Shown here in pieces: positions 1-64,000 of a DNA stretch of 64,000 bases. Source of the DNA: Flavobacterium agri. GTDB lineage: Bacteria > Bacteroidota > Bacteroidia > Flavobacteriales > Flavobacteriaceae. The stretch is taken from NCBI RefSeq assembly GCF_013401995.1, contig NZ_JACBJI010000003.1:248001-312000 (forward strand), given 5' to 3'. The notes under the pieces are model-generated. The model saw only the letters and a list, made by a program, of their open reading frames with translations. It made no database searches and was not told the origin of the DNA. A program made the translations under genes and the position numbers. Positions within the stretch are counted from its first letter, which is position 1. Each line of letters opens with the position of its first letter.

Positions 1-28
1 AACGAATAACGAATAACGAATAACGAAG
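1..28. repeat. Tandem 7-bp repeat, 4 units
   Basis: Four head-to-tail copies of AACGAAT (the last ends in G) open the window and stop three bases before the stop codon of the first minus-strand gene. The array may extend beyond the window edge. Short-period AT-rich arrays of this kind recur in other gaps here (45677-45700, 46067-46090, 55201-55333). Confidence 0.85.
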
Positions 29-31
29 TTG

Positions 32-268
32 TTAACCTTCGTACAATTCTCCCCGATGCGGCTTCAAAGCATCGCGCACCTGAATCATTTCGGCATCCGT
101 GACCACGACGTAAGCGATCGCGTGCATATCGTTCAAAGTTTCAAAGCCTGTGATTTCCAACGGAAGTTTTTCCATTGCGATGTATTCCTTTAAGTGTATT
201 TCGTGATGTTCGGCCGTTTTCGCCGCCGCCGGACCGCGAAAATCCCAGATCATTTTGATTTTTCTCAT
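32..268 (-). CDS. Small conserved-type hypothetical protein (78 aa)
   Basis: The reading frame is open to 367, but the upstream part is low-complexity and AAGTGC-repeat derived. I therefore start at the ATG at 268 (N-terminus MRKIKMIWDFRG). The product is soluble, slightly acidic and has no signal peptide. It carries a His-rich stretch (AEHHEIHLKEY, residues ~17-27) that could bind metal, though that is inference. The C-terminal half looks like a small alpha/beta fold. I do not recognise a named family. It is divergent from the DUF2891 gene starting at 373, so the ~105-bp gap holds both promoters. Confidence 0.6.
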   Translation of the reverse strand: MRKIKMIWDFRGPAAAKTAEHHEIHLKEYIAMEKLPLEITGFETLNDMHAIAYVVVTDAEMIQVRDALKPHRGELYEG

Positions 269-269
269 G

Positions 270-335
270 TTGAAGTGCTTAAGTCCAAAAGTGCCTGAGT
301 GCAAAAGTAAAGTGCAAAGATGAAGGTGCAAACTT
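270..335. repeat. Degenerate AAGTGC-type short repeats
   Basis: Five AAGTGC/GAGTGC/AAGGTGC words occur within 66 bp between the divergent genes. A similar set forms an imperfect inverted repeat at 50479-50617. The function is unknown. Confidence 0.5.
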
Positions 336-350
336 TTTATTTTAAAACAG

Positions 351-358
351 TAGCTTTG
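351..358 (+). promoter_or_regulatory. Bacteroidota -7 promoter element for the DUF2891 gene
   Basis: TAGCTTTG matches the Bacteroidota housekeeping -7 consensus TAnnTTTG and sits 14 bp before the ATG at 373, which would give a very short leader. No clear -33 TTG was assigned. Confidence 0.5.
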
Positions 359-372
359 GAAAAACACCGACT

Positions 373-1419
373 ATGAAACGTCTCCTGCTTTTATTTTTGA
401 TCGTTCAATCTGCGTTTGCGCAACAACTGACACTCGAGCAAGCCAATCACCTCGCGACGCTTCCGCTCAAATGTCTGCAACAGGAATATCCGAACAAACC
501 GGGCGAATCTCTGTCCAGCGCATCCGAAATCATGAGCCCAAAGCAAGCGCATCCGGCGTTTTACGGTTGTTACGACTGGCATTCGTCGGTTCACGGCCAT
601 TGGAGTCTGGTGTATTTGCTGAACCGTTTTCCGCAATTGGCAAATCGCGATGAAGTCATATCCAAACTCAAAACCAATCTTTCAAAAGAAAATATCGAGG
701 CCGAAATCGCTTACCTGAACCGACCGCAGGAAAAATCGTTCGAGCGCACTTACGGCTGGAACTGGCTGTTCAAATTGCAACTTGAACTTGACCAATCCAA
801 AGAATCTTATGCGAAAGAACTTTCTTCGAATTTGCTGCCTTTGACAAATGTTTTCATAGAAAGATACATCGCGTTTTTGCCGAAATTACTGTATCCGGTG
901 CGCGTCGGAACTCATAACAACACGGCATTCGGCTTGACTTTCGCTTGGGATTATGCCGTTTTCACAAAGAACGAAGCGTTTCAGAAATCCATTCGCGAAA
1001 ATGCAGTGCGATTTTTCGGAAAAGACACGAACTATCCGTATCAACTCGAGCCTTCGGGTACCGATTTCCTGTCGCCTTGTCTCGAAGAAATCGGGATCAT
1101 GCAACGCGTGTTGCCAAAAAAGGAGTTTTTGAAATGGGCTCATGCGTTCTTTCCGTCTTTATCCAAAAAGAATTTCGATTGGGAAGTAGGGAAAGTCGCC
1201 GATGCTTCCGATCCGCAGTTGGTGCATCTTTACGGATTGAATTTTTCACGGGCGTGGAATCTTTATCGCCTTATCAAGCAATACCCGGGCGAATTTTCGC
1301 ATTTGAAATCACTCGCAGACAAACATCTGCTGTATTCGCTTCCAAAAGTCGTCGACGGCAATTACGAAGGCGAACATTGGCTTGCGTCATTCGCTTTCCA
1401 CGCTTTCGAGGAAAAATAG
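373..1419 (+). CDS. DUF2891 family protein, secreted
   Basis: 348 aa. Residues 1-16 form a clean signal peptide ending SAFA|QQ, so the protein is exported. The rest reads as an all-alpha, (alpha/alpha)-toroid-like protein rich in conserved aromatic/His clusters (CYDWHSSVHGHW near residue 75, TYGWNWLFKL near 130, GTHNNTAFGL near 178, DFLSPCLEE near 230). These clusters are what I recognise as the DUF2891 family, whose activity is unknown. The glycosidase-like architecture is inference. The start is supported by the TAGCTTTG box at 351 and the signal peptide. The next gene follows 27 bp downstream and has its own weak promoter word, so read-through is possible. Confidence 0.85.
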   Translation: MKRLLLLFLIVQSAFAQQLTLEQANHLATLPLKCLQQEYPNKPGESLSSASEIMSPKQAHPAFYGCYDWHSSVHGHWSLVYLLNRFPQLANRDEVISKLKTNLSKENIEAEIAYLNRPQEKSFERTYGWNWLFKLQLELDQSKESYAKELSSNLLPLTNVFIERYIAFLPKLLYPVRVGTHNNTAFGLTFAWDYAVFTKNEAFQKSIRENAVRFFGKDTNYPYQLEPSGTDFLSPCLEEIGIMQRVLPKKEFLKWAHAFFPSLSKKNFDWEVGKVADASDPQLVHLYGLNFSRAWNLYRLIKQYPGEFSHLKSLADKHLLYSLPKVVDGNYEGEHWLASFAFHAFEEK

Positions 1420-1434
1420 TCGCGATAAAAGCAT

Positions 1435-1442
1435 TAATTTTG
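1435..1442 (+). promoter_or_regulatory. Possible -7 promoter element before the FAD oxidoreductase
   Basis: TAATTTTG fits TAnnTTTG but lies only 4 bp before the ATG at 1447. If used, the mRNA would be nearly leaderless. It could be a chance match. Confidence 0.3.
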
Positions 1443-1446
1443 CCCC

Positions 1447-3012
1447 ATGCCAAAAGAGCTTCTCATCCAAGTTTCGCCAGAACAGGCGACCCAGAATGCT
1501 TTCTTGAAGGAACACGTGGCCAAATTGTTGCGTACTTCCGTAAAAGAAATCCTGCACGTCAATATCTTAAAGCGTTCGATCGACGCACGACAACGCAGCA
1601 TCAAGATCAATCTCAAACTCGAGGTTTTCTTTGCGGGAGAACCGATAACCGAGCAGAAAATCGACCTTCCCGATTACAGGGATGTTTCCAATGCACAAGA
1701 AGTGATCGTTGTCGGAGCCGGACCTGCCGGATTGTTTGCCGCACTCCAACTGATCGAGCTTGGCTTGAAACCGATTGTCGTGGAAAGAGGAAAAGACGTG
1801 CGCGGACGCCGACGCGACCTCAAATCGATCAACCGCGACCACATCGTAAATCCCGATTCCAATTATTGTTTTGGCGAAGGCGGAGCAGGTACATATTCCG
1901 ACGGGAAGCTGTATACGCGTTCAAAAAAACGCGGCGATGTAGACCGGATCCTCAAACTTTTGGTCGCTTTTGGAGCGACTCCCGATATTTTGGTCGAAGC
2001 GCATCCGCACATCGGCACGAACAAACTGCCGAAAATCATCGAAGACATCCGTGAGAAAATCATCGAATGCGGCGGAAAAGTGCTTTTCGATACCCGCGTG
2101 GACGATATTTTGGTCAAAAATGGCAAGGTGCAAGGCATCGTGACCCAAAACGGAGATGTTATCGAAGCCGATAAAATCATTTTGGCGACCGGACATTCGG
2201 CCCGTGATATTTTCGAACTGTTGCACAAACGTAAAATCGCCATTGAAGCCAAACCGTTTGCTTTGGGCGTGCGAGCCGAACATCCGCAGCAGCTTATCGA
2301 CCAAATCCAATACAGTTGCGATTATAGGGGTGAATTTTTGCCGCCAGCACCTTATTCGATCGTCAAACAAGTCGGCGGACGCGGTATGTATTCGTTCTGT
2401 ATGTGCCCCGGCGGAGTGATTGCGCCTTGTGCGACGAGTCCGGGCGAAGTCGTGACCAACGGCTGGTCGCCTTCTAAACGCGATCAGGTTACTGCCAATT
2501 CGGGAATAGTCGTCGAGTTGCGACTTGAGGATTTCAAGGCGTTTTCGAAGTTCGGGCCTCTTGCCGGTATGGAATTCCAAAAAAGCATAGAACAACGTGC
2601 TTTCCACTTGGCTGGTGAAACCCAAAAAGTTCCGGCCCAACGCATGGTCGATTTTTCACAATCCAGGGTTTCATCGGATATCCCGAAGACTTCATATGTT
2701 CCCGGAACCGAATCGGTAGAATTGGGTCAGGTTTTCCCAGGTTTCCTGACGCAGATCATGCGCGAAGGTTTCCGTGAATTCGGCCAGTCGATGAAAGGTT
2801 ATTTTACCAATGAGGCCATTTTGCACGCACCCGAATCCCGCACATCATCGCCCGTAAGGATTCCAAGAGATCCGGAAACGCTTGAGCATATCGAAATCGA
2901 AGGACTTTATCCGTGCGGAGAAGGCGCAGGATACGCCGGAGGCATCATTTCGGCCGCGATAGACGGGGAGAAATGCGCGATAAAAGCTGCGGAATCCATT
3001 TTCAGGAAATAA
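1447..3012 (+). CDS. NAD(P)/FAD-dependent oxidoreductase (COG2509-type)
   Basis: 521 aa. After an ~80-residue N-terminal domain comes a Rossmann dinucleotide-binding motif (VIVVGAGPAGLFAALQL, residues ~86-102) followed by VVERG. A second GxG-type signature (YCFGEGGAGTYSDGKL, near 140) and a C-terminal FAD-contacting motif (GLYPCGEGAGYAGGI, near 490) match the uncharacterised FAD-dependent dehydrogenases of COG2509. Family members are soluble flavoproteins of unknown substrate. Length and motif order are normal and I see no lesion. The stop is followed directly by a hairpin at 3011-3036 whose T-run serves the convergent minus-strand gene. Confidence 0.9.
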   Translation: MPKELLIQVSPEQATQNAFLKEHVAKLLRTSVKEILHVNILKRSIDARQRSIKINLKLEVFFAGEPITEQKIDLPDYRDVSNAQEVIVVGAGPAGLFAALQLIELGLKPIVVERGKDVRGRRRDLKSINRDHIVNPDSNYCFGEGGAGTYSDGKLYTRSKKRGDVDRILKLLVAFGATPDILVEAHPHIGTNKLPKIIEDIREKIIECGGKVLFDTRVDDILVKNGKVQGIVTQNGDVIEADKIILATGHSARDIFELLHKRKIAIEAKPFALGVRAEHPQQLIDQIQYSCDYRGEFLPPAPYSIVKQVGGRGMYSFCMCPGGVIAPCATSPGEVVTNGWSPSKRDQVTANSGIVVELRLEDFKAFSKFGPLAGMEFQKSIEQRAFHLAGETQKVPAQRMVDFSQSRVSSDIPKTSYVPGTESVELGQVFPGFLTQIMREGFREFGQSMKGYFTNEAILHAPESRTSSPVRIPRDPETLEHIEIEGLYPCGEGAGYAGGIISAAIDGEKCAIKAAESIFRK

Positions 3013-3036
3013 AAAAGCCTCGCAATCGCAAGGCTT
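3011..3036 (-). terminator. Rho-independent terminator for the 3058-4041 gene
   Basis: On the minus strand AAGCCTTGC-GATT-GCGAGGCTT (one G.T pair) is followed by six T. It lies between two convergent genes and overlaps the stop of the plus-strand FAD gene. Confidence 0.75.
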
Positions 3037-3057
3037 CCTCTGTTTTATATTACCGAT

Positions 3058-4041
3058 TTATAGCATCAGTTTGTCGATTTTCTTCAGTACGCTGTCGTAC
3101 GTTCGGCAATTGCGTTTTTCGATGATGCTGTAAAGCTGGAACAACTTGTCGTCGCGATTCGCTTTTACTGCGTTACCGTTGCAGATGTTTCGGCATATTT
3201 TTTCAAGAACCGCTTTCGATTCGGCATTTCGGTAAGCCGTGATCGCATTTTGGAAATCCTTGTTCTCAAAATCCTTGTCGACATTCATTTGAAGCGAAGG
3301 GAAAAAAGCCGCATGCGGATAAACCGAATAGGCCAGATAAGAAGCCTGGGCGTGTTTGGTGAGATACGAAATGTCCGCAGGATTTTTGAAATTGGCCAGC
3401 GTCGCGAGGATTTCGGCAGTCGGGTACTTCTGGGCGAAATATTTGACCCTTGCGTAATTCTTGCTTTTGAAATCGTTCGTGTAGAAAATCGTGTTCAATG
3501 TGCGTGGCGCGATGTTGTTTTCGGCCAAAGCCATAGCCGTGAGTTTGGCAAGACAAGCGTCTGTTTCGGCAAGCGTCCACTTGGTGTCGTAATCGCGTCC
3601 GAACATGCCTTTGAGTTCTTTTTGCAAGCCTTTTGTCGTAGTGCGCTCGTAATATCTTTTGCGATCGGCTTTTTCCTTTTGATGCGAAACGGCCACATAC
3701 AATTCGCTGGCGGCGTTGGTCTGGTAGGATATCACCCCTATTTTACGTTCGGCAACGTCGTCATTCGTAAGCAGTTTCGAAAAAGCGTCGGCGATTTTAG
3801 GCGATTTTCTTTCGACGAGTTCTTCAGCTATAGCGATTTTCGTTTCGGCATTGGCCGATGAAATGGCCTTGAGCAGTTCGTCTTCTGTATAATTTTTGAT
3901 TTCGGGAGATGCCGTGGCAATAGCTTTATTGCTTCGCGAAACGACGGGTGTGTCGTTTTCTGCGACCAGGTTGGCATCGTTAAGTTGCGGATAAACTGCC
4001 GTTCCCAGGAAAAAGGTAAGGCAAACGATGAGTTTCTTCAT
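3058..4041 (-). CDS. Exported hypothetical protein, helical, HEAT-like N-terminal half
   Basis: The start at 4041 (MKKLIVCLTFF..) creates a normal signal peptide of ~19 residues. The longer open frame to 4341 runs into the neighbouring beta-lactamase gene and is rejected. The mature part is ~308 aa, Lys/Ala/Asn-rich and almost entirely helical. Stretches near residues 52-85 (EDELLKAIS.., ETKIAIAEELV) resemble HEAT-type helical pairs, but no family was recognised. Three Cys near residues 285-310 may form disulphides. It is co-directional with the metallo-beta-lactamase gene, separated by 173 bp that probably hold its own promoter. Confidence 0.75.
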   Translation of the reverse strand: MKKLIVCLTFFLGTAVYPQLNDANLVAENDTPVVSRSNKAIATASPEIKNYTEDELLKAISSANAETKIAIAEELVERKSPKIADAFSKLLTNDDVAERKIGVISYQTNAASELYVAVSHQKEKADRKRYYERTTTKGLQKELKGMFGRDYDTKWTLAETDACLAKLTAMALAENNIAPRTLNTIFYTNDFKSKNYARVKYFAQKYPTAEILATLANFKNPADISYLTKHAQASYLAYSVYPHAAFFPSLQMNVDKDFENKDFQNAITAYRNAESKAVLEKICRNICNGNAVKANRDDKLFQLYSIIEKRNCRTYDSVLKKIDKLML

Positions 4042-4214
4042 AACATCAGGGGCGTAGGTTAAATGTTTGCTTGGAACGCTATTTACTAAAGTAAAATTCA
4101 GCATGTTAGCAGATTTTTTGGGAAACGTAAATTTAATTGAAAAAGTATTACACAAGCAGTTCAATCGGCACTTTTTAACGGAAAACCACTTTTCTGTATA
4201 GATTTTTCTTACCG

Positions 4215-4916
4215 TTAGTGCTGCTCGAGAAGTTGTATCGTATGCTGAAGTGCCTCGCGTCCAGACCATTTGAAATGCCCGGGAATGACGGTCAATGCGT
4301 CGGGGAAACGTTTTTGCGCCTTTCGGATACTTTTGGGCCATTCGGTAAGATTGGCGTCGGCAATATTGCCAAGACTAGAATTTTCGATGCTTTTGACGAA
4401 ACAACCGCCGTAAAGGACTTTGCTTTCGGGCATCCAAATCATAATATTGTCCGGAGTATGGCCTTCACCCGGATAAAAAGTCTGGATCAACCGTCCGCCT
4501 ACTTTAAAAATCGTATCGCGAGAAAAGGTGAATTCGGCCTGTTTTTCGTTGTTCTTGATGCAAAGTTTTTTGGTCGCGACCGATGAATATGTCTTGATGC
4601 CTTTTTTTCTGAAGTATTCCAAACCCGCCGTACGATCGGCATGCGAATGCGTCGAAATACACAAAACCACTTTTTGTTTGTGTTTTTTTTCGATGCTGTC
4701 GAGAAGCGGTTGAAATTGCGTCTCGTCCCAAGGTGTATCGATCAAAGCGACGCCGGAATCGGTGACCACATAAAGCCCGTTCGAAGGAAACGGATTGCCG
4801 TCCAGATTCTTATACGTCGTGTAGACATACGTGTTTTTCGTCAATTGATAGATTTCCAACGGCTTGTTTTGTGCGAAGCAGCACAATCCGAGTAATAGCA
4901 GCAAAAACCTTCCCAT
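4215..4916 (-). CDS. Subclass B1 metallo-beta-lactamase
   Basis: 233 aa, the usual B1 length. Residues 1-15 form a signal peptide ending CCFAQ, so the enzyme should be periplasmic. All B1 zinc ligands are visible: H90-S-H92-A-D94-R, H153 (GEGHTPDN) and C172 (GGCFVKS) followed by the substrate-binding Lys175 and Asn184 (GNIADAN), then H214 (IPGHFKW). B1 enzymes hydrolyse penicillins, cephalosporins and carbapenems with two Zn ions. The closest relatives should be chromosomal flavobacterial enzymes such as the IND/CGB/JOHN types, but I could not measure identity. There is no sign of an integron or IS nearby, so this looks like a resident gene. Activity is inferred from intact motifs. Confidence 0.93.
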   Translation of the reverse strand: MGRFLLLLLGLCCFAQNKPLEIYQLTKNTYVYTTYKNLDGNPFPSNGLYVVTDSGVALIDTPWDETQFQPLLDSIEKKHKQKVVLCISTHSHADRTAGLEYFRKKGIKTYSSVATKKLCIKNNEKQAEFTFSRDTIFKVGGRLIQTFYPGEGHTPDNIMIWMPESKVLYGGCFVKSIENSSLGNIADANLTEWPKSIRKAQKRFPDALTVIPGHFKWSGREALQHTIQLLEQH

Positions 4917-5032
4917 ATCGTTCGCTTTGCCGTAAAATTAGGTATTTATAACAGAGCCACGCGCAATTTTTCGATATCGGACGCAACAAAAACACCGCTT
5001 TCAAGTTTCAAAAAAGCCAAGCCAAATTTTCT

Positions 5033-5040
5033 TACTTTTG
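5033..5040 (+). promoter_or_regulatory. Bacteroidota -7 promoter element for idi
   Basis: TACTTTTG matches TAnnTTTG and lies 10 bp before the ATG at 5051. Confidence 0.5.
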
Positions 5041-5050
5041 AAGTCAAGCC

Positions 5051-5578
5051 ATGAACGAAGAAAAAGTAATCCTAGTAAACGAAAAAGACGAGCAGATCGG
5101 CCTGATGCCCAAGCTCGAAGCTCACGAAAAAGCCATGTTACATCGTGCGTTTTCGGTATTTATCCTCAATGATAAAAACGAATTGATGCTGCAGCAACGC
5201 GCTTCCCAAAAATACCATTCGCCTTTATTGTGGACGAACACTTGTTGCAGTCATCAACGCGAAGGCGAATCCAATCTCGAGGCCGGGACGCGTCGTCTGC
5301 ACGAAGAAATGGGCTTCACGACCGAGCTTCGCGAACTGTTCCATTTCATTTACAAAGCGCCTTTCGAAAACGGTTTGACCGAACACGAGCTCGACCATGT
5401 GATGATCGGTTTCTATAACGGTGAACCCAAAATCAATCCCGACGAGGTCGAAAACTGGAAATGGATGCCGATAGACGACGTAAAATCAGATATGGAACAA
5501 CACCCAGAAAGATATACCGTCTGGACGCGCATCATTTTCGACGAATTCTATCATTACCTCGAAGACCACAAAGTTTAG
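5051..5578 (+). CDS. idi: Isopentenyl-diphosphate delta-isomerase, type I
   Basis: 175 aa Nudix-fold protein of normal length. It converts IPP to DMAPP, the last balancing step for isoprenoid (menaquinone, undecaprenol, carotenoid) synthesis in the cytosol. Diagnostic features are H25 and H31 (LHRAFSVFIL), the LLWTNTCCSHQ segment with catalytic Cys at about residue 66, the Nudix-like GTRRLHEEMGF helix (79-89) and the acidic LTEHELDH segment (109-116) with the catalytic/metal Glu. The gene is followed 35 bp later by the pterin synthase gene on the same strand and the two probably share a transcript. Confidence 0.95.
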   Translation: MNEEKVILVNEKDEQIGLMPKLEAHEKAMLHRAFSVFILNDKNELMLQQRASQKYHSPLLWTNTCCSHQREGESNLEAGTRRLHEEMGFTTELRELFHFIYKAPFENGLTEHELDHVMIGFYNGEPKINPDEVENWKWMPIDDVKSDMEQHPERYTVWTRIIFDEFYHYLEDHKV

Positions 5579-5613
5579 TCATCCGTTAATTCCCACATTT
5601 TCGCCAATTGACC

Positions 5614-6024
5614 ATGAAAGTCACCGTCTCCAGAAAAGCCCATTTCAACGCCGCGCATCGCCTGTATCGGCCCGATTGGTCGTTCGAGAAGAACGATTCG
5701 GTTTTCGGCAAGTGCAACAACGCGAACTTTCACGGCCATAATTACGAGCTCATCGCAAGCGTGACGGGCGAGGTGAATCCCGAGACCGGTTACGTGATCG
5801 ACATCAAGACGCTTGCCGACATGATCTACGAGGAAGTCGAAATCCCGTTCGACCACAAGAACCTCAATCTCGACGTACCCGAGTTCGCGAACCTGAACCC
5901 GACGGCAGAACACATCGCTTACGTGATCTGGCACAAATTGCGAAAACGCCTCGAGACCGCGCTCGAACTCGAGATCACGCTATACGAAACACCTCGGAAT
6001 TTTGTAACATATCGAGGCGAGTAA
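5614..6024 (+). CDS. 6-pyruvoyl / 6-carboxy-tetrahydropterin synthase family
   Basis: The frame can start at a TTG (5608), but the ATG at 5614 gives a standard N-terminus (MKVTVSRKAHFNAAH) and 136 aa. Zinc ligands H15, H40 and H42 and catalytic C34 are present in GKCNNANFHGHNY. The Cys-to-HGH spacing is CxxxxxHGH, as in animal and cyanobacterial PTPS (dihydroneopterin triphosphate to 6-pyruvoyl-tetrahydropterin). Classical QueD, which makes 6-carboxytetrahydropterin for queuosine, has CxxxHGH. The general family call is firm and the exact product is open. No que or folE gene is adjacent. The mRNA likely continues from idi. Confidence 0.9.
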   Translation: MKVTVSRKAHFNAAHRLYRPDWSFEKNDSVFGKCNNANFHGHNYELIASVTGEVNPETGYVIDIKTLADMIYEEVEIPFDHKNLNLDVPEFANLNPTAEHIAYVIWHKLRKRLETALELEITLYETPRNFVTYRGE

Positions 6025-6050
6025 ATCACTAAATTGTATCTCGATTTTCA

Positions 6051-6195
6051 GGAGCTGTTCCGGCTGCCCGCTGCTAGCTTTCTCGAAAACTGCCGTTTTT
6101 TCAACTTTTGTCACGGGCTTCCTGCGGTCGCCCGCAAAAAAGCGAAAAACCAGGCCGTTTTCTTCAAAAGGCTATCCGCTTGCATCCGGGCTAGG
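6051..6195 (-). repeat. Dispersed structured element, copy 2 (minus orientation)
   Basis: Read on the minus strand this 145-bp gap sequence aligns end to end with 20995-21142 on the plus strand. Shared blocks in order are CTAGCCC, AGCGGAYAGCCTTTTGA, AAAACGG, GCGACCGCAGGAAGC and GAGAAAGCT-x-G-x-AGCGG followed by AGC-x-GGAA-x-AGCT. The ends are more conserved than the middle. It carries no ORF with protein-like character. See findings. Confidence 0.75.
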
Positions 6196-6240
6196 ATTCC
6201 GACGAAGGAGGAATCCCAAATAAAAAATAAAGAATAAAAA

Positions 6241-7203
6241 ATGAACTTATATCCCATCCAATTCCATCCAATCTTAAAAGAAAGAATCTGGGGCGGCACC
6301 AAACTCAAAACCGTCCTGGGTAAAGACATAACATCCGACATTACCGGCGAAAGCTGGGAACTTTCGGGCGTAAAAGGCGATGTGAGCGTCGTGGCCAATG
6401 GCGAATACGAAGGCAAATCGCTTCAGGAATTGCTCGACGAATTCCCGAACGAAATCCTCGGAGAGAAAATTCACGAACGTTTCGGAAACGAATTTCCGTT
6501 GCTGTTCAAATTTCTCGACGCGCGCGAAGACTTGTCGATCCAGGTACATCCGAACGATGATTTGGCCAAGAAGCGCCACAATTCGTTCGGTAAGACCGAA
6601 ATGTGGTACGTGATGCAAGCCGATTTCGATTCGCGCATCATCGTCGGTTTCAAGCATCGTTCAAGGCGTGAGGAATACCTGTTCAATTTACAGCAGAATT
6701 CGCTTCTCGACATTCTCGATACGGTCAAAACCAAGGCAGGCGACGTATTTTTTCTCGAAACGGGAACGGTACATGCGATAGGGGCGGGCGTTTTGATTGC
6801 CGAAATCCAGCAAACCTCCGACATTACCTATCGTTTGTACGACTTCGATCGCAAAGACGCCAATGGGAACAAACGCGACCTTCACGTCGATCTCGCGCTC
6901 GATGCGATCAATTACGAAGTCACAGATACACAGAAATCGTATTCCGACAGGCAGAACGAAGCCAACACAATCGTCGATTGTCCCTATTTCCACACGAGTT
7001 TCATTCCGGTGAACGGTGAATTCAACGTGTCTAAAAATGGCGAGCGTTTTACGGTGTATATGTGTGTCGAAGGCCATTTCAGCCTGGAATTCGACAATAA
7101 GAAATACGAGTATAAGATGGGCGATACCGTTTTGGTTCCCGCTGCGATGAAAGAATACAAAATCGACGGTTTCGGATCGGTGCTCGAAGTTTTCGTGCCT
7201 TAA
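6241..7203 (+). CDS. manA: Mannose-6-phosphate isomerase, class I
   Basis: 320 aa, the short bacterial type I form. It interconverts fructose-6-P and mannose-6-P for GDP-mannose and envelope polysaccharide synthesis, or for mannose use. The cupin-type zinc site is visible: SIQVHPND (Gln and His ligands, near residues 99-106), FGKTEMWYV (Glu ligand, near 119) and GTVHAIGAG (His ligand, near 178). The N-terminal LKERIWGGTKL is characteristic of the family. The start ATG at 6241 directly follows an A-rich leader after the structured element at 6051-6195. No sugar operon surrounds it. Confidence 0.93.
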   Translation: MNLYPIQFHPILKERIWGGTKLKTVLGKDITSDITGESWELSGVKGDVSVVANGEYEGKSLQELLDEFPNEILGEKIHERFGNEFPLLFKFLDAREDLSIQVHPNDDLAKKRHNSFGKTEMWYVMQADFDSRIIVGFKHRSRREEYLFNLQQNSLLDILDTVKTKAGDVFFLETGTVHAIGAGVLIAEIQQTSDITYRLYDFDRKDANGNKRDLHVDLALDAINYEVTDTQKSYSDRQNEANTIVDCPYFHTSFIPVNGEFNVSKNGERFTVYMCVEGHFSLEFDNKKYEYKMGDTVLVPAAMKEYKIDGFGSVLEVFVP

Positions 7204-7215
7204 AAAAAGAATGCT

Positions 7216-7223
7216 TACTTTTG
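7216..7223 (+). promoter_or_regulatory. Bacteroidota -7 promoter element for the 88-aa gene
   Basis: TACTTTTG matches TAnnTTTG, 24 bp before the ATG at 7248, in the 44-bp gap after manA. Confidence 0.5.
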
Positions 7224-7247
7224 CATCGCAATTCAAAATGAAAAGAA

Positions 7248-7514
7248 ATGGCAAACGTTAAAAACCTAAAGAAAGACATCAATTACGTATTGGGTGACAT
7301 CATCGAAGCGGTTTACATCCACGAGATGACCACGGCAGGAAAACCGACTCCTGAAACCAATGCGCTTATAGATGAGGCGATTACCGCTTTCGACAACCTG
7401 ATCACCAAAGTGAACCAGAAAGGTGTCGAGAACAAAAAAGCGCACTTCGCACAAATCCACAAAGATCTTGAAGCGGCTGCGAACCAATTGGTTGCTAAAA
7501 TTAACGCGCTTTAA
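7248..7514 (+). CDS. Small helical hypothetical protein (88 aa)
   Basis: A short, charged, all-helical soluble protein without signal peptide or Cys. Helix 1 spans about residues 4-30 (LKKDINYVLGDIIEAVYIHEM), followed by a Pro/Gly turn (GKPTPET) and two further amphipathic helices ending ALVAKINAL-like. The codon usage and strong start context argue for a real gene. It has its own promoter word and is followed by tRNA-Thr. I recognise it only as a conserved flavobacterial hypothetical type and no function can be assigned. Confidence 0.75.
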   Translation: MANVKNLKKDINYVLGDIIEAVYIHEMTTAGKPTPETNALIDEAITAFDNLITKVNQKGVENKKAHFAQIHKDLEAAANQLVAKINAL

Positions 7515-7536
7515 GGTTAAAAACAGTCAATATTTT

Positions 7537-7567
7537 TTTGCAAATATGAATTTCGCTTTTATATTTG
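7537..7567 (+). promoter_or_regulatory. Promoter of tRNA-Thr
   Basis: TTTG (7537-7540), 19 bp, then TATATTTG (7560-7567) matches the Bacteroidota -33/-7 pattern (TTTG, TAnnTTTG). The tRNA begins 17 bp downstream of the -7 box. Confidence 0.7.
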
Positions 7568-7584
7568 CACCGAAATACTGAGAC

Positions 7585-7658
7585 GCCGGTGTAGCTCAGC
7601 TGGCTAGAGCAGCTGATTTGTAATCAGCAGGTCGTGGGTTCGAGTCCCTCTATCGGCT
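7585..7658 (+). tRNA. tRNA-Thr (anticodon UGU)
   Basis: A complete cloverleaf can be folded. The acceptor stem is GCCGGTG with TATCGGC (two G.U pairs), the D-stem is GCTC/GAGC, and the anticodon stem is GCTGA/TCAGC around loop TTTGTAA, giving UGU at 7619-7621. The T-loop is TTCGAGT. The T-stem GTGGG/CCCTC has one T-T mismatch. CCA is not encoded. It is followed by its own terminator. Confidence 0.95.
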
Positions 7659-7663
7659 CAGTT

Positions 7664-7692
7664 AAAACCACTCCAAACGGAGTGGTTTTTTT
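7664..7692 (+). terminator. Rho-independent terminator after tRNA-Thr
   Basis: Perfect 11-bp stem AAAACCACTCC / GGAGTGGTTTT with loop AAAC, followed by a run of T. It begins 5 bp after the tRNA. Confidence 0.85.
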
Positions 7693-8411
7693 ATTTCTAT
7701 CAGTTTCTGCGCAAACTCGTTTGCTGGAAATGTTTCGCTTGCCAGCGGGGTTTTCTTTTGCTTCGCCGCAAAAGAAACAAAAAGGCGGAAGCAGCACACA
7801 AAATTGGCTAAAAACCGGCACGGCTGCGCAAGCCAAATAAACTACTCACGCGCTAATATTGTTTTTTAAGGTATTCGTGAATCTTCGATTTCGCTGCGCT
7901 CAGACAGTATTTGGCTTTTTGCGGCATCCTGAGCCGTTTTTCTTGACGCCAATTTTATGACGCCGCGATTAATCGGACGTGTTTATTTTATTTTTGGCTT
8001 GCAGGCTGCGCCAAAAATCTTCTAAGAAAATCTATTGTATGTCTTTGACGGAAGTGCTTCCAGATTTCTCCTTCGTCGAAATCAGACGTTCTTCAAAGGA
8101 AATACGTTCCGAAAAACACAAAAGGTCCTTTCGGAGACGCATTTTCCAAAGCGCAGCGGCGGGAAATGCCAATAAACACTTCCTATTCCAGCGCCATGAG
8201 CGCGCAGGCGGGCACCTGACTTGCTGAAGATTCGGAAAAAACGAAAAGCTGTCTGAGCCGCAGGCGAGTTCTTTTCGTTTCCGAAGCAAGGCAATGTCAG
8301 GTCGCCGAGCGGTCGCGCTTACTGCATTTTTGCTTCTTTTGTTGCAAGACAAAAGAAGGTCGCACCGGCAGGTGAAGTCTTCTAGCAAGCGAAGCTTGCG
8401 TAGAAAATGAC
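7693..8411. other. Hairpin-rich non-coding gap (~720 bp)
   Basis: No ORF here has protein-like composition, and frames on both strands are short and rich in Arg/Cys/Ser. The stretch contains at least two strong hairpins with the same core and 6-nt loops: TTTCTTTTGC/GCAAAAGAAA (7752-7777) and CTTCTTTTGT/ACAAAAGAAG (8333-8358). It also contains phrases such as CTGAGCCGCAGGCGAG that look like degenerate dispersed intergenic repeat material. It could be a decayed repeat cluster; nothing shows transcription. Confidence 0.6.
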
Positions 8412-8437
8412 ATAAAAAAACCACCAAAAGGTGGTTT
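8412..8437 (-). terminator. Terminator of the DUF4369 lipoprotein gene
   Basis: On the minus strand AAACCACC-TTTT-GGTGGTTT is followed by T-rich sequence, 5 bp after the stop codon at 8442. Confidence 0.8.
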
Positions 8438-8441
8438 CAAA

Positions 8442-9167
8442 TTATTTCATCGCAACAGTCGTCTCCGTCTTCTTCCTCTCTTCATACAACTGTTTCAAAA
8501 GCTTGCCGTATTTCGAAGCTGCAACCTTAGGTGACATCGCGTCGATGACCTGTTTCATAAAAGTAAGGCCAAGATCGGGTGTTTCGGAAAGGATTACATA
8601 AGGCGCGACCTCATATTCCTTATGGTTCACTGCGAAATTGGTCGTGTACAGATAACGGCTTTTAAGGATGGCGTTGTATTTCTCGACTTCGGCTTCCGGA
8701 AGCGATGTATTCTTGAGTTTCGCTTTCATATCGGCAACGGTGATGTCGAGCTCCTGAGTGGTGTATCTCGATTTGACCTTTTTGTATTCCTCAAGCAAAT
8801 CGTTGTTTTTCGATCCCGTGATTTTTGCTTTCGCGTAAAACGTTTCCAGATCGGTATCGATGTTCATCTTGCCGGGCTCGGCGAAAAAACGCAAACTATT
8901 GTCGATTGACGTCGTTTGGCCGCGATCCAAAAACAAATAAAGTACTTCGGGTTCGGCAATGTCGACAGCTGTTTTGAAATGCGAATCGCCGTCAATGGCA
9001 ATGCTGTCTAACGTCACCAAAGTCGTGTCGCTGATTTTCTTGAGATAAAGCATCCCTTTTTTAAGGCCTTTCACATTGCCCGTGATTTCAAGATTGCCTT
9101 TCTTTTCTTCCTTGCTGCACGAGGCCAAAGCCAAGATCGCGAACAAAGCTGCGATATGTTTTTTCAT
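8442..9167 (-). CDS. DUF4369-type lipoprotein
   Basis: 241 aa from the ATG at 9167 (MKKHIAALFAILALASCSKEEKK); the seven codons upstream are unlikely to be used. The lipobox LASC with Cys17 followed by SKEEKK predicts a lipoprotein. Residues ~25-120 have the beta-rich pattern of the DUF4369 domain (EITGNVKGLKKGMLYLKK). In Bacteroidota this domain usually precedes a thioredoxin/AhpC-TSA domain. Here the remainder is helical and ends without any CxxC motif, so this is a DUF4369-only form. Role unknown. Confidence 0.85.
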   Translation of the reverse strand: MKKHIAALFAILALASCSKEEKKGNLEITGNVKGLKKGMLYLKKISDTTLVTLDSIAIDGDSHFKTAVDIAEPEVLYLFLDRGQTTSIDNSLRFFAEPGKMNIDTDLETFYAKAKITGSKNNDLLEEYKKVKSRYTTQELDITVADMKAKLKNTSLPEAEVEKYNAILKSRYLYTTNFAVNHKEYEVAPYVILSETPDLGLTFMKQVIDAMSPKVAASKYGKLLKQLYEERKKTETTVAMK

Positions 9168-9190
9168 GTGATTCCTGTTGGTGCGCAAAA

Positions 9191-9231
9191 ATAAAAAAAT
9201 CCCCGGAGCAGCGAACCGTCCGGGGATTTTA
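9191..9231 (-). terminator. Terminator of the M61 peptidase gene
   Basis: On the minus strand the stem AATCCCCGGACGG / (loop) / CTCCGGGGATT is followed by a T-run. It lies between the M61 stop (9244) and the next gene start. Confidence 0.8.
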
Positions 9232-9243
9232 TTTGAGTCGGCA

Positions 9244-11082
9244 TTAGCCTTTTAGCCAAGCATCGCGCAATTTGTCTTTGCTGTGGTCGGTCGCGATGTA
9301 ACCCGTCGCTTCTTCATACGACAATTTTACTTTGCCCGATGTGGTCATATCTTTTCCGTCGCGTTTGTATTTGATGGTGATCGCTTCGTCTTCTTTCCAT
9401 TGCTGGCTTCCCATGACCAAGTCGTAGATATTGTCGAGGTTATAGGCTTTTCCGTTGACTTCGGTAATGATATCGCCTCCTTTCAAATCTAAAGTCGTCC
9501 AGAAAGCGCCGAGTTCGATTCCCGGCATCACGATGATTTCCTTAGTGTCCGGATTTACCGTCACATAAGGCGTCTGTCCTTTGATGAACACGTTCCCGGG
9601 AACCTGGCGCGTCGTTTTCGTTACGCCCATTTTCGCGAAGAATTCATCATAATTGATAGGTGTCGTGCCACGAACGTATTTGTTTAGGAAATCCCCGACT
9701 TCAGGATACGTGAAAGCCGTGATTTTTGCGAAAAGATCAGCGTCCTTAAACGGTTTTTCCATACCGTATTCTTTCGAAAGTTTCTTCATCAGATCTAGAA
9801 TTCCACGCTCTCCGTTGCTTTTCTCACGGATGATGATATCGATGCACATGCCGATCAACGCACCCTTTTCGTACACGTTCAGATACTGAGCTTTGTAAGG
9901 TTCGGTCAAAACGTTCGCACTCATTTCGGTAAACGACATCGTATCGTTCAGGCGTGAGGCATTCTTGATTTTTCCGGCCATGCGGTTGTAGAAATCCTCT
10001 TCAGAAATCAAACCTTGGTTCACCTGGAAAAGGTTCGCGAAATACTCGGTTACGCCTTCGTACATCCAAAGATGTTCCGACATTTTCGGCGCGGCGTAAT
10101 CGAAATACTGGATTTGGTCGGCGTGGATCGTAAGCGGCGTCACGATATGGAAAAACTCGTGCGAAACCGTGTCTACCAACGCAGGCAACAACTGCTCTTT
10201 CGGCATCTGTTCAGGGAAAACGACAGTCGTCGAAGTGTTGTGTTCCAAAGCGCCGAAACCTTGAGCGTCCGGCTTCATCATGTCCGACAGGTACAAGATG
10301 ATCGCATATTTCTTGGTCGAATTCACCGATCCGAGGAAACGTTTCTGCGCCTGCATCATCTTTTCCATTTCGGGAGCGATATCCTTAGCGTCGAAAGTTC
10401 CGTTCGGAGAATAAATCGCCAAAACGATGTCCATGTCGTCAACCTTGAACGTCGCGTAATTCGGTTTCGAGTACATGATCGGATGATCTCCGACCTCGAA
10501 ATAACGGCTGTAGTTGAATACGTCTTTGGTGTCTGCGGCATCGGCATCGGTCAATGAAGTCGCACCCCAAAGTTCGGCCGGATGCGAAATCGTCACTTGG
10601 TAAGGCAATTGTCCTTTGTCTTGGAAGTAGCCCACGAATCCGTGCATGTTAAGCATGAAATTTTTTCCTGCATCGATATTCGTTCCCGCAGGTGAAAACA
10701 CGTCGTGCTGATCTTCGATATCATAAGTATCGTTTACCCAATACGTCACTTTCGACAGTTTTTTCGCACCTGTGATTTCCCACGAATTGTCATCGGTTTT
10801 GGTCACGGCGAGTTCTTTTCCTTTTGCGTCGAAAGCTTTAAGATCGTCTACATATTTGCCGTAATTGTCGGTGGAATACGTTCCCGGAACGGTTTTCGGG
10901 ATGTGATACACGATTTTGTCCGAAGAGATTTTAGGAGCCGAAACGGTCACCGGGACTTTGTCGTCCTTTACGCCATTGAGGTCGATGGCCACTTTGATCG
11001 GGTTTTCGGCTTTAGATTGCGCGATTGCCTCGAAACTCCATACGGAAGCCAAAAGTGCCAGCGCGAGCGTTATTTTTTTCAT
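9244..11082 (-). CDS. M61 family metallopeptidase with PDZ domain
   Basis: 612 aa with a signal peptide (residues 1-22, ending EAIAQS). The N-terminal ~250 residues form the beta-sandwich typical of M61 glycyl-aminopeptidase-like enzymes. The catalytic zinc motif HEFFH is at residues 308-312 with the downstream Glu ligand in WMYEGVTEYFAN (near 338-349). A PDZ-like domain with GGDIITEVNGKAY occupies about residues 500-585 and may select unfolded C-termini. Expected location is periplasm or outer-membrane side. It stands alone between terminators and is ~55 bp downstream of the alpha/beta hydrolase gene on the same strand. Substrates in flavobacteria are unknown. Confidence 0.92.
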   Translation of the reverse strand: MKKITLALALLASVWSFEAIAQSKAENPIKVAIDLNGVKDDKVPVTVSAPKISSDKIVYHIPKTVPGTYSTDNYGKYVDDLKAFDAKGKELAVTKTDDNSWEITGAKKLSKVTYWVNDTYDIEDQHDVFSPAGTNIDAGKNFMLNMHGFVGYFQDKGQLPYQVTISHPAELWGATSLTDADAADTKDVFNYSRYFEVGDHPIMYSKPNYATFKVDDMDIVLAIYSPNGTFDAKDIAPEMEKMMQAQKRFLGSVNSTKKYAIILYLSDMMKPDAQGFGALEHNTSTTVVFPEQMPKEQLLPALVDTVSHEFFHIVTPLTIHADQIQYFDYAAPKMSEHLWMYEGVTEYFANLFQVNQGLISEEDFYNRMAGKIKNASRLNDTMSFTEMSANVLTEPYKAQYLNVYEKGALIGMCIDIIIREKSNGERGILDLMKKLSKEYGMEKPFKDADLFAKITAFTYPEVGDFLNKYVRGTTPINYDEFFAKMGVTKTTRQVPGNVFIKGQTPYVTVNPDTKEIIVMPGIELGAFWTTLDLKGGDIITEVNGKAYNLDNIYDLVMGSQQWKEDEAITIKYKRDGKDMTTSGKVKLSYEEATGYIATDHSKDKLRDAWLKG

Positions 11083-11138
11083 CAGTTTGGGATTAATTTA
11101 CAAGCGTTAGTGCGCGAAGATATATAAAAGTTACAACC

Positions 11139-12065
11139 TCAAAGGCTTTTTATGAATTGATTAACCGAGGTGGTGAGTTTGTCCGAAATCGGCAATTCGG
11201 GGTTGCTGTAAGACGCTCCGTTTTCCTGGTCGCCACCCGAAATTTCCTTTAGGACGTGGTTCATGTTTTCGATGATGACGAGCTTCGCATCAGGTTTTGC
11301 GGCTTTGAGCAATTCGGCTTCCGACTGGTTTACCTGAAGGTCTTTCGTGCCGTTTATGATCAGCACCGGAATCTTGAGTTTCGCGATTTCTGCCGTCGGA
11401 TCGTATTTGAGCCACGAAATCAGGTACGGTTGCACACTTTCGCGAAACAACATCGCAAGCGTTTGATCCTGTAGCGTGAACGTTTCGCCTTTTTTAAGCA
11501 ATGCAAAATCCTTTTCGACTTCATCCTTTAGCATCGGTGCTTGTTTTACGATTTGGTCGGTGACGACTTTATCGATGCTGCGTCCTGCGCCCGAAATCGA
11601 GATGAAACCGTCGGCATTTCCGTTTGCGGCGATCATTCCGATCAACGAACCTTCGCTATGACCGGCGACCACGATTTTCGAATATTTCTTTTTCGCACGG
11701 AAAAATGAAATCACTTGTTTGGCATCGTTGATGAAGTCTTCAAACGAAAGCGTTTTCTCGTCCACGGTTCCGTTTTTCATTTGCGCGATGATGCGTTTGT
11801 CGAACGTATACACCGCGATTCCGGATTTCGCCGCCGATTCGGAAAGCATTTTCAAACTGTTGTTTTCCATTCCCGCCTGATTGCCGTTGCGGTCGGTTGG
11901 GCCCGAACCCGACAACAGGATCAACAATGGGGTTTTCTTGGCATTTTCGGGTGTGTACAAAGTGCCTTTAAGCAAATCGTTGACGGCGATTTCATCGGTC
12001 TTGAAAGTTGGTTTCTGTGCCAGCAATACCGATGGGATCAATAGTAGGAGTAAGATTTTTTTCAT
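11139..12065 (-). CDS. Exported alpha/beta hydrolase (S33/dienelactone-hydrolase-like)
   Basis: 308 aa with signal peptide (residues 1-16, LLAQ). The oxyanion-side motif LLILLSGSGPTDRNGN (near 47-62) is followed by the nucleophile elbow GHSEGS (Ser137). The acid lies in VLIINGTKDLQV and the His in ENMNHVLKEI. The fold is that of secreted serine hydrolases often labelled alpha/beta hydrolase or acyl-CoA thioester hydrolase-like. The true substrate cannot be read from sequence. It is probably transcribed independently of the M61 gene, though the 56-bp gap lacks a clear terminator. Confidence 0.88.
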   Translation of the reverse strand: MKKILLLLLIPSVLLAQKPTFKTDEIAVNDLLKGTLYTPENAKKTPLLILLSGSGPTDRNGNQAGMENNSLKMLSESAAKSGIAVYTFDKRIIAQMKNGTVDEKTLSFEDFINDAKQVISFFRAKKKYSKIVVAGHSEGSLIGMIAANGNADGFISISGAGRSIDKVVTDQIVKQAPMLKDEVEKDFALLKKGETFTLQDQTLAMLFRESVQPYLISWLKYDPTAEIAKLKIPVLIINGTKDLQVNQSEAELLKAAKPDAKLVIIENMNHVLKEISGGDQENGASYSNPELPISDKLTTSVNQFIKSL

Positions 12066-12078
12066 TCCCGAAAGGTAA

Positions 12079-12101
12079 CAAAAAACCCGCCGTGAAGCGG
12101 G
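12079..12101 (-). terminator. Terminator of the DUF2805 gene
   Basis: On the minus strand CCCGC-TTCACG-GCGGG is followed by six T, 10 bp after the stop at 12111. Confidence 0.75.
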
Positions 12102-12110
12102 ATTAAAAGG

Positions 12111-12389
12111 TCAGTCAAATTTGTTTTTGATATAGTATTTTCCGTCGAGGTCTTCGTCGAACTCGTCAATTTTAGGTGGTTTCGGTTTGGGTTTGGCGGC
12201 CATCGCCTTTTTTTTCCAAAGCTCGAATTTATCGGCTTTGAGCCTTTGTTTCATGATTTCGAGCACTTCCTGTTCAGACAGCCCGAATTCTTTTTTGATG
12301 ATTTCGAAAGGATTGCGTTCTTCAAGCGCGAGCGTGGTCAGCCTTTCGGTCTGTTCCCGCGAGAGTTCGGGGCGTTTGCTCTTTCTCAT
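12111..12389 (-). CDS. DUF2805 / TIGR03643 family small protein
   Basis: 92 aa, basic, no signal peptide. The N-terminal half (RPELSREQTERLTTLALEER..FGLSEQEVLEIMKQRL) reads as a helix-turn-helix-like fold that matches the DUF2805/TIGR03643 family. The tail is Lys/Pro-rich (KPKPKPPK) and then acidic. Family members are conserved in marine and flavobacterial genomes with no known function. A DNA- or RNA-binding role is only a guess from the HTH-like pattern and basic charge. It is followed by its own terminator. Confidence 0.8.
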   Translation of the reverse strand: MRKSKRPELSREQTERLTTLALEERNPFEIIKKEFGLSEQEVLEIMKQRLKADKFELWKKKAMAAKPKPKPPKIDEFDEDLDGKYYIKNKFD

Positions 12390-12479
12390 TGTAATCGGAA
12401 GAAAATTGTATAAAAAAATCAGATTTCTGTTTCAATATTAATAAAAAATCCGATTCGTCGATAAGTGGCTCAAAAAAAA

Positions 12480-13316
12480 TTATTTGGATGGTTTTTGAGT
12501 CGTCGGCCGGTATTTTGCAAATGGTATTTTCAGCAAGTTTCCAAGCCGGTTGTGGTCTTTCGGATCCATATGGGTATCTACTCCATATACGATTTGAGCC
12601 TTGTCGAGTTTGCGGAACGTTCCGAACAAACGGTCCCAAACCGAAAAAATGTTGCCGTAATTCGAATCGGTATAAGGCAAAACGTAATGATGGTGGACTT
12701 TGTGCATATCGGGCGAAACGATCACATAACTGAGCCAGTCGTCAAGCTTGCGCGGAAGCGTGATATTGGCATGGTTGAACTGGGAAAACACCACCGACAG
12801 CGATTGGTACAAAAAGACTAACCACATCGGGCTACCCGAAACCAAAACCGCCAAAACGGTAAAAATAAAACGGATGACGCTTTCCCCGGGATGATGACGG
12901 TTGGCCGAAGTCGTATCGATCCACGTATCGGTATGGTGAATCAGGTGAAAACGCCACAAACTGCGCGTCTTGTGCTGCACGAAATGCGCGAGCCATGCGC
13001 CGATCAAATCGAGTAACAACAATCCGATTATCGCATACAGCCAAACGTTCATTTGCGGCAGCCAGTTCAGGATTCCGAAGCGATTTTCATGCACGAAATC
13101 GGCCGAACGCAACAACAGGAAAGCCAATACGAAATTCACGACGATCGTCGTCAGCGTGAAAAAGAGGTTGATGCCGGCGTGATGCCATTTCCGATATTCG
13201 AATCGGAACAGCGGATTTACGCTTTCGGCCAACCAAAAGAAAGCGATGCCGCCGGCGAGGATGGCGGCGCGGTGCGATGACGGGATAGTCGAGAAATAGG
13301 CGATGATCGTTTCCAT
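12480..13316 (-). CDS. Sterol desaturase / fatty acid hydroxylase family membrane protein
   Basis: 278 aa from ATG 13316; six additional codons from 13334 are possible. About four hydrophobic membrane segments flank the conserved eight-plus-histidine di-iron signature: HFVQH (near 116), HLIHHTD (near 129), NRHHPGE (near 143) and HKVHHH (near 207). The family uses a membrane di-iron centre to hydroxylate or desaturate lipids such as carotenoids, sterols and fatty acids. The closest group here is the fatty-acid/carotenoid hydroxylase-like ERG3 family common in Bacteroidota. Substrate unknown, with no lipid gene adjacent. Confidence 0.88.
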   Translation of the reverse strand: METIIAYFSTIPSSHRAAILAGGIAFFWLAESVNPLFRFEYRKWHHAGINLFFTLTTIVVNFVLAFLLLRSADFVHENRFGILNWLPQMNVWLYAIIGLLLLDLIGAWLAHFVQHKTRSLWRFHLIHHTDTWIDTTSANRHHPGESVIRFIFTVLAVLVSGSPMWLVFLYQSLSVVFSQFNHANITLPRKLDDWLSYVIVSPDMHKVHHHYVLPYTDSNYGNIFSVWDRLFGTFRKLDKAQIVYGVDTHMDPKDHNRLGNLLKIPFAKYRPTTQKPSK

Positions 13317-13377
13317 TGGATGTCGATTTGGCATTCCAATGTAATGAATAAATTCAGATTATACTGAAAACGAAGCT

Positions 13378-14733
13378 TTAACGCTTTCCGAAGTTTACGG
13401 TAAAGGTACTTCCGTTAATTCCGTCACTTGTCACGGTAATCGTTCCTCCCAAATTCTCGATCTGCGCTTTTGTGATGAAAAGCCCGATTCCTTTGGCGTC
13501 AGGATGTTTGTGGAACATTTGGTACATCCCGAAAATCTTGTTGCCATGCCTTTCAAGGTCGATTCCGAGGCCGTTGTCTGAAATGTGGAGCAGGATTTCG
13601 CCGTTCTGTATTTCAGACCGCACTTTGATTACGGGATCGCGATCGGGAGACTTGTATTTCATCGCATTTCCGATAAGGTTCTGCAACACGCTTTCGAGAT
13701 GGATTTTCGAGAACATCACCGTCGGTGCTTCGTTGAAATCCGATTCCAGCGTCGCTTTGTTGTTGAGGACATCGCCTTGCAGCGTTTCGGTCACGCGCAG
13801 ATACACGTCTACGAAATGTACGGGTTCCTTATCGGCTGGACGGCTTTTCTTGATGCGTAAAATCTCGATGAGTTCGTTAAGCGAATCGTTGAGGTTGCTC
13901 GCGACTTTCCTCATCATCGTGAATACGTTGCGGTATTCTTCGACGCCGCTTTTCTCGTCGACCAAACTTATCAAAGACGTCATATTGGCCGCCGACGACC
14001 GCAAATTGTGAGACGTGATGTTCGCGAAATCGTTCAATTGCTGGTTTTGGTACGCCAATTCGTCGCTGAGTTTTTCCTGGATCACGCCGTCAATCATCAT
14101 TTGCTTGGCGTTCATTCGAATTCTGCCGTAAGCGAAAACCAATAACGCGAACATCACGATCACGAACAAAAAGAAGTTGAAGTTACGCGCCTTGATGTTC
14201 GCATCGGTTTCGGCGAGTTTTTCGGTGAGGATCTGGAGTTGCGATTTCTGGTAAACCGCGATCCGTTCGCGCAACGAATCCATGATCGCTTTTCCTTGTC
14301 CGGTAGAAATCATCGCCGCGGCCTCTTCCATGCCTTTGTTTCGTCTGGCTTCGATGGTCAGTATAGTAAACGCTTTTTTGCTGTCGATAAGCCGTTTGAG
14401 TTCGCTGATGCGTTTGTCGTCTGCCGATTTTCCGCGTTTCATGTCTTCGAGCGAATCGATCCATTCCTCCACATCCTTATTACCGCTTTCGTAAATCTCA
14501 AGGAAATTTTCTTTTCCCGTAATCGTGTAGCCGCGCGCTCCCGTTTCTATATCGATCATGCTCGACAGGATTTTTTCGAGAACCGTATTGGTGTTGTAGG
14601 TTTGGGAAATGATGTGGCGGTTTTTGGTCACCGAGTAAGCGCGGTTGTAAGTGGACCAGATGAGACCGCAAAAAACGACGGCGACCAGTAAAAAAGTAAG
14701 GTCGATCTTGTTCTTGAGGGACAAAACTTTCAT
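13378..14733 (-). CDS. CHASE3-domain sensor histidine kinase
   Basis: 451 aa from ATG 14733; the longer frame to 14886 lacks coding character. Order of parts: TM1 (about 10-28), periplasmic CHASE3 sensor helix bundle with the family phrase MIDIETGARGYTITG, TM2 (about 170-195), then a cytoplasmic kinase core. The phospho-acceptor lies in FANITSHNLRSS (His ~242), the N-box in NLIGNAMKYK, G1 in DNGLGID and G2 in KGIGLFITK. The ATP domain is complete. No response regulator gene is adjacent, so the partner is elsewhere. It probably autophosphorylates in response to an envelope signal. Confidence 0.9.
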   Translation of the reverse strand: MKVLSLKNKIDLTFLLVAVVFCGLIWSTYNRAYSVTKNRHIISQTYNTNTVLEKILSSMIDIETGARGYTITGKENFLEIYESGNKDVEEWIDSLEDMKRGKSADDKRISELKRLIDSKKAFTILTIEARRNKGMEEAAAMISTGQGKAIMDSLRERIAVYQKSQLQILTEKLAETDANIKARNFNFFLFVIVMFALLVFAYGRIRMNAKQMMIDGVIQEKLSDELAYQNQQLNDFANITSHNLRSSAANMTSLISLVDEKSGVEEYRNVFTMMRKVASNLNDSLNELIEILRIKKSRPADKEPVHFVDVYLRVTETLQGDVLNNKATLESDFNEAPTVMFSKIHLESVLQNLIGNAMKYKSPDRDPVIKVRSEIQNGEILLHISDNGLGIDLERHGNKIFGMYQMFHKHPDAKGIGLFITKAQIENLGGTITVTSDGINGSTFTVNFGKR

Positions 14734-14963
14734 GTGTTGTTTGGAAATTATTGGCACCGAAATACTTCGATGGCGCGAAGTTAATCCAATAATCTGCCGC
14801 TTCCAAAATGCGAAGTAATAACTGATGGGTTTTGTTTTTTCGGATGTTAAACAAATATGCCATAACATGTCCGAATTGAGGTTCAAAATGAGATTTTTGA
14901 TAGCTTTTGAGTCATTGTCCTACGCAAAACCCGAATTTTGTTTAAGGAAAACCCTGTGGAAAA

Positions 14964-15329
14964 CTATTTGATGAATAGGGTGTACGCGTAGGCCCATAAA
15001 ATCAATACGATTTGAAACGGAAGCCGTAAAAGTCGCATCCACAACGGCAGCCCGAGTGCGGCCGTGTCATCGAACACCATAAAAAGATTGGCTGGGAAAA
15101 CCGCGACCAGCAAAGCGATGATGCCGATGGCGCAATATTCAGAAATGGCCGGAATGCAAAGTCCGATGCCCAAAGTTATCTCGGCGATTCCGGTTATGGC
15201 GTTGAGCAGTTTCGGATTCGGGAAATAAGGCGGGATGATTTTCTTGTACATATCGGGTTTGCGGAAATGGTTCGCTCCCGCAAGTACGTACAAAACCGCC
15301 ATCAGGTATAAATGCCACGGCAAATCCAT
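14964..15329 (-). CDS. DoxX-family small membrane protein
   Basis: 121 aa with four predicted membrane helices (about 5-20, 42-60, 66-85, 97-118). The segment VLYVLAGANHFRKPDMYKKIIPP and the helix ITGIAEITLGIGL match DoxX-like proteins of Bacteroidota. Function is unknown; relatives have been tied to redox or thiosulfate chemistry, but nothing here supports that. It is downstream of, and 33 bp from, the EamA transporter gene on the same strand and could be co-transcribed with it. Confidence 0.8.
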   Translation of the reverse strand: MDLPWHLYLMAVLYVLAGANHFRKPDMYKKIIPPYFPNPKLLNAITGIAEITLGIGLCIPAISEYCAIGIIALLVAVFPANLFMVFDDTAALGLPLWMRLLRLPFQIVLILWAYAYTLFIK

Positions 15330-15361
15330 AGAAGTTTGGTTTTGCCTAAAGTTAGTGATTT

Positions 15362-16273
15362 TTAACGTCCGCGCTTTCCGAAATTAACATTCATCATCAC
15401 GATCGCGAACAAAATCAAGACAATCCCGAACCATTGCAACCCGCTTACTTTTTCGTGCAGCAACAGCCAGGCCATGGTTACCGATACGGGAAGTTCAAGA
15501 GCCGAGACGATACTTCCGAGCCCGATTCCCGTTTTCGGAAATCCCGAATTGAGCAGCATAGGCGGGATGATCGTCCCGAAAACCGCCACAAAAACGCCCC
15601 ATTTGTAAAAGATGTCGTAGTTGTAAGGCGTATGTTGGGTCGCCAGAACGAAAAATACGATTACGAAAGCACCTCCCAAAAGCATGTAAAGGCTTCGAAG
15701 AGAAGACGAAAGCCCGATTGCGATACGATTCGAAGTGAACATGGTCGTCGTAAACGAAGCCGCGGCGAGCAAACCAAGCACGACGCCTCTCCAATCGAGA
15801 GAATCTGCGTTCGCGATGAGGTTTGTGGCTAAAGCCGTTCCTGCTAGCACGACGAGAACCGCAACGATTTTCATGGCCGACGGACGTTTTTTGTCCAAGA
15901 TCATTTCGAGCAAAACGCCCATCCAGACCGTTTGCATCAGCAACACGATTCCGATCGAAACCGGAATGTATTTCACGGCCATATAATAGAAAATGCTCGT
16001 CAAACCCGTAGAAGTTCCGGTCAGGAGCAATTGCCAGATGTCTTTTCGCGAGGCTTTCGGCGCATCGGCTTTCTTCTTTTTGAACGCATTTATAAGAAGC
16101 AACACGGCAATCCCGATCGCGAATTGGGACGAAATGACTTCTGCCGGAGTGAACGGCAAGCCCGTAATGCCGGTATCGTGATAAGCCAGTTTTACGAAAG
16201 TGGCTAACATACCGTAGCTCGTCGCACCAAGCCCGACTAAAATGACGCCTTTAAGGATGTTATTGTTTGACAT
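15362..16273 (-). CDS. EamA-family (DMT) transporter
   Basis: 303 aa from ATG 16273 (MSNNNILKGVILVGLGATSYG); the 19-residue extension upstream is not convincing. Ten hydrophobic segments form two EamA repeats, the first from about 8 to 145 and the second from about 160 to 298, typical of drug/metabolite exporters. The phrase PVSVTMAWLLLHEKVSGLQW before the last helices is a classic EamA C-terminal repeat signature. The substrate cannot be inferred. The DoxX gene follows. Confidence 0.9.
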   Translation of the reverse strand: MSNNNILKGVILVGLGATSYGMLATFVKLAYHDTGITGLPFTPAEVISSQFAIGIAVLLLINAFKKKKADAPKASRKDIWQLLLTGTSTGLTSIFYYMAVKYIPVSIGIVLLMQTVWMGVLLEMILDKKRPSAMKIVAVLVVLAGTALATNLIANADSLDWRGVVLGLLAAASFTTTMFTSNRIAIGLSSSLRSLYMLLGGAFVIVFFVLATQHTPYNYDIFYKWGVFVAVFGTIIPPMLLNSGFPKTGIGLGSIVSALELPVSVTMAWLLLHEKVSGLQWFGIVLILFAIVMMNVNFGKRGR

Positions 16274-16336
16274 TGAGTAAATAAAAAAGCGGGCAAAGAT
16301 AGACGTTCGAGTTTCAGCGAACAAACGCACACCGAC

Positions 16337-16960
16337 TTATTTCAAATTCCAGCCCGAAGCGATGAGTTTGCGTTTGCAACTTGCACAGAAATCTTTTTCC
16401 TCGTCCTTGTGGTTTTTGCCTTTGGCATCACGCATGAAGCAAGTCTTTTCGGGACAATGCGGCAAGCCTTCGGTATGGCCGAGTTCGTGAATGGCGACTT
16501 TGAAGAGTTGTTCGAACTTGTTTTTCTCATGCAACCTAAAACTCGAGGCCACGCACGATTTGCCGGGACAAAAGCCCAATCCCATCACGCCCCAATCCTT
16601 GAATTTGCCTTTGGTCGTGCTGATGTCTTTATGTGTAAGTCCGATGGTAAGCTGGTTTTCGGATGTGCGTCGGTCTAAAAACCGGATGATCGAATCGGCA
16701 CGATGACGTGTTTTTGCTGCATTCCAGCTGTCTTTAGGGAAATCGATAGGTTGAAGTATTTTAACATCGGAATAGACTTTTTGGAGTTCGGCCTGGATTT
16801 TTTTGGTGTCCGATGCGGAAAAATCCGAAAACGGCTGCAGGCAAATCGTTCGCTTCTGTGATTGCCGACAATTCGAGAAAACCACCAAAATCAAAACGAG
16901 AAACGAAATCCGTAAGAATCCGTTCAGGCCAAAAAAACTAAAAGTCGATTTCCAATCCAT
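16337..16960 (-). CDS. Archaemetzincin-like (M54) zinc protease, lipoprotein
   Basis: 207 aa. Residues ~16-31 are hydrophobic and end VFSNC, a plausible lipobox. The core motif is IHELGHTEGLPHCPEKTCFM (His158, Glu159, His162), then FCASC 15 residues after the Met. This follows the archaemetzincin pattern HExxHxxGx3Cx4CxM..CxxC, with a second structural zinc expected on the four Cys. Aminopeptidase-like activity is known for human AMZ proteins; bacterial roles are open. The 5-prime end overlaps the pentapeptide-repeat gene by 23 bp, so the two are translationally linked. Confidence 0.85.
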   Translation of the reverse strand: MDWKSTFSFFGLNGFLRISFLVLILVVFSNCRQSQKRTICLQPFSDFSASDTKKIQAELQKVYSDVKILQPIDFPKDSWNAAKTRHRADSIIRFLDRRTSENQLTIGLTHKDISTTKGKFKDWGVMGLGFCPGKSCVASSFRLHEKNKFEQLFKVAIHELGHTEGLPHCPEKTCFMRDAKGKNHKDEEKDFCASCKRKLIASGWNLK

Positions 16961-17495
16961 ATTTCCCTAAAAGTCCGATGCTTCCCGAAAGCGCAATTTT
17001 CATACCGCGCACGTAATTGTTTTCGGGATCGATAGAAAAATGACGAGCGTTACGCAAATCGGCCTTTTCCAAAATGGTATTGTCGAAAATCGCATTGCTG
17101 AGGTCGCAGTCGTCAAAAACGGCTTGTGCCAGATCGGTTTCCGAAAAATCTGCTTCGCGCATCGAACAGCCCGTGAATTTCTGTTTGCGCAATTTGAGTC
17201 GGTAAAAAGAGGCCAAATCGAGCTGGCAATTGCGGAATTCGGCCGAAAACAACATCTCGTTGCATTGGTCGAACCGAAAACCCAACAATTTGCAATCGGC
17301 AAAAACCACATCGCGGAAAGAGGTTTTCGAAACTTTGGCCATACTGAAATTGCAATCGGAAAACGTGCAGTCGATAAAACTCGAATCACCCAAATCCTTA
17401 TCCGAAAAATCACAATTGTCGAACGAACAATTGTCGTATTCGGCCTTTTTGAAAGAAAAACTCTTGTCGAACAATTTGTCTGCGATGAAGTCCAT
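16938..17495 (-). CDS. Pentapeptide-repeat protein, Qnr-sized
   Basis: 185 aa made mostly of pentapeptides of the A(D/N)LxX type, for example CSFDN CDFSD KDLGD SSFID CTFSD and later ADFSE TDLAQ AVFDD CDLSN AIFDN. These should fold as a right-handed beta-helix. Central Phe/Leu positions are well kept across about 26 coils, broken once near residues 75-105. A hydrophobic C-terminal motif (GSIGLLGKYGLEIDF) resembles the dimerising tail of Qnr/MfpA/AlbG-type DNA-mimic proteins. No signal peptide, so it is cytosolic. A gyrase-protecting role is possible but not shown. It overlaps the archaemetzincin gene. Confidence 0.85.
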   Translation of the reverse strand: MDFIADKLFDKSFSFKKAEYDNCSFDNCDFSDKDLGDSSFIDCTFSDCNFSMAKVSKTSFRDVVFADCKLLGFRFDQCNEMLFSAEFRNCQLDLASFYRLKLRKQKFTGCSMREADFSETDLAQAVFDDCDLSNAIFDNTILEKADLRNARHFSIDPENNYVRGMKIALSGSIGLLGKYGLEIDF

Positions 17496-17521
17496 GCATC
17501 AAAAATACGGATTCCGCCGAA

Positions 17522-18520
17522 TCAGAACATCTGCGCGATCAATTCGTACGATTTCTTGCGGTCTTCCCAGCTTTCGGCCGGCGTCGCGATCATAATCTCG
17601 TCGGTTTGGTATTTGTCTGCGATTTTTAGCAGTTCGGCCTTGACGACATCGGGCGTTCCGGCTATGAATCGTCCGTGGTTGAAGGCCATGCGCGCTTTTT
17701 GCTGAAGCGAGAAATGCATGTTTTTTATTTCTTCCAAAGACGGAAATTCACCGACGCCGCCCATTTCGATATACAAGATGCGGTATTGGAAATCGGTGAT
17801 CCAATCCTGAACTTTTTGTTCGTCTTCTGAACAGAACGCAAAAATCCCGACGTTGAGTTTGGGCTCTTTTAGTTCTTTGGACGGTTTGAAATTGTGACGG
17901 TAGAATTCTGCCGTGTCTTCTCCGCTTTCGGGGTTTATGAATTGGGCGAACGATAACGCCATGCCCAAATGTGCCGCGAATTGTGCGCTTCCGCCGCTAG
18001 AGGTAAGCATCCACATTTCGGGCAATTCCTCGGGTTGCGGAAAGGCACTTACTTTTTCCTGTACCGATCCGGGTTCGCTTTCGCCTCTCAAAAATGCCTG
18101 TAAGTCGAGGAGTTGCTGATAAAAATCCTTTTCGGAAAACGTATTGGTCGGATTCAACAGATAAGCCGAAAGTCGGTCTCCGCCCGGAGCGCGCCCGATT
18201 CCGAGGTCGATGCGGTTCGGATATAACGTTTCGAGCAATCCGAAATTCTCGGCGACTTTCAAAGTGCTGTGGTTCGGGAGCATGATGCCACCCGATCCGA
18301 TGCGAATTCTCGATGTCTTGGACGCTAGATACGGAATGAGCACTTCGGGAGAGGTTCCGGCGACGAGCTTGAAATTGTGATGTTCCGAAACCCAGTAGCG
18401 CACGAATCCGAGTTGTTCGGCCAATTCTATTAATTTGCCCGATTCCTCCAAGGCTTCACGCGCGTTCGAACCGCGTCGTATTTGGGATTGGTCGAGAACG
18501 GAAATTTTGATTTTTGACAT
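17522..18520 (-). CDS. LLM-class flavin-dependent oxidoreductase
   Basis: 332 aa from ATG 18520 (MSKIKISVLDQSQI); upstream codons to 18547 look non-coding. It is a bacterial-luciferase-like (beta/alpha)8 enzyme with the family phrases LAEQLGFVRYWVSEHHN, IRIGSGGIMLPNHS and IDLGIGRAPGGD, and matches the MsnO8-like subgroup. Such enzymes use reduced FMN or F420 and oxygen, and substrates vary. The C-terminal DEIMIATPAESWEDRKKSYELI is normal, so the gene is intact. It stands 26 bp downstream of nothing obvious and 27 bp upstream of the pentapeptide-repeat gene on the same strand. Confidence 0.92.
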   Translation of the reverse strand: MSKIKISVLDQSQIRRGSNAREALEESGKLIELAEQLGFVRYWVSEHHNFKLVAGTSPEVLIPYLASKTSRIRIGSGGIMLPNHSTLKVAENFGLLETLYPNRIDLGIGRAPGGDRLSAYLLNPTNTFSEKDFYQQLLDLQAFLRGESEPGSVQEKVSAFPQPEELPEMWMLTSSGGSAQFAAHLGMALSFAQFINPESGEDTAEFYRHNFKPSKELKEPKLNVGIFAFCSEDEQKVQDWITDFQYRILYIEMGGVGEFPSLEEIKNMHFSLQQKARMAFNHGRFIAGTPDVVKAELLKIADKYQTDEIMIATPAESWEDRKKSYELIAQMF

Positions 18521-18608
18521 TGCGTAAAGGTAATCGACAATCGACAAAGCCTAATTATCAATTAACAGTGCTTTACGGTGAGTTGCTTTACGTGAAGAAA
18601 GTTGCTGT

Positions 18609-19055
18609 TCAACGGGAAGCTTTGAAACGCGACCATTCGTTGGCCGTCATCTCGAATTTGGTTTCGTTGCCGTGCATGCCGGTTTCGGTCCAACCCGATT
18701 TGCGGTAAAAGGTTTCGGCCCGTGTTCCAGGAGCGGTTCCGAGCCACACATGGTCTTTGTTTTGCGAAAAATACCAATCGAGCATCGCATCGTGAAGTTT
18801 TCTGCCGATGCCTTTATTTTCGTGTTCCGGATGCAGGAAAAGCGCCCAAATGTTGTCTTCTTTGAGGTCGGCGATGGCGAATCCGACGATGGTGCCGTTT
18901 ATTTCGCAAACCCATCCTTTGCCGCGATCGAACATAAATTCGCGGCAATCCTCGTCTGAAACCAATGCAGGATTAGACAAAGCGTTTTCCTTTACGGAAT
19001 TGCGTACGATCTGGATTTGAGCAATGTCTGCCGGTTCGGCTTCCCTGAAAATCAT
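18609..19055 (-). CDS. GNAT-family N-acetyltransferase
   Basis: 148 aa from ATG 19055 (MIFREAEPADIAQIQ). The upstream codons to 19130 overlap the small membrane-protein gene at 19061-19219 in another frame, so the shorter start is preferred. The acetyl-CoA site is visible in LFLHPEHENKGIGRKLHDAML (motif A, QxxGxG/A variant NKGIG) and the C-terminal ETFYRKSGWTETGM is the usual GNAT beta6 region. Substrate unknown. The start is only 5 bp after the stop of the 52-aa membrane protein, so they are co-translated. Confidence 0.88.
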   Translation of the reverse strand: MIFREAEPADIAQIQIVRNSVKENALSNPALVSDEDCREFMFDRGKGWVCEINGTIVGFAIADLKEDNIWALFLHPEHENKGIGRKLHDAMLDWYFSQNKDHVWLGTAPGTRAETFYRKSGWTETGMHGNETKFEMTANEWSRFKASR

Positions 19056-19060
19056 CGCGT

Positions 19061-19219
19061 TTAGGCCGGAATTGAAACGGTAGTGGTGAACTCGTTGGTT
19101 TCGGCCACGCGAATGTTTTTCTGCGGACAATGCCAGATGATACCCAAATACAGCAATCCTGCGGCCGCTACTGCTATGCCAAGGAACAGGAAATTAGGGG
19201 TGTTGAAGAATCGTTTCAT
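19061..19219 (-). CDS. 52-aa single-span membrane protein
   Basis: A short ORF beginning ATG AAA CGA at 19219, with N-terminus MKRFFNTPNFLFLG. One hydrophobic helix (about 10-29, rich in Leu/Ala/Gly) is followed by a 20-residue polar tail with one Cys directly after the helix. A basic N-terminus and the tight 5-bp junction to the GNAT gene support it being real. No family recognised. It could be a small inner-membrane protein or an uncleaved signal-anchor peptide. Confidence 0.55.
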   Translation of the reverse strand: MKRFFNTPNFLFLGIAVAAAGLLYLGIIWHCPQKNIRVAETNEFTTTVSIPA

Positions 19220-19312
19220 TTGATTAGGATGATTGATGTTCTTATAAGACGGATTCCGAACGGAAATGTTACAGAAATCTTAAATTTTTTTTCGGAATCC
19301 GTCCCAATCACA

Positions 19313-20191
19313 TCATTTCAATTCTGCTTTCAAGGTTTTTTCGATGCGGAAAGCGTGGCTCGAGCCCATGGTCACGAATACTTTTTTGCCGTCTTTTACC
19401 AATTCTGAAATCGCCGAACACAAATGGATGTCGCGTACCTGATTCGACATTGAGAAAATGTCCGAAAGGTAGCCGTCGGGCCATCCGTATTCATCGCTCG
19501 TATCGCGCCAATCTTTGAGTTTCGGATAATCCTTTTTCCAAAGACTGTCGACTTGTGAAACTTTGGTAATCGCGCCCCGAAGGCCGTTTACATCGGTTCT
19601 CGAGTCGATGCATTGCTGCAGCGAGGCGTCGGGATCGCTTGGTTTTCCGAATCGAAAGTTGCTCAGATACGGACGCAGCGAATAAAACGCCGCAACCTGT
19701 TTGGCCGGGAATTTCTCGAGGATGATTTTGACCTCGTCTTCTTTTTTGGGTTCCCAAGTGTAAAAAGGGATGCCGTTTTGTTTGGCGAGAGAAACCGTCT
19801 GTCCGCCTTCGCCATATTCGGTTACCGGGTTTTGTAGCCCTGAAAACAAGAAACCGAGACGGCCTTCAACAAGCGCCACGTCCGGATCGAGAGCTTGCCA
19901 TTTTTCGTTGACGAGCCTGATTTGCGCATCATTCGGGTCTTTGGTGTGTTCAATGCCGAGGATGCACACCGAACCTTTGCCGGACGTGATCTGGTACACG
20001 TACGGTCGTGCGTGTTCGCCTCCGAGCGTGTCGTAGGCTTCCATGTCCATGATCGGGACGGCGAAGGATTTTTCTTTTTTTACGGAATAGAATTTAGGCG
20101 ATCGCCAGATGATTCCGGTGGCCAACAGCACACCGAACGTTGCGGAAAGGGCAAGCAAGCCCAATCCCGCAGCTTTTAGGATTTTTTTCAT
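19313..20191 (-). CDS. TraB/GumN-like exported protein
   Basis: 292 aa with an N-terminal membrane segment (about 5-28) that acts as signal anchor or signal peptide. The mature part has the pattern of TraB/GumN/EreA-like proteins: ILGIEHTKDP near residue 78, DVALVEGR near 104, and the C-terminal KKVFVTMGSSHAFRIEKTL near 265-285, where the GxxH motif sits. The His and Glu in these motifs would form the putative metal site. The family includes possible metalloproteases (Tiki-like), but activity for this protein is unproven. It is the first gene of the minus-strand block ending at 8.4 kb. Confidence 0.65.
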   Translation of the reverse strand: MKKILKAAGLGLLALSATFGVLLATGIIWRSPKFYSVKKEKSFAVPIMDMEAYDTLGGEHARPYVYQITSGKGSVCILGIEHTKDPNDAQIRLVNEKWQALDPDVALVEGRLGFLFSGLQNPVTEYGEGGQTVSLAKQNGIPFYTWEPKKEDEVKIILEKFPAKQVAAFYSLRPYLSNFRFGKPSDPDASLQQCIDSRTDVNGLRGAITKVSQVDSLWKKDYPKLKDWRDTSDEYGWPDGYLSDIFSMSNQVRDIHLCSAISELVKDGKKVFVTMGSSHAFRIEKTLKAELK

Positions 20192-20330
20192 TTCGATTGA
20201 TTTGCGGATGCCGATTTTCGCAGCATTCCATGATTGATGATTGCCCGTTAGTTTCCCTCGCTTTCAAAATGTTACATCGCGTTTTCGGAATTGTCGTCGT
20301 AGTTGAAATAAATGCGTGTGTTTTGCAGTT

Positions 20331-20957
20331 ATGAGGAAAAACCTGACTAACATGAAACTCACAGTATTGCTCGGCATATTGGCCTTCGTATGCTGTAATT
20401 CGGCGGAAACTCCCGAAATCAAAAAAAGCATCAGCAAGGATTACGCTTCGACCAATTCTGAAGCGTTCGACTATTGCAAAAAGAACGGCTTCAACGAAGA
20501 TTTTTATTTCCTCGTGGATTTGAGCATCCATTCAGGTAAGAACCGTTTTTTCGTGTACGACTTCGAAAAAAGCAAAGTAATAGAGAGCAATCTGGTGACC
20601 CATGGCACTTGCGACAAACCGATCGCTTACAAAGACATGTGGGAAAAAGCGCGCTTCAGTAACACCGACGGCAGCCATTGTTCGGCTTTGGGGAAATACA
20701 AAGTGGGCGCTCGCGATAAAAGCGGTTGGGGAATCAAAATCAAGTATTGGCTTCACGGATTGGAGAAGACCAACGACAATGCCCAGAAACGCGTGATAGT
20801 TTTGCATTCGTGGGAAGCCGTAGCCGATAAGGAAATCTATCCCGATTATAGTCCGTTGAGTTGGGGATGCCCCGCGGTTTCGGACAATTTTATGGAAAAG
20901 CTCGACGCAAGACTTCAAAAAGTAAAGAAGCCTGTGCTGTTGTGGATCGTGGAATGA
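20331..20957 (+). CDS. YkuD_2-type murein L,D-transpeptidase catalytic-domain lipoprotein
   Basis: 208 aa from ATG 20331; an in-frame ATG at 20352 (MKLTVLLGILAFVCC) is equally possible and gives a sharper lipobox (LAFVCC). The catalytic domain (about 55-205) shows FFVYDFEKSKVIESNLVTHG, SALGKYKVG, VIVLHSWEA (His) and LSWGCPAVS (catalytic Cys). These match the YkuD_2 family of Bacteroidota. It probably remodels peptidoglycan cross-links or anchors proteins at the outer-membrane/periplasm face. A classical YkuD enzyme is also present at 35000. The gap downstream holds dispersed repeats. Confidence 0.87.
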   Translation: MRKNLTNMKLTVLLGILAFVCCNSAETPEIKKSISKDYASTNSEAFDYCKKNGFNEDFYFLVDLSIHSGKNRFFVYDFEKSKVIESNLVTHGTCDKPIAYKDMWEKARFSNTDGSHCSALGKYKVGARDKSGWGIKIKYWLHGLEKTNDNAQKRVIVLHSWEAVADKEIYPDYSPLSWGCPAVSDNFMEKLDARLQKVKKPVLLWIVE

Positions 20958-20994
20958 GATTCGCTTGAACCATAGCGTTTAAGTCGGAGAAATA

Positions 20995-21142
20995 CCCTAG
21001 CCCCGATAGCAGCGGACAGCCTTTTGACAAAACGGTCAGGCATTTGCCGCAAAAGCGAAGCGACCGCAGGAAGCTCTTGCTTTTGGGGTGCAAGTGCAGG
21101 CCGGTTTGAGAAAGCTGGAAGCGGATAGCGGGAATAGCTACC
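20995..21142 (+). repeat. Dispersed structured element, copy 1 (plus orientation)
   Basis: This 148-bp sequence between the transpeptidase and aquaporin genes is the direct counterpart of the minus-strand element at 6051-6195. It begins CCCTAGCCCCGATAGCAGCG, contains GCGACCGCAGGAAGC in the middle and ends AGCGGATAGCGGGAATAGCT. Matching complementary G/C blocks at the two ends suggest a folded RNA or DNA hairpin. It does not encode a protein. Confidence 0.75.
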
Positions 21143-21172
21143 GATAAAATCACTTCTGATTTTAGGAAAATG

Positions 21173-21250
21173 TACAGAAAAACTGTAATTGGTTTTTTGC
21201 TTTTCCCGGTAATTTTAGACCTAACAGGTTTCCAAAACCTGTTAGGTCTA
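21173..21250. repeat. Composite palindromic repeat, copy 1
   Basis: Part 1 is TACAG-AAAAA-CTGTA (21173-21187). After 28 bp comes part 2, a perfect inverted repeat with 16-bp arms TAGACCTAACAGGTTT and a 3-nt loop CCA (21216-21250). The same two parts with the same spacing recur at 22101-22180 and 27994-28072. Confidence 0.85.
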
Positions 21251-21292
21251 AGAGTGCAATTTTCAAATTGCCGATCTGTACCAAAAAGAGAA

Positions 21293-22012
21293 TTATTCCC
21301 TCAAATCGTCTTCGGTAAATTCTGTTTTCCGCAATAGATTTTTATAAACGGCGCCTCCCGCCATGCCTCCAACGATTGGGGCAACAATAAACAGCCATAA
21401 CTGCTCAAGTGCCCAGCCTTGAACGAATACGGCTTGGCTAATGCTACGTGCAGGGTTCACTGATGTGTTCGTAACCGGAATGCTTATCAAATGGATCAGC
21501 GTCAGGGCAAGTCCTATGGCAATGCCGGCAAAGCCTTCGCGTCGGCGGTCTTTTTCGGTCGATCCGAAAATGATGATCACGAAAAACATCGTCATGATGA
21601 ATTCTATAAGCAGGGCCGAAATCATGTTATAACCACCCGGAGAATGCTCGTCGTATCCGTTGGCGGCGAAATTACCGACGTCCTGTCCGTTGCCGATTGC
21701 GATGGCGTACAGAATTCCCGCTCCTGCGATTCCTCCAAGGATTTGGGAAATGACATACGGTAGAACGGTCGACGATTCGACACGTCCGCCAGCCCAAAGA
21801 CCTATGGTCACGGCCGGATTGAGGTGAGCGCCCGAAATTCTACCCAACGAATAAGCGATGGTCAATACGGTAAGGCCAAAAGCGAACGAAACGCCCACAA
21901 GACCAATTCCGATAAAAGGTTCAGATTTGAAGTTGGCGGCCAAAACGGCGCTTCCGCAACCGCCCAAGACCAGCCATAGAGTTCCCAGGAACTCAGCAGC
22001 GAATTTTTTCAT
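21293..22012 (-). CDS. aqpZ: Aquaporin Z (MIP family water channel)
   Basis: 239 aa with six membrane helices and both half-helix NPA motifs: [14 protein letters not shown] (near 62) and [13 protein letters not shown] (near 185). The selectivity-filter region, with His in [21 protein letters not shown] and Arg after the second NPA, fits a water-selective AqpZ rather than a glycerol facilitator. Residues 1-25 ([25 protein letters not shown]) match AqpZ N-termini closely. It sits in the inner membrane. Upstream (22101-22180) and downstream (21173-21250) are copies of the same composite palindrome, which thus bracket this gene. Confidence 0.95.
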
Positions 22013-22100
22013 GAAGTTTGGTTTTAAGGTTGGAAATTCAGTAAGTTACTGATAATGTGGTAAGATAAAGGTAGTCATTGTTTTGGATTTTAAGATTTTT

Positions 22101-22180
22101 TATAGAAAAAATGTACCAAGCGTAAGCATGTTATTCTTAAATTTAAGACCTAACAGGTTTCCAAAACCTGTTAGGTCTTA
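22101..22180. repeat. Composite palindromic repeat, copy 2
   Basis: Part 1 is decayed (TATAGAAAAAATGTACC, 22101-22117). Part 2 is intact: 17-bp arms TAAGACCTAACAGGTTT with loop CCA (22144-22180). The distance between the parts (28 bp from the final TGTA) equals that in copy 1. Confidence 0.8.
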
Positions 22181-22208
22181 TCACTTGAGCCCCGAGGATT
22201 TCTTTCAA

Positions 22209-22242
22209 TAAAAAAAGCCCGCGGTTTCCCACAGGCTTTTTC
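22209..22242 (-). terminator. Terminator of htpG
   Basis: On the minus strand AAAAGCCTGTGG / CCGCGGGCTTTT forms a stem with a T-run, 18 bp after the htpG stop at 22260. Confidence 0.7.
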
Positions 22243-22259
22243 AATATAATTCAAAAAGG

Positions 22260-24146
22260 TTATTTGATCAACCCGAAACTCCTTTTCACGAAAGCCGTGA
22301 GTTCTTCGCCTTTGAGCAGGTTTTGTGACAATTTCGCCAAATCGAGCGCCTGTTTCACAAGATTTTCCTGTGTGTTTTTGTCTTCGGCGTTCAAAATTGT
22401 AGTGGCCAGATCGGAATTCGAATTCACGACCAGATTGTACATTTCAGGGAAATTACCCATTCCGAACATTCCGCCGCCGCCGCTCATGCTCATTTCTTTC
22501 ATACGACGCATAAACTCGGGTTGGGTAATGATGAACGGAGCGGCATCGCTGTCGAGCGCTTCCAATTGTACGGTATACGTTGTCGAAGGCACGATTTCCT
22601 GTACGGCTACTTTAAGTTTCTCCTGCTCTTCTTCGGATAGTTTTGAAATCGCGCTGTCCTCTTTTTTGATCAGGTTGTCGATATGATCCGAATCCACACG
22701 CACGAACGTAAGGTTCTCGTTGTCGCCCTCCAATTTCTGGATTAGGTGGGAAACGATAGGAGAATCAAGCAACAAGACTTCATAACCTTTGGCCTGCGCC
22801 GCCTCGATATAACTGTGTTGGGCATCTTGGTTTTGTGCGTAAAGCACGACCAATTTTCCGTCTTTATCCGTTTGTTTGTCCTTGAAGTTTTCCTTTAGTT
22901 CGTCGATGGTGTAGAATTTACCGTCTACGGTCGGATACAAAACGAAAGCGCCCGCTTTTTCATAGAATTTGTCTTCCGACAACATTCCGTATTCCAAAAC
23001 GATCTTGATGTCGTTCCATTTTTGTTCGAAATCTTCGCGGTTTTCGTTGAACAACGACTTGAGTTTGTCGGCGACTTTACGTGTGATGTAATTCGAGATT
23101 TTCTTGACGTTTCCGTCGGCTTGCAGATACGAACGCGACACGTTAAGCGGAATATCGGGCGAATCGATCACGCCTCGTAGCATCGTCAAAAATTCAGGTA
23201 CGATGCCTTCTACGTTGTCGGTCACGAATACCTGGTTTTGGTACAATTGGATTTTGTCCTTCTGGATTTGCAGGTCTTTCGAAAGTTTCGGGAAATACAA
23301 GATTCCGGTAAGGTTGAACGGATGGTCCACATTCAGATGGATGTTGAACAACGGCTCTTCGAACTGCATCGGATACAATTCACGGTAAAAATCCTGATAA
23401 TCCTCTTTCGTCAAATCTGCAGGCTGTTTCGTCCAGGCTGGATTCGGATTGTTGATGATGTTGTCGACCTCGATCGTCTCGGCTTTATAATCGTCCGCGG
23501 CGTCTTCGGGCTTCGGCAACGTTTCGGTGCGCGTCCCGAACTTGATCGGCACAGGCATGAATTTGTTGTATTTCGAAAGCAATTCACGGATGCGCGATTC
23601 TTCAAGGAATTCGGTCGAATCGTTTGCTATGTGCAGGATGATTTCGGTTCCTCGGTCGGTTTTGTCGGATGGCTCTAACGTAAATTCAGGACTTCCGTCG
23701 CACGTCCAATGCGCGGCAGGTTCGTCCTTGAAAGATTTGGTGATGATTTCTACTTTATCGGCCACCATGAATGCGGAATAGAATCCGAGTCCGAAATGTC
23801 CGATGATTCCCGTGTCTTTCGCCGAATCCTTGTATTTGTCAAGGAATTCCTCAGCTCCCGAGAACGCGACCTGGTTGATGTATTTTTCGACTTCCTCGGC
23901 CGTCATGCCCAAACCTTGGTCGATGATGTGCAGTTTTTTGCCTTCCTTGTCGATCTTGACCTCGATGATCGGATTGCCGTATTCAACCTTTGCTTCCCCG
24001 ATAGCTGTCAGGTGTTTGAGCTTCAATGTCGCATCTGTGGCGTTCGATACCAATTCGCGCAAGAAAATCTCATGGTCGCTGTAAAGGAATTTTTTGATTA
24101 ACGGAAAGATGTTTTCTACCGAAACATTGATTTTTCCTGTCGTCAT
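22260..24146 (-). CDS. htpG: Molecular chaperone HtpG (bacterial Hsp90)
   Basis: 628 aa, full length. The GHKL ATPase domain (1-~220) begins MTTGKINVSVENIFPLI and has the canonical ATP-lid residues: SDHEIFLRELVSNATDA with the catalytic Glu, IDQGLGMT and IGHFGLGFYSAFMVAD. The middle domain carries ISNYITRKVADKLKSLF and the catalytic-loop Arg region VSRSYLQ. The C-terminal dimerisation domain ends SFGLIK. It acts as a cytosolic, ATP-driven folding chaperone and stress protein. The gene stands alone with its own terminator and a ~190-bp upstream gap shared with the divergent lipocalin gene. Confidence 0.97.
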   Translation of the reverse strand: MTTGKINVSVENIFPLIKKFLYSDHEIFLRELVSNATDATLKLKHLTAIGEAKVEYGNPIIEVKIDKEGKKLHIIDQGLGMTAEEVEKYINQVAFSGAEEFLDKYKDSAKDTGIIGHFGLGFYSAFMVADKVEIITKSFKDEPAAHWTCDGSPEFTLEPSDKTDRGTEIILHIANDSTEFLEESRIRELLSKYNKFMPVPIKFGTRTETLPKPEDAADDYKAETIEVDNIINNPNPAWTKQPADLTKEDYQDFYRELYPMQFEEPLFNIHLNVDHPFNLTGILYFPKLSKDLQIQKDKIQLYQNQVFVTDNVEGIVPEFLTMLRGVIDSPDIPLNVSRSYLQADGNVKKISNYITRKVADKLKSLFNENREDFEQKWNDIKIVLEYGMLSEDKFYEKAGAFVLYPTVDGKFYTIDELKENFKDKQTDKDGKLVVLYAQNQDAQHSYIEAAQAKGYEVLLLDSPIVSHLIQKLEGDNENLTFVRVDSDHIDNLIKKEDSAISKLSEEEQEKLKVAVQEIVPSTTYTVQLEALDSDAAPFIITQPEFMRRMKEMSMSGGGGMFGMGNFPEMYNLVVNSNSDLATTILNAEDKNTQENLVKQALDLAKLSQNLLKGEELTAFVKRSFGLIK

Positions 24147-24340
24147 ATGTTTTTGTTTAAGATGGATTTGTTAAATTTAAGTGGACGGATTTCAAAAAAA
24201 ATACCAGTCCGTCATCGGGTGACAAATTGTCTGCCTTTGTTAATCTTTCGATAAATGTCGAACCGAAATTTAACATTTCGAACCATGCGATTGTATCTTT
24301 ATCTAACGAAAATAACCTAGAAATCTAAATTTACCACAAA

Positions 24341-24817
24341 ATGAAACAGTTACTATTTATTGGGCTTTTCGCATTGCTGGCGATCGGATGCAAATCCACT
24401 TCGGCAACCACTACAAAGCTCGACCGCAGTTCCCAATCGGGCATAAAAGGTAATTGGGTGATTACTTCGGTGAACTATCCCGGAAAAGATTATATCACCG
24501 TAAATTCTTTCGGTTTGGCCGATTCCCAGTGCTTTGTGAACAGCAATTGGAAATTCGTGTCGAACAACAACAAAGGAAATATGGAATTGACCAAATCGGG
24601 TTGTCCGGCTTTCAGTTCGCCGATTACCTGGTTCGTCAACAAAGATGGCCAATTCGTGCTCAAGGTGTTGAGCGCGGGCGAAAAAGCCAAAAGAGTGCGC
24701 GACGGTTACGTGCTCAATGTGGCCAACCAATCCGAAACCTCGTTCCAGCTTATCGACAGGATCGATGTCGGCGGAAAAATGACCGATGTGGTGTACCAGT
24801 TCCAAAAAACAAATTAA
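24341..24817 (+). CDS. Lipocalin-like lipoprotein
   Basis: 158 aa. The signal peptide ends in a lipobox LLAIGC (Cys17), giving a lipoprotein. The mature domain starts with GIKGNWVITSVNYPG, the GxW motif of lipocalin-type beta-barrels, and continues as eight-plus short strands ending DVVYQFQKTN. In flavobacteria such proteins commonly precede an OmpA-family gene, exactly as here with an 18-bp gap, so the two are an operon with probable outer-membrane maintenance roles. Ligand unknown. The upstream gap to htpG holds a TATCTTTA word near 24293 that is one base off the -7 consensus. Confidence 0.85.
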   Translation: MKQLLFIGLFALLAIGCKSTSATTTKLDRSSQSGIKGNWVITSVNYPGKDYITVNSFGLADSQCFVNSNWKFVSNNNKGNMELTKSGCPAFSSPITWFVNKDGQFVLKVLSAGEKAKRVRDGYVLNVANQSETSFQLIDRIDVGGKMTDVVYQFQKTN

Positions 24818-24835
24818 CCTATAACAACGAAGAAA

Positions 24836-25525
24836 ATGAAAAAGTTATCCATCATAGCATTGGCGTTGATCACGACGGTATCCGTAAACCTTACCGGATG
24901 TGAAGCAGTACAGAATACGAACCACACCCAAAGAGGCGTCGCCGTTGGAGCGGCCAGTGGCGCAGTTATCGGAGGGGTACTCGGAAACAACGTCGGAAAA
25001 GGCGGAAAAGGCGCTCTCGGAGCGATTGCGGGCGGTATTATTGGAGGTGTCGCAGGCGGTGTCATCGGAAACCGAATGGACAAACAAGCACGTGAAATCG
25101 ACAATGCGGTTCCGGGTGCCGAAGTAGAACGTGTAGGCGAAGGGATCAAGCTTACTTTGAAAGAAAATGCGGTGCGTTTCGATATCGACAAATCGACGTT
25201 GACTTCGACCGCGAAAGCCAACCTCGACAAACTCGTTCCGGTTTTCAAGGAGTATCCCGATACGAACATCCATATTTTCGGATACACAGACAACACGGGA
25301 ACTGTCGAGCATAATCTTGCGCTTTCGGAACAAAGAGCCGCTTCGGTAAAAAGTTACCTTTCGGGTAAAGGGCTTTCTTCAAGCCGTTTCGTAACGACAG
25401 GTTATGGCATTGCCGATCCTATCGCGACGAATGAAACCGCCGACGGACGTTCGCAAAACCGTCGCGTCGAATTCGCTATTGTGGCGAACCAGAAAATGAT
25501 AAATGATGCGCAAAGCGGGAATTGA
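24836..25525 (+). CDS. OmpA-family outer-membrane lipoprotein
   Basis: 229 aa. The signal peptide ends NLTGC (Cys22), predicting lipid modification. Residues ~30-90 form a glycine-zipper region (GVAVGAASGAVIGGVLG; GAIAGGIIGGVAGG), a membrane-associating segment as in YmgG/Pal-like proteins. The C-terminal OmpA domain (about 105-220) contains the peptidoglycan-binding consensus IFGYTDNTGTVEHNLALSEQRA..GYG..DPIATNETADGRSQNRRVE with the DAP-binding Asp and Arg. It ties the outer membrane to peptidoglycan. It is co-transcribed with the lipocalin gene and ends in a strong terminator. Confidence 0.93.
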   Translation: MKKLSIIALALITTVSVNLTGCEAVQNTNHTQRGVAVGAASGAVIGGVLGNNVGKGGKGALGAIAGGIIGGVAGGVIGNRMDKQAREIDNAVPGAEVERVGEGIKLTLKENAVRFDIDKSTLTSTAKANLDKLVPVFKEYPDTNIHIFGYTDNTGTVEHNLALSEQRAASVKSYLSGKGLSSSRFVTTGYGIADPIATNETADGRSQNRRVEFAIVANQKMINDAQSGN

Positions 25526-25553
25526 GTTTCCGTTTTTGGAATCTACGATAGAG

Positions 25554-25577
25554 AAAGCCGCGTAAGCGGCTTTTTTG
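25554..25577 (+). terminator. Terminator of the lipocalin-OmpA operon
   Basis: Perfect stem AAAGCCGC / GCGGCTTT with loop GTAA, followed by TTTTTTG, 28 bp after the OmpA stop. Confidence 0.9.
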
Positions 25578-25693
25578 TTTTTATGATATAGGTCGTAGAA
25601 GTCTTTTGTTGCCTGCAAAAAGAAAATTTCACCTTTCATTTTTTTTGAACGAACATTAACAACAATTTGCAAATCAACCCAATCGAAGCATTT

Positions 25694-25701
25694 TATCTTT
25701 G
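25694..25701 (+). promoter_or_regulatory. Bacteroidota -7 promoter element for the TetR-like gene
   Basis: TATCTTTG (TAnnTTTG) lies 20 bp before the ATG at 25722. A TTTG at 25666-25669 is 24 bp upstream, a little far for a -33 box. Confidence 0.55.
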
Positions 25702-25721
25702 AAATACCAAAAAACATCACC

Positions 25722-26384
25722 ATGGCTACAGCAAAGAAAAATCCTCCGAAAAAAGAGGCGATTGACGACGACAAAATCATCGGGTTGTACATGAACGACG
25801 TGCTCGAAAACAACGCCGAGCCTTCGAACGTTTACCTGTTTTGCAAGCGCAACGGGATTGACGAGACGCAGTTTTACACCTTTTTCAACTCGTTGGGTGC
25901 GTTGCGTCGGCAGATTTGGGTAAAGTTTTTCGAGAATGCCGAAACGATCATGGCGCAATCGGCCGATTATCAAGGTTATTCCGAAAAGGACAAACTGCTC
26001 ACGTTATACTATACGATTTTTGAGATATTGACGCTCAACAGGACGTACGTTTCCTGGTCGTTGCGCGACAACAAACAAGGTCTCAGGAATTTGGCCGACC
26101 TCAGGGAATTCCGTGACCGTTTTCGCGATTTCGTAGAGGAATTGCTCAAAAATCAAAACCCCGAGAAATTCAGGAAAGTGCGCAACATTACCGAGCCTGT
26201 ACTCAGTGAAGGTGCATGGGTTCAGTTTTTGTTCATTCTCAAGTATTGGCTCGACGACGATTCGAATGGATTCGAAAAGACCGATATCATCATCGAGAAA
26301 TCGGTGAATACGGTCGTGAGTTTGCTCGATACGAAACCGCTCGAGAACCTGATCGATCTGGGGAAATTCCTTTGGAAGAATTGA
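25722..26384 (+). CDS. TetR-family-like regulator (flavobacterial C-terminal domain type)
   Basis: 220 aa, all-helical, no signal peptide. After a Lys/Pro-rich head (residues 1-12), the segment about 18-65 (KIIGLYMNDVLEN..NVYLFCKRNGIDETQFYTFFNSLGALRRQIWVKFF) reads like a TetR HTH with recognition helix ETQFYTFFNS. The remaining ~150 residues form the ligand/dimer helices. It is followed 280 bp later by an ABC1/UbiB kinase gene, and this pair is a recurrent neighbour set in flavobacteria. Whether the regulator controls that gene is inference. The DNA-binding half is divergent, hence moderate confidence. Confidence 0.72.
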   Translation: MATAKKNPPKKEAIDDDKIIGLYMNDVLENNAEPSNVYLFCKRNGIDETQFYTFFNSLGALRRQIWVKFFENAETIMAQSADYQGYSEKDKLLTLYYTIFEILTLNRTYVSWSLRDNKQGLRNLADLREFRDRFRDFVEELLKNQNPEKFRKVRNITEPVLSEGAWVQFLFILKYWLDDDSNGFEKTDIIIEKSVNTVVSLLDTKPLENLIDLGKFLWKN

Positions 26385-26396
26385 GGTGAATGTTGA

Positions 26397-26512
26397 ACGA
26401 GACTGCGTGAGGGATGGCGGTCCCGAAGTTTCGGGATTTGAGCTCTTTGCTAAACCTCAAAGGTTTTGAAAACCTTTGAGGTTTGTAAAAGCGAGTGCCG
26501 ACAGCCCGACGG
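26397..26512 (+). repeat. Second structured intergenic element with central palindrome
   Basis: Flanking sequence GACTGCGTGAGGGATGGCGG...GAGCTCTTTGC and GTAAAAGCGAGTGCCGACAG surrounds a perfect inverted repeat with 16-bp arms AAACCTCAAAGGTTTT and a one-base loop (26452-26484). A smaller hairpin TCCCGAAGTTTCGGGA precedes it. A further GGCGGTTT/AAACCGCC pair lies downstream (26511-26560). The layout looks like a folded RNA with one exchangeable helix. No ORF. Confidence 0.65.
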
Positions 26513-26663
26513 CGGTTTACCCGAAACTTCACTCAATTGGAACTTTCCAAACCGCCGGCACGCCCACCCGAGCGAAGCGAACTGTTGCTTTTCAGCAAAA
26601 AAAAAAATAAACACAACGGCGAAAAGCTTATTGCCTACAGCTTAAAGCCTAAAGCAAAGAACG

Positions 26664-27986
26664 ATGAAAACCCTAGATAAAATCCCGACCGGAAAAATCG
26701 GAAGGGCAAGCGAACTCGTGAAAACCGGAATCAAGGTCGGAGGAAATTACCTTGCCTATTACGGCGAGAAAATCGTCAACCCTTCGCTTACCAAAGACAA
26801 ACTCAACGAAAATAATGCTGAGGACATTTACGACGGCCTCAAAAACCTCAAGGGAAGCGCCCTGAAAGTCGCGCAAATGCTGAGTATGGACAAGAGTATC
26901 ATGCCTCAGGCATATGTCGAGAAATTCTCGCTTTCGCAATTTTCCGTGCCGCCTTTGAGCGCGCCTTTGGTCAGAAAAACTTTCAAGAAATATTTTGGGA
27001 AGTATCCCGACGAATTGTTCGACAAATTCACGTCCGATTCGGTCAACGCCGCCAGTATCGGCCAGGTGCACAAAGCCGAGAAGGATGGAAAACAGCTCGC
27101 AGTGAAAATTCAATATCCGGGTGTAGCCGAAAGCATTTCGTCCGATCTGGCGCTTGTGAAACCGGTCGCGATCCGTATGTTCAACATCAAAGGCAAGGAT
27201 TCTGAAAAATATTTCAAGGAAGTCGAGGATAAACTGATCGAGGAAACCGATTACGTGAATGAGCTTAAGCAAGGAAAAGAAATAGCCGAAGCATGTGCGT
27301 CGATCCCGAATTTGCGATTTCCCGATTACTATCCGGAATGGTCTACCGACAAGGTTTTGACGATGGATTGGATGGAAGGCGAGCATATTTCGGAATTTGC
27401 GGCGAAAAATAAAGATCGGGCAAAAGCCGATAAATTGGGGCAGGCGATGTGGGATTTTTATATGTTCCAGATGCACGGTCTCAAAGCAGTTCACGCCGAC
27501 CCGCACCCGGGGAATTTTCTAGTTGATGAGGATTCGAATCTGATTGCGATCGACTTTGGTTGCGTGAAGCAGGTTCCCGAGGATTTTTACGATCCGTATT
27601 TCGAATTGATCAGCCCGGAGATTTTCGACGATCCGACACAGTTCGAAGAAAAATTGTTCGAGTTGGAAATCCTGCGACATGATGATAAGCCCGCCGAGAA
27701 AACGTATCTGATTAAACTTTTCCGCGAATTGCTCAATGTTTCGACGATGCCGTATCGTTACGACGAATTCGATTTTGCAAACGAGGAATTCTTCGGACGA
27801 CTTGCCGCGATGGGCGAGGAGTTCTCAAAAGACACCCAATTGCGGAAAATGAACGGCAATCGCGGATCGAAGCACTTTTTATACGTCAACCGCACGTTTT
27901 TCGGATTGTATAGTTTATTGCACGATTTGAAGGCGAAGGTCGATACGGTCAAGTATCGCGAGTATCTTTTAGAAGCGAAACGTTAA
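26664..27986 (+). CDS. ABC1/AarF/UbiB-family atypical kinase
   Basis: 440 aa, cytosolic or membrane-peripheral. Family motifs occur in order: GSALKVAQMLSMD (the KxGQ helix, but with Ala in place of Gly), AASIGQVHKAEKDGKQLAVKIQYPG (the A-rich loop and ATP Lys), EETDYVNELKQ, HADPHPGNFLVDEDSNLIAIDFG (catalytic HADPHPGN and DFG). UbiB/COQ8 relatives support quinone biosynthesis; bacteria with menaquinone carry this branch with unclear roles. The gene is downstream of the TetR-like regulator, with a structured element in the 280-bp gap. Intact, normal length. Confidence 0.92.
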   Translation: MKTLDKIPTGKIGRASELVKTGIKVGGNYLAYYGEKIVNPSLTKDKLNENNAEDIYDGLKNLKGSALKVAQMLSMDKSIMPQAYVEKFSLSQFSVPPLSAPLVRKTFKKYFGKYPDELFDKFTSDSVNAASIGQVHKAEKDGKQLAVKIQYPGVAESISSDLALVKPVAIRMFNIKGKDSEKYFKEVEDKLIEETDYVNELKQGKEIAEACASIPNLRFPDYYPEWSTDKVLTMDWMEGEHISEFAAKNKDRAKADKLGQAMWDFYMFQMHGLKAVHADPHPGNFLVDEDSNLIAIDFGCVKQVPEDFYDPYFELISPEIFDDPTQFEEKLFELEILRHDDKPAEKTYLIKLFRELLNVSTMPYRYDEFDFANEEFFGRLAAMGEEFSKDTQLRKMNGNRGSKHFLYVNRTFFGLYSLLHDLKAKVDTVKYREYLLEAKR

Positions 27987-27993
27987 GATTTGA

Positions 27994-28072
27994 TACAGGA
28001 AATCTGTAATTGCGTAAACTGGATTTTCGCGACCTTTAGACCTAACAGGTTTCCAAAACCTGTTAGGTCTAA
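27994..28072. repeat. Composite palindromic repeat, copy 3
   Basis: Part 1 TACAG-GAAAT-CTGTA (27994-28008), 27 bp, then part 2 with 17-bp arms TTAGACCTAACAGGTTT and loop CCA (28036-28072). It begins 8 bp after the ABC1-kinase stop codon, where it could also act as a transcription stop. Confidence 0.85.
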
Positions 28073-28187
28073 CGCAATCGTTTGAAATCTACATAAACCA
28101 AGATTTTTACTCCAAAACCAAATCTGTTAATGAAAATTTTGCATTCGATTTAACAAATGTTTGAATTTCCTTTAGTAAATCGAACCT

Positions 28188-28195
28188 TATCTTTG
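28188..28195 (+). promoter_or_regulatory. Bacteroidota -7 promoter element upstream of a possible small RNA
   Basis: TATCTTTG matches TAnnTTTG. A TTTG at 28160-28163 is 24 bp upstream. Transcription would start near 28202. Confidence 0.55.
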
Positions 28196-28201
28196 TGATG
28201 T

Positions 28202-28316
28202 GAATATTGCATTGTTGCCCGACCGGGTACAACTCTAGACACAAGAACATTAGTTTGTTTATTTATTGGTTAGGTTGGCAAGAGCGTTTTCATCCGATGA
28301 CGCTCTTGCTTTTTTA
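28202..28316 (+). ncRNA. Candidate small RNA or leader (~115 nt)
   Basis: Between the promoter at 28188 and the strong terminator hairpin at 28279-28316 there is no convincing ORF. The only frame is Arg/Ser/Phe-rich and overruns the terminator and the ABC gene. The segment includes a small CCCG/CGGG hairpin (28218-28229) and an AU-rich middle. It may be a free-standing small RNA or a terminated leader of the ABC ATPase gene beginning at 28355. Confidence 0.4.
28279..28316 (+). terminator. Rho-independent terminator upstream of the ABC ATPase gene
   Basis: Perfect 9-bp stem CAAGAGCGT / ACGCTCTTG with 12-nt loop, in which TCAT/ATGA can extend pairing, followed by CTTTTTTA. Confidence 0.8.
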
Positions 28317-28354
28317 TAGGGTTTCGCGAACCGCTTTTGTGTTATTTTTGCCGT

Positions 28355-29296
28355 ATGCTAGAAGTTGCCGACATTTCCTTTTCATACGATTCCCAAAAGA
28401 CCATAGACCAAGTGAGTTTTGCGCTCGAAAAAGGCAAGCAACTCGCGCTTATCGGCGAAAGCGGCTGTGGCAAAAGTACGTTGCTCAAGTTGCTTTACGG
28501 GCATCACGATCTGCAAGAAGGTGAAATCGTTTACAACGGAAATGCGATACTTGGCCCTAAATTCAACCTGATTCCCGGAGATGACCGCTTTAAATACCTG
28601 GCTCAGGATTTCGGGTTGATGCCGTTCACTACCGTTTCCGAAAACGTCGGGAATTATCTGTCGAACATCCACAAAGAGAAAAAGCAACAACGAATAGCCG
28701 AATTGCTCGAAATGGTCGAGATGACCGAATTCGCCAACGTCAAAGCCAAATTCCTCAGCGGCGGCCAACAACAACGCGTCGCGCTTGCAAAAGCTTTGGC
28801 CGTTGAACCTGAATTGTTATTGCTCGACGAGCCGTTCAGCCAAATCGACGCATTTCGATCGGCGACCTTGAAGCGCAACCTGTTCCGATATTTCCGCGAC
28901 AAGCAGATTTCGTGCATCATCGCTACACATGACGGAAGCGACGTGCTGTCGTTTGCCGATGAGGTCGTGATCATGAAAGACGGCAAAATCATCGAAAGCG
29001 GTCGTCCGAAAGCGATTTACGCGAATCCGGGTTCGGCTTATATCGCGCGTATGTTCGGCGAAGTCAGTGAAATCCCATTGCGCCTGTTAAAACCCGTCGT
29101 CACTGATGAGACGGTTTTGGTGTACGCACACCAATTGAAGATTGCGGGTTCGGGATTGCGTGCATCCGTAAAGCATTCCTATTTCCTCGGAAATCATTAT
29201 TTGATAGAAGCCAATTACGAAGGCGGTACTTTATTCTTCGAAAATCGTGTACCGATACTTGACGGAGAAGGCGTTTTCCTTTCTTTAAGCCAATAA
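28355..29296 (+). CDS. ABC transporter ATP-binding protein
   Basis: 313 aa from ATG 28355 (MLEVADISFSYDSQ). Complete nucleotide-binding domain: Walker A GESGCGKST (near 36-44), Q-loop in FKYLAQDFG, signature LSGGQQQR (near 132), Walker B LLLLDEPF (near 152-159) and switch His in CIIATHDGSD. Residues ~235-313 form a beta-rich TOBE-like extension, as in PotA/FbpC/MalK-type importers of iron, polyamine or sugar. No permease or binding protein gene is adjacent, so the partner is elsewhere. A terminator directly upstream (28279-28316) means it needs its own start or attenuation control. Confidence 0.9.
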   Translation: MLEVADISFSYDSQKTIDQVSFALEKGKQLALIGESGCGKSTLLKLLYGHHDLQEGEIVYNGNAILGPKFNLIPGDDRFKYLAQDFGLMPFTTVSENVGNYLSNIHKEKKQQRIAELLEMVEMTEFANVKAKFLSGGQQQRVALAKALAVEPELLLLDEPFSQIDAFRSATLKRNLFRYFRDKQISCIIATHDGSDVLSFADEVVIMKDGKIIESGRPKAIYANPGSAYIARMFGEVSEIPLRLLKPVVTDETVLVYAHQLKIAGSGLRASVKHSYFLGNHYLIEANYEGGTLFFENRVPILDGEGVFLSLSQ

Positions 29297-29385
29297 AAAA
29301 GCAGCCCGAAGACTGCTTTACTTTATATTGTCATTTCCTATTTTTTATTTGGCTCCGAAATGAACCAATAAAAAATAAATAATGA

Positions 29386-31812
29386 TCAATTCTTAGCCGT
29401 ACGCTCATCTTTTCCCTTTAGATTCTTTTCAAGAAAACGATCCTGTTCCCAAAGTAAGTGAAGTATGTTTTCTTTGGCCGCATATCCGTGCGATTCTTTC
29501 GGAAGCAAAACCATCCTTACGGGCGCGCCCAAACCTTTCAATGCCTGGAAATAACGTTCGGTCTGTAGCGTGAACGTGCCCGGATTGTTGTCGGCATCGC
29601 CATGAACCAAAAGCAAAGGCGTCTTCATTTTTTCGGCATTCATGAATGGCGACATACCATTGTAAACGTTCGGGATTTCCCAATAATTGCGTTGCTCGCT
29701 TTGGAATCCGAACGGCGTCAAAGTCCTGTTGTAAGCGCCCGATCTTGCGATTCCGCACGCGAAAAGATTGGAATGCGTCAGTAGGTTCGCCGTCATGAAA
29801 GCGCCATACGAATGTCCGCCCACGGCCACTTTTTTGCGGTCGATGTAACCGAGTTTGTCCACGGCATCGATTGCGGCGGCAGCATCGTCCACGAGTTGCG
29901 TGATGAACGTATCGTTGGGTTCGCTTTCGCCTTCACCGATGATCGGGAACGAAGCGTCGTCGAGCACCACATAACCGCGCGTCACCCAATACACGAAAGA
30001 GCCATAATACGGGAACGTGAATTCGTTAGGATTTTTGTTGTTTTGTCCGGCGCTGGCCTTGTCCTTGAATTCTTCGGGATATGCCCAGATCAAAAGCGGT
30101 AGTTTTTCCTTTTTCTTGGTGTCGTAACCTTTCGGCAGATAAAGTGTTCCCGACAAATCAACACCGTCTTTTCGCTTGTACTTGATTACTTCTTTATGGA
30201 CGTCTTTAATACTTTCGAACGGATTCGCGAACGCCGTCAATTGCGTTACTTTCTTCTTTTTGATGTCGCGCAGGTAATAGTTCGGATAATCGGTTTTCGA
30301 CTGCAACTGTGTAAGCACGATGCCGTTCTTGAAATCTTCCATCGAGAAAATGTCCTCTTTCTTGTCGGTATAAGCCGATTGGTACAGGCGTTTTTTCTTT
30401 AGCGTTTTTGTATTGAACTCGTCTATGAACGGAAACTGTCCTTTTTCGGTAAATCCGTCGCCCAAAAGGAAAGCGTTGCCGTTATCGAGCGCCAGGACGT
30501 AGCGTGCGTACTTGTTTTTGACGGTTTCGAAATTCCCCGGATCCGAATAAATGTCCTGTGAATTCCTGTCCGAAATCGTAACCGCAGCTTTCGCAGGATT
30601 CGAAGGATCGATCAAAAACGTCTTCGTATTGCGCGTGTCGTACCATTCTTCCGAAACGATGGCCGTATGTTCGTCTCCCCAAATCAGGTTCGAGAAGCGT
30701 TGAGGCGTTTTCATCAAAGAAACGGCTTGAGCCGTGAAAGGCGCGTCCCAAACGAAAATTTCGTCGCGGAAATCGGCTTTGTTGGCCGGATTACCTTCAT
30801 CCAAAGCGACCACATAGTACAAACTCGCCGGTTTGTCGCTTCTCCAACCCATATTTCTTTTTCCCTTGCGCACGGCCATAAAACCTTTCGGCATGATTTC
30901 GTTGAGCGGAATTTCGTTCACGGTCTTGATTTCCTTGCCCGACAAATCGCAAACCACGGTTTTCATCGGGAAACGCCCAAGCGGCACGATGTACGAGAAC
31001 GGTTTTTGGATAGTCGTAAGCATCAAAAGGCTGCCGTCGGGAGAAAAGCTTTCGTAGGCATAAATATCTTTCGGTTTGTACAAAGTCGCCTTTCCGTTAA
31101 GGTCTACGGTATAAAGTTCCGATGTCACTATCGTTTCGAAATTCTTCTCATCCATCGGATTCTTGAGCAAATCCTGATACGTGCGATTTTGCGAAACCTG
31201 CCCATCCGATTGGGAAACCGTCGGTCCTGTCGGCAAATCCTTTTTGGTGTCGATGAGTTTCGCGCGGTCTTTCGGCAATTCTTTCACGAGCAATCTCTTG
31301 CTGTCGCCGTACCAGCTGAACGGACTTCCCAAAGCTGCATTCACGTTGGCTTCGGTAAGTTTTTTGGCCGTAGCCGATGCGATGTCCAGAACCCAAAGTT
31401 CAACGCCTGTCGCGGCCGTGTTCGAAAACGCGATTTTTGTCTCATCCGGCGACCAGAAAACATTCGAAATCCTTGCGTTTTGTGGCAATCCCGAAACCTG
31501 GATCTCGTTCTTGTCCTTGACTTTGCGCACTTTGAGGTTCGTGATATACGTGACCGTCGTCGAAATGTTCGTCACCGGATTGATGCGCAAGCCCGCGAGC
31601 CTCAGTTCGTCCTGGTTCAAGTCGTCGAGCGTTTTGTAGGTCGAACGGTACGAAAGCAGCATATTCTGCATTTTAGAATCCATCTGTACCGACGGCGGAC
31701 GTTCGTAATCGGCCAAATCGAGGATTTCCTTCGGCGGCTTCTGGTACGTAAGGTTTTCCTGTGCCGACACCGCGAACGAAGCCATCAAAAAGAACAAGAG
31801 AAGTTTTTTCAT
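29386..31812 (-). CDS. S9-family prolyl oligopeptidase-type peptidase (S9D-like)
   Basis: 808 aa with signal peptide (residues 1-17, FAVSAQ). The N-terminal ~520 residues form a WD-like beta-propeller (repeated FSPDG / WSPDE elements) and the C-terminal ~270 an alpha/beta hydrolase. The nucleophile is in VAVGGHSYGAFMTANLL. The acid is in LLLVHGDADNNPG and the His in LLPKESHGY, completing the triad. The architecture and motif context resemble glutamyl endopeptidase-like S9D enzymes of Bacteroidota, probably periplasmic and degrading peptides. Single-gene unit; 90 bp beyond its stop is the ABC ATPase gene in convergent orientation. Confidence 0.93.
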   Translation of the reverse strand: MKKLLLFFLMASFAVSAQENLTYQKPPKEILDLADYERPPSVQMDSKMQNMLLSYRSTYKTLDDLNQDELRLAGLRINPVTNISTTVTYITNLKVRKVKDKNEIQVSGLPQNARISNVFWSPDETKIAFSNTAATGVELWVLDIASATAKKLTEANVNAALGSPFSWYGDSKRLLVKELPKDRAKLIDTKKDLPTGPTVSQSDGQVSQNRTYQDLLKNPMDEKNFETIVTSELYTVDLNGKATLYKPKDIYAYESFSPDGSLLMLTTIQKPFSYIVPLGRFPMKTVVCDLSGKEIKTVNEIPLNEIMPKGFMAVRKGKRNMGWRSDKPASLYYVVALDEGNPANKADFRDEIFVWDAPFTAQAVSLMKTPQRFSNLIWGDEHTAIVSEEWYDTRNTKTFLIDPSNPAKAAVTISDRNSQDIYSDPGNFETVKNKYARYVLALDNGNAFLLGDGFTEKGQFPFIDEFNTKTLKKKRLYQSAYTDKKEDIFSMEDFKNGIVLTQLQSKTDYPNYYLRDIKKKKVTQLTAFANPFESIKDVHKEVIKYKRKDGVDLSGTLYLPKGYDTKKKEKLPLLIWAYPEEFKDKASAGQNNKNPNEFTFPYYGSFVYWVTRGYVVLDDASFPIIGEGESEPNDTFITQLVDDAAAAIDAVDKLGYIDRKKVAVGGHSYGAFMTANLLTHSNLFACGIARSGAYNRTLTPFGFQSEQRNYWEIPNVYNGMSPFMNAEKMKTPLLLVHGDADNNPGTFTLQTERYFQALKGLGAPVRMVLLPKESHGYAAKENILHLLWEQDRFLEKNLKGKDERTAKN

Positions 31813-31902
31813 GTCGTGTGGTTTTTTATTGGTCTAAAATAACGAAAACGCCCGCGGGATGCAAGGCGTTGCGTTATACAAGTCGCTTGTTTTTGTAAGG
31901 TG

Positions 31903-32724
31903 TTACAACTTTTGGTCGGTCAAAGCCAAATCTTTAGGTGCATATCCGAAGCGTTTCTTGAAAGCGAAAGAGAAATGCGACAGGTTTTCGAACCCGATTT
32001 CCAGATACACGTCGGTAGGTTTGCGTTTTTGTTGCGCCAACAGGTAATGGGCTAGCTCGAGCCGTTTTTGGGTCAGCCATTTTTGAGGCGTGTCGTTGAA
32101 CGCTTTTTTGAAATCGCGCTTGAACGTCGTGAGGCTGCGTCCGGTGAGGTAACCGAATTTTTCCATCGGCATGTTGAAGATGAAATTCTTTTCCATGAAC
32201 CCGACGAGGTCGATTTTTCCGGGTTCGTCGAAATCGGCCAAAAAATCGTCTATGTTCGAATCGATCATTCGCAAAATGCTGATGGCTTCGGTAATCTTCA
32301 GCTGCGCCAAATGTTCAGGAAACGGTTCTTTGACATCGAAATACGGAATCAGCGACGCAAGGCAGCTTTCAAGCAAAGGATGTTTGTCGAAACTCCTGAT
32401 TTTAGGTGTCGTCGCGGTCTTCGGCTTGATTTCGACATTCTGGTAAAATCGTTTCAAGATGTCCGAAGTCAGCAGCATCACGACCGTTTTGTGCGGTTTT
32501 CCGTCTTTCGGATAATTGATCACCGTAGCGGGTTGGTTTCTCGGAATCAGGAAAATATCGCCCGCACCGAATATGTGCGTCGAATCGGCCTGTACGATTT
32601 TCGTCTCGCCCGACAAGAACCAAACGAGCATATGTTGGTCGAATACGATTTCCGATTTGAAAAAACGGTCTTCGTAGCACGAAAGCTTGATATCGGGCGT
32701 AAGGTATTTCGATTCGTGGTCCAT
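31903..32724 (-). CDS. AraC-family transcriptional regulator
   Basis: 273 aa. The N-terminal ~150 residues resemble an AraC-type ligand/cupin domain (VQADSTHIFGAGDIFLIPRNQPATV). The C-terminal ~100 residues hold two HTHs: MPMEKFGYLTGRSLTTFKRDFKKAF and then DVYLEIGFENLSHFSFAFKKRFGYAPK, the conserved AraC signature. No signal peptide. It lies 35 bp downstream of the SDR gene on the same strand. Regulator-dehydrogenase pairs of this kind are common, and the AraC protein may control the SDR, though no operator could be identified. Confidence 0.93.
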   Translation of the reverse strand: MDHESKYLTPDIKLSCYEDRFFKSEIVFDQHMLVWFLSGETKIVQADSTHIFGAGDIFLIPRNQPATVINYPKDGKPHKTVVMLLTSDILKRFYQNVEIKPKTATTPKIRSFDKHPLLESCLASLIPYFDVKEPFPEHLAQLKITEAISILRMIDSNIDDFLADFDEPGKIDLVGFMEKNFIFNMPMEKFGYLTGRSLTTFKRDFKKAFNDTPQKWLTQKRLELAHYLLAQQKRKPTDVYLEIGFENLSHFSFAFKKRFGYAPKDLALTDQKL

Positions 32725-32759
32725 TGCCGAAAGTTACGATTCAGATTGGTTTATGTACA

Positions 32760-33779
32760 TCAATCGACACGGAATTCGATTCCCGTCATCTGCTCGCTGA
32801 GTTTCCACAACCGTTTGGCGTTCGATTCATCGACAGAATACGGTTTGACGCCGCGCAACGTCCAAGGTTTGTCGTATTGATGTGCGATGTTCCCAAGGTC
32901 GAGTTCGGCTATGTCGCAGTTCTCGCAATACACGCCGCCGATATTACTGAGCATCGGGCTTGTCGCACACCAAACCGTCGTGGCCGCACCTTGTTGCAAT
33001 GTTTTGAGATTGGCCGCGACTTCGGGTTTGAGGTCGCCGTTTTCGTCGTGCGTGCCCATTTGTTTGAAGAGTTCGATGGGTGCTTCGCGTCCCAAATCGG
33101 TGCCGTTTACCGAACCCGGATGAAGCGAATAGGAGCGAACCCCAAAGCGCTTTCCAAGATTGTCGAGCTCGAGCGCGAAAAGGTTGTTGGCGGTTTTCGA
33201 TTGGCCGTAACCTTGCAGCGTTTCGTATTCGCGTCCTTTAAAATTCGGGTCGTCGAAGTTGAAAGACGCGATTTGATGCCCGAAAGAAGACACGTTCACG
33301 ACTCTTGCACCGTTGGCTTTTTTGAGCGCGGGCCAAAGTCTCGACACGAGTTGGAAATGTCCGAGATGGTTCGTCGCAAGTTGTGATTCGAAACCTCTAG
33401 CATCCCGTCTCAACGGCACCCACATGATGCCCGCGTTGTTGATCAGCAAATGCAACGGTCGGTTCGATGCGAGGAATTTTTGTGCGAAATCGTCGATCGA
33501 TTGCGGATCCGTCAAATCCATGGTTTCCAATTCGATGTTTTCGATTCCGATAAGGTTTTTTCGCGCTTTTTCGATGTCGCGCGCCGGTAGGATGATTTTC
33601 GCTCCGGCTTGCGACAGCACTTTTACGGTTTCAAGCCCGATGCCGGCATATCCGCCCGTGACGATGACCGTTTTTCCGTTGAGGTCGATGCCTTTGATCA
33701 CGTCGTCGGCCGTCGATTTTGCATCAAAACCCGAACCGATGGGTTGCTGAAGCTTTCCTTGATAATTGTTCTGTTCCAT
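32760..33779 (-). CDS. Short-chain dehydrogenase/reductase
   Basis: 339 aa, longer than a minimal SDR because of a ~25-residue head and C-terminal extension. It is a classical Rossmann enzyme with TGGYAGIG (NAD(P) binding, near 42-49), NNAGIM (near 122), VVNVSSF (catalytic Ser, near 170) and YGQSK (catalytic Tyr/Lys, near 200). The overall pattern resembles WWOX/retinol-dehydrogenase-like SDRs. The extension contains two Cys (GGVYCENCDIAEL) that could bind metal. It is the first gene of an SDR-AraC pair. Substrate unknown. Confidence 0.93.
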   Translation of the reverse strand: MEQNNYQGKLQQPIGSGFDAKSTADDVIKGIDLNGKTVIVTGGYAGIGLETVKVLSQAGAKIILPARDIEKARKNLIGIENIELETMDLTDPQSIDDFAQKFLASNRPLHLLINNAGIMWVPLRRDARGFESQLATNHLGHFQLVSRLWPALKKANGARVVNVSSFGHQIASFNFDDPNFKGREYETLQGYGQSKTANNLFALELDNLGKRFGVRSYSLHPGSVNGTDLGREAPIELFKQMGTHDENGDLKPEVAANLKTLQQGAATTVWCATSPMLSNIGGVYCENCDIAELDLGNIAHQYDKPWTLRGVKPYSVDESNAKRLWKLSEQMTGIEFRVD

Positions 33780-33976
33780 TTCTTAAAAGTTTATGGGACA
33801 AAATTAGCGGCACATTACACGCCCAATTTTGTTCAGAAGACCGAATTTACTTTGTTCAAAAGACCATTTCGACAGGCATTCCTTGCATTTCCGAATTCGG
33901 CCCAATTGCGTATCTTGTACCCAAAAATTAGCGAATACGCAAAATCGGCATGTCGATTTTATCAAAAAGACAAAAT

Positions 33977-34984
33977 ATGTACAATTCCAAAATATCGGGC
34001 CTCGGTTTTTATGTACCTGAAAACGTGGTCACAAACGACGATCTTTCCAAAATCATGGATACAAATGACGCCTGGATTCAAGAGCGCACGGGGATTCAAG
34101 AAAGACGGCACATCATAAAAGGCGAGGACACGACCACATCGATGGGTGTGAAAGCCGCACGTATTGCGATGGAACGCGCAAAAGTAGGAGCCGAAGACAT
34201 CGACTTCGTGATTTTCGCGACGTTGAGTCCCGATTATTATTTTCCGGGTCCGGGCGTTTTGGTGCAAAAAGAACTCGGATTGCGTACCGTTGGCGCGTTG
34301 GACGTAAGAAATCAATGTTCCGGATTCGTATACGCGGTTTCTATCGCCGACCAATACATCAAGACGGGCATGTACAAAAACGTGCTTGTGATCGGTTCCG
34401 AAGTGCATTCTTTAGGTTTGGACATGACCGATCGCGGTCGCGCCGTTTCGGTAATTTTCGGCGACGGAGCAGGAGCGGCCGTGATGACGCGCGAAGAAGA
34501 TACGACCAAAGGAATCCTTTCGACACATCTGCATTCCGAAGGCGAACACGCACTCGAATTGACCGTTACCGCTCCGGGAATGGGCGGGCGTTGGGTCAGT
34601 GACATCATTGCCGACAACGACCCGAACGACGAAAGCTATTTGCCGCACATGAACGGCCAGTTCGTATTCAAGAATGCCGTAGTGCGTTTTTCGGAAGTCA
34701 TCATGGAAGGCCTTCAGAAAAACGATCTTCAGGTTTCCGACATCGATATGTTGATTCCGCACCAGGCGAACCTGCGCATCTCTCAATTCATCCAACAGAA
34801 ATTCGCGCTTGGGGACGACAAGGTGTTCAACAATATCCAGAAATACGGCAATACCACGGCCGCGTCTGTGCCGATAGCGTTGACCGAGGCTTGGGAAGCC
34901 GGTAAAATCAAGGAAGGCGACCTCGTCGTGCTCGCGGCTTTCGGGTCGGGATTCACTTGGGCAAGCGCGATCATCCGTTGGTAA
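33977..34984 (+). CDS. 3-oxoacyl-ACP synthase III family (KAS III / FabH-like)
   Basis: 335 aa from ATG 33977 (MYNSKISGLGFYVPEN); the upstream nine codons are doubtful. Catalytic triad is visible: Cys114 (VRNQCSGFVYA), His262 (IPHQANLRIS) and Asn292 (YGNTTAASVP). The N-terminal TNDDLSKIMDTNDAWIQERTGI is a standard FabH signature. KAS III condenses an acyl-CoA with malonyl-ACP to start fatty acid chains; flavobacteria have several paralogues and this one might also serve a dedicated pathway. The spacing is slightly longer than E. coli FabH, which fits a paralogue. The L,D-transpeptidase follows after 15 bp. Confidence 0.93.
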   Translation: MYNSKISGLGFYVPENVVTNDDLSKIMDTNDAWIQERTGIQERRHIIKGEDTTTSMGVKAARIAMERAKVGAEDIDFVIFATLSPDYYFPGPGVLVQKELGLRTVGALDVRNQCSGFVYAVSIADQYIKTGMYKNVLVIGSEVHSLGLDMTDRGRAVSVIFGDGAGAAVMTREEDTTKGILSTHLHSEGEHALELTVTAPGMGGRWVSDIIADNDPNDESYLPHMNGQFVFKNAVVRFSEVIMEGLQKNDLQVSDIDMLIPHQANLRISQFIQQKFALGDDKVFNNIQKYGNTTAASVPIALTEAWEAGKIKEGDLVVLAAFGSGFTWASAIIRW

Positions 34985-34999
34985 ACAAAACTGCGGCCT

Positions 35000-35494
35000 A
35001 TGATTTTAGTGACCATAGGATCTTTGCTGGCGTATTATTTCTGGCCTTCCAAAAAACTGCCGAAAGAGGCGCGTATCGACTTTATCGAAGTTTGGAAATC
35101 AAAGCGCAAAATGGATGTTTTCGGAAACGGCAAACTTTTAAAAACCTATCGTATAGCTTTGGGCAAAAATCCTGGCGGACGTAAAGAATTTGAAGGAGAC
35201 AACCGCACGCCCGAAGGTTCATACCTAATCAACGCGCGTAATCCGAACAGCAAATTCTACAAAAACCTCGGGATTTCATATCCGAACGAATCCGATTTGA
35301 GGCATGCCGAAGCATTAGGTAAGCCTGCAGGCGGCGACATCAAAATACACGGACTGAGAAACGGTCGCGGCTATCGCGGGAAATTCCATCGGTTGAAGAA
35401 TTGGACGGCGGGTTGTATTGCGGTTACCAATAGCGAAATGGATGAACTGTTCGAATCGGTGACCGACAATGCACGTATTACAATCCATCCATAA
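35000..35494 (+). CDS. L,D-transpeptidase (YkuD domain)
   Basis: 164 aa. A short N-terminal hydrophobic segment (MILVTIGSLLAYYFW) anchors it in the inner membrane. The YkuD domain spans about 25-160 with the motif KIHGLRNGRGY (His) and TAGCIAVTNSEMDEL (catalytic Cys) 20-odd residues later. It forms 3-3 peptidoglycan cross-links or attaches lipoproteins, acting in the periplasm. It is 15 bp downstream of the KAS III gene and 3 bp upstream of the next gene, forming a three-gene run. This is the classical YkuD form; the gene at 20331 is the YkuD_2 form. Confidence 0.93.
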   Translation: MILVTIGSLLAYYFWPSKKLPKEARIDFIEVWKSKRKMDVFGNGKLLKTYRIALGKNPGGRKEFEGDNRTPEGSYLINARNPNSKFYKNLGISYPNESDLRHAEALGKPAGGDIKIHGLRNGRGYRGKFHRLKNWTAGCIAVTNSEMDELFESVTDNARITIHP

Positions 35495-35497
35495 AAA

Positions 35498-36136
35498 ATG
35501 GGAAGACAAACCAAGCAAGCCAATAAAAAAAAGAAGAAAACCACTGCGGAAAAAAGACGCGAAAACCTGATATATAGGATTTACGTCGGTTTTGCCATCG
35601 CATTTTTATTGTATACCTGTTTTGCCGAGCCTTGGATTGTCGGAAAAGACTACGACCGCTTGTTGTATTTTACAGCATTGCCTTTGAGTGTCGGTATGGT
35701 CGTGCTTGCGATCGTCTGTCGTGGTTGGCTCAAGGAAATTTTTACCGAAGACGGCAATCTTCCTAAAGACGGCATTCTTCCTAAAATTGCAGCGGTTATA
35801 TTGTTGCCGCTGATGGCGATCGTTTTCCTGTATCCGACCGTAGGTTTTATAGCGAATGTCATTTGGGATCGCATCAATTTGAATGAAGCCCAAAACAAAC
35901 CCGCAAAAACCTTCAGATGCGCTATCTGGGATTTCCATAAAAAACGTTCGACAAGAGGCAGCAATAGTATTTACTTTAATTTTAAAGGGGAAAGCGAAAG
36001 TTTTAATGTCAGTAAGGAAACCATCAAAAAATACGTGAATGAGGATCCGAAGGACTATTATCTGGAAATTACGGTTCGCGAAGGGATTATGGGGAACTAT
36101 GTCGTCGATGATTGGGATGTGGTGAAAAGGGATTGA
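35498..36136 (+). CDS. Hypothetical membrane protein with a C-terminal soluble domain
   Basis: 212 aa. A very basic head (KQANKKKKKTTAEKRR, residues 5-20) precedes three hydrophobic segments (about 26-44, 54-75, 97-118). Then comes an ~85-residue soluble domain with mixed strands ending DDWDVVKRD. The basic head suggests a cytosolic N-terminus. No family recognised. The C-terminal domain may face the periplasm and could interact with envelope enzymes, given the transpeptidase gene 3 bp upstream and likely co-transcription, but that is inference. Confidence 0.7.
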   Translation: MGRQTKQANKKKKKTTAEKRRENLIYRIYVGFAIAFLLYTCFAEPWIVGKDYDRLLYFTALPLSVGMVVLAIVCRGWLKEIFTEDGNLPKDGILPKIAAVILLPLMAIVFLYPTVGFIANVIWDRINLNEAQNKPAKTFRCAIWDFHKKRSTRGSNSIYFNFKGESESFNVSKETIKKYVNEDPKDYYLEITVREGIMGNYVVDDWDVVKRD

Positions 36137-36165
36137 TTTTTTTGGTGAAGGAAGCATCACGAAAA

Positions 36166-36206
36166 ACAAAACAAAAAACAAACCCCGGGTGCATTACGCC
36201 CAGGGT
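36166..36206 (-). terminator. Terminator of the outer-membrane beta-barrel gene
   Basis: On the minus strand AACCCTGGGC...GCCCGGGGTT-type stem (AACCC/GGGTT plus GGGC/GCCC) is followed by a T-rich stretch. It lies about 64 bp past the stop at 36270. Confidence 0.55.
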
Positions 36207-36269
36207 TCTCACCAAACAAAATAAATTTCTTTAACTCAATTTCTAAATTTATTTTTTGAAGCAGGACAT

Positions 36270-38642
36270 TTAGAACATCCCGCCGCCTTGTTTAGTATTG
36301 TCTTCACGTTGCCTACGTTCCATCGCGCGGTTTTTTCCGGCTCCGAACATATAGTTTAGGCCTACGTAAACCGATTGGCTTTCCCATTGGAACTGGCCCG
36401 TTTGCGGATACGGGTTGTCGCCTTCGAAACGAAAGCGCTGCGTGTAGAAAATATCGTTCCAACGCACGCTCACCGTGGCTTTGTTGCTCAAGAACGAATA
36501 ACGTGCTCCGATATCAGCCTTGTACATCGCCTGCGGATTGAACTGAATGCCGTCCACCTTACTGCGGTAGAATCCGAAAACGAGGAAACTCAAGTTCTTG
36601 GTCGCCTTGAAATTGCTGTTCAAACGCGCGTTCAGAGCCGAAGCCGTCACTTTTTTGGTCGTAAACTCGAATTCGCCCGTGTCTTCGTTGCGCAAGGATA
36701 CCAAACCTTGTTGCTTGATACTTGAGAAATCTACGGCCGGCTGTACATCCCACCATCTTGTGATTTTGTAGTTGGCCGAAACCTCGAAACCGAAAGCCGT
36801 ATTGTCGTCGAAATTGTCGTAAGTCATGATCTGCTTGTTCTCGTTGTCGGGATCCGGGTACAAAATTCGGTTGATCTCATCTTGTATGTTGCGCAAGAAA
36901 ACGCCCGCACTCACAGAACCTTTTTCCAATTTACGCGTGTAGTTCACTTCTACCGAATTCGTGAATTGTGGATCGAGCTCCGGATTCCCTACAGATGTAA
37001 CAAGCGGCGTCGAAAATTCCCTAATCGGGCTCGTCTGATCCAATCCAGGACGATCGACGCGACGGCTGTAACTCATCTGGAACATGTTGTTTTCGCTAGG
37101 CGAGTAGGTAAGGGAAGCCGATGGGTAAAGCGTGATGTAATCGTCTTCGTACGCATCGTCACCGTTCAGGATCGCTTCCACCTTATAACTTTCGAAACGC
37201 GCGCCCAACTGATAGCTGAATTTGCCGAGTTTCTGTCCGAAAGTGGCATAAGCCGAATAAATGTCGAAGTTGTAGTAATAATAAGCTGTTCCGGGTAATT
37301 CGGTGTGATAGTCGTTTTGTGAACGGTTGAAGCGGGTTTCCACACCCAATTCAAGCGTCGATTTTTCACCGATAGGCGTCACGAAATCGGCGTTCAAAGT
37401 CGTCAATTGTCGGTGGTTCAACGTCGAATCCTTATATCCGGTGTCAATCACCGACGGATCGTCGTAATTGCTGAAATAATCCGCATTCTGGTCGCTCTTG
37501 GCCGCATTGTGGTTCAATTCGATGTCGAGCGTGCGTCCTTCCTTGTCGAAAAGATGCTTGTACGCGATGTTGTACGCGCCTTCGTGGTTCTTGTCGCGGT
37601 AATCGCCTTTCTGGATTTGGGCTTCGTTGATGTTTGTCGAATTGATGTCGGTCACGATCGTCGTCCCGCCATGGAAGATGTTCTGGTTGGTGTACACCGA
37701 AATCGTGTTCTTGTCGTTGAGGTAATAATCGATACCGAATTTCACGAGGTTCGAGTTGTTGTCGTTCATCACGTCGATGGCCTGGCGCGTGCCGTTGTCG
37801 AGCCTGCGGATGTCGCCTTCGTTGAAACGCTCGCTGAAATCGTTGCCATATGTTCCGAAGAAATTCACTTTGCCGGTGCGGTAATTCCAGTTCATCGAGC
37901 TGTTGAATTTAGGCGTACGCGCAACGGTCACACCCGAATTGATGCTTGCGTTGAAACCGTCGTTCGCGTTCTTGTGCAACACGATGTTGATGATACCCGA
38001 CATACCTTCGGGATTGTATTTCGCGCTCGGATTCGTGATCAGTTCGATTTTTTTGATCGATGTGGACGGGATTTGTTTGAGAAGCGTCGCGGCATCGGTA
38101 TTCGTCGGACGGCCGTCGATAAGGATGCGCACGTTCTCGTTTCCGCGAAGCGATATTTTTCCGTCCTGATCGACGTTTACCGACGGGATGTTGTTCATGA
38201 TCTCGGAAGCCGTCGCGCCTGCCGTAGTCAAGTCTTTACCGACGTTGACGACTTTGCGGTCGATTTTCTGTTCGATGGTGGAACGTTCGGCCACTACGTT
38301 GACTTCCTTGAGTTGGACGGCGTCTTCGGCAATCGAAATCGTGCCCAACGACGCTTTTTGTCCCGCTGTGAGCGCTACTTCCTGAGAATGGGTTTTGTAG
38401 CCCATGAACTGTACTTCGACCTGATAGGTTTTGGGTTCGAGCTTTTCGATGTTGAAATTTCCGGCATCGTCCGTAATGCCCCCGGTCACGACCTTTCCGT
38501 CGAATTTGACTACTACGGAGACATAAGAAAGCGGAGCGCCATTCGCCTTGTCGGTGACCTTTCCGCTAAGGGAAGCTAAGCTTTGGGCATGCGCAGAGAA
38601 CAAGGTCGCCAACAGGCAAACCAATAGTAATTTGAGTTTCAT
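36270..38642 (-). CDS. Outer-membrane beta-barrel protein with CarboxypepD_reg domain (OMP_b-brl_3 / TonB-like)
   Basis: 790 aa from ATG 38642 (MKLKLLLVCLLATLFSAHAQS). Signal peptide, then a carboxypeptidase-regulatory-like beta-sandwich (about 22-110, ASLSGKVTDKANGAPLSYVSVV). A plug-like domain follows (SEIMNNIPSVNVDQDGKISLRGNENVRILIDGR, ~150-235), and then a ~550-residue beta-barrel with repeated aromatic-ended strands. It ends in an acidic, Gly-rich tail (RQREDNTKQGGGMF). This layout matches the PF14905-type outer-membrane beta-barrel family. Ligand unknown and no SusD partner is present. An inverted repeat just upstream (38675-38714) may be an operator. Confidence 0.9.
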   Translation of the reverse strand: MKLKLLLVCLLATLFSAHAQSLASLSGKVTDKANGAPLSYVSVVVKFDGKVVTGGITDDAGNFNIEKLEPKTYQVEVQFMGYKTHSQEVALTAGQKASLGTISIAEDAVQLKEVNVVAERSTIEQKIDRKVVNVGKDLTTAGATASEIMNNIPSVNVDQDGKISLRGNENVRILIDGRPTNTDAATLLKQIPSTSIKKIELITNPSAKYNPEGMSGIINIVLHKNANDGFNASINSGVTVARTPKFNSSMNWNYRTGKVNFFGTYGNDFSERFNEGDIRRLDNGTRQAIDVMNDNNSNLVKFGIDYYLNDKNTISVYTNQNIFHGGTTIVTDINSTNINEAQIQKGDYRDKNHEGAYNIAYKHLFDKEGRTLDIELNHNAAKSDQNADYFSNYDDPSVIDTGYKDSTLNHRQLTTLNADFVTPIGEKSTLELGVETRFNRSQNDYHTELPGTAYYYYNFDIYSAYATFGQKLGKFSYQLGARFESYKVEAILNGDDAYEDDYITLYPSASLTYSPSENNMFQMSYSRRVDRPGLDQTSPIREFSTPLVTSVGNPELDPQFTNSVEVNYTRKLEKGSVSAGVFLRNIQDEINRILYPDPDNENKQIMTYDNFDDNTAFGFEVSANYKITRWWDVQPAVDFSSIKQQGLVSLRNEDTGEFEFTTKKVTASALNARLNSNFKATKNLSFLVFGFYRSKVDGIQFNPQAMYKADIGARYSFLSNKATVSVRWNDIFYTQRFRFEGDNPYPQTGQFQWESQSVYVGLNYMFGAGKNRAMERRQREDNTKQGGGMF

Positions 38643-38674
38643 TGTTCGATTAGATTGATGATTATGACGCAAAA

Positions 38675-38714
38675 GTAATACAACTGGAAGTTAGTTTGTA
38701 TTACATAGTACTAT
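38675..38714 (-). promoter_or_regulatory. Possible operator: inverted repeat plus palindrome upstream of the OMP gene
   Basis: GTAATACAA (38675-38683) and its complement TTGTATTAC (38696-38704) are separated by 12 bp, and the perfect palindrome ATAGTACTAT follows (38705-38714). The pair sits 33 bp upstream of the ATG at 38642. Such sites suit a dimeric repressor; the regulator is not identified. The TACT/AGTA half-sites recall PadR-type sites, which is inference. Confidence 0.4.
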
Positions 38715-38796
38715 TTTTAGCAAAGTTTAACATTTATTTAATTAGGTTGCGTCGTGTGCATAAGACTAAACAGAAGGCCTATTGTTACAAGGAATT

Positions 38797-38833
38797 CAAA
38801 AAAAAAGAGGTTCCGTGCTCGCGGAACCTCTTT
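38797..38833 (-). terminator. Terminator of the T9SS repeat-protein gene
   Basis: Perfect 12-bp stem AAAGAGGTTCCG / CGGAACCTCTTT with a 6-nt loop, followed on the minus strand by more than nine T. It lies 22 bp past the stop at 38855. Confidence 0.92.
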
Positions 38834-38854
38834 GAAAATCCAATATGAGATACT

Positions 38855-41800
38855 TTATCGTTTCATCGAGAAGTGGGCACGGAATTCTTTGTCTTTTCCG
38901 CCTTCGGTATAGTTTACTGTAAACCAGTAATCTGTAGAAGGCATGACTTTTCCGTTGTACGTTCCGTCCCAACCTTGTCCGTTAGGCGTGATTTGCGTGA
39001 GCAGTTTTCCGTAACGGTCAAAAATGCTGATTTTCGAATTCAATTGCGCTTTAAGATCCTTGATGTTCCAGGTGTCGTTCGCTCCATCGCCGTTAGGAGT
39101 GAAGAAATGTGGATAATTCACCACGAGCGCGGTTGTCTGTGCTGTTCCGCAACCGTTCTTGTCACGTACGGTCACGATGTGCGTTCCCGAAGTCACGTTC
39201 TCGAATACGTTGCTGTCTTGCCAAGCGCCTTCGTCCAATTGGTATTCGTAGTCTCCCGTTCCGACGGCAGTTATGGTAATCGACATATTATCGCTGAAAT
39301 CGGGGCTGGTCTGATACGTCACTACCGCAGGTTCAGAACCTTGTACGGTAACGGTTACCGGCATCGAGATACAGCCCGTAGCGTTGCTGACCGCGATAAC
39401 GGTATAATCTCCGGGCAAGACCGCTGTATAATTGCTCGATGTTCCTACAACATCGCCGGCTTCATTGAGCCATTGGAACGTATGGGTGCTTGCACTCAAT
39501 CCGCTGTGGATCACGAACGGGTTCAAAAGCGTCTGGGTTTCCGAATCGAAACAAATGATTCCGCCTTGAGGTGTAGGTTCGGGCAATTTGTTCACGTGAA
39601 GTGCGATGGCGCGTACATCGAAACAATTCGGAGCCAGAGAATTCACGACTCTTACAAAAACATTCGGCAAAGATGTAGACGTCACTGGGTTGAGTGCAGA
39701 TGTAGCGTCGGACATGCTCTCGTGATACGTCACAGAGAATTCAGATCCGGTCTGGCTGCCCAAAACCGTTGCTGTCAATGCGCTCAGGTCGAAGGCGGTA
39801 AGGCCGTCGTTGGTTCCGTCCTCGTCGCAAGTCGTAGCCGTGGCTGCTGGAACTGCATTTGCGACTGGTTCAGGCACAATCGTCACTACGAACGAGCTTT
39901 CATCCGTACAACTCGGGTTGAAAGGCGAGTGTGCATATACGTAAATCGTAGCCGTCTGGGTAATGTGCGCACCGGCGTTCAAGTGGTTTCCTGTTCCGCC
40001 AGGTCCGGTGTAATAACTGCCGATGGTCAAAGCCGGAAGCGTGTAACTTTCGCAAGTGGTCACCGCAGGCAATTCGTCTACGTTGAAAATCGTGAGGTTG
40101 AACGAGACTTCATCGGTACAGTTCGGAGTCGTTCCCGTTTCAGCATACACGTAAACCGTCTGGCTTGTCGTAAGAATATCTCCAGCGTGTAACTGTGTGC
40201 CTGTCTTGTTCGGTCCTGTATAGTAATCGCCTTGGGCTAGAACCGGCAATTCATAAGAGTTACAAACGAATTGGTTGGCGATCGATGCCAATTGAGGCGA
40301 ATTGTTGATCGTAATCTGGAATTGGTTCTCATCGATACAATTGATACGCTCTCCCGATTCGGTATAGATGTAAAGCGTAGTCGATGCCGTGATCACGTTT
40401 CCTGCAAACAAAGCGTCACCTTCGGCATTGTTCGTCGGTCCTCCCGAATTCTTGAAATAATTACCCACGGTAAGCGGTTGCAATACATAGCTGTCGCAAG
40501 CGGTAACCGGCGCTGGCGAATCGGCTTCAATAGAGAAAATACTGATCTCGAAGCTGTTTTCGGCCGTACAGAAAGGCGCTTGCGTGCTTTGTGCATAAAT
40601 ATAAAGCACTTGAGTTTCGGTGATGACCGTTCCCGCAGGAAGCATGGTGCCTGTTCCGCCAGGTCCGGTGTAATAATTCCCGACGCCAAGTGGTGTAAGT
40701 GTATATGAGTTACATACGTCGATGTTCGAACGCGAATCGATCGGCGGCGCCGGATTTATCGTAACCGTAAAGCTGTTCTGGTTGCTGCAGCTTGCGTTCA
40801 ATTGCTTGTAGATGTATATCGTCTGGGTAGTGGTGATCAAATCGCCAGCGCTCAATTGGTCGCCTGTTCCGCCGCTTCCGGTGAAATATTCGCCATTGGT
40901 AAGAGCCGGTAATACGAAACCGCCACAAACGCTTTGGTTAGGCACAGAATCGATCGGCGGCTGAGAAATGTTGAGGTTGAAGTGGCGATCTGGGTCGCAA
41001 TCTGTTCCTCCAGCCACGTAAATGTAAACGGTTTGAGGCGTCGCGATGACCGTTCCTGCAGGCAACAAAGTTCCTGTTCCGCCTGGACCTGTATAATAAT
41101 TTCCGATCGGAAGCGCAGGCAACGGATAACCCGCACACTGATTCACATCCGAAGGCACGTCCATACCGATGAAAACCGTGAAACTATCTTCGGAAGTACA
41201 GCTGAATTCCGCTGTTCCCGTTTGGGCGAACACGTAATACGTTGTCGTAGCGGTCACGACAGTTCCGGCGGCTACCGTTGCGCCTTGTCCGCCAGGTTGG
41301 GTGTAATAGTTTCCTACGGCAAGCGTCGGAAGTGTATAAGAAGTACAGTTAAATACATTGTCAAAAGTACCTACGTTCACGTTGTTTACGATGGTCACGT
41401 CAAAATCGGTGTCGATCACGCAAAACGGTGCTACTTCGGTAATGAAATAGTAGTAAAGCGTTTGGGACGACGTGATTTGCGTACCAGCTGGAATCGGGCT
41501 TCCTTGCCCTCCTGGCTGTGTGAAAAACGCACCGTATTCCGGCGTTCCAACCGTGTAACTGCCACAATAGGTGCCATCGCCTGGCGACATTGTCAAAGGA
41601 TCGACGATCGTAACCTTGAAATTGCTTGCAGAGCTACAGTTAGGCGGTCCGCCCGGTTGGTTGAAAATGTAAATGGTTTGGGTTTCGGTAATGACATCGC
41701 CAGCAAAAAGAGGGTCGCCTGTACCGCCCGGAGCCGTGAAATAATTTCCGTTCGTAAGCGCAGGCAACACGTAGTTCTCACACACGATCACATCTTCAAG

Positions 41801-43450
41801 AACGTCCACCTCAGGCAAAGGCAAAACAGTAACGGTGAACGAAGTCGTTACGAAACAATTAGTATCCGAAACGTTCTGTACGCGAACATAGATTACCTGT
41901 CCGTTTGTAGCCGTAGTATTTACACCGTAAGGATTCGCGCCGGAATTGGCGTCGGCTTGGGTGGCGTGGTACGTTACAAGGTTCAATGCAGGAGATTGCC
42001 CGTTAAGGATGCCCGCAGTCTGATTGTTGAGATTGATCGTCGCGAAATGTTGTGTCAGCGATCTTTCGCAAGTCGTGATATTTTGCGGTTGTGTGATTGT
42101 CGGACCGTTGGTTACCGAAAGCTGGAAAGGTTTCACCGTAAAACAACCCGTTGCAGGATTGTTGATGCGAACGTAAACCGTTTGGTTACCAGGACTTGAA
42201 TAGTTGGACGGAAGCGGGCTTGCGTTGTTGTTCGCATTAGCCTCCGAAGCAAAATAAGCCACGGTCGTGCCCGACGGAAGGCCAGCCGTTACGATAGGCG
42301 TATTCAACGCCAAATTGTAGGAGTAGCTGGCAGCACCGGTGTCGCACTTGTATAAAGTAGTAGGGTTAGGTGTCGTAAATTCCGGATAGAACTCGATGTT
42401 GATCGAATCGGTAGTCGCCTGGCACGAATTCGTGATAGGCGCATACGTCACGCTGTATGTTCCGGGTTGGATCACGTTGATAGACGGACCTGTAGCGCCT
42501 GGGATCATCAGGTTGTTTCTTTTCCACGAGAATGTATATTCCGCCGGATTCAAGCCAGAGCTCAAAACATAAGTCTGTCCGAAGCAGATCGCCGTGTGGT
42601 TGGCAACAGTCAGATCAAGTCCCAAAACCTGTTGACCGATGTTGAAACTGTCCGAAGCGATGAAAATAGCCGAATCCGATTCCGCATCGGTACGGTCGGC
42701 GATCACAAGCTTGATGTGGTAAGGCGTGTTCGGCGTCAAAGTCGAGCTCGCGTTCATCAAAACCGTCTGTCCGTTGAAATTGGTGGCCGAACCTGCCGCA
42801 GCCGATCCTCCGTTGAAGCTCCCGAAATACTGGGCGTTCGCCGAAGGACAAGACGAATTGTACAAAAAGTCGCGGATCGTAACCACCGAAATCGGCAAGT
42901 TCGTACTCGGAACCACGGCAAGGTTGGTCGTAACTCCCGTGTTCATGTTCGTCAGTAGGAAGGCGAACGCGTCCGAGAATTGGCATTGAAAGTTTCCGTA
43001 TTCTTCAGAAGCAAATACGAAATCGAAATTAAACTGGGGCGAAATAGGGGTGAAATCAAATTCAAGGACCGTTGCATTGGTCGAATTCATCGAGATGCCG
43101 GCTTGGGCCAAAGTAGTCTCGAGAGAAGGGTCTCCCGGCCAGTTCGCGGCACCATCGTTGAGCATGCTCGTGTTCGGGCCTACAGAATGCAAGGCGTCGC
43201 CAGTACTTAGGATCACACCTGCCTGCATCGGGAAATTAGGATTTGTGTTCTGGAAATAACCGATCCCGTTCGTCGAACCGAAATTCGTACCCGTGCTCCA
43301 CGTAATGTTGTTCGCCTCCACGCAAGGGGAATTGATCAACACGTTGTTTACGAGTTGGGGCACCGAATAGGAATTGGTGTTCACCGTGATCGACTGTGCG
43401 AATACTGGAAAAGAAAACGCAACAGTTAAAATGAGTAGGAATTTTTTCAT
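38855..43450 (-). CDS. Large secreted repeat protein with choice-of-anchor L head and T9SS type B sorting domain
   Basis: 1531 aa from ATG 43450 (MKKFLLILTVAFSFPVFAQS, signal peptide). Residues ~20-300 match the choice-of-anchor L domain (TGTNFGSTNGIGYF, FVFASEEYGNFQC). Then come Ig-like/SprB-type segments. About nine tandem ~70-aa repeats follow with consensus C-x-x-Y-x-LPxLxxGxYYT-GPGGTG-xxLxAG-xxIT-xTQTIYIY-...-C-T-x-x-x-SFxVTI (coded by ~39885-41815). The C-terminus (HFFTPNGDGANDTWNI.. IFDRYGKLL) is the gliding-associated type B sorting domain, so the product is exported by T9SS and shown on or released from the cell surface. A surface adhesin or matrix role is inferred. Conserved Cys pairs in each repeat suggest disulphides. 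It ends in a strong terminator. Confidence 0.93.
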   Translation of the reverse strand: MKKFLLILTVAFSFPVFAQSITVNTNSYSVPQLVNNVLINSPCVEANNITWSTGTNFGSTNGIGYFQNTNPNFPMQAGVILSTGDALHSVGPNTSMLNDGAANWPGDPSLETTLAQAGISMNSTNATVLEFDFTPISPQFNFDFVFASEEYGNFQCQFSDAFAFLLTNMNTGVTTNLAVVPSTNLPISVVTIRDFLYNSSCPSANAQYFGSFNGGSAAAGSATNFNGQTVLMNASSTLTPNTPYHIKLVIADRTDAESDSAIFIASDSFNIGQQVLGLDLTVANHTAICFGQTYVLSSGLNPAEYTFSWKRNNLMIPGATGPSINVIQPGTYSVTYAPITNSCQATTDSINIEFYPEFTTPNPTTLYKCDTGAASYSYNLALNTPIVTAGLPSGTTVAYFASEANANNNASPLPSNYSSPGNQTVYVRINNPATGCFTVKPFQLSVTNGPTITQPQNITTCERSLTQHFATINLNNQTAGILNGQSPALNLVTYHATQADANSGANPYGVNTTATNGQVIYVRVQNVSDTNCFVTTSFTVTVLPLPEVDVLEDVIVCENYVLPALTNGNYFTAPGGTGDPLFAGDVITETQTIYIFNQPGGPPNCSSASNFKVTIVDPLTMSPGDGTYCGSYTVGTPEYGAFFTQPGGQGSPIPAGTQITSSQTLYYYFITEVAPFCVIDTDFDVTIVNNVNVGTFDNVFNCTSYTLPTLAVGNYYTQPGGQGATVAAGTVVTATTTYYVFAQTGTAEFSCTSEDSFTVFIGMDVPSDVNQCAGYPLPALPIGNYYTGPGGTGTLLPAGTVIATPQTVYIYVAGGTDCDPDRHFNLNISQPPIDSVPNQSVCGGFVLPALTNGEYFTGSGGTGDQLSAGDLITTTQTIYIYKQLNASCSNQNSFTVTINPAPPIDSRSNIDVCNSYTLTPLGVGNYYTGPGGTGTMLPAGTVITETQVLYIYAQSTQAPFCTAENSFEISIFSIEADSPAPVTACDSYVLQPLTVGNYFKNSGGPTNNAEGDALFAGNVITASTTLYIYTESGERINCIDENQFQITINNSPQLASIANQFVCNSYELPVLAQGDYYTGPNKTGTQLHAGDILTTSQTVYVYAETGTTPNCTDEVSFNLTIFNVDELPAVTTCESYTLPALTIGSYYTGPGGTGNHLNAGAHITQTATIYVYAHSPFNPSCTDESSFVVTIVPEPVANAVPAATATTCDEDGTNDGLTAFDLSALTATVLGSQTGSEFSVTYHESMSDATSALNPVTSTSLPNVFVRVVNSLAPNCFDVRAIALHVNKLPEPTPQGGIICFDSETQTLLNPFVIHSGLSASTHTFQWLNEAGDVVGTSSNYTAVLPGDYTVIAVSNATGCISMPVTVTVQGSEPAVVTYQTSPDFSDNMSITITAVGTGDYEYQLDEGAWQDSNVFENVTSGTHIVTVRDKNGCGTAQTTALVVNYPHFFTPNGDGANDTWNIKDLKAQLNSKISIFDRYGKLLTQITPNGQGWDGTYNGKVMPSTDYWFTVNYTEGGKDKEFRAHFSMKR
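39885..41815 (-). repeat. Nine tandem ~210-bp coding repeats in the T9SS protein
   Basis: Copies of a ~70-codon unit with near-invariant YYTGPGGTG and AGxxITxTQTIYIY blocks can be counted by eye. They differ in the spacer lengths and in the GPGGTG variants (GPNKTG, SGGPTNN, QPGGQG). Nearly identical short DNA words between units make the region prone to recombination and to assembly collapse. Confidence 0.8.
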
Positions 43451-43861
43451 AACATAAAGCTTTAGGGAAGCTGCCGAATGTTTTTTATTTGAATTGTTTT
43501 GACACTGCAAAGATTACCTCAAACATCGATTAAACGCAAATAAAGTCGATGAAATGCACGATTTTGATATATACATTGGATATTTTCCTACAATTTTACT
43601 TTTCGAAAACCTTTTCGTATTTTTTTACCGAACTGCCTGAATACGTGATGGAAAAGATCTTTTTGTCTGTTTTTCGTCCGTTGTGAGAAAAAGTCAGGCA
43701 CACGCGTTCATGCGAAATGCCGTCAACGTATTTTTTATCACGGAATGCGACTTTTTTAAGATTGGTATCGATGACAGGTCTTTTAATCGACGAACTGCAC
43801 TTCTCTGCAAGATTGTCCGTCGCGATTTTAGTCGAGCTTTATTCCGAACCGATAATTTACC
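43451..43861. other. Gap between the T9SS gene and argS
   Basis: About 410 bp with divergent promoters presumed. The argS frame stays open upstream to 43683, but the extra 70 codons lack an RBS-linked start, contain no synthetase signature and would lengthen ArgS abnormally. The gap has scattered T-runs (43560-43640) and no gene or structured repeat that I can support. Confidence 0.6.
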
Positions 43862-43869
43862 TATCTTTG
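43862..43869 (+). promoter_or_regulatory. Bacteroidota -7 promoter element for argS
   Basis: TATCTTTG matches TAnnTTTG exactly, 23 bp before the chosen ATG at 43893. This supports the shorter start over the longer open frame from 43683. Confidence 0.65.
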
Positions 43870-43892
43870 CACGCCTAAAAAACACAGTAAAA

Positions 43893-45671
43893 ATGACACC
43901 AAACGAAATCCTTTTGCCAGCCGTGCAGGCAGCCGTGAGCGAGCTGTACGGAGTTGCCGTCGAACACTTTGAGTTCCAGGCCACGCGACGCGATTTCGAA
44001 GGTGACGTCACGCTCGTCGTTTTTCCGCTTTTAAAGCAAATCAAAGGCAATCCGGCCCAAATCGGGAATGCGATCGGTGAATATTTGAAAAACAATGTTG
44101 CTCAAGTCAAGGCGTTCAACGTCGTACAAGGCTTTTTGAACATCGTGATCTCCGATGGTTTCTACCTCGACTTTTTCGCTAAAGTGAAAGACGACGCCAG
44201 ATTCGGTTTCGTAAGCGCTTCCGCGGATGGGAAAGCCGTAATGGTCGAATATTCGTCCCCGAACACGAACAAACCGCTTCACCTGGGCCACGTCAGGAAC
44301 AACCTTCTCGGATATTCCGTAGCCGAAATCCTCAAAGCCGCCGGAAACAAAGTCTACAAGACCCAAATCATCAACGACAGGGGAATCCATATCTGCAAAT
44401 CGATGCTCGCGTGGGATAAATTCGGAAATGCCGAAACACCCGAAATGTCAGGATTGAAAGGCGATAAGCTTGTCGGTAAATATTACGTCGAGTTCGACAA
44501 GGAATACAAAAAGCAGATCGATGCGCTCAAGTCTCAAGGAAAATCGGAAGACGAAGCCAAAAAACAAGCCCCGATTCTTCTCGAAGCTCAAAGCATGCTG
44601 CGCGACTGGGAAGCCGGAAAACCCGAAGTCATGGCGCTTTGGCAAAAAATGAACCAATGGGTTTACGACGGTTTCGGCGAGACGTATAAAAGGCTTGGCG
44701 TCGATTTCGACAAATATTACTACGAATCCAACACCTATCTTTTGGGTAAGGAAGTCGTGCAACTCGGTCTCGAGAAAGGCGTTTTCGTAAAAGACCCAGA
44801 CGGTTCGGTCTGGATCGATCTCACCGAAGACGGACTCGACCGCAAAATCGTATTGCGTTCAGACGGAACCGCGGTTTATATGACGCAAGACATCGGAACC
44901 GCAATCCAGCGTGTCAAAGATTTCCCGGACGTAGGCGGAATGGTGTACACCGTAGGAAACGAGCAGGATTACCATTTCAAGGTGTTGTTCCTGATCCTTA
45001 AAAAACTCGGTTTCGATTGGGCCGACAATCTCTATCATTTGTCATACGGAATGGTCGATTTGCCTTCGGGAAAAATGAAAAGCCGCGAAGGAACGGTCGT
45101 CGACGCCGACGATTTGATGGACGACATGAGCGAAACCGCCCAAAAAATATCCGAAGAACTCGGAAAGCTCGACGGGTATTCCGATGAAGAAAAAAAACGT
45201 CTTTATACGATTATCGGGCTCGGCGCACTCAAATATTACATCCTAAAAGTAGATCCGAAGAAACGCATCCTGTTCAATCCCGAGGAATCTGTAGATTTCG
45301 CGGGCAACACAGGTCCGTTTATCCAATACACGTATGCGCGTATCCGTTCGATCTTGAGAAAAGCAGATTTCGATTATTCTCGACCGATCACTACGATCGA
45401 TCTGCACGAAAAGGAAAAGGAATTGCTCAAGCTCGTCTCGACTTTCCCGTCCGTGATCCAGGAAGCGGCCCAAAACCACAGCCCGGCGTTGGTCGCGAAT
45501 TTCACGTACGATCTGGTCAAGGAATACAATTCGTTTTATCAGGTCGTCCCGATTTTGGGTGCTGAAAACGAAAACGAAAAAGTCTTCCGTACGCAATTGT
45601 CGAAAAAAGTCGCCGATACGATCGAAGCAGGTTTTGGATTGTTGGGAATTGCCGTTCCTGAAAGAATGTAA
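43893..45671 (+). CDS. argS: Arginyl-tRNA synthetase
   Basis: 592 aa, the normal class I length. N-terminal Add1 domain (1-~110), then the Rossmann core with the HIGH-type motif in SSPNTNKPLHLGHVRNN (about 123-139). The KMSK-equivalent is in LPSGKMKSREGTVVDADDL (near 400). The anticodon-binding all-helical C-terminal domain ends GIAVPERM. It charges tRNA-Arg with arginine. The start at 43893 (MTPNEILLPAVQAAV) is chosen from family length and the TATCTTTG promoter at 43862. Immediately after its stop begins the inverted-repeat-bracketed cassette. Confidence 0.97.
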   Translation: MTPNEILLPAVQAAVSELYGVAVEHFEFQATRRDFEGDVTLVVFPLLKQIKGNPAQIGNAIGEYLKNNVAQVKAFNVVQGFLNIVISDGFYLDFFAKVKDDARFGFVSASADGKAVMVEYSSPNTNKPLHLGHVRNNLLGYSVAEILKAAGNKVYKTQIINDRGIHICKSMLAWDKFGNAETPEMSGLKGDKLVGKYYVEFDKEYKKQIDALKSQGKSEDEAKKQAPILLEAQSMLRDWEAGKPEVMALWQKMNQWVYDGFGETYKRLGVDFDKYYYESNTYLLGKEVVQLGLEKGVFVKDPDGSVWIDLTEDGLDRKIVLRSDGTAVYMTQDIGTAIQRVKDFPDVGGMVYTVGNEQDYHFKVLFLILKKLGFDWADNLYHLSYGMVDLPSGKMKSREGTVVDADDLMDDMSETAQKISEELGKLDGYSDEEKKRLYTIIGLGALKYYILKVDPKKRILFNPEESVDFAGNTGPFIQYTYARIRSILRKADFDYSRPITTIDLHEKEKELLKLVSTFPSVIQEAAQNHSPALVANFTYDLVKEYNSFYQVVPILGAENENEKVFRTQLSKKVADTIEAGFGLLGIAVPERM

Positions 45672-45676
45672 TTGAT

Positions 45677-46090
45677 AATTATAAATTATGAATTATGAAT
45701 AAGGGTAATGGTAATGGGAGACAATGTAGTTAGAGAAAAGAGTTTTTCTTTTGCGGTCAAAGTAGTGAAGGCTTGCAGAAAAATTTCCGATGAGAAAAAA
45801 GAGTTTGTCCTAAGCAAACAATTGATGAGATCCGGAACTTCAATAGGAGCTAACGTTCGGGAAGCGATCAATGCTCAAAGCAAAGCCGATTTTATCCATA
45901 AATTGGCAATAGCCCAAAAAGAAAGTGATGAAACTATTTACTGGTTGGAGTTGATGAAGGCTACAGATTTTATTGGTAAAACTGAGTTTGATGAATTGCA
46001 TACAGAAGCAACAGAAATCCTGCGGATCATCCGTAGCATCATTCTGTCCACGAAACGCAATTCATAATTCATAATTCATAATTTATAATT
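45677..46090. mobile_element. Candidate cassette: four-helix-bundle gene bracketed by 24-bp inverted repeats
   Basis: Left end 45677-45700 and right end 46067-46090 are exact reverse complements over 24 bp (AATTATAAATTATGAATTAT.. reading inward). The only gene inside is the four-helix-bundle ORF. The right arm overlaps that gene's stop codon and the TTG start of the next gene. No transposase is encoded, so any mobility would be in trans. See findings. Confidence 0.5.
45708..46067 (+). CDS. Four-helix-bundle protein (23S rRNA IVP / Avd-like)
   Basis: 119 aa (ATG 45708; 45714 also possible). The pattern REKSFSFAVKVVKACRKISDEKKEFVLSKQLMRSGTSIGANVREA...SKADFIHKLAIAQKESDETIYWLELM is the hallmark of the S23/IVP four-helix-bundle family. 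This family was first seen encoded inside 23S rRNA intervening sequences and includes the Avd accessory of diversity-generating retroelements. Members bind nucleic acid through a basic surface; the cellular role is unclear. No reverse transcriptase is in this window. It sits inside the 24-bp inverted-repeat bracket, on its own. Confidence 0.9.
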   Translation: MVMGDNVVREKSFSFAVKVVKACRKISDEKKEFVLSKQLMRSGTSIGANVREAINAQSKADFIHKLAIAQKESDETIYWLELMKATDFIGKTEFDELHTEATEILRIIRSIILSTKRNS

Positions 46091-47573
46091 GGAAAATTCT
46101 AAATCGTATTTCTTTTCCTCCTTCCTGATTGTTTTGCTATCAGCCGTTTTCTTTTTAGGAATAAAAAGAGTACTTCCAAACAAAATCTTTTCCGATAAAG
46201 CCGGAACGACCAAAAACGTTTTGATCGATTCGATGTTGATCGACGCATTCGAAGAAGAAAAGAAACAAGCCGCGCTCGATTCGCTTAAAGGCGATGCCGA
46301 TGCGCAAGACGGAGAAGGGATGTCGAACCAGCCTGTCGTGTATTATCCGACCGACGGCATCCAATTTCCCGAAGAAACATTCGAAAATTACAAAGGTGAC
46401 CAATACCTGATCTCGTTTTTCGAAAAGCTGTACCAACTCGAAACCACCGGAAAAGGCAACGTGCGCATCGCGTATTACGGCGATTCGATGACCGACGGCG
46501 ACATGATCGTACAGGATTTGCGTACATCGATGCAGGAGCAATTCGGCGGGCGAGGCGTAGGTTTCGTGCCGATCACGTCCGAATCCGCTGCGTCGCGGAA
46601 TTCGATCAAACACGAATATTCAGGCAACTGGAAATCCCAGTCGTATCTGAACGTGAAATGGCCAAAACGCTCTTTCGGCGTAAACGGACACGTGTTTTTC
46701 GCCAACGATACGGCGCGTACCGAATGGGTGAAATTCAAGACCGGAAAAGGCAAATTCAACCAGGAACTCGACAATCCGACGGTTTTCTTCGGAAGTTCGG
46801 GCAATAAGAAAGGCGTCGTCGCTTACGTTTCGGGCAAAGACACGATCCGCAAGAAAATGTCGACTTCGGCCACTTTGAACACGATCACGCTTTCAAACGG
46901 CGCGCTCAAAGGCATTAAGGTCGATTTCCATCAAGCCGATTCTATTCCGGTTTACGGATTCAATTTCGACGATGGGAAAGGCGTCCATGTCGATAATTTC
47001 TCGCAGAGAGGAAATTCAGGCATCCCGATCTCTAAATTCAACGTGCCTTTGATGAACGCGTTCCAGGACAAGCTCGGATACGACCTTATCGTGCTGCATT
47101 ACGGAACCAACGTGCTCAATTACGGCACGCTCGACTACAAATGGTACGAGCGCGCGATGACCAAAACCGTGAACAAAATTCACGAATGCTTTCCGGGAGC
47201 GGCCGTCTTGATTATTTCCACAGCCGACAAAGCCACGAAATACGATCTTGAAATGCGCACCGATTCGGCCGTAGTTCCGTTGACGAAAGCACAGAAACGA
47301 TACGCGCTCAACACCAAATCGGGATTCGTGAACCTGTACCAGCTCATGGGCGGAAACGGATCGATGGTCAAATGGGTAGAAGAAGAACCCGCGATGGCCG
47401 GAAAAGATTACACACACCCGAATTTCAAAGGTGCCAAACGTTTCGCAAGCCTGATTTACGGACAGATCAAACAAGGATACGAACAGTTCAAAAAACTGCG
47501 CGCCGATAAAAAACCTGTGGCTTCCCCGACCGACAGCCTCAAACGAAAAACCGATTCATTAGATGCGAATTAG
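46089..47573 (+). CDS. SGNH/GDSL-type hydrolase or acyltransferase, membrane-anchored
   Basis: 494 aa. The only usable start is a TTG at 46089 inside the right inverted repeat; a stop codon (TAA) lies directly before it and no ATG occurs in the first ~30 codons. The N-terminus is a signal anchor (SFLIVLLSAVFFLGI, about 11-25). The SGNH block I is IAYYGDSMTDGD (Ser133). Block V is DYTHPNFKG near residue 437, giving the catalytic Asp/His. The length exceeds simple GDSL esterases and resembles AlgX/PatB-type O-acyltransferases. It overlaps the next gene by 11 bp, so the two are translationally coupled. Confidence 0.88.
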   Translation: MENSKSYFFSSFLIVLLSAVFFLGIKRVLPNKIFSDKAGTTKNVLIDSMLIDAFEEEKKQAALDSLKGDADAQDGEGMSNQPVVYYPTDGIQFPEETFENYKGDQYLISFFEKLYQLETTGKGNVRIAYYGDSMTDGDMIVQDLRTSMQEQFGGRGVGFVPITSESAASRNSIKHEYSGNWKSQSYLNVKWPKRSFGVNGHVFFANDTARTEWVKFKTGKGKFNQELDNPTVFFGSSGNKKGVVAYVSGKDTIRKKMSTSATLNTITLSNGALKGIKVDFHQADSIPVYGFNFDDGKGVHVDNFSQRGNSGIPISKFNVPLMNAFQDKLGYDLIVLHYGTNVLNYGTLDYKWYERAMTKTVNKIHECFPGAAVLIISTADKATKYDLEMRTDSAVVPLTKAQKRYALNTKSGFVNLYQLMGGNGSMVKWVEEEPAMAGKDYTHPNFKGAKRFASLIYGQIKQGYEQFKKLRADKKPVASPTDSLKRKTDSLDAN

Positions 47574-48987
47574 ATTCCTGCTCATTCTTTTGTTCATGGG
47601 CAGCTTTGAGTTGTTTGCCCAGGACGATTCCACGGCGGTAGCGGTCGATTCGGCCTTTGTCGATGCCGATACGCTCGAAGTGCCGATTCCCGACAACCGT
47701 TTCCAGAACACGAATTCCATAGCGTCTTTTTATAAAAAGCTCGCCGATCTGGAGTCGAAGCGCAACCGCAAGATCAATATCGTGCACATTGGCGATTCGC
47801 ACATACAGGCCGATTTGTTTTCGCACCGCACGCGACAGGATCTGCAGGCGGCTTTCGGCAACGGCGGCCGCGGATTCGTGTTCCCGCATCGTTTGGCCGG
47901 CACGAACGGCTCGTCCGATTACAAATTCACGTCGAACGTAAAATGGAGCGGCTGGCGTAACATCAATTCGGTAAATCCCGATTTCCCTGTTGGTTTGAGC
48001 GGTATCGGATTGACCACGAACGCGCGTGAATTCGCGATTGAGTTCGATGCGAAAGTTGCGGATAACGCCTTCAACCTGATCCGTGTGATCACGCCTCAGA
48101 ATCGTCCGTTGTTCGATGTGGCGACCGCGAAAAAGACGATCGTGATGGAATCGAACGTGCCCAAAAAAATCACGCACCGCATCAAGAACGGCGAAGTTTT
48201 GGGATCGATCGCGAACAAATACGACATTTCGATTTCGGCCCTTAAAAAAGAGAACGGATTGAAGTCGGACCGCATCCGCGCAGGCAAAACCTTGAAAATC
48301 CCGACCAACGAAAGAGAACCGAAGAAAATATATCGTTCCGAATTCTTGCCGTTGCCGATGCAGGAAGACGAGCTTTCGCATTACTATCGATCCGAAAAAC
48401 CGCTCGAACAGATTTACCTGATTCCGTCCGAAGGCGCTTTCGACGTGGCTTTGAACGGTGTCGTGCTCGAAAACAACCTTCCGGGAATCATTTATCATTC
48501 GATAGGCGTGAACGGATCGAAGTTTTCGGATTACAATAAATATCCTTCGTTCTTTTCCGAACTCAAAGCATTGAATCCGGACTTGATCATCCTATCGCTG
48601 GGCACGAACGAGTCGTTCGACAAAATGTCCGGAGAGGCGTATATCGCGCAAATGGATCAGTTCATCGCGAGCCTCAAAAAAGAAAACCCGAATGTCGATA
48701 TTCTGGTGTTGACGCCGCCGCCCTCGTTGTTCAGAAGGCGTTATCCGAATACGTTCGCTGCCGATTACGCGCAGAAAATCATTAACGGTGCCGATTCGAA
48801 AAACTATACCGCCTGGGATTTGTATTCCCAACTCGGCGGATTGTACGGAGTAGGCCGCAACGCCAAGAAAGGCATCATCGGAGGCGATCGCGTACACTAC
48901 ACGCACGAAGGTTATTACAAAATGGGGAAATTGTTATCGGAAGCAATTTTGAAAGGATATCAGGATTTTAAGGCGGCTGGCAAATGA
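47563..48987 (+). CDS. SGNH/GDSL protein with LysM domain
   Basis: 474 aa. Signal peptide (1-20, ELFAQD). SGNH block I IVHIGDSHIQAD gives Ser79. A LysM domain is inserted at about 200-250 (THRIKNGEVLGSIANKYDIS.. RIRAGKTLKIP). The terminal block DRVHYTHEGYYKMG (near 445) supplies Asp and His. LysM binds GlcNAc-containing glycans such as peptidoglycan, so the enzyme is expected to act on the cell wall or a linked glycan. It overlaps the first SGNH gene by 11 bp and the MBOAT gene by 4 bp (ATGA), forming a tight operon. Confidence 0.9.
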   Translation: MRIRFLLILLFMGSFELFAQDDSTAVAVDSAFVDADTLEVPIPDNRFQNTNSIASFYKKLADLESKRNRKINIVHIGDSHIQADLFSHRTRQDLQAAFGNGGRGFVFPHRLAGTNGSSDYKFTSNVKWSGWRNINSVNPDFPVGLSGIGLTTNAREFAIEFDAKVADNAFNLIRVITPQNRPLFDVATAKKTIVMESNVPKKITHRIKNGEVLGSIANKYDISISALKKENGLKSDRIRAGKTLKIPTNEREPKKIYRSEFLPLPMQEDELSHYYRSEKPLEQIYLIPSEGAFDVALNGVVLENNLPGIIYHSIGVNGSKFSDYNKYPSFFSELKALNPDLIILSLGTNESFDKMSGEAYIAQMDQFIASLKKENPNVDILVLTPPPSLFRRRYPNTFAADYAQKIINGADSKNYTAWDLYSQLGGLYGVGRNAKKGIIGGDRVHYTHEGYYKMGKLLSEAILKGYQDFKAAGK

Positions 48988-50480
48988 TGGATTTGGTCGA
49001 CATTCAACACTGGATTTTAGACAACTACCAAAGTTGGTTCACGTTCAACAAGAAGGAACCGATTTTGTTCAACACGCCTTTGTTTTTGGGCATGTTCCTG
49101 ATTTTCTATCCGATTTACATCTTTACGCTCAAATCGAAAACGCATGCGATCCGCAACTTGTACGTGTTCGCGTTCTCGCTGTTTTTCTATTACAAATCGA
49201 GCGGATTGTATTTTTGTTTGTTGCTGGTTTCGGGCATAACCGATTACAACCTCGCGAAACTGTTGTATAACGAAACGGTCCAGGCGTACCGCAAATTCTA
49301 TCTGGTATTGTCGGTCGTGCTCAACCTGGCGTTCCTGGGCTATTTCAAGTACACGAACTTCTTGATCGACAACTACAACGGGATTTTCAGCGGCAACGTG
49401 GCGTTCCACGACATCATTTTGCCCGTAGGGATTTCGTTCTATACGTTCCAGTCGATGAGCTACATCATCGATATTTACAGAAAAGAGCTGCAACCGACCA
49501 AAAACATTCTCGATTACATGTTTTTCGTGTCGTTTTTCCCGCAATTGGTGGCCGGTCCGATCGTTCGCGCTTCAGAATTCCTGCCTCAGATTTACAAGAA
49601 GATTACGCTTTCACGCGAGGAAGTCAATTATGCTTTGTTCCTCATCATCGGCGGATTGCTCAAGAAAACCGTGATTTCCGATTACATTTCGGTCAATTTC
49701 GTCGACCGTGTTTTCGACCAGCCGAATTTATACACGCCTTTCGAGAACCTGATGGCGTCTTACGGCTATACGATCCAGATTTACTGTGACTTTTCGGGCT
49801 ATTCGGACATGGCGATCGGTATTGCGATGCTCATGGGTTTTAGATTGTCGACGAACTTCCGAACGCCTTACAAATCTGCGTCCGTCACTGAATTCTGGAG
49901 ACGTTGGCATATTTCGCTTTCGACGTGGCTGCGCGATTACCTATACATTTCTCTTGGCGGAAACCGAAAAGGCAAATTCCGGACGTATCTCAATCTTTTC
50001 CTTACGATGCTTCTCGGCGGATTGTGGCACGGCGCTTCGTGGAAATTCGTGATTTGGGGCTGTCTGCACGGAATGGCGCTCGTCGTCGAACGTTTGTTCA
50101 AAGGACTTATCCATTGGCCGAAAAATTGGTTCGTGCACGGTTTCAAGATTTTGCTCACGTTCCATTTCGTGGTTTTCTGTTGGATTTTCTTCCGCGCGAA
50201 AGACTTTACGACGGCATTCGAAGTCATCCGGAATATCGGTCTCATCAAGTTCCATCCGAACGAATGGCTTACGATCTTGGCGGGTTACCGCAACGTGTTT
50301 ATCGTGATGCTGATTGGCTACCTGTGGCATTTCCTTCCGATGAAATGGATCGATTTTCTCAAATCGGCTTTCGACAAAATGCCGGTTCCGGGCAAGGCGC
50401 TGGTACTTGCGCTTACGTATTGGGTCGTGTATGCGACGGCCACGAGTGGTCCGCAACCGTTTATTTACTTTCAATTTTGA
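48984..50480 (+). CDS. MBOAT-family O-acyltransferase (AlgI/PatA-like)
   Basis: 498 aa with about ten membrane helices. The MBOAT signature is present: a conserved region around residues 280-330 (IYCDFSGYSDMAIGIAMLMGF, FRTPYKSASVTEFWRRWHISLSTWLRDY) and the catalytic His in LLGGLWHGASWKFVIWGCLHG (His ~351). AlgI-like MBOAT proteins pass acetyl groups across the inner membrane to SGNH partners that O-acetylate alginate, peptidoglycan or other glycans. Its 4-bp overlap with the LysM-SGNH gene and the two SGNH partners support one acylation machine. A start at 48987 is also possible. Confidence 0.94.
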   Translation: MMDLVDIQHWILDNYQSWFTFNKKEPILFNTPLFLGMFLIFYPIYIFTLKSKTHAIRNLYVFAFSLFFYYKSSGLYFCLLLVSGITDYNLAKLLYNETVQAYRKFYLVLSVVLNLAFLGYFKYTNFLIDNYNGIFSGNVAFHDIILPVGISFYTFQSMSYIIDIYRKELQPTKNILDYMFFVSFFPQLVAGPIVRASEFLPQIYKKITLSREEVNYALFLIIGGLLKKTVISDYISVNFVDRVFDQPNLYTPFENLMASYGYTIQIYCDFSGYSDMAIGIAMLMGFRLSTNFRTPYKSASVTEFWRRWHISLSTWLRDYLYISLGGNRKGKFRTYLNLFLTMLLGGLWHGASWKFVIWGCLHGMALVVERLFKGLIHWPKNWFVHGFKILLTFHFVVFCWIFFRAKDFTTAFEVIRNIGLIKFHPNEWLTILAGYRNVFIVMLIGYLWHFLPMKWIDFLKSAFDKMPVPGKALVLALTYWVVYATATSGPQPFIYFQF

Positions 50481-50617
50481 GTGCCGAGGTGCTCAAGTGC
50501 GAAAGTTAAAAAAAACTCAATCTGTACTTTTTGAGTGCGAAACCAGTCGGCTTGCTTAAGACTTGAATCTGAATTTTTTAGATAGATTTTCTCTTGCACA
50601 GGAGCACCTTAGCACTT
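50479..50617. repeat. Imperfect inverted repeat of AAGTGC-type words
   Basis: Left arm 50479-50505 and right arm 50591-50617 pair over 27 positions with about 19 matches (left GAGTGCCGAGGTGCTCAAGT.., right complementary). The words match those at 270-335. The spacer is AT-rich. It sits after the MBOAT stop and before the lipoprotein pair. Confidence 0.55.
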
Positions 50618-50722
50618 TAGCACATTATCAAAAAATTTCTTAAAATCGATTCCGCACCATACTTTTTCCTCTACAACGCTCGTTGTTTCTAGACTAACAT
50701 GATTAACCTAAAGCAACACACA

Positions 50723-51187
50723 ATGAAAAAAGGAATCTTTTCGATTTTTGCGGCAGCGCTTGCCCTGACGAGCTGTTCGGACGACGACAACGGAAACAAC
50801 GCCAACATCACCGTACAGGCACTCACGAACACGATTACGAACCAAACCTGGCGCGTGACTTCGTTTACCGAAGACGGCATCGACCACACTTCCGATTTTA
50901 CGGGCTACAACTTCACGTTCGACGACAACAACACAGTTTCGGCTACCAACGGCACGAATACGTATAGCGGAATCTGGACGATTACAGAAGACGATGACGA
51001 CAGCGATGACAGCGTCGACAGCTCGAATCCCGATTTCTACATCATGTTCGCCGAACCGGAGACGTTCACCGAACTTACCGAAGATTGGGACCCGATCGAG
51101 CGAACCGGCAATAAAGTGCGTCTGCGCCACGTGAGCGGAGGAGACGGCGGAACCGATTACCTTACTTTTGAACGCAATGCCAATTAG
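50723..51187 (+). CDS. Small surface-type lipoprotein, acid-rich
   Basis: 154 aa from ATG 50723 (MKKGIFSIFAAALALTSC). Lipobox LTSC is followed by SDDDNGNN, an acidic stretch after the lipid Cys that resembles the lipoprotein export signal used by Bacteroidota to send lipoproteins to the cell surface. The mature domain (~40-150) is a beta-rich fold with a WRVTSFTEDG motif and a DDDDSDDS loop (near 100-107) able to bind Ca. Weakly similar in layout to the next gene at 51322, suggesting paralogy. Function unknown; ends in a terminator at 51207. Confidence 0.8.
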   Translation: MKKGIFSIFAAALALTSCSDDDNGNNANITVQALTNTITNQTWRVTSFTEDGIDHTSDFTGYNFTFDDNNTVSATNGTNTYSGIWTITEDDDDSDDSVDSSNPDFYIMFAEPETFTELTEDWDPIERTGNKVRLRHVSGGDGGTDYLTFERNAN

Positions 51188-51206
51188 TTTTGGATCTCTC
51201 TGAATG

Positions 51207-51238
51207 AAAAACCAGTCTGAAAAGGCTGGTTTTTTTTA
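51207..51238 (+). terminator. Terminator of the first small lipoprotein gene
   Basis: AAAACCAGTCT-GAAA-AGGCTGGTTTT (one T.G pair) followed by eight T, 20 bp past the stop at 51187. Confidence 0.85.
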
Positions 51239-51321
51239 TGTGGTTTTTCCTATAATTTTCTTAAATCAAAATGCTGTGATCGATAATTTTATAATTTCGG
51301 AATTCATCTAAATCATCAATC

Positions 51322-51780
51322 ATGAAAAAAATTATCTCTTTAATGCTGGTTGGATTCCTTTCGATCGGTTTTTCTTCTTGTTCAAGCGACGACGGCAATG
51401 CGTCGGGAACTACTTCTAAAAAAGTACGCGAAGCCTTGCTTGCGAGTCAATGGGAAATCGGTTCGTTGATCATCAATGAAGCGGGCGAACCCAATCAAAA
51501 CCTGAACGATGTATACGACGACTATCGTTTTACGTTCTCAGATCCGAACACCGTGACTTTTGCGAATGCGTCCTCTCAAGAAACGACGACTTTCTCGATT
51601 CCTGAGCAAGCTTCGTGGAGTTATGGGCATCTCGGGTTTCATTTGCGTTTTTCAGAAACCGGTGAGTTCGCGTTTCTTGGCCAAAACTGGATTATCCAGA
51701 AAATGGTGAACAACCAAATCTTCTTGAGGTTCATCGATCAGGACGGCGCAAGTGGTGTGATGATCCTGAATAAGATATAG
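51322..51780 (+). CDS. Small lipoprotein, paralogue-like of the preceding gene
   Basis: 152 aa. Signal peptide with lipobox FSSC (Cys20) and following SSDDGNAS. The mature domain has the same order as the neighbouring lipoprotein: a WEIGSLIINEAGEP strand pair, a DDYRFTFSDPNTVTF segment matching GYNFTFDDNNTVSA, and a closing strand. This suggests a shared lipocalin-like or Ig-like fold. No catalytic motif. It has a separate promoter region (51240-51321) and probably a separate role from the TonB cassette downstream, which is on the other strand. Confidence 0.8.
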   Translation: MKKIISLMLVGFLSIGFSSCSSDDGNASGTTSKKVREALLASQWEIGSLIINEAGEPNQNLNDVYDDYRFTFSDPNTVTFANASSQETTTFSIPEQASWSYGHLGFHLRFSETGEFAFLGQNWIIQKMVNNQIFLRFIDQDGASGVMILNKI

Positions 51781-51898
51781 CTGACAAACAGCCTGGTGCA
51801 AAAATATTAACAGGAAATTCTTATAATTTTCTTAATCGTTTTGCCGACCGGTTTTTTTACTCGATATTTGAGTAGTTAGTTAAGTAAATTTCAAATAG

Positions 51899-51927
51899 AG
51901 GCCTTTCGGAAACGGGAGGTCTTTTTT
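51899..51927 (+). terminator. Terminator-like hairpin after the second small lipoprotein gene
   Basis: AGGCCTTTCG-GAAA-CGGGAGGTCT (G.T pairs) with GNRA-type loop GAAA, followed by TTTTTTG. It lies 119 bp past the stop at 51780, so a short extra transcript segment (about 51785-51927) is conceivable. Confidence 0.65.
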
Positions 51928-51935
51928 GTTTTTTA

Positions 51936-51985
51936 AGCCACGAATTACACAAATAAATTGGTGAACATTCGTGCGATTCGTGGCT
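51936..51985. repeat. AGCCACGAATT palindromic repeat, copy 1 (50 bp)
   Basis: AGCCACGAAT at the left and ATTCGTGGCT at the right are exact complements with a 30-bp middle containing ACAC/GTGC words. A longer, better-conserved 60-bp relative is at 60506-60565. It lies 4 bp past the TonB receptor stop codon (minus strand). Confidence 0.75.
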
Positions 51986-51989
51986 TAAT

Positions 51990-54296
51990 TCAAAACACCA
52001 TTTTGAGGCTCAAGTTCAACGTCCTGCCCAAAGAATACGTATTCACGCGCTCGATAGAATTGTCGTCGTTGCGTCTGTAATAGCGGTTGATGATATTTCG
52101 GTTGTCGAAAAGGTTCAAAACCGAAACGCCTAGTGAAAGCGTAGATTTTTTAGAAACTGCCCATAAATAAGCCGCCGAGAAATTCGATTGGAAGTAATCG
52201 TCGAGATTGGCATTGTTCGGATCGTTGTATTGAATTTGTCCGAAATTCGGGATCGATTGACCTGCAAGTGGCGTCGTTTGCGGTTTTCCGGTATACCAAC
52301 GCGCACCGAGCGAGGCTTTCAGACGTTGGCTTTCGTAGCTCAAGGCGCCTGCGAACGCGTGTACGATTTCGAAATTGTTCGCAAAATCGGGAGGCGTGAG
52401 CGCATCAAACGTGTACTCGTTGCGGTTGAAACTATACGAAATCCAGGCGCGCCAGTTTTCAAAAAACGATTTCTGGGCCAAAACCTCGCTTCCCCAAACC
52501 TTGTAATCGCCGTTGATGCGCACGAATTCGAGCTGGTTCTGGAACGACTGGCTCGCGCTCGGAATGCCTTTGACCGTTTTGTAGAAACCATCGACGGTAA
52601 AAAGCCAGCCCGAATTGTCGTACGTGAATCCGATCGATGACTGGAAACTCTTTTGTATCGGTACCGAACCATCGTTCGAAGCGACCCAACGTCTCTTTTC
52701 AAGCCCGAGGAAATCCTGTTGCAGATCGATGATTTGGGATGCGGTCTGGCTTTTCGATTCGGCGAGCGCTTCGAAACGCAAATTGTCCGAAAGCTTGAAA
52801 CTCGATTGCAGACGAGGCTCAAGCCTGAATTTGCCGAAGCGGTCGTAATAATTGAAGCGAAGTCCGGGTTGTATCCAAAATTTTCCATCGACAGAGCGAT
52901 AACCTAATTGGCCTTCAAGCGCGTGGTTGCGCAATACGGTCTTGTCGCGACGGTTGTATTCGGGATTGTCGATGTTGTCGTAATTCGCGATTCCGGTCTC
53001 GTTGTACTGATAGCCGTTTTCAAACGTCAGCTTGTCGGATAAACGATGGAAGTTCGAAAGCCGCAAACCCGTATCGAGTACCTTGTTTTCCTGGTCAAGG
53101 CGTTGGTCGTTTTCTACCGAACGGTTCATCGCGCGCAAGTCGTAATGCGAGAAATAAGCGTTGACCGAAGTCGAATTCCGGTCGTTCCAACGCGTTTTCC
53201 AATCGAGCGAAACCCCGAAGTTCTGCTGGTCGAGACGGCTGCTTTTCGCGCTCATCTGACCCGAATCGACTTTTTTTTGCAACACGTCCAATTCGTTGAA
53301 CATGCCGATTCCCGAAATCGAGAACTTGCTTTTTTTTCCGACGGCCTGATCGTACCGAACCGAAAAATCGTAAAAGTAAAAATCCTTGTCGACGCCATAA
53401 CGCACGGTTTCATTGCTCTGCAGGTCGGTCACGTGCGTATTTTGGAAAATCCTGTCGGAATATTCGCGATACGTAGGCGTGTCGATCCAATCGGTGATAG
53501 AGCGACGGCCCGAAACCGTAAGCCCCGATTTTTTGCCGAGCTTGAATTGCCCGAAGACTTCAGCGCTTATCATATTGGCCGCAAAACCCACGCGTGTGGA
53601 ATCGGGCGCTTTGGTGAAAATGTTCACCGTAGAAGAAACGCCTTCGCCAAACAACGAGGGCGTGCCGTTCTTATAAACGTCGATCTGCTGCGGGATTTGA
53701 GGGCTGAACACCGAAACCAACCCAAAAAAATGCCCCGTCTGGAACATCCGGATGCCGTTCCATAAGAACAAGTTCTGGTCGTGCGTACCGCCGCGTACGT
53801 TGATGTTCGAAATCGTCTCGTCTACGCTCAACACGCCCGGAAGCTGTTGCATCGTCTGCAAAACGTCCGCTTCGGTAAGCCCGGGAAGCAACCCGAATTT
53901 TTGAGGGGAAATCCTAAGCGAAGCATCCGAATTCTTGACGATGCCGCGCGCGAGGTAGTGGTTGATCACGACTTCCTTGAGTTGCTCGGAAAGCGTGTCG
54001 GTCATCATTTCGGCATTCTCGTCGGTTTTGGTGATGGTGATGTGCGAGTCGTCCGAAAACGCGAAAGCCAGCCCTGTGAGCTGACCGATGTATTCAATTT
54101 TTTGTTTGAGGTCGGAATCGGGCGGAGGCGCAACGATCCTGATTTTGGCGACATCCGAATCCAAAAATGCAAAACTGACGTTGTGTTGCTTCTCGATTCG
54201 GTTCAAAATGTCGCGCAACGGTTCGGGCTTTGCGTTTTGGGCGAAAAGTCCGAAAGAAAAAAGCAATAAAAAGATCGTGGTAAAGATTTTATTCAT
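51990..54296 (-). CDS. TonB-dependent receptor with N-terminal STN domain (transducer type)
   Basis: 768 aa with signal peptide (1-19, GLFAQN). Residues ~22-90 form an STN (secretin/TonB short N-terminal) domain (LRDILNRIEKQHNVSFAFLDSDV), which in transducers contacts the FecR anti-sigma. Then comes a plug domain (QTMQQLPGVLSVDETISNINVRGG, ~145-165) and a barrel ending with an aromatic residue (LNLSLKMVF). Together with FecR (54289) and an ECF sigma (55344) in the same orientation this is a classic trans-envelope signalling cassette. The ligand is unknown; no SusD-like partner is present. Start overlaps the FecR stop by 8 bp. Confidence 0.93.
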   Translation of the reverse strand: MNKIFTTIFLLLFSFGLFAQNAKPEPLRDILNRIEKQHNVSFAFLDSDVAKIRIVAPPPDSDLKQKIEYIGQLTGLAFAFSDDSHITITKTDENAEMMTDTLSEQLKEVVINHYLARGIVKNSDASLRISPQKFGLLPGLTEADVLQTMQQLPGVLSVDETISNINVRGGTHDQNLFLWNGIRMFQTGHFFGLVSVFSPQIPQQIDVYKNGTPSLFGEGVSSTVNIFTKAPDSTRVGFAANMISAEVFGQFKLGKKSGLTVSGRRSITDWIDTPTYREYSDRIFQNTHVTDLQSNETVRYGVDKDFYFYDFSVRYDQAVGKKSKFSISGIGMFNELDVLQKKVDSGQMSAKSSRLDQQNFGVSLDWKTRWNDRNSTSVNAYFSHYDLRAMNRSVENDQRLDQENKVLDTGLRLSNFHRLSDKLTFENGYQYNETGIANYDNIDNPEYNRRDKTVLRNHALEGQLGYRSVDGKFWIQPGLRFNYYDRFGKFRLEPRLQSSFKLSDNLRFEALAESKSQTASQIIDLQQDFLGLEKRRWVASNDGSVPIQKSFQSSIGFTYDNSGWLFTVDGFYKTVKGIPSASQSFQNQLEFVRINGDYKVWGSEVLAQKSFFENWRAWISYSFNRNEYTFDALTPPDFANNFEIVHAFAGALSYESQRLKASLGARWYTGKPQTTPLAGQSIPNFGQIQYNDPNNANLDDYFQSNFSAAYLWAVSKKSTLSLGVSVLNLFDNRNIINRYYRRNDDNSIERVNTYSLGRTLNLSLKMVF

Positions 54297-55188
54297 CGGC
54301 AGACAAAATCACGACGTTGTTTTGGGTTTTGGCATTCAATTTATAAAATTGGCAAATCGGCTGCAACGTCGCATTGATATCGGAACCCGAAAAAGTGCCC
54401 GTTACGGTTTCGCTTGATTTGGCTTTAAGTTCGATTTTCACGTCGAAACGCCTTTCCAATTCGGCCACGACCTGTTCGAGGGAGGCCGAAACGAAACGGA
54501 TTTCCCCTTTTGTCCACTCGGGTTGGGTTTCGAGTAAAATCGGCGTGCCTTTTGGTTGGCCGTTTTCAAAGATGACCATCATTCCCGGAGTGAGCATGGT
54601 TTCGGATCCGTTCGTGCGGACTTTTACCTTTCCTTCATAACATTCGACCTCAAACCTTTTCTCGCGCGCTTTTACGTTGAATCGCGTACCGACGACGGTC
54701 ACTTTGCCCAAATCGGTGTTCACGTCGAATATCTGGCCTTTTGCAACTTTGAAATAGGCTTCCCCTTTAAGCGTCAATTCGCGGTGGTCGTACCAAGACG
54801 ATTTGTCGTACGTGATTTCGGAACCCGAATTAAGTTCGACTTGTGATGCGTCGGGCAAAACGATCGAAGCCATCTTTCCCGAAGCTGCCTTTTCGATGAT
54901 GTCCGATTCGGGACGGAATGTCAAAAATAGGCCCAATCCGATTATGAAAATCGCCGCTGCCCTGAAAATCGTCGAACGGTAAAACGGTATCACTTTGGGT
55001 TCTTTTTCTTTTTTCGGAAGTGAAGTGACGCGCGCCAGCATCGCGTCCTCGTCGAAACTTTGCGTCTTGAAGCCACGGCTCAGGCGGGCGATGCGTTCGT
55101 AGTCGTTGTATTCGGGCGAATTGCGGAAGGCGGCCAGTTCGCTCTCGTTCATTTCACCGGATAGCCATTTTGCGAGGTCGTGTTCCAT
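54289..55188 (-). CDS. FecR-family anti-sigma factor
   Basis: 299 aa with a single membrane helix (about 70-88, FRAAAIFIIGLGLFLTF). The N-terminal cytosolic part (1-65) would bind the ECF sigma. The periplasmic FecR domain (about 105-205) shows SIVLPDASQVELNSGSEITYD and the FNVKAREKRFEVECYEGKV pattern. The C-terminal ~70 residues form a DUF4974/STN-like fold (LEQVVAELERRFDVKIELK) that may touch the receptor's STN. It overlaps the receptor gene and follows the sigma gene by 155 bp. Function as anti-sigma or sigma-regulator is a family-based inference. Confidence 0.92.
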   Translation of the reverse strand: MEHDLAKWLSGEMNESELAAFRNSPEYNDYERIARLSRGFKTQSFDEDAMLARVTSLPKKEKEPKVIPFYRSTIFRAAAIFIIGLGLFLTFRPESDIIEKAASGKMASIVLPDASQVELNSGSEITYDKSSWYDHRELTLKGEAYFKVAKGQIFDVNTDLGKVTVVGTRFNVKAREKRFEVECYEGKVKVRTNGSETMLTPGMMVIFENGQPKGTPILLETQPEWTKGEIRFVSASLEQVVAELERRFDVKIELKAKSSETVTGTFSGSDINATLQPICQFYKLNAKTQNNVVILSADE

Positions 55189-55200
55189 TTTTTTATTTTT

Positions 55201-55333
55201 AGATGATGGATGATAGACGAATAGATGACAGACGGAATCGTATCTTCTGGTAGGTCTATAATTAATTCATCAATTTATTTTGATGGTCGATGATAAACAG
55301 AATGTCTATTGGTCTATCATCTATTGGTCTATT
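55201..55333. repeat. Imperfect inverted repeats rich in ATAGA/TCTAT words
   Basis: The gap between the sigma and FecR genes contains GATGATAGACGAATAGATGA (55208-55227) and, ~90 bp later, the near-complement words TCTATTGGTCTATCATCTAT (55304-55323). Both arms contain internal 13-bp near-repeats. A hairpin could separate sigma from FecR transcription. No ORF. Confidence 0.5.
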
Positions 55334-55343
55334 CTTTTTTACT

Positions 55344-55886
55344 TTATTTCCCAAATCCTATCTCATTCCTTAGCGAAACCAAAGCCCCGCTGATTCTTTT
55401 TTCTACCGCTTTGACCGAAATGTCCAATATCTCGGCGATCTCGTGGTATTTTTTGCCGTCGATGCGGTTCATCAAAAAAGCCGTGCGTTGTCCTTCGCTT
55501 AAATTTGAGATGGCGCGTTGTAATCGGTCGCGGAATTCCTCTTCCTCATATAAAAACTCAGGACTTTCGGTCGTGACCGCTCTTGCCGTCGTGTTCTGCG
55601 CATATGCCAATACTACTTTTTTATGTGCGATTTTATTGAGTGCGGCATTATTCGCGACGGTATACAGATAGGATTTCGCTTTTTCCTGAGGCACGTCGGC
55701 ACAATTTTCCCATAATTTGGCGAAAGCGTCTTGGGTCACGTCGTTGGCTTTTTCCTCATCGCCGAACTTGTACAGCAGGTAATTGCGCAACGAGCGCGCC
55801 TGTTGCCTGAAAATCGACGAGAAAAGGTTTTCCTCGCAAACGCCTTGAAGCGAACAATTGTCCATATACGTACTTGAATCCGACAT
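55344..55886 (-). CDS. ECF RNA polymerase sigma factor (sigma-70 family)
   Basis: 180 aa. Region 2 (about 22-95) contains LYKFGDEEKANDVTQDAFAKLWENC and the region 2.4-like KSYLYTVANNAALNKI. Region 4 (about 120-175) contains the HTH LSEGQRTAFLMNRIDGKKYHEIAEILDISVKAVEKRI. This is the Bacteroidota FecI/TIGR02985-type sigma found upstream of FecR and TonB receptors. It should direct transcription of the cassette and perhaps of the divergent LamG lipoprotein gene at 56019, across a ~130-bp divergent promoter region. Confidence 0.93.
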   Translation of the reverse strand: MSDSSTYMDNCSLQGVCEENLFSSIFRQQARSLRNYLLYKFGDEEKANDVTQDAFAKLWENCADVPQEKAKSYLYTVANNAALNKIAHKKVVLAYAQNTTARAVTTESPEFLYEEEEFRDRLQRAISNLSEGQRTAFLMNRIDGKKYHEIAEILDISVKAVEKRISGALVSLRNEIGFGK

Positions 55887-56018
55887 CTAAAACAGATGAA
55901 GCTTGTTTTACCCTACCTTTAGCGCGAGAGATTTTTTCACTGTTAAAAATACGGCATTTGGAGTAGGGTTTTCCCAATCGCGATTGTTTTTAGGCTGTAA
56001 CCAAGAAAAAAAATTCAC

Positions 56019-57341
56019 ATGAAAAATTTTATCAAACCTTTCCTGCTGGTATTCGTGATCGGGTTGGCCACTTTGATTTCGTGCCAGGACGAAGAGAACC
56101 AGAACAATCCGAGCGCCGGGCTTCTCGACAAAACTTCGGCCGTCACCCAAAAACTACAACAGCTTACGGGCAACAACACTTCGATCGACAATGTAATCGA
56201 CAGTACCGATTGTTTCAGTGTAAAACTTCCGGTCCAAGTGATGACCAACGGCGCGATCATTACGGTAGACGACCCCGAAGATTATCAGACGGTAGAAGAC
56301 ATTTTGCAACAAACGCCTGTGGGAGGATTCGTCGATTTCGTTTTTCCGATCACATTGATCACAGCTTCTTATGAAGAGATCGTCGTCAACAACGAAGACG
56401 AATTGGTGAGTGAAGTCGCCGATTGTTTCGGTTTTGAAAGCATCGGATGCCTTTCTCTGAATTATCCGATAAACATCAATTTGTACGATACGGGTTCGCA
56501 AAATCCATCGACGATAACGATAGACAATAACCAGGAATTTTATCTCACGCTGTTCAATCTGACGGCAACCGATGTGTACGAGATCGATTATCCTATAACA
56601 GCCATAAACGCATCGGGCCAAACGATCACGATAAATTCTAACGACGAATTGGATACGGCGATCGCTTCGGCTATTTCAGACTGTGATTGTGACAACGATA
56701 CGCCGTTGCGCGACGATTTGATCTTATACCTGACTTTCGCAAATGAAGTGAATGACCTCACCGGGCTCGGAAACTCTCTTGCGATAGGTGAAACCGAATT
56801 CGTCAACGACCGCAATGACAATGGCAGCGGAGCGCTTTCTTTAACTCAAGGGAACGCCGACAACCAGGTCGTGACGGCAGGTAACGTCAACAACGATATG
56901 TTGCAGAACAACGCGTTCACGGTAAGTATTTGGTTCAATCGTCAAATCAACAATTTCCAAGGACCGGCAGAAATCCTGTTCCAAAACAGCCAGTTGCAGA
57001 TTTCGCTCGAAGGTCCGGCTTCCGAAATCCGTGCGCCTAAAGTCATCGCTCCGGGTGCCGAAATGGTTGATCAGGATTGGATCGACGGACAGCTTTTCGG
57101 CCAGATAGGAGTGTGGCACCATGTAGTCGTGACTTGGGACGGAAATATGCTGAGTTTGTACCGCGACGGGGAACTTCGCGCAGAATCGACCGCGGAATTT
57201 TCGGGCGTGATGCCGCCGAACTTCATCGGCGGGAATTTCCAGGGATTCGTAGACGATGTCCGCGTATACAAACGCGCGCTCAATTTCAACGAAATCAACA
57301 CGTTGTTCAATCTCGAAGGCGACATCAACACTTGTCTCTAA
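56019..57341 (+). CDS. LamG-domain lipoprotein
   Basis: 440 aa. Signal peptide with lipobox LISC (Cys22) followed by QDEENQNN, compatible with surface export. Residues ~45-225 hold two or three beta-rich repeats with a PIT motif (FPITLITASYEE, YPITAINASGQ) unlike known domains. The C-terminal ~200 residues are a concanavalin-like LamG domain (DLILYLTFANEVNDLTGLGNS.. FTVSIWFNR.. VWHHVVVTWDGNMLSLYRDGEL). LamG binds glycans. Divergent from the ECF sigma gene, so it may be the cargo-binding or target gene of that signalling cassette. That link is inference. Confidence 0.88.
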   Translation: MKNFIKPFLLVFVIGLATLISCQDEENQNNPSAGLLDKTSAVTQKLQQLTGNNTSIDNVIDSTDCFSVKLPVQVMTNGAIITVDDPEDYQTVEDILQQTPVGGFVDFVFPITLITASYEEIVVNNEDELVSEVADCFGFESIGCLSLNYPININLYDTGSQNPSTITIDNNQEFYLTLFNLTATDVYEIDYPITAINASGQTITINSNDELDTAIASAISDCDCDNDTPLRDDLILYLTFANEVNDLTGLGNSLAIGETEFVNDRNDNGSGALSLTQGNADNQVVTAGNVNNDMLQNNAFTVSIWFNRQINNFQGPAEILFQNSQLQISLEGPASEIRAPKVIAPGAEMVDQDWIDGQLFGQIGVWHHVVVTWDGNMLSLYRDGELRAESTAEFSGVMPPNFIGGNFQGFVDDVRVYKRALNFNEINTLFNLEGDINTCL

Positions 57342-57368
57342 ACAAGGGCTTTATCATAATTTGGGGAG

Positions 57369-57394
57369 AAACCGGTCTTAGGATCGGTTTTTTT
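57369..57394 (+). terminator. Terminator of the LamG lipoprotein gene
   Basis: AAACCGGTC-TTAG-GATCGGTTT (one wobble) followed by six T, 27 bp past the stop at 57341. Confidence 0.85.
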
Positions 57395-57405
57395 ATGGCT
57401 TGCGT

Positions 57406-57579
57406 TTAAGGATTTCGCAGGCTGTGCGCGGTTCCCGAAGGCACTTTGCCGTTTCCGTTGGTCGCGCCGTTGGTTCCGGTGCGGTCGGCGGCCGATCCTC
57501 TGTATTGCGTTCCGCAGGCAACCATAAGTGCGGTCACGGCTATAATGATGCTGGCTCTGAGGGCATGTATCGCTTTCAT
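57406..57579 (-). CDS. 57-aa small lipoprotein
   Basis: Start ATG at 57579 and stop TAA at 57406-57408. Residues 1-21 are a signal peptide with lipobox LMVAC (Cys22). The mature part is Gly/Thr/Asn-rich (GTQYRGSAADRTGTNGATNG) and lacks hydrophobic core segments. It is too short and disordered for an enzyme. Similar tiny lipoproteins occur in flavobacteria. It faces the LamG gene convergently and shares its terminator region. I do not recognise a family. Confidence 0.7.
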   Translation of the reverse strand: MKAIHALRASIIIAVTALMVACGTQYRGSAADRTGTNGATNGNGKVPSGTAHSLRNP

Positions 57580-58070
57580 GGCAGTAGGTTTTAAAGTTGA
57601 ATCCTAAAATTACCCTGTAAATCAATGATTTGTCGTACACGGTTTCAGGGTAATTTTATACGATTTGTGTTTTGGTTGAGCGATTGTGTAATGCTCGAAT
57701 CTGAACTATGTGAATCTCGTAACTTGTCAATTAAGGATTTTGCTATATGTGGACTTGGGCTTTCGCCAGATTTAACAAAAACGGCAGATTTCGTGTATCG
57801 ATTGTATTTTGGGAAATCCGAACTTTGCGATAAGGGGAAAGGGCAATGCGTCCCTACAAAAAAATCAGTCCGGACAAGTACAGAAAAACTGGAAATCTTG
57901 TTAAAGTTTACTTCAGGATTTGAGTCTTGAGATAATAATCTCAAGAGGTCGGAATATGGAAAATCCCATTGTAATTTGAAATTCACAATGCACTCCCGCT
58001 TGTGTCTTTTCACAAATGGCATTTCACATTTCACCATTCCCAATCGACTATTTACTATCCATTATTCACC
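57580..58070. other. Gap between the 57-aa lipoprotein and ffh (~490 bp)
   Basis: No supportable gene. A perfect 13-bp inverted repeat TAAAATTACCCTG / CAGGGTAATTTTA with a 28-bp spacer lies at 57605-57658. A second palindrome CTTGAGAT-AATA-ATCTCAAG is at 57926-57945, and a half copy of the TACAGAAAAACT word is at 57879-57891. ORFs on both strands here are Ser/Cys-rich and look spurious. Confidence 0.6.
57605..57658. repeat. Perfect 13-bp inverted repeat with 28-bp spacer
   Basis: Arms 57605-57617 and 57646-57658 are exact complements. It sits in the 5-prime region of the 57-aa lipoprotein gene (minus strand) where it could form a leader hairpin or mark an excised element. Confidence 0.55.
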
Positions 58071-58101
58071 TTGCCTCATACACTAATTAGCCTTATATTT
58101 G
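58071..58101 (+). promoter_or_regulatory. Promoter of ffh
   Basis: TTG (58071-58073), 20 bp, TATATTTG (58094-58101). This is an excellent match to Bacteroidota -33 TTG / -7 TAnnTTTG, with the ATG 19 bp downstream. Confidence 0.75.
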
Positions 58102-58119
58102 CGACTTCATTCCACTATT

Positions 58120-59460
58120 ATGTTCGATAATTTATCCGATAAGCTCGACAAAGCTTTCCACATACTCAAAGGACACGGTAAAATCACCGAGATCAACGTA
58201 GCCGAAACCCTCAAGGAAGTACGCCGCGCGCTTCTCGATGCCGACGTCAACTTCAAGATCGCCAAGGATTTCACCACTCGCGTGAAAGACAAAGCGATCG
58301 GCGAGAACGTATTGACGACGCTCCAGCCGGGCCAGCTCATGGTGAAACTCGTCAAGGACGAACTTACCGAGCTCATGGGTGGAGATGTTGCGGGAATCAA
58401 CCTTTCCGGGAATCCGACGGTCATTTTGATGTCGGGTCTTCAAGGTTCGGGTAAAACGACGTTCTCCGGAAAACTCGCGAACTATCTCAAGACCAAAAAG
58501 AACAAGAAACCGCTTTTGATTGCCGGTGACGTATATCGTCCGGCGGCGATCGATCAGTTGCATGTTGTAGGTGGACAGATTGGAGTGGAAGTATATTCCG
58601 AAAGGGAAAACAAAAATCCGGTAGAAATCGCGCTCAACGGGATCAAGCATGCCAAAGCGAACGGTTTCAACGTCGTGGTCGTCGATACGGCGGGCCGTTT
58701 GGCGGTCGATGAGGAAATGATGACCGAAATCGCGAACGTACACAAAGCGATCAATCCGCAGGAAACCTTGTTCGTCGTCGATTCGATGACGGGACAGGAT
58801 GCGGTCAACACGGCAAAAGCATTCAACGACAGATTGAATTTCGACGGTGTCATCCTGACCAAACTCGACGGTGATACGCGAGGCGGTGCGGCGCTTTCGA
58901 TCAAATCGGTCGTAAACAAACCGATCAAATTCGTCGGAACAGGCGAGAAAATGGAGGCCATAGACGTGTTCTATCCGTCGCGTATGGCCGATCGTATCCT
59001 CGGAATGGGCGACGTGGTTTCCCTCGTGGAAAGAGCGCAGGAGCAGTTCGACGAAGAGGAAGCACGCAAATTGCAAAAGAAGATCGCGAAGAACGAATTC
59101 GGGTTCGACGACTTTTTGCAGCAAATCCAGCAAGTCAAGAAAATGGGTAACATGAAAGATTTGATCGGCATGATTCCCGGCGCGTCCAAAGCCATGAAAG
59201 ATGTGGAAATCGAAGACGACGCGTTCAAACATATCGAAGCGATCATCCAATCGATGACGCCGAAAGAAAGAAAAAAACCATCCATCATAGACGTCAAGCG
59301 CAAGAACCGCATCGCAAAAGGTTCGGGCACGAAAATCGAGCAGGTCAACCAACTTATGAAACAGTTCGACCAAATGAGCAAGATGATGAAAATGATGCAA
59401 GGTCCGGGAGGCAAACAGCTCATGAAGATGATGGGCGGCGGAATGCCCGGGATGAGATAA
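58120..59460 (+). CDS. ffh: Signal recognition particle protein Ffh
   Basis: 446 aa from ATG 58120 (MFDNLSDKLDKAFHILKG). N domain (1-~95), G domain with GLQGSGKTTFSGKLANYLK (P-loop), DTAGRL and TKLDGDTRGGAALS (GTPase boxes), then the Met-rich M domain (~300-446) that binds 4.5S RNA and signal peptides (MKQFDQMSKMMKMMQGPGG). It targets nascent inner-membrane and secreted proteins together with FtsY. Its promoter at 58071 is among the best in the window. Ends in a terminator at 59466. folD follows and probably has separate transcription. Confidence 0.97.
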   Translation: MFDNLSDKLDKAFHILKGHGKITEINVAETLKEVRRALLDADVNFKIAKDFTTRVKDKAIGENVLTTLQPGQLMVKLVKDELTELMGGDVAGINLSGNPTVILMSGLQGSGKTTFSGKLANYLKTKKNKKPLLIAGDVYRPAAIDQLHVVGGQIGVEVYSERENKNPVEIALNGIKHAKANGFNVVVVDTAGRLAVDEEMMTEIANVHKAINPQETLFVVDSMTGQDAVNTAKAFNDRLNFDGVILTKLDGDTRGGAALSIKSVVNKPIKFVGTGEKMEAIDVFYPSRMADRILGMGDVVSLVERAQEQFDEEEARKLQKKIAKNEFGFDDFLQQIQQVKKMGNMKDLIGMIPGASKAMKDVEIEDDAFKHIEAIIQSMTPKERKKPSIIDVKRKNRIAKGSGTKIEQVNQLMKQFDQMSKMMKMMQGPGGKQLMKMMGGGMPGMR

Positions 59461-59465
59461 AATAG

Positions 59466-59494
59466 AAGACGTGTGTGAACGCGTCTTTTTTTTT
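59466..59494 (+). terminator. Terminator of ffh
   Basis: AAGACG / CGTCTT stem with a 10-nt loop followed by nine T, six bases past the ffh stop. Confidence 0.75.
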
Positions 59495-59608
59495 GGATTA
59501 TAGATTTGCAGATTGTCAGAAGTCGAATGAATGCGATCATGTTCTGTATATCCGATAATCCTCAATCTATCAATCTTTTCAAAGAACTCTAAAATCAAAC
59601 ACAATACA

Positions 59609-60493
59609 ATGCAATTACTCGACGGAAAGAAAGTTTCAGACGACATCAAGAACGAAATCGCGGCCGAAGTCGCCCAAATGAAAGCCCGTGGCGAAAAAGT
59701 GCCACATCTTGCGGCGGTCATCGTGGGTAACGACGGAGCGAGCTTGACTTATGTAGGCAGTAAAGTGAAAGCCTGCGAAAAAGTAGGGTTCGAATCGACT
59801 TTGGTCAAGATGCCAAGCACGACATCGGAAGTAGAACTGCTCAAGAAAATCAAGCAACTCAACGAAGACGACAACATTGACGGTTTCATAGTGCAATTGC
59901 CGTTGCCGCCTCAAATCGATACGCAAAAAGTGATTATGGCGATCGATCCGACAAAAGACGTGGATGGTTTCCATCCGGAAAACTTCGGAAAAATGGCTTT
60001 GGATATGTCGACTTTCATACCGGCGACTCCTTTCGGCATCCTCGAGCTTTTGGAGCGCTACGGAGTTGAAACCCAAGGAAAACACACCGTGGTCATCGGC
60101 CGAAGCCATATCGTAGGACGTCCGATGAGCATTTTGATGGGACGAAAAGGTTTCCCTGGAAATTCGACGGTGACGTTGACGCACAGTTACACAAAGAATA
60201 TCGCACAGATTACCACTCAGGCCGATATCGTGATTTCCGCTCTCGGCGTGCCGAATTACCTGAAAGCCGAAATGGTCAAGGACGACGCGGTGATCGTAGA
60301 CGTCGGTATCACGCGCGTGAACGACGAGACTACCGAAAAAGGCTATCGCATTAGGGGCGATGTCGATTTTGAAAACGTGAGCAAAAAAGCGTCTTTCATC
60401 ACGCCGGTTCCGGGCGGAGTCGGGCCGATGACGATCGCGATGTTGCTTAAGAATACGCTTTTGGCGCGCGAACGCAGACGCGATAACGAATAG
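59609..60493 (+). CDS. folD: Bifunctional methylene-THF dehydrogenase/cyclohydrolase
   Basis: 294 aa from ATG 59609 (MQLLDGKKVSDDIKNEI). Both activities share one site: catalytic Lys in GASLTYVGSKVKACEKVGF (near 50) and the PTKDVDGFHPENFGK segment (near 120). The NADP-binding IGRSHIVGRPMSILM (near 168-182) and the C-terminal TPVPGGVGPMTIAMLLKNTL are FolD hallmarks. It interconverts methylene-, methenyl- and formyl-THF for purine and Met synthesis. The open frame extends upstream to 59531, but those codons overlap no RBS and are rejected. Confidence 0.96.
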   Translation: MQLLDGKKVSDDIKNEIAAEVAQMKARGEKVPHLAAVIVGNDGASLTYVGSKVKACEKVGFESTLVKMPSTTSEVELLKKIKQLNEDDNIDGFIVQLPLPPQIDTQKVIMAIDPTKDVDGFHPENFGKMALDMSTFIPATPFGILELLERYGVETQGKHTVVIGRSHIVGRPMSILMGRKGFPGNSTVTLTHSYTKNIAQITTQADIVISALGVPNYLKAEMVKDDAVIVDVGITRVNDETTEKGYRIRGDVDFENVSKKASFITPVPGGVGPMTIAMLLKNTLLARERRRDNE

Positions 60494-60505
60494 ATATGAT
60501 TTTTT

Positions 60506-60565
60506 AGCCACGAATTCCACGAATTTTCCACAAATAATTAGTGACAATTCGTGGAATTCGTGGCT
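60506..60565. repeat. AGCCACGAATT palindromic repeat, copy 2 (60 bp)
   Basis: Perfect 20-bp arms AGCCACGAATTCCACGAATT (60506-60525) and complement (60546-60565) with a 20-bp middle that shares ACAAATAATTAGTGA-type words with copy 1 at 51936-51985. It lies 12 bp past the folD stop and 18 bp before the HD-domain gene, so it could act as a terminator or mRNA stability element. Confidence 0.85.
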
Positions 60566-60583
60566 TCATTTTAATTCACGCTT

Positions 60584-61219
60584 ATGGAAAAATTGCTTCA
60601 ACAGATCGTCTTCATCAAAGAAATGGACAAACTCAAATACATCCTGCGCAAAACCAAACTGCTCAACAGCGACCGATGCGAGAACGATGCCGAGCACAGC
60701 TGGCATTTGGCGGTGATGACCATCGTTTTGGCCGAGCATTCGAACAAGCCTATCGATGTGCTCAAAGTGCTCAAAATGGTGTTGATCCACGACATAGTCG
60801 AGATTGACGCTGGCGATACATTCATTTACGATTCTGTGAAAAATCATGTGAATACGGATGAGGAAATGCTTGCCGCACAAAGAATTTTCGGGCTTTTGCC
60901 ATCGGAACAAGCGCAGGAATTCATCTCGATCTGGAAAGAATTCGAAGACTGCGAAACCGATGAAGCGAAGTTCGCAAGGTCGATGGACAGGCTGGAACCT
61001 TTGCTTCAAAACACGTCGAACAATGGAGGTACTTGGGTGGAATTCAATGTTCCTTACGAAAAAGTTTACGAGAAGAAAAAAGTGATTGCGAACGGTTCGG
61101 AATCCATCTGGAAATATGCCGAGCAACTCATCAATGAAAGCGTTGAGAAAGGCATTCTGAAAAAAACATTTGAAATCTTTCTGGGTAAAAATTGCCACCA
61201 CCACCCACCCTCAAGTTAA
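60584..61219 (+). CDS. HD-domain phosphohydrolase (YfbR/HDDC2-like)
   Basis: 211 aa, soluble. The metal site H..HD..D is visible as NDAEHSWHLAVM (His, near 38-42), VLIHDIVEIDAGD (His-Asp, near 67) and a distal Asp near 126 in FARSMDRLEPLL. The family includes 5-prime-deoxynucleotidases (YfbR, HDDC2). The last residues (KNCHHHPPSS) are unusual and His-rich. The start ATG at 60584 follows the AGCCACG palindrome. Substrate is inferred from family only. No operon partner; a composite-repeat half (61240-61256) lies downstream. Confidence 0.9.
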   Translation: MEKLLQQIVFIKEMDKLKYILRKTKLLNSDRCENDAEHSWHLAVMTIVLAEHSNKPIDVLKVLKMVLIHDIVEIDAGDTFIYDSVKNHVNTDEEMLAAQRIFGLLPSEQAQEFISIWKEFEDCETDEAKFARSMDRLEPLLQNTSNNGGTWVEFNVPYEKVYEKKKVIANGSESIWKYAEQLINESVEKGILKKTFEIFLGKNCHHHPPSS

Positions 61220-61239
61220 CGCAGTTTCAAACCATCCCA

Positions 61240-61256
61240 GTACAGAAAAACTGTAC
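61240..61256. repeat. Solitary GTACAG-AAAAA-CTGTAC hairpin
   Basis: Exact 17-bp palindromic hairpin with 5-nt loop, identical to part 1 of the composite repeat at 21173. Here it lacks the ACCTAACAGG part 2. It lies 20 bp past the HD-domain gene. A half copy occurs at 57879-57891. Confidence 0.7.
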
Positions 61257-61472
61257 CAAATCTTAAATTTCTCCCCATCCCATTCTCCTTAACCCAAACC
61301 AACCAATCCATCTCTATTCGTAAAAAACTCCCAAAACGCCAACCAAACCAAATTAAAACCCTACTTTCGCGGCGCAAAACAGAAGAAAATCCTTAAATGG
61401 ACGATGATCCCAAATTGTTGAACTTCTCCTGAAACCGCTCTCTGCGCGGCTTCGGGATAAAGCCGTGCAAAA

Positions 61473-62399
61473 ATGAAAACCTTCTACCAAAACCAAAACG
61501 GTCTTGTGGCCGTAAACGATTGGCATCCGAACTGTTGGGTAAACGTTGAAACGCCCGACAAAGCCGACAAGAAATTCCTTCTCGAAGATTTAGGCGTTCC
61601 CGAGTCTTTTTACAACGACATCAAAGACTTTGACGAACGTCCGCGCATAGAAATCGAAAACGGCTGGTGGCTTATCATCATGCGTATTCCGTTAAAAAGC
61701 GACGACGCGAAATTGCCATTCTATACCGTTCCGCTCGGAATGGTATTCAAAGACGACATACGCGTGACCATCAGTTTCAAGAAAACCGAGATGCTCGACG
61801 ATTTCGTGACCTATTCACGCCGCAAGAAAATCGACATTTCCGATAATTTCGACTTGGTTCTGAAGCTGTTGCTGTCGTCGTCCGTGTGGTATCTCAAATA
61901 CCTCAAACAAGTCAACCAAAAAATTAAACTCGCCGAGGACAACCTCGAAAAATCGATCAAGAACGAAGAATTGCAAGCACTTTTGCAAATCGAGAAATGT
62001 CTCGTTTACTTCATGACTTCGCTCAAAGGCAACGATATTTTGCTGCACAGACTGAAGAACATCCGCAGCCAGCGCGAGAATTACGATGCCGAACTCCTGG
62101 AAGACGTCGAAATCGAATTGCGTCAGGCGCAGGAAACCACGAACATCTATTCGGATATCTTAACCGGAACGATGGATGCCTACGCTTCGGTCATATCCAA
62201 CAACATGAACAACATCATGAAGCAGATGACCTCGATTTCGATCATTTTAATGATTCCGACAGTGATAGCGAGTTTCTACGGCATGAACGTGCCCAACAGT
62301 TTGCAGGAAAACCGCTTCGGATTGTGGATCATCATAGGGATTTCGCTACTTTTCTCGACATTCGGCGTATTGCTGTTCCGCAAGCGCAGATGGTTCTGA
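61473..62399 (+). CDS. corA: CorA-family magnesium/cobalt transporter
   Basis: 308 aa. Soluble N-terminal alpha/beta domain (1-~235), then two membrane helices at the C-terminus with the gate motif FYGMNVPN (GMN, near 270). The tail LLFRKRRWF is the usual basic terminus after TM2. It should form a homopentamer and import Mg (or Co/Ni) through the inner membrane. The upstream ~250 bp holds no other gene. It converges with the hypothetical gene at 62400 and their stop codons abut, with no visible terminator between them. Confidence 0.93.
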   Translation: MKTFYQNQNGLVAVNDWHPNCWVNVETPDKADKKFLLEDLGVPESFYNDIKDFDERPRIEIENGWWLIIMRIPLKSDDAKLPFYTVPLGMVFKDDIRVTISFKKTEMLDDFVTYSRRKKIDISDNFDLVLKLLLSSSVWYLKYLKQVNQKIKLAEDNLEKSIKNEELQALLQIEKCLVYFMTSLKGNDILLHRLKNIRSQRENYDAELLEDVEIELRQAQETTNIYSDILTGTMDAYASVISNNMNNIMKQMTSISIILMIPTVIASFYGMNVPNSLQENRFGLWIIIGISLLFSTFGVLLFRKRRWF

Positions 62400-62951
62400 T
62401 CAATAATTGTTGAAACCTCCGATCAAGACGATACTTTTGCGTGCCCAGACACCGTCGGCTTTTTCGCAATAGTAATAATTGTCAAGGATGACGCTGCGTC
62501 CGGTGAGATACCAAACATAAATCAACGCTTTGGTGCGGTCGTTGCTGAAAAGTGGAGGCGAATACAAATAAACGCCGGTACGGTTGTGGTTTTTGTAGAA
62601 CGCGTCTATATCCAATTCTCGGTAATTGACATATTCGGCCGCTTTCACACGCGGTTGCCACGTTTCTATATGCAGCAGGCTTTTTTTCCAAAGAGTGACG
62701 TTTCCGCCGATGTATTTCGAAATCGTGTCGAGGCGCTTCTGGAATTTCTGCTTTTCGAACTCGCTCTCGGTTTTGGGTTCGGTAAGGTAATCGCCCCAAA
62801 AGTTATTGACGTCGCGGCACATGTAAATCGCAGGTTTGTTCTCGGCCTTGTTGAGGTCGTTGATGAGCTTGAACGATTCGGTGACTACGGGAGGTTCTTT
62901 TTGGGAAAACAAAGTGCCGAAACACAAAAGCAAAGCGTAAAATAATTTCAT
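62400..62951 (-). CDS. Exported hypothetical protein
   Basis: 183 aa from ATG 62951 (MKLFYALLLCFGTLFSQKE); the longer start at 62993 overlaps the upstream gene too far. Signal peptide (1-17). The mature part is Tyr/Trp-rich with phrases IYMCRDVNNFWGDYLTE and TGVYLYSPPLFSNDRTKALIYVWYLTG, reading as a small alpha/beta domain. Its first 4 bases overlap the stop region of the 156-aa gene (ATGA junction), so the two are one operon. No family recognised; possibly a pair of interacting envelope proteins. Confidence 0.72.
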   Translation of the reverse strand: MKLFYALLLCFGTLFSQKEPPVVTESFKLINDLNKAENKPAIYMCRDVNNFWGDYLTEPKTESEFEKQKFQKRLDTISKYIGGNVTLWKKSLLHIETWQPRVKAAEYVNYRELDIDAFYKNHNRTGVYLYSPPLFSNDRTKALIYVWYLTGRSVILDNYYYCEKADGVWARKSIVLIGGFNNY

Positions 62952-63418
62952 CGGATTGGGTTCTCGTCGTAAAAGTAACGCAAATCTACCCAAAGTTTTC
63001 CGCTTTGCGTATCTAGCAGCATGCTGTACGAATTGGTTTGGGTTTTGCCTTCTCGCAGGAACAGTTTCGGATTTTTGAGTGCCGAAATCCCGTCGGCGTC
63101 GAAATCGCGGAAATTGGCAGGAATCGAATCCGTTTTTTTGAAATCGTGCAATCGCGAATATTCGACGATATCGAATACTTGTTTATTGAGGATAAAAACG
63201 GTCGTCTTTCGCTTTTTGTCCGCGTCATAATTGCAATCGGCATCCAAAACCGGCGGAATGTTGACTTTGGCGCGTACCTCGATATGATCGACGTTGAACG
63301 ATTCGCAGTCGCGGCTGTTGGCGATTTTTTCGGTAAACGACACAAGTCCGAAAAAGCCCAGTCCTAAAAGTGCGAAGACGGCAATTCCGCCTACGATGAT
63401 TATTTTTTTTGTGCTCAT
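62948..63418 (-). CDS. Hypothetical protein with one N-terminal membrane segment
   Basis: 156 aa. A single hydrophobic helix (about 6-27, IIIVGGIAVFALLGLGFFGLV) with a basic head (MSTKK) is a signal anchor. The rest is a soluble periplasmic domain with three Cys (two near 38 and 62) and a C-terminal SGKLWVDLRYFYDENPIR. No family recognised. It is translationally coupled with the 62400-62951 gene through a 4-bp overlap. The 52-bp gap upstream toward the RluF gene may include its promoter. Confidence 0.72.
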   Translation of the reverse strand: MSTKKIIIVGGIAVFALLGLGFFGLVSFTEKIANSRDCESFNVDHIEVRAKVNIPPVLDADCNYDADKKRKTTVFILNKQVFDIVEYSRLHDFKKTDSIPANFRDFDADGISALKNPKLFLREGKTQTNSYSMLLDTQSGKLWVDLRYFYDENPIR

Positions 63419-63469
63419 GAAAATTGGTTTGGTTTCTTCATGAACGCCAAAAGCGATGCGGAAATTGTA

Positions 63470-64000
63470 TTAAAATTCGCCTTCTTTGCGATAACGCGGA
63501 TCGTCTTTCTTGATGACTTCTATATTGCGTTTCGGAGACGGCTTGAAACTGTCGGGTCTTTGCGAATCGTCGCTGTTGCGGAAATCGCGTTTGCCGTACT
63601 CTTTTCTGCCTTCGTTTTTGTCACCCGAATCCTTTCGCGGGAAATCCCTTTTGGTAAAATCTTTTTTGGTGAAGTCCTTTTTCTGGAAGTCGCGCTTTGG
63701 CCTGTCCGATGTTTTGGCATCGGGAGCCTCCGAATCGTTTCTCGTATAATTCCTTTTCTGGAAATCGCGTTTCGGGGCAGGCGAACGGAATTCGTCCTTT
63801 TCAAAACTCGCTTCCTCGGTCTTGCTCGACGGTTCGATCAACAAACTAAGTTGCGAAATTTCGTCCTCGGTCAATTCGCGATGGCGTCCAAGCGGCAAGT
63901 CGAGCTTGATGTTGATGATGCGCACGCGTTTCAATTTCACGACCTCATAACCCAGATATTCGCACATGCGACGGATTTGTCGGTTCAAACCTTGCGTCAA
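63470..64000 (-). CDS. rluF: 23S rRNA pseudouridine synthase RluF-type, C-terminal part (cut by window edge)
   Basis: The last 176 residues of a larger protein; the N-terminal S4 and catalytic domains lie beyond 64000. The visible [19 protein letters not shown] and [21 protein letters not shown] are the conserved C-terminal core of RluF/RluB/RsuA enzymes, which isomerise a specific 23S rRNA uridine. RluF is preferred because of the [16 protein letters not shown] sequence. The last ~115 residues are a strongly basic, low-complexity tail of R-D-F-x-K-K/R units (about ten) common in Bacteroidota RluF-like proteins and probably RNA-binding. Confidence 0.85.

Follow-up and report, generated by a model that had tools for sequence, protein, structure and literature searches.

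Intervening sequences, REPINs and heptameric repeats

S23/IVP genes are long known from split 23S rRNA, and 23S rRNA IVSs with an S23p/IVP gene are also found in Leptospira. The rRNA IVS of Coxiella burnetii forms a 28-bp stem that harbors the S23p gene, heptamers of the sequence GACAGAT precede this gene, and the IVS is excised by RNase III in vitro (PMC4990558, accessible sections). The same sections argue that the RNA matters more than S23p, whose gene is decaying, which counts against the cassette reading put forward below. They also describe a Xanthomonas member of the IVP family as a homopentamer. Avd of diversity-generating retroelements is a four-helix bundle that is held homologous to PF05635 in the accessible part of PMC10053308.

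REPIN/RAYT systems, as outlined in the accessible text of PMC3116915, combine a repeat-flanked gene with dispersed inverted doublets that form intergenic hairpins, and one repeat class belongs to each gene. The RAYT protein is Y1 transposase-like.

The GGGAATC heptamers of Xanthomonas and the GGGGA(C/T)T heptamers of Nostoc have been read as G-quadruplex elements (PMC4692102, accessible text). This text reports generally no tie of the heptamers to mobile elements and counts 70 and 75 convergent pairs in two species. Between two species, 83% of the heptamer arrays keep their context according to this text, and their surroundings are more stable than controls. TAACTGA heptamers occur in Beggiatoaceae, Cyanobacteria, and Bacteroidetes, and the abstract of that study states that no transfer mechanism is evident (PMC4679880, accessible text). 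The terms S23, XCC0516, and four helix are absent from the main text of PMC4692102, and S23, intervening, and four helix are absent from that of PMC4679880. In the literature covered, with preprints and most subscription journals outside its scope, no link between IVP genes and heptamer arrays was visible beyond the Coxiella IVS paper.

The argS-GDSL unit and its empty sites

The locus described here lies in the window, the whole stretch of 64,000 nucleotides from Flavobacterium agri that was analysed. It is composed of the following features.

43896..45671, + strand: argS, upstream and co-directional, flank of the insertion site, with Arg-tRNA synthetase domains (start codon picked by similarity)
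45677..45700, + strand: left arm, heptamer array AATTATA-AATTATG-AATTATG-AAT, perfectly matching the right arm
45708..46067, + strand: S23/IVP four-helix-bundle gene, 119 aa, in the hairpin loop (PF05635, TIGR02436, 2rld_A 125 bits)
46067..46090, + strand: right arm, the inverted copy of the left arm
46089..47573, + strand: GDSL-lipase-like gene, downstream and co-directional, with LysM-GDSL and MBOAT genes behind it

The unit (45677-46090, 414 bp) carries the IVP gene between perfect 24-bp inverted repeats. The arms are complementary at 24/24 positions, and the extended pairing reaches 87% over 31 nt, with the imperfect pairing of the left arm beginning at 45670. A first-pass annotation had tentatively taken the unit for a minimal mobile cassette, an S23/Avd-family four-helix-bundle gene between exact 24-bp inverted repeats. 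The exact repeats and the family assignment are confirmed, the latter by matches to PF05635 (98.3 bits, cut-off 33.8) and TIGR02436 (111.1 bits, cut-off 24). The repeat ends, which had been described as ATAATTC-type, are inverted and built from short words as stated, but they are tandem heptamer arrays and not ordinary terminal repeats. The IVP gene was thought to stand alone between the arms. It does lie in the loop, but the right period-7 array (46059-46090) reaches from the final codons of the IVP gene into the GDSL gene, whose start is given as a TTG at 46089. The profile search places argS on one side and the GDSL gene followed by LysM-GDSL and MBOAT genes on the other. The unit carries no transposase gene, as had been noted, and no catalytic domain was found.

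In the RNA fold of the unit the arms are paired (−107.8 kcal/mol, z −4.75 versus 100 shuffles). No Rfam family reached its curated threshold in 43000-48000, and a known RNA family was rejected for the unit, the only match being a sub-threshold one to SNORD18 (E 0.11). The 16-mer AATTATGAATTATGAA (at most 2 mismatches) occurs five times in the window, all at the IVP unit, compared to 0.11 occurrences expected from shuffles.

Like the rRNA IVS, the unit measures about 0.4 kb and has inverted ends that form a stem around an IVP-family gene, and the Coxiella IVS also has gene-adjacent heptamers (PMC4990558, accessible sections). It differs from the 23S rRNA IVS by its position in a protein-operon spacer (argS/GDSL) outside of 23S rRNA. 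Compared to the Coxiella IVS, both arms are heptamer arrays, and gene-less hairpins are found elsewhere in the genomes. The repeat-flanked gene is shared with REPIN/RAYT systems, and in Luteimonas and Xanthomonas inverted doublets of the arm repeat are likewise scattered over the genome. The flanked gene, however, encodes PF05635 and not Y1, so the unit is not a member of the REPIN/RAYT systems; the IVP, a four-helix bundle with no known catalytic site, is unrelated to it, and its repeats are 7-bp tandem arrays. The TAACTGA repeats are similar in being intergenic 7-bp tandem arrays with a patchy distribution over phyla, but in the accessible text of PMC4679880 they are almost all direct (one inverted), whereas the IVP arms are inverted. 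The window IVP is unlike Avd in that no reverse transcriptase was found among the five neighboring proteins scanned (including argS, GDSL, LysM-GDSL, and MBOAT).

Seven PF05635 matches are present in the F. agri genome (3.98 Mb, 39 contigs). All seven genes are bracketed by inverted arrays of mostly 7-8-bp words, and each has its own word: GCTTTAG-like, AGACACGCTTTGCTTT, AGATAATAGACG, AATTATG (window copy), GTGATTG, AATTTGG, and GAATAAC for elements L001 to L007. The best inverted scores are, in this order, 13, 14, 18, 24, 13, 19, and 19. The first four copies are located between groES and groEL, upstream of a pseudouridine-synthase-like gene, between thiolase and acyl-CoA dehydrogenase genes, and between argS and GDSL. 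The last three are located between kdpA and kdpB, sufB and sufC, and dut and a nucleotidyltransferase gene. These gene names were read from the flanking translations, with a profile search for argS and GDSL only. One copy, that at kdpAB, is antisense; the orientation of the groES-groEL copy was scored as mixed, probably because an antisense frame is longer than the short groES. Window positions 1-27 hold a GAATAAC heptamer array, by eye the same word as in the arms of L007.

The exact 16-mer of the window arm word occurs 20 times in the genome, at eight places including the unit, and its reversed control occurs 0 times. At each of the seven further places it is found on one strand only, and the hairpins in the sampled stretches of the genome consist of words other than that of the window. 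The idea that the same repeat would flank other copies failed, as the words are mostly private to each copy.

Site occupancy was compared among relatives. A GDSL match was obtained in 170/348 same-genus genomes, and the best 30 of these 170 loci, the F. agri locus included, were read. The argS-GDSL adjacency is kept by 21 of the other 29 loci, and in all 21 the IVP gene is absent from the spacer, which measures 17-117 bp. Presence at the same site in all relatives, with repeats unassociated with other copies, had been named as the outcome that would speak against a cassette. The unit is instead absent in 21/21 relatives with this adjacency, and most other sampled copies are repeat-ended. By eye, short words resembling ATAATTC are present in some of the IVP-less spacers, and some have inverted heptamer hairpins that lack a gene and use different words (L156, L159, L162). 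In G027:C17, G048:C136, G074:C1, and G102:C2 the argS match is split although a single frame, 626-819 aa long, runs open across it, an observation that points to in-frame insertions within argS.

G288, the closest genome by GDSL protein (84%, among the best 30 of 170 loci), has eight IVP genes and shares three of the seven F. agri IVP sites. The site of its element L191 corresponds to an IVP-less spacer of ~98 bp in F. agri. Conversely, the L007 site of F. agri is an IVP-less spacer of 87 bp in G261, 161 bp in G125, and 222 bp in G288, and another gene is present there in G332. In G125 and G288 this spacer holds gene-less hairpins, whose words resemble, by eye, those of L188 and L189, elements of these two genomes. 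The L003 site measures 18 bp in G332 and 37 bp in G261; in G125 and G288 this thiolase-acyl-CoA dehydrogenase spacer is occupied by repeats of other kinds, palindromic or tandem (L345 2669-2824 in G125, L346 247-833 in G288). Upstream of the L003 element, a stretch (L003:168-224) has several matches scattered through G288 and G332 and represents another repeat family.

No target-site duplication was demonstrated, and the examined empty sites are too diverged to define a junction. The first-pass reading was a plausible guess that is partly supported: the empty sites speak for a mobile cassette, but movement is deduced from occupancy. A common terminal sequence is absent among the seven F. agri elements and most genus elements. 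As common ends and a demonstrated duplication are both lacking, the unit is not filed as a transposon.

A conventional non-autonomous transposon, in which the arms are terminal repeats for a transposase encoded elsewhere, e.g., Y1 (IS200/RAYT), and the IVP is a passenger, would fit the empty sites, the inverted ends, and the gene-less relatives, and PF01797 (Y1) is present in 7/10 genomes searched. This reading is nevertheless very unlikely: the ends are 7-bp arrays that vary between elements, which a single transposase would hardly recognise, and F. agri (0 matches), G261, and G290 have no PF01797 match at E ≤ 0.001. A Y1 transposase as a general helper is unlikely because these three genomes of the ten lack a match.

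Inverted arrays across the IVP family

The IVP family is present in 60/61 same-genus genomes, with 1 to 16 copies where present. An upstream/downstream inverted score of at least 12 was reached by 61/76 genus loci and by 39/760 mismatched flanks (p 6e-36); the 76 loci are a non-random set that consists of the seven F. agri loci, the top-scoring locus from each of 29 genomes, and 40 loci hand-chosen among the matches listed. In stretches of three genomes of the genus, ordinary genes reached this score in 22/602 cases (2/127 for those of at most 160 aa), with a maximum of 21, compared to 24 for the window unit. Direct repeats were rejected as ends, since flank scores were near background at most of 36 loci, with few exceptions, e.g., L031.

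The enrichment near IVP genes is confined to periods 7-8 and their multiples. The mean at lag 7 near genus IVP genes is 17.05, compared to 8.11 in shuffled sequence and 7.42 in the far flanks. Lag 14 reaches 14.5, and lags 8, 15, and 16 are lower, at about 10 to 11.

The arrays are also found outside of the genus. From 25 tblastn plasmid records, 17 loci were analysed, which belong to Cyanobacteriota, Spirochaetota, Chloroflexota, Bacillota, and Bacteroidota. Each of these loci reaches the score of 12 (range 12 to 41, 17/17); the arms are perfect in three of them, over 39, 35, and 32 bp, and mismatched pairs have a median score of 8 to 10. A mismatched partner outscored the true one in 4/17 rows (L129, L130, L132, L141), mostly with a related word. 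A diverse set was composed of the best 80 loci of 582 relatives in named genomes, with the aligned part of Xanthomonas XCC0516 (2gsc_A) as query. In this set 57/80 loci and 32/800 mismatched pairs score at least 12, and the positive loci span about fourteen phylum-level groups, with record titles, including those of MAGs, taken as given. The expectation that other IVP copies are flanked by inverted repeats is therefore borne out for most of the copies sampled. Scores below 12, which count against the cassette reading, were obtained for 15/76 genus and 23/80 diverse loci, and no arrays were found at the single archaeal-labelled locus or the Gemmatimonadota locus among these best 80 of 582.

In the genus, 65/76 IVP genes are co-directional with both neighbors, and they therefore probably ride on host transcripts; on plasmids this applies to 10/17. 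Two plasmid cassettes, L130 (Anabaena cylindrica PCC 7122) and L135 (Nostoc sp. TCL26-01), are inserted antisense between the cas2 and cas1 genes. DUF1156 and Swt1-HEPN genes enclose two others, and one lies between genes of restriction subunits S and R; the elements L140-L143 have genes of defence-like operons on either side. The 23S rRNA IVP is named in a figure legend on CRISPR-associated domains in the accessible part of PMC10910872.

Arm words, gene-less hairpins and a proposed mechanism

At the L002 site, which is shared between species, the IVP proteins are 59-67% identical, and the arms are unlike: AGACACGCTTTGCTTT-like in F. agri, AGATTGACAGATTTC in G288, and TTAGACTTC in G261. The arms pair at 28/28 positions in G288 (L179) and at 11/11 only in G261 (L178), where the right arm has a mosaic structure, one part of it resembling the F. 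agri word. Both arms have changed together at this site; that they differ and yet pair speaks for a pairing role or a joint replacement. At the other two sites shared with G288, one word type is found in both species.

An arm pair scoring at least 13 is present in 134/194 elements. Near-identical IVPs (bit ratio of at least 0.7) at non-homologous sites share the word in 7/20 pairs, compared to ~1% at low similarity; these 20 pairs are not independent, having members in common, and may include orthologous sites whose flanks have diverged beyond recognition by BLAST. A word that is fixed by the protein was rejected beyond close relatives (Spearman 0.06 over 8660 pairs, clear only at a bit ratio of at least 0.7). 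In the Nostoc element L136, both arms contain a GCTCCGCTAACG-like sequence, which we take to be another dispersed cyanobacterial repeat.

Two arm words were followed through whole genomes, and both are dispersed. GGGAATC or GGGATTC arms occur in 8/9 Xanthomonadales loci among the best 80 of 582 (Xanthomonas, Luteimonas salinisoli, Dyella, Rhodanobacter, and Dokdonella; the exception is Luteimonas cucumeris), and this arm word is the Xanthomonas heptamer of the accessible text of PMC4692102. The doubled word GGGAATCGGGAATC was counted 188 times in X. arboricola (overlaps counted), 140 times in Luteimonas, 19 times in Dokdonella, 4 times in Dyella, and 0 times in 8 other IVP-bearing genomes. Of the planctomycete arm word GTGGACRGTGGACR, 279 occurrences were counted in the cognate genome, and none of 11 other genomes has more than 6. 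Array pairs less than 200 bp apart are convergent in 10/10 cases among the Luteimonas places listed of the 140, where long runs were entered as first and last place. Gene-less hairpins have the same ends as the gene-bearing elements: in Luteimonas, Xanthomonas, and Dokdonella, the inner motif of the gene-bearing element recurs at 19/28 inner edges of gene-less arrays versus 1/28 outer edges, with the motif picked after viewing the arrays and the gene-less pairs chosen by eye among the places listed. The Xanthomonadales IVP stays at a single site, accB-accC (by eye), and together with the 83% conservation of array context (PMC4692102, accessible text) this indicates that movement is slow there.

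The co-changed arms at the L002 site could also reflect an RNA-processing insulator. Selection would then keep the arms paired and isolate the IVP frame in a polycistronic mRNA, and the IVP would be an ordinary, mostly vertical host gene with immobile arms. The strong sense orientation in the genus, the three sites shared with G288, and the stability of the stem agree with this. We consider it rather unlikely, as immobile arms fit poorly with the empty argS-GDSL, L191, L007, and L003 sites and with the occurrence of the same IVP and word at non-homologous sites. Cognate genomes also contain numerous arrays of the arm word that lack a gene, and these arrays and the inner motif that they have in common with the gene-bearing elements argue against it.

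Array number was compared with IVP gene number in stretches of 6 versus 6 same-genus genomes, with statistics that ignore kinship. Only one period-7/8 array was found in 0.92 Mb of IVP-poor genomes (0-2 IVP genes) versus 19 in 1.0 Mb of IVP-rich genomes (7-12 IVP genes), and the single IVP-poor array is in fact a 4-bp repeat, as is one of the 19. Periods 5, 6, 9, 10, and 11 gave 3 arrays versus 4. The one IVP-free genome, sampled over 400 kb, has no true heptamer array. An inverted partner lies within 250 bp for 4/19 arrays of the IVP-rich stretches. After three of the 19 had been left out as simple or AT-rich, a match at p<0.05 to an IVP element sampled in the same genome was obtained for 3/16 gene-less arrays; combined over all 16, p is 1e-4, and IVP sampling was incomplete in five of the six genomes. 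In F. agri, 0/6 gene-less arrays match a present IVP at p<0.05. That gene-less arrays are always cognate to a present IVP is thereby rejected in the genus.

The mismatch in F. agri is what would be expected if heptamer arrays arose alone by replication slippage and inversion, and IVP genes preferred to insert into the loops of such hairpins. Array lengths vary freely, and gene-less hairpins lie in the same spacers of relatives, as this explanation would have it. It is, however, quite improbable, given that the arrays are nearly missing from the sampled stretches of IVP-poor genomes, that the enrichment near IVP genes appears only at periods 7-8 and multiples, and that the arm word is the genome-wide word in Xanthomonas, Luteimonas, and a planctomycete.

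The reading that we prefer, and regard as reasonably probable, is that the unit is a small selfish IVS-type cassette. It would consist of an S23/IVP gene in a hairpin loop with inverted tandem 7-bp arrays as arms, would be accompanied by gene-less satellites, and would work in a REPIN/RAYT-like manner with an unrelated protein. In the proposed mechanism, the cassette would be transcribed together with argS and the GDSL gene. Subsequently, the arms would pair in the mRNA, and RNase III may cut the stem by analogy with the Coxiella rRNA IVS in vitro. The IVP would then bind the tandem words as a homopentamer, with about one subunit per 7 nt, on RNA or single-stranded DNA. Both solved structures of the family contain five chains. 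The IVP complex and a host enzyme might finally bring the cassette and the gene-less hairpins into further spacers, a role similar to that assumed for RAYT in the spread of REPINs.

A broader proposal is offered more tentatively and may well prove wrong. IVP/S23 could act in trans in a hairpin-element system that crosses phyla and would stand as the third of its kind next to IS200 and REPIN/RAYT. Its symmetric pentameric ring would read the tandem 7-nt words of its own transcript's hairpin, with each subunit taking one word, and would spread the word genome-wide as gene-less hairpins. This could explain over-represented heptameric repeats, and the rRNA IVS would be a special insertion. If it is one system, two old puzzles would be joined, namely the purpose of S23/IVP and the origin of the intergenic heptamer repeats in genomes such as those of Xanthomonas and Nostoc, and a protein without a known catalytic site would shape intergenic DNA across many phyla. 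The period of seven would then have a reason as well. The pattern of IVP genes and arrays suggests a little-noticed class of spreading elements behind a long-puzzling bacterial repeat.
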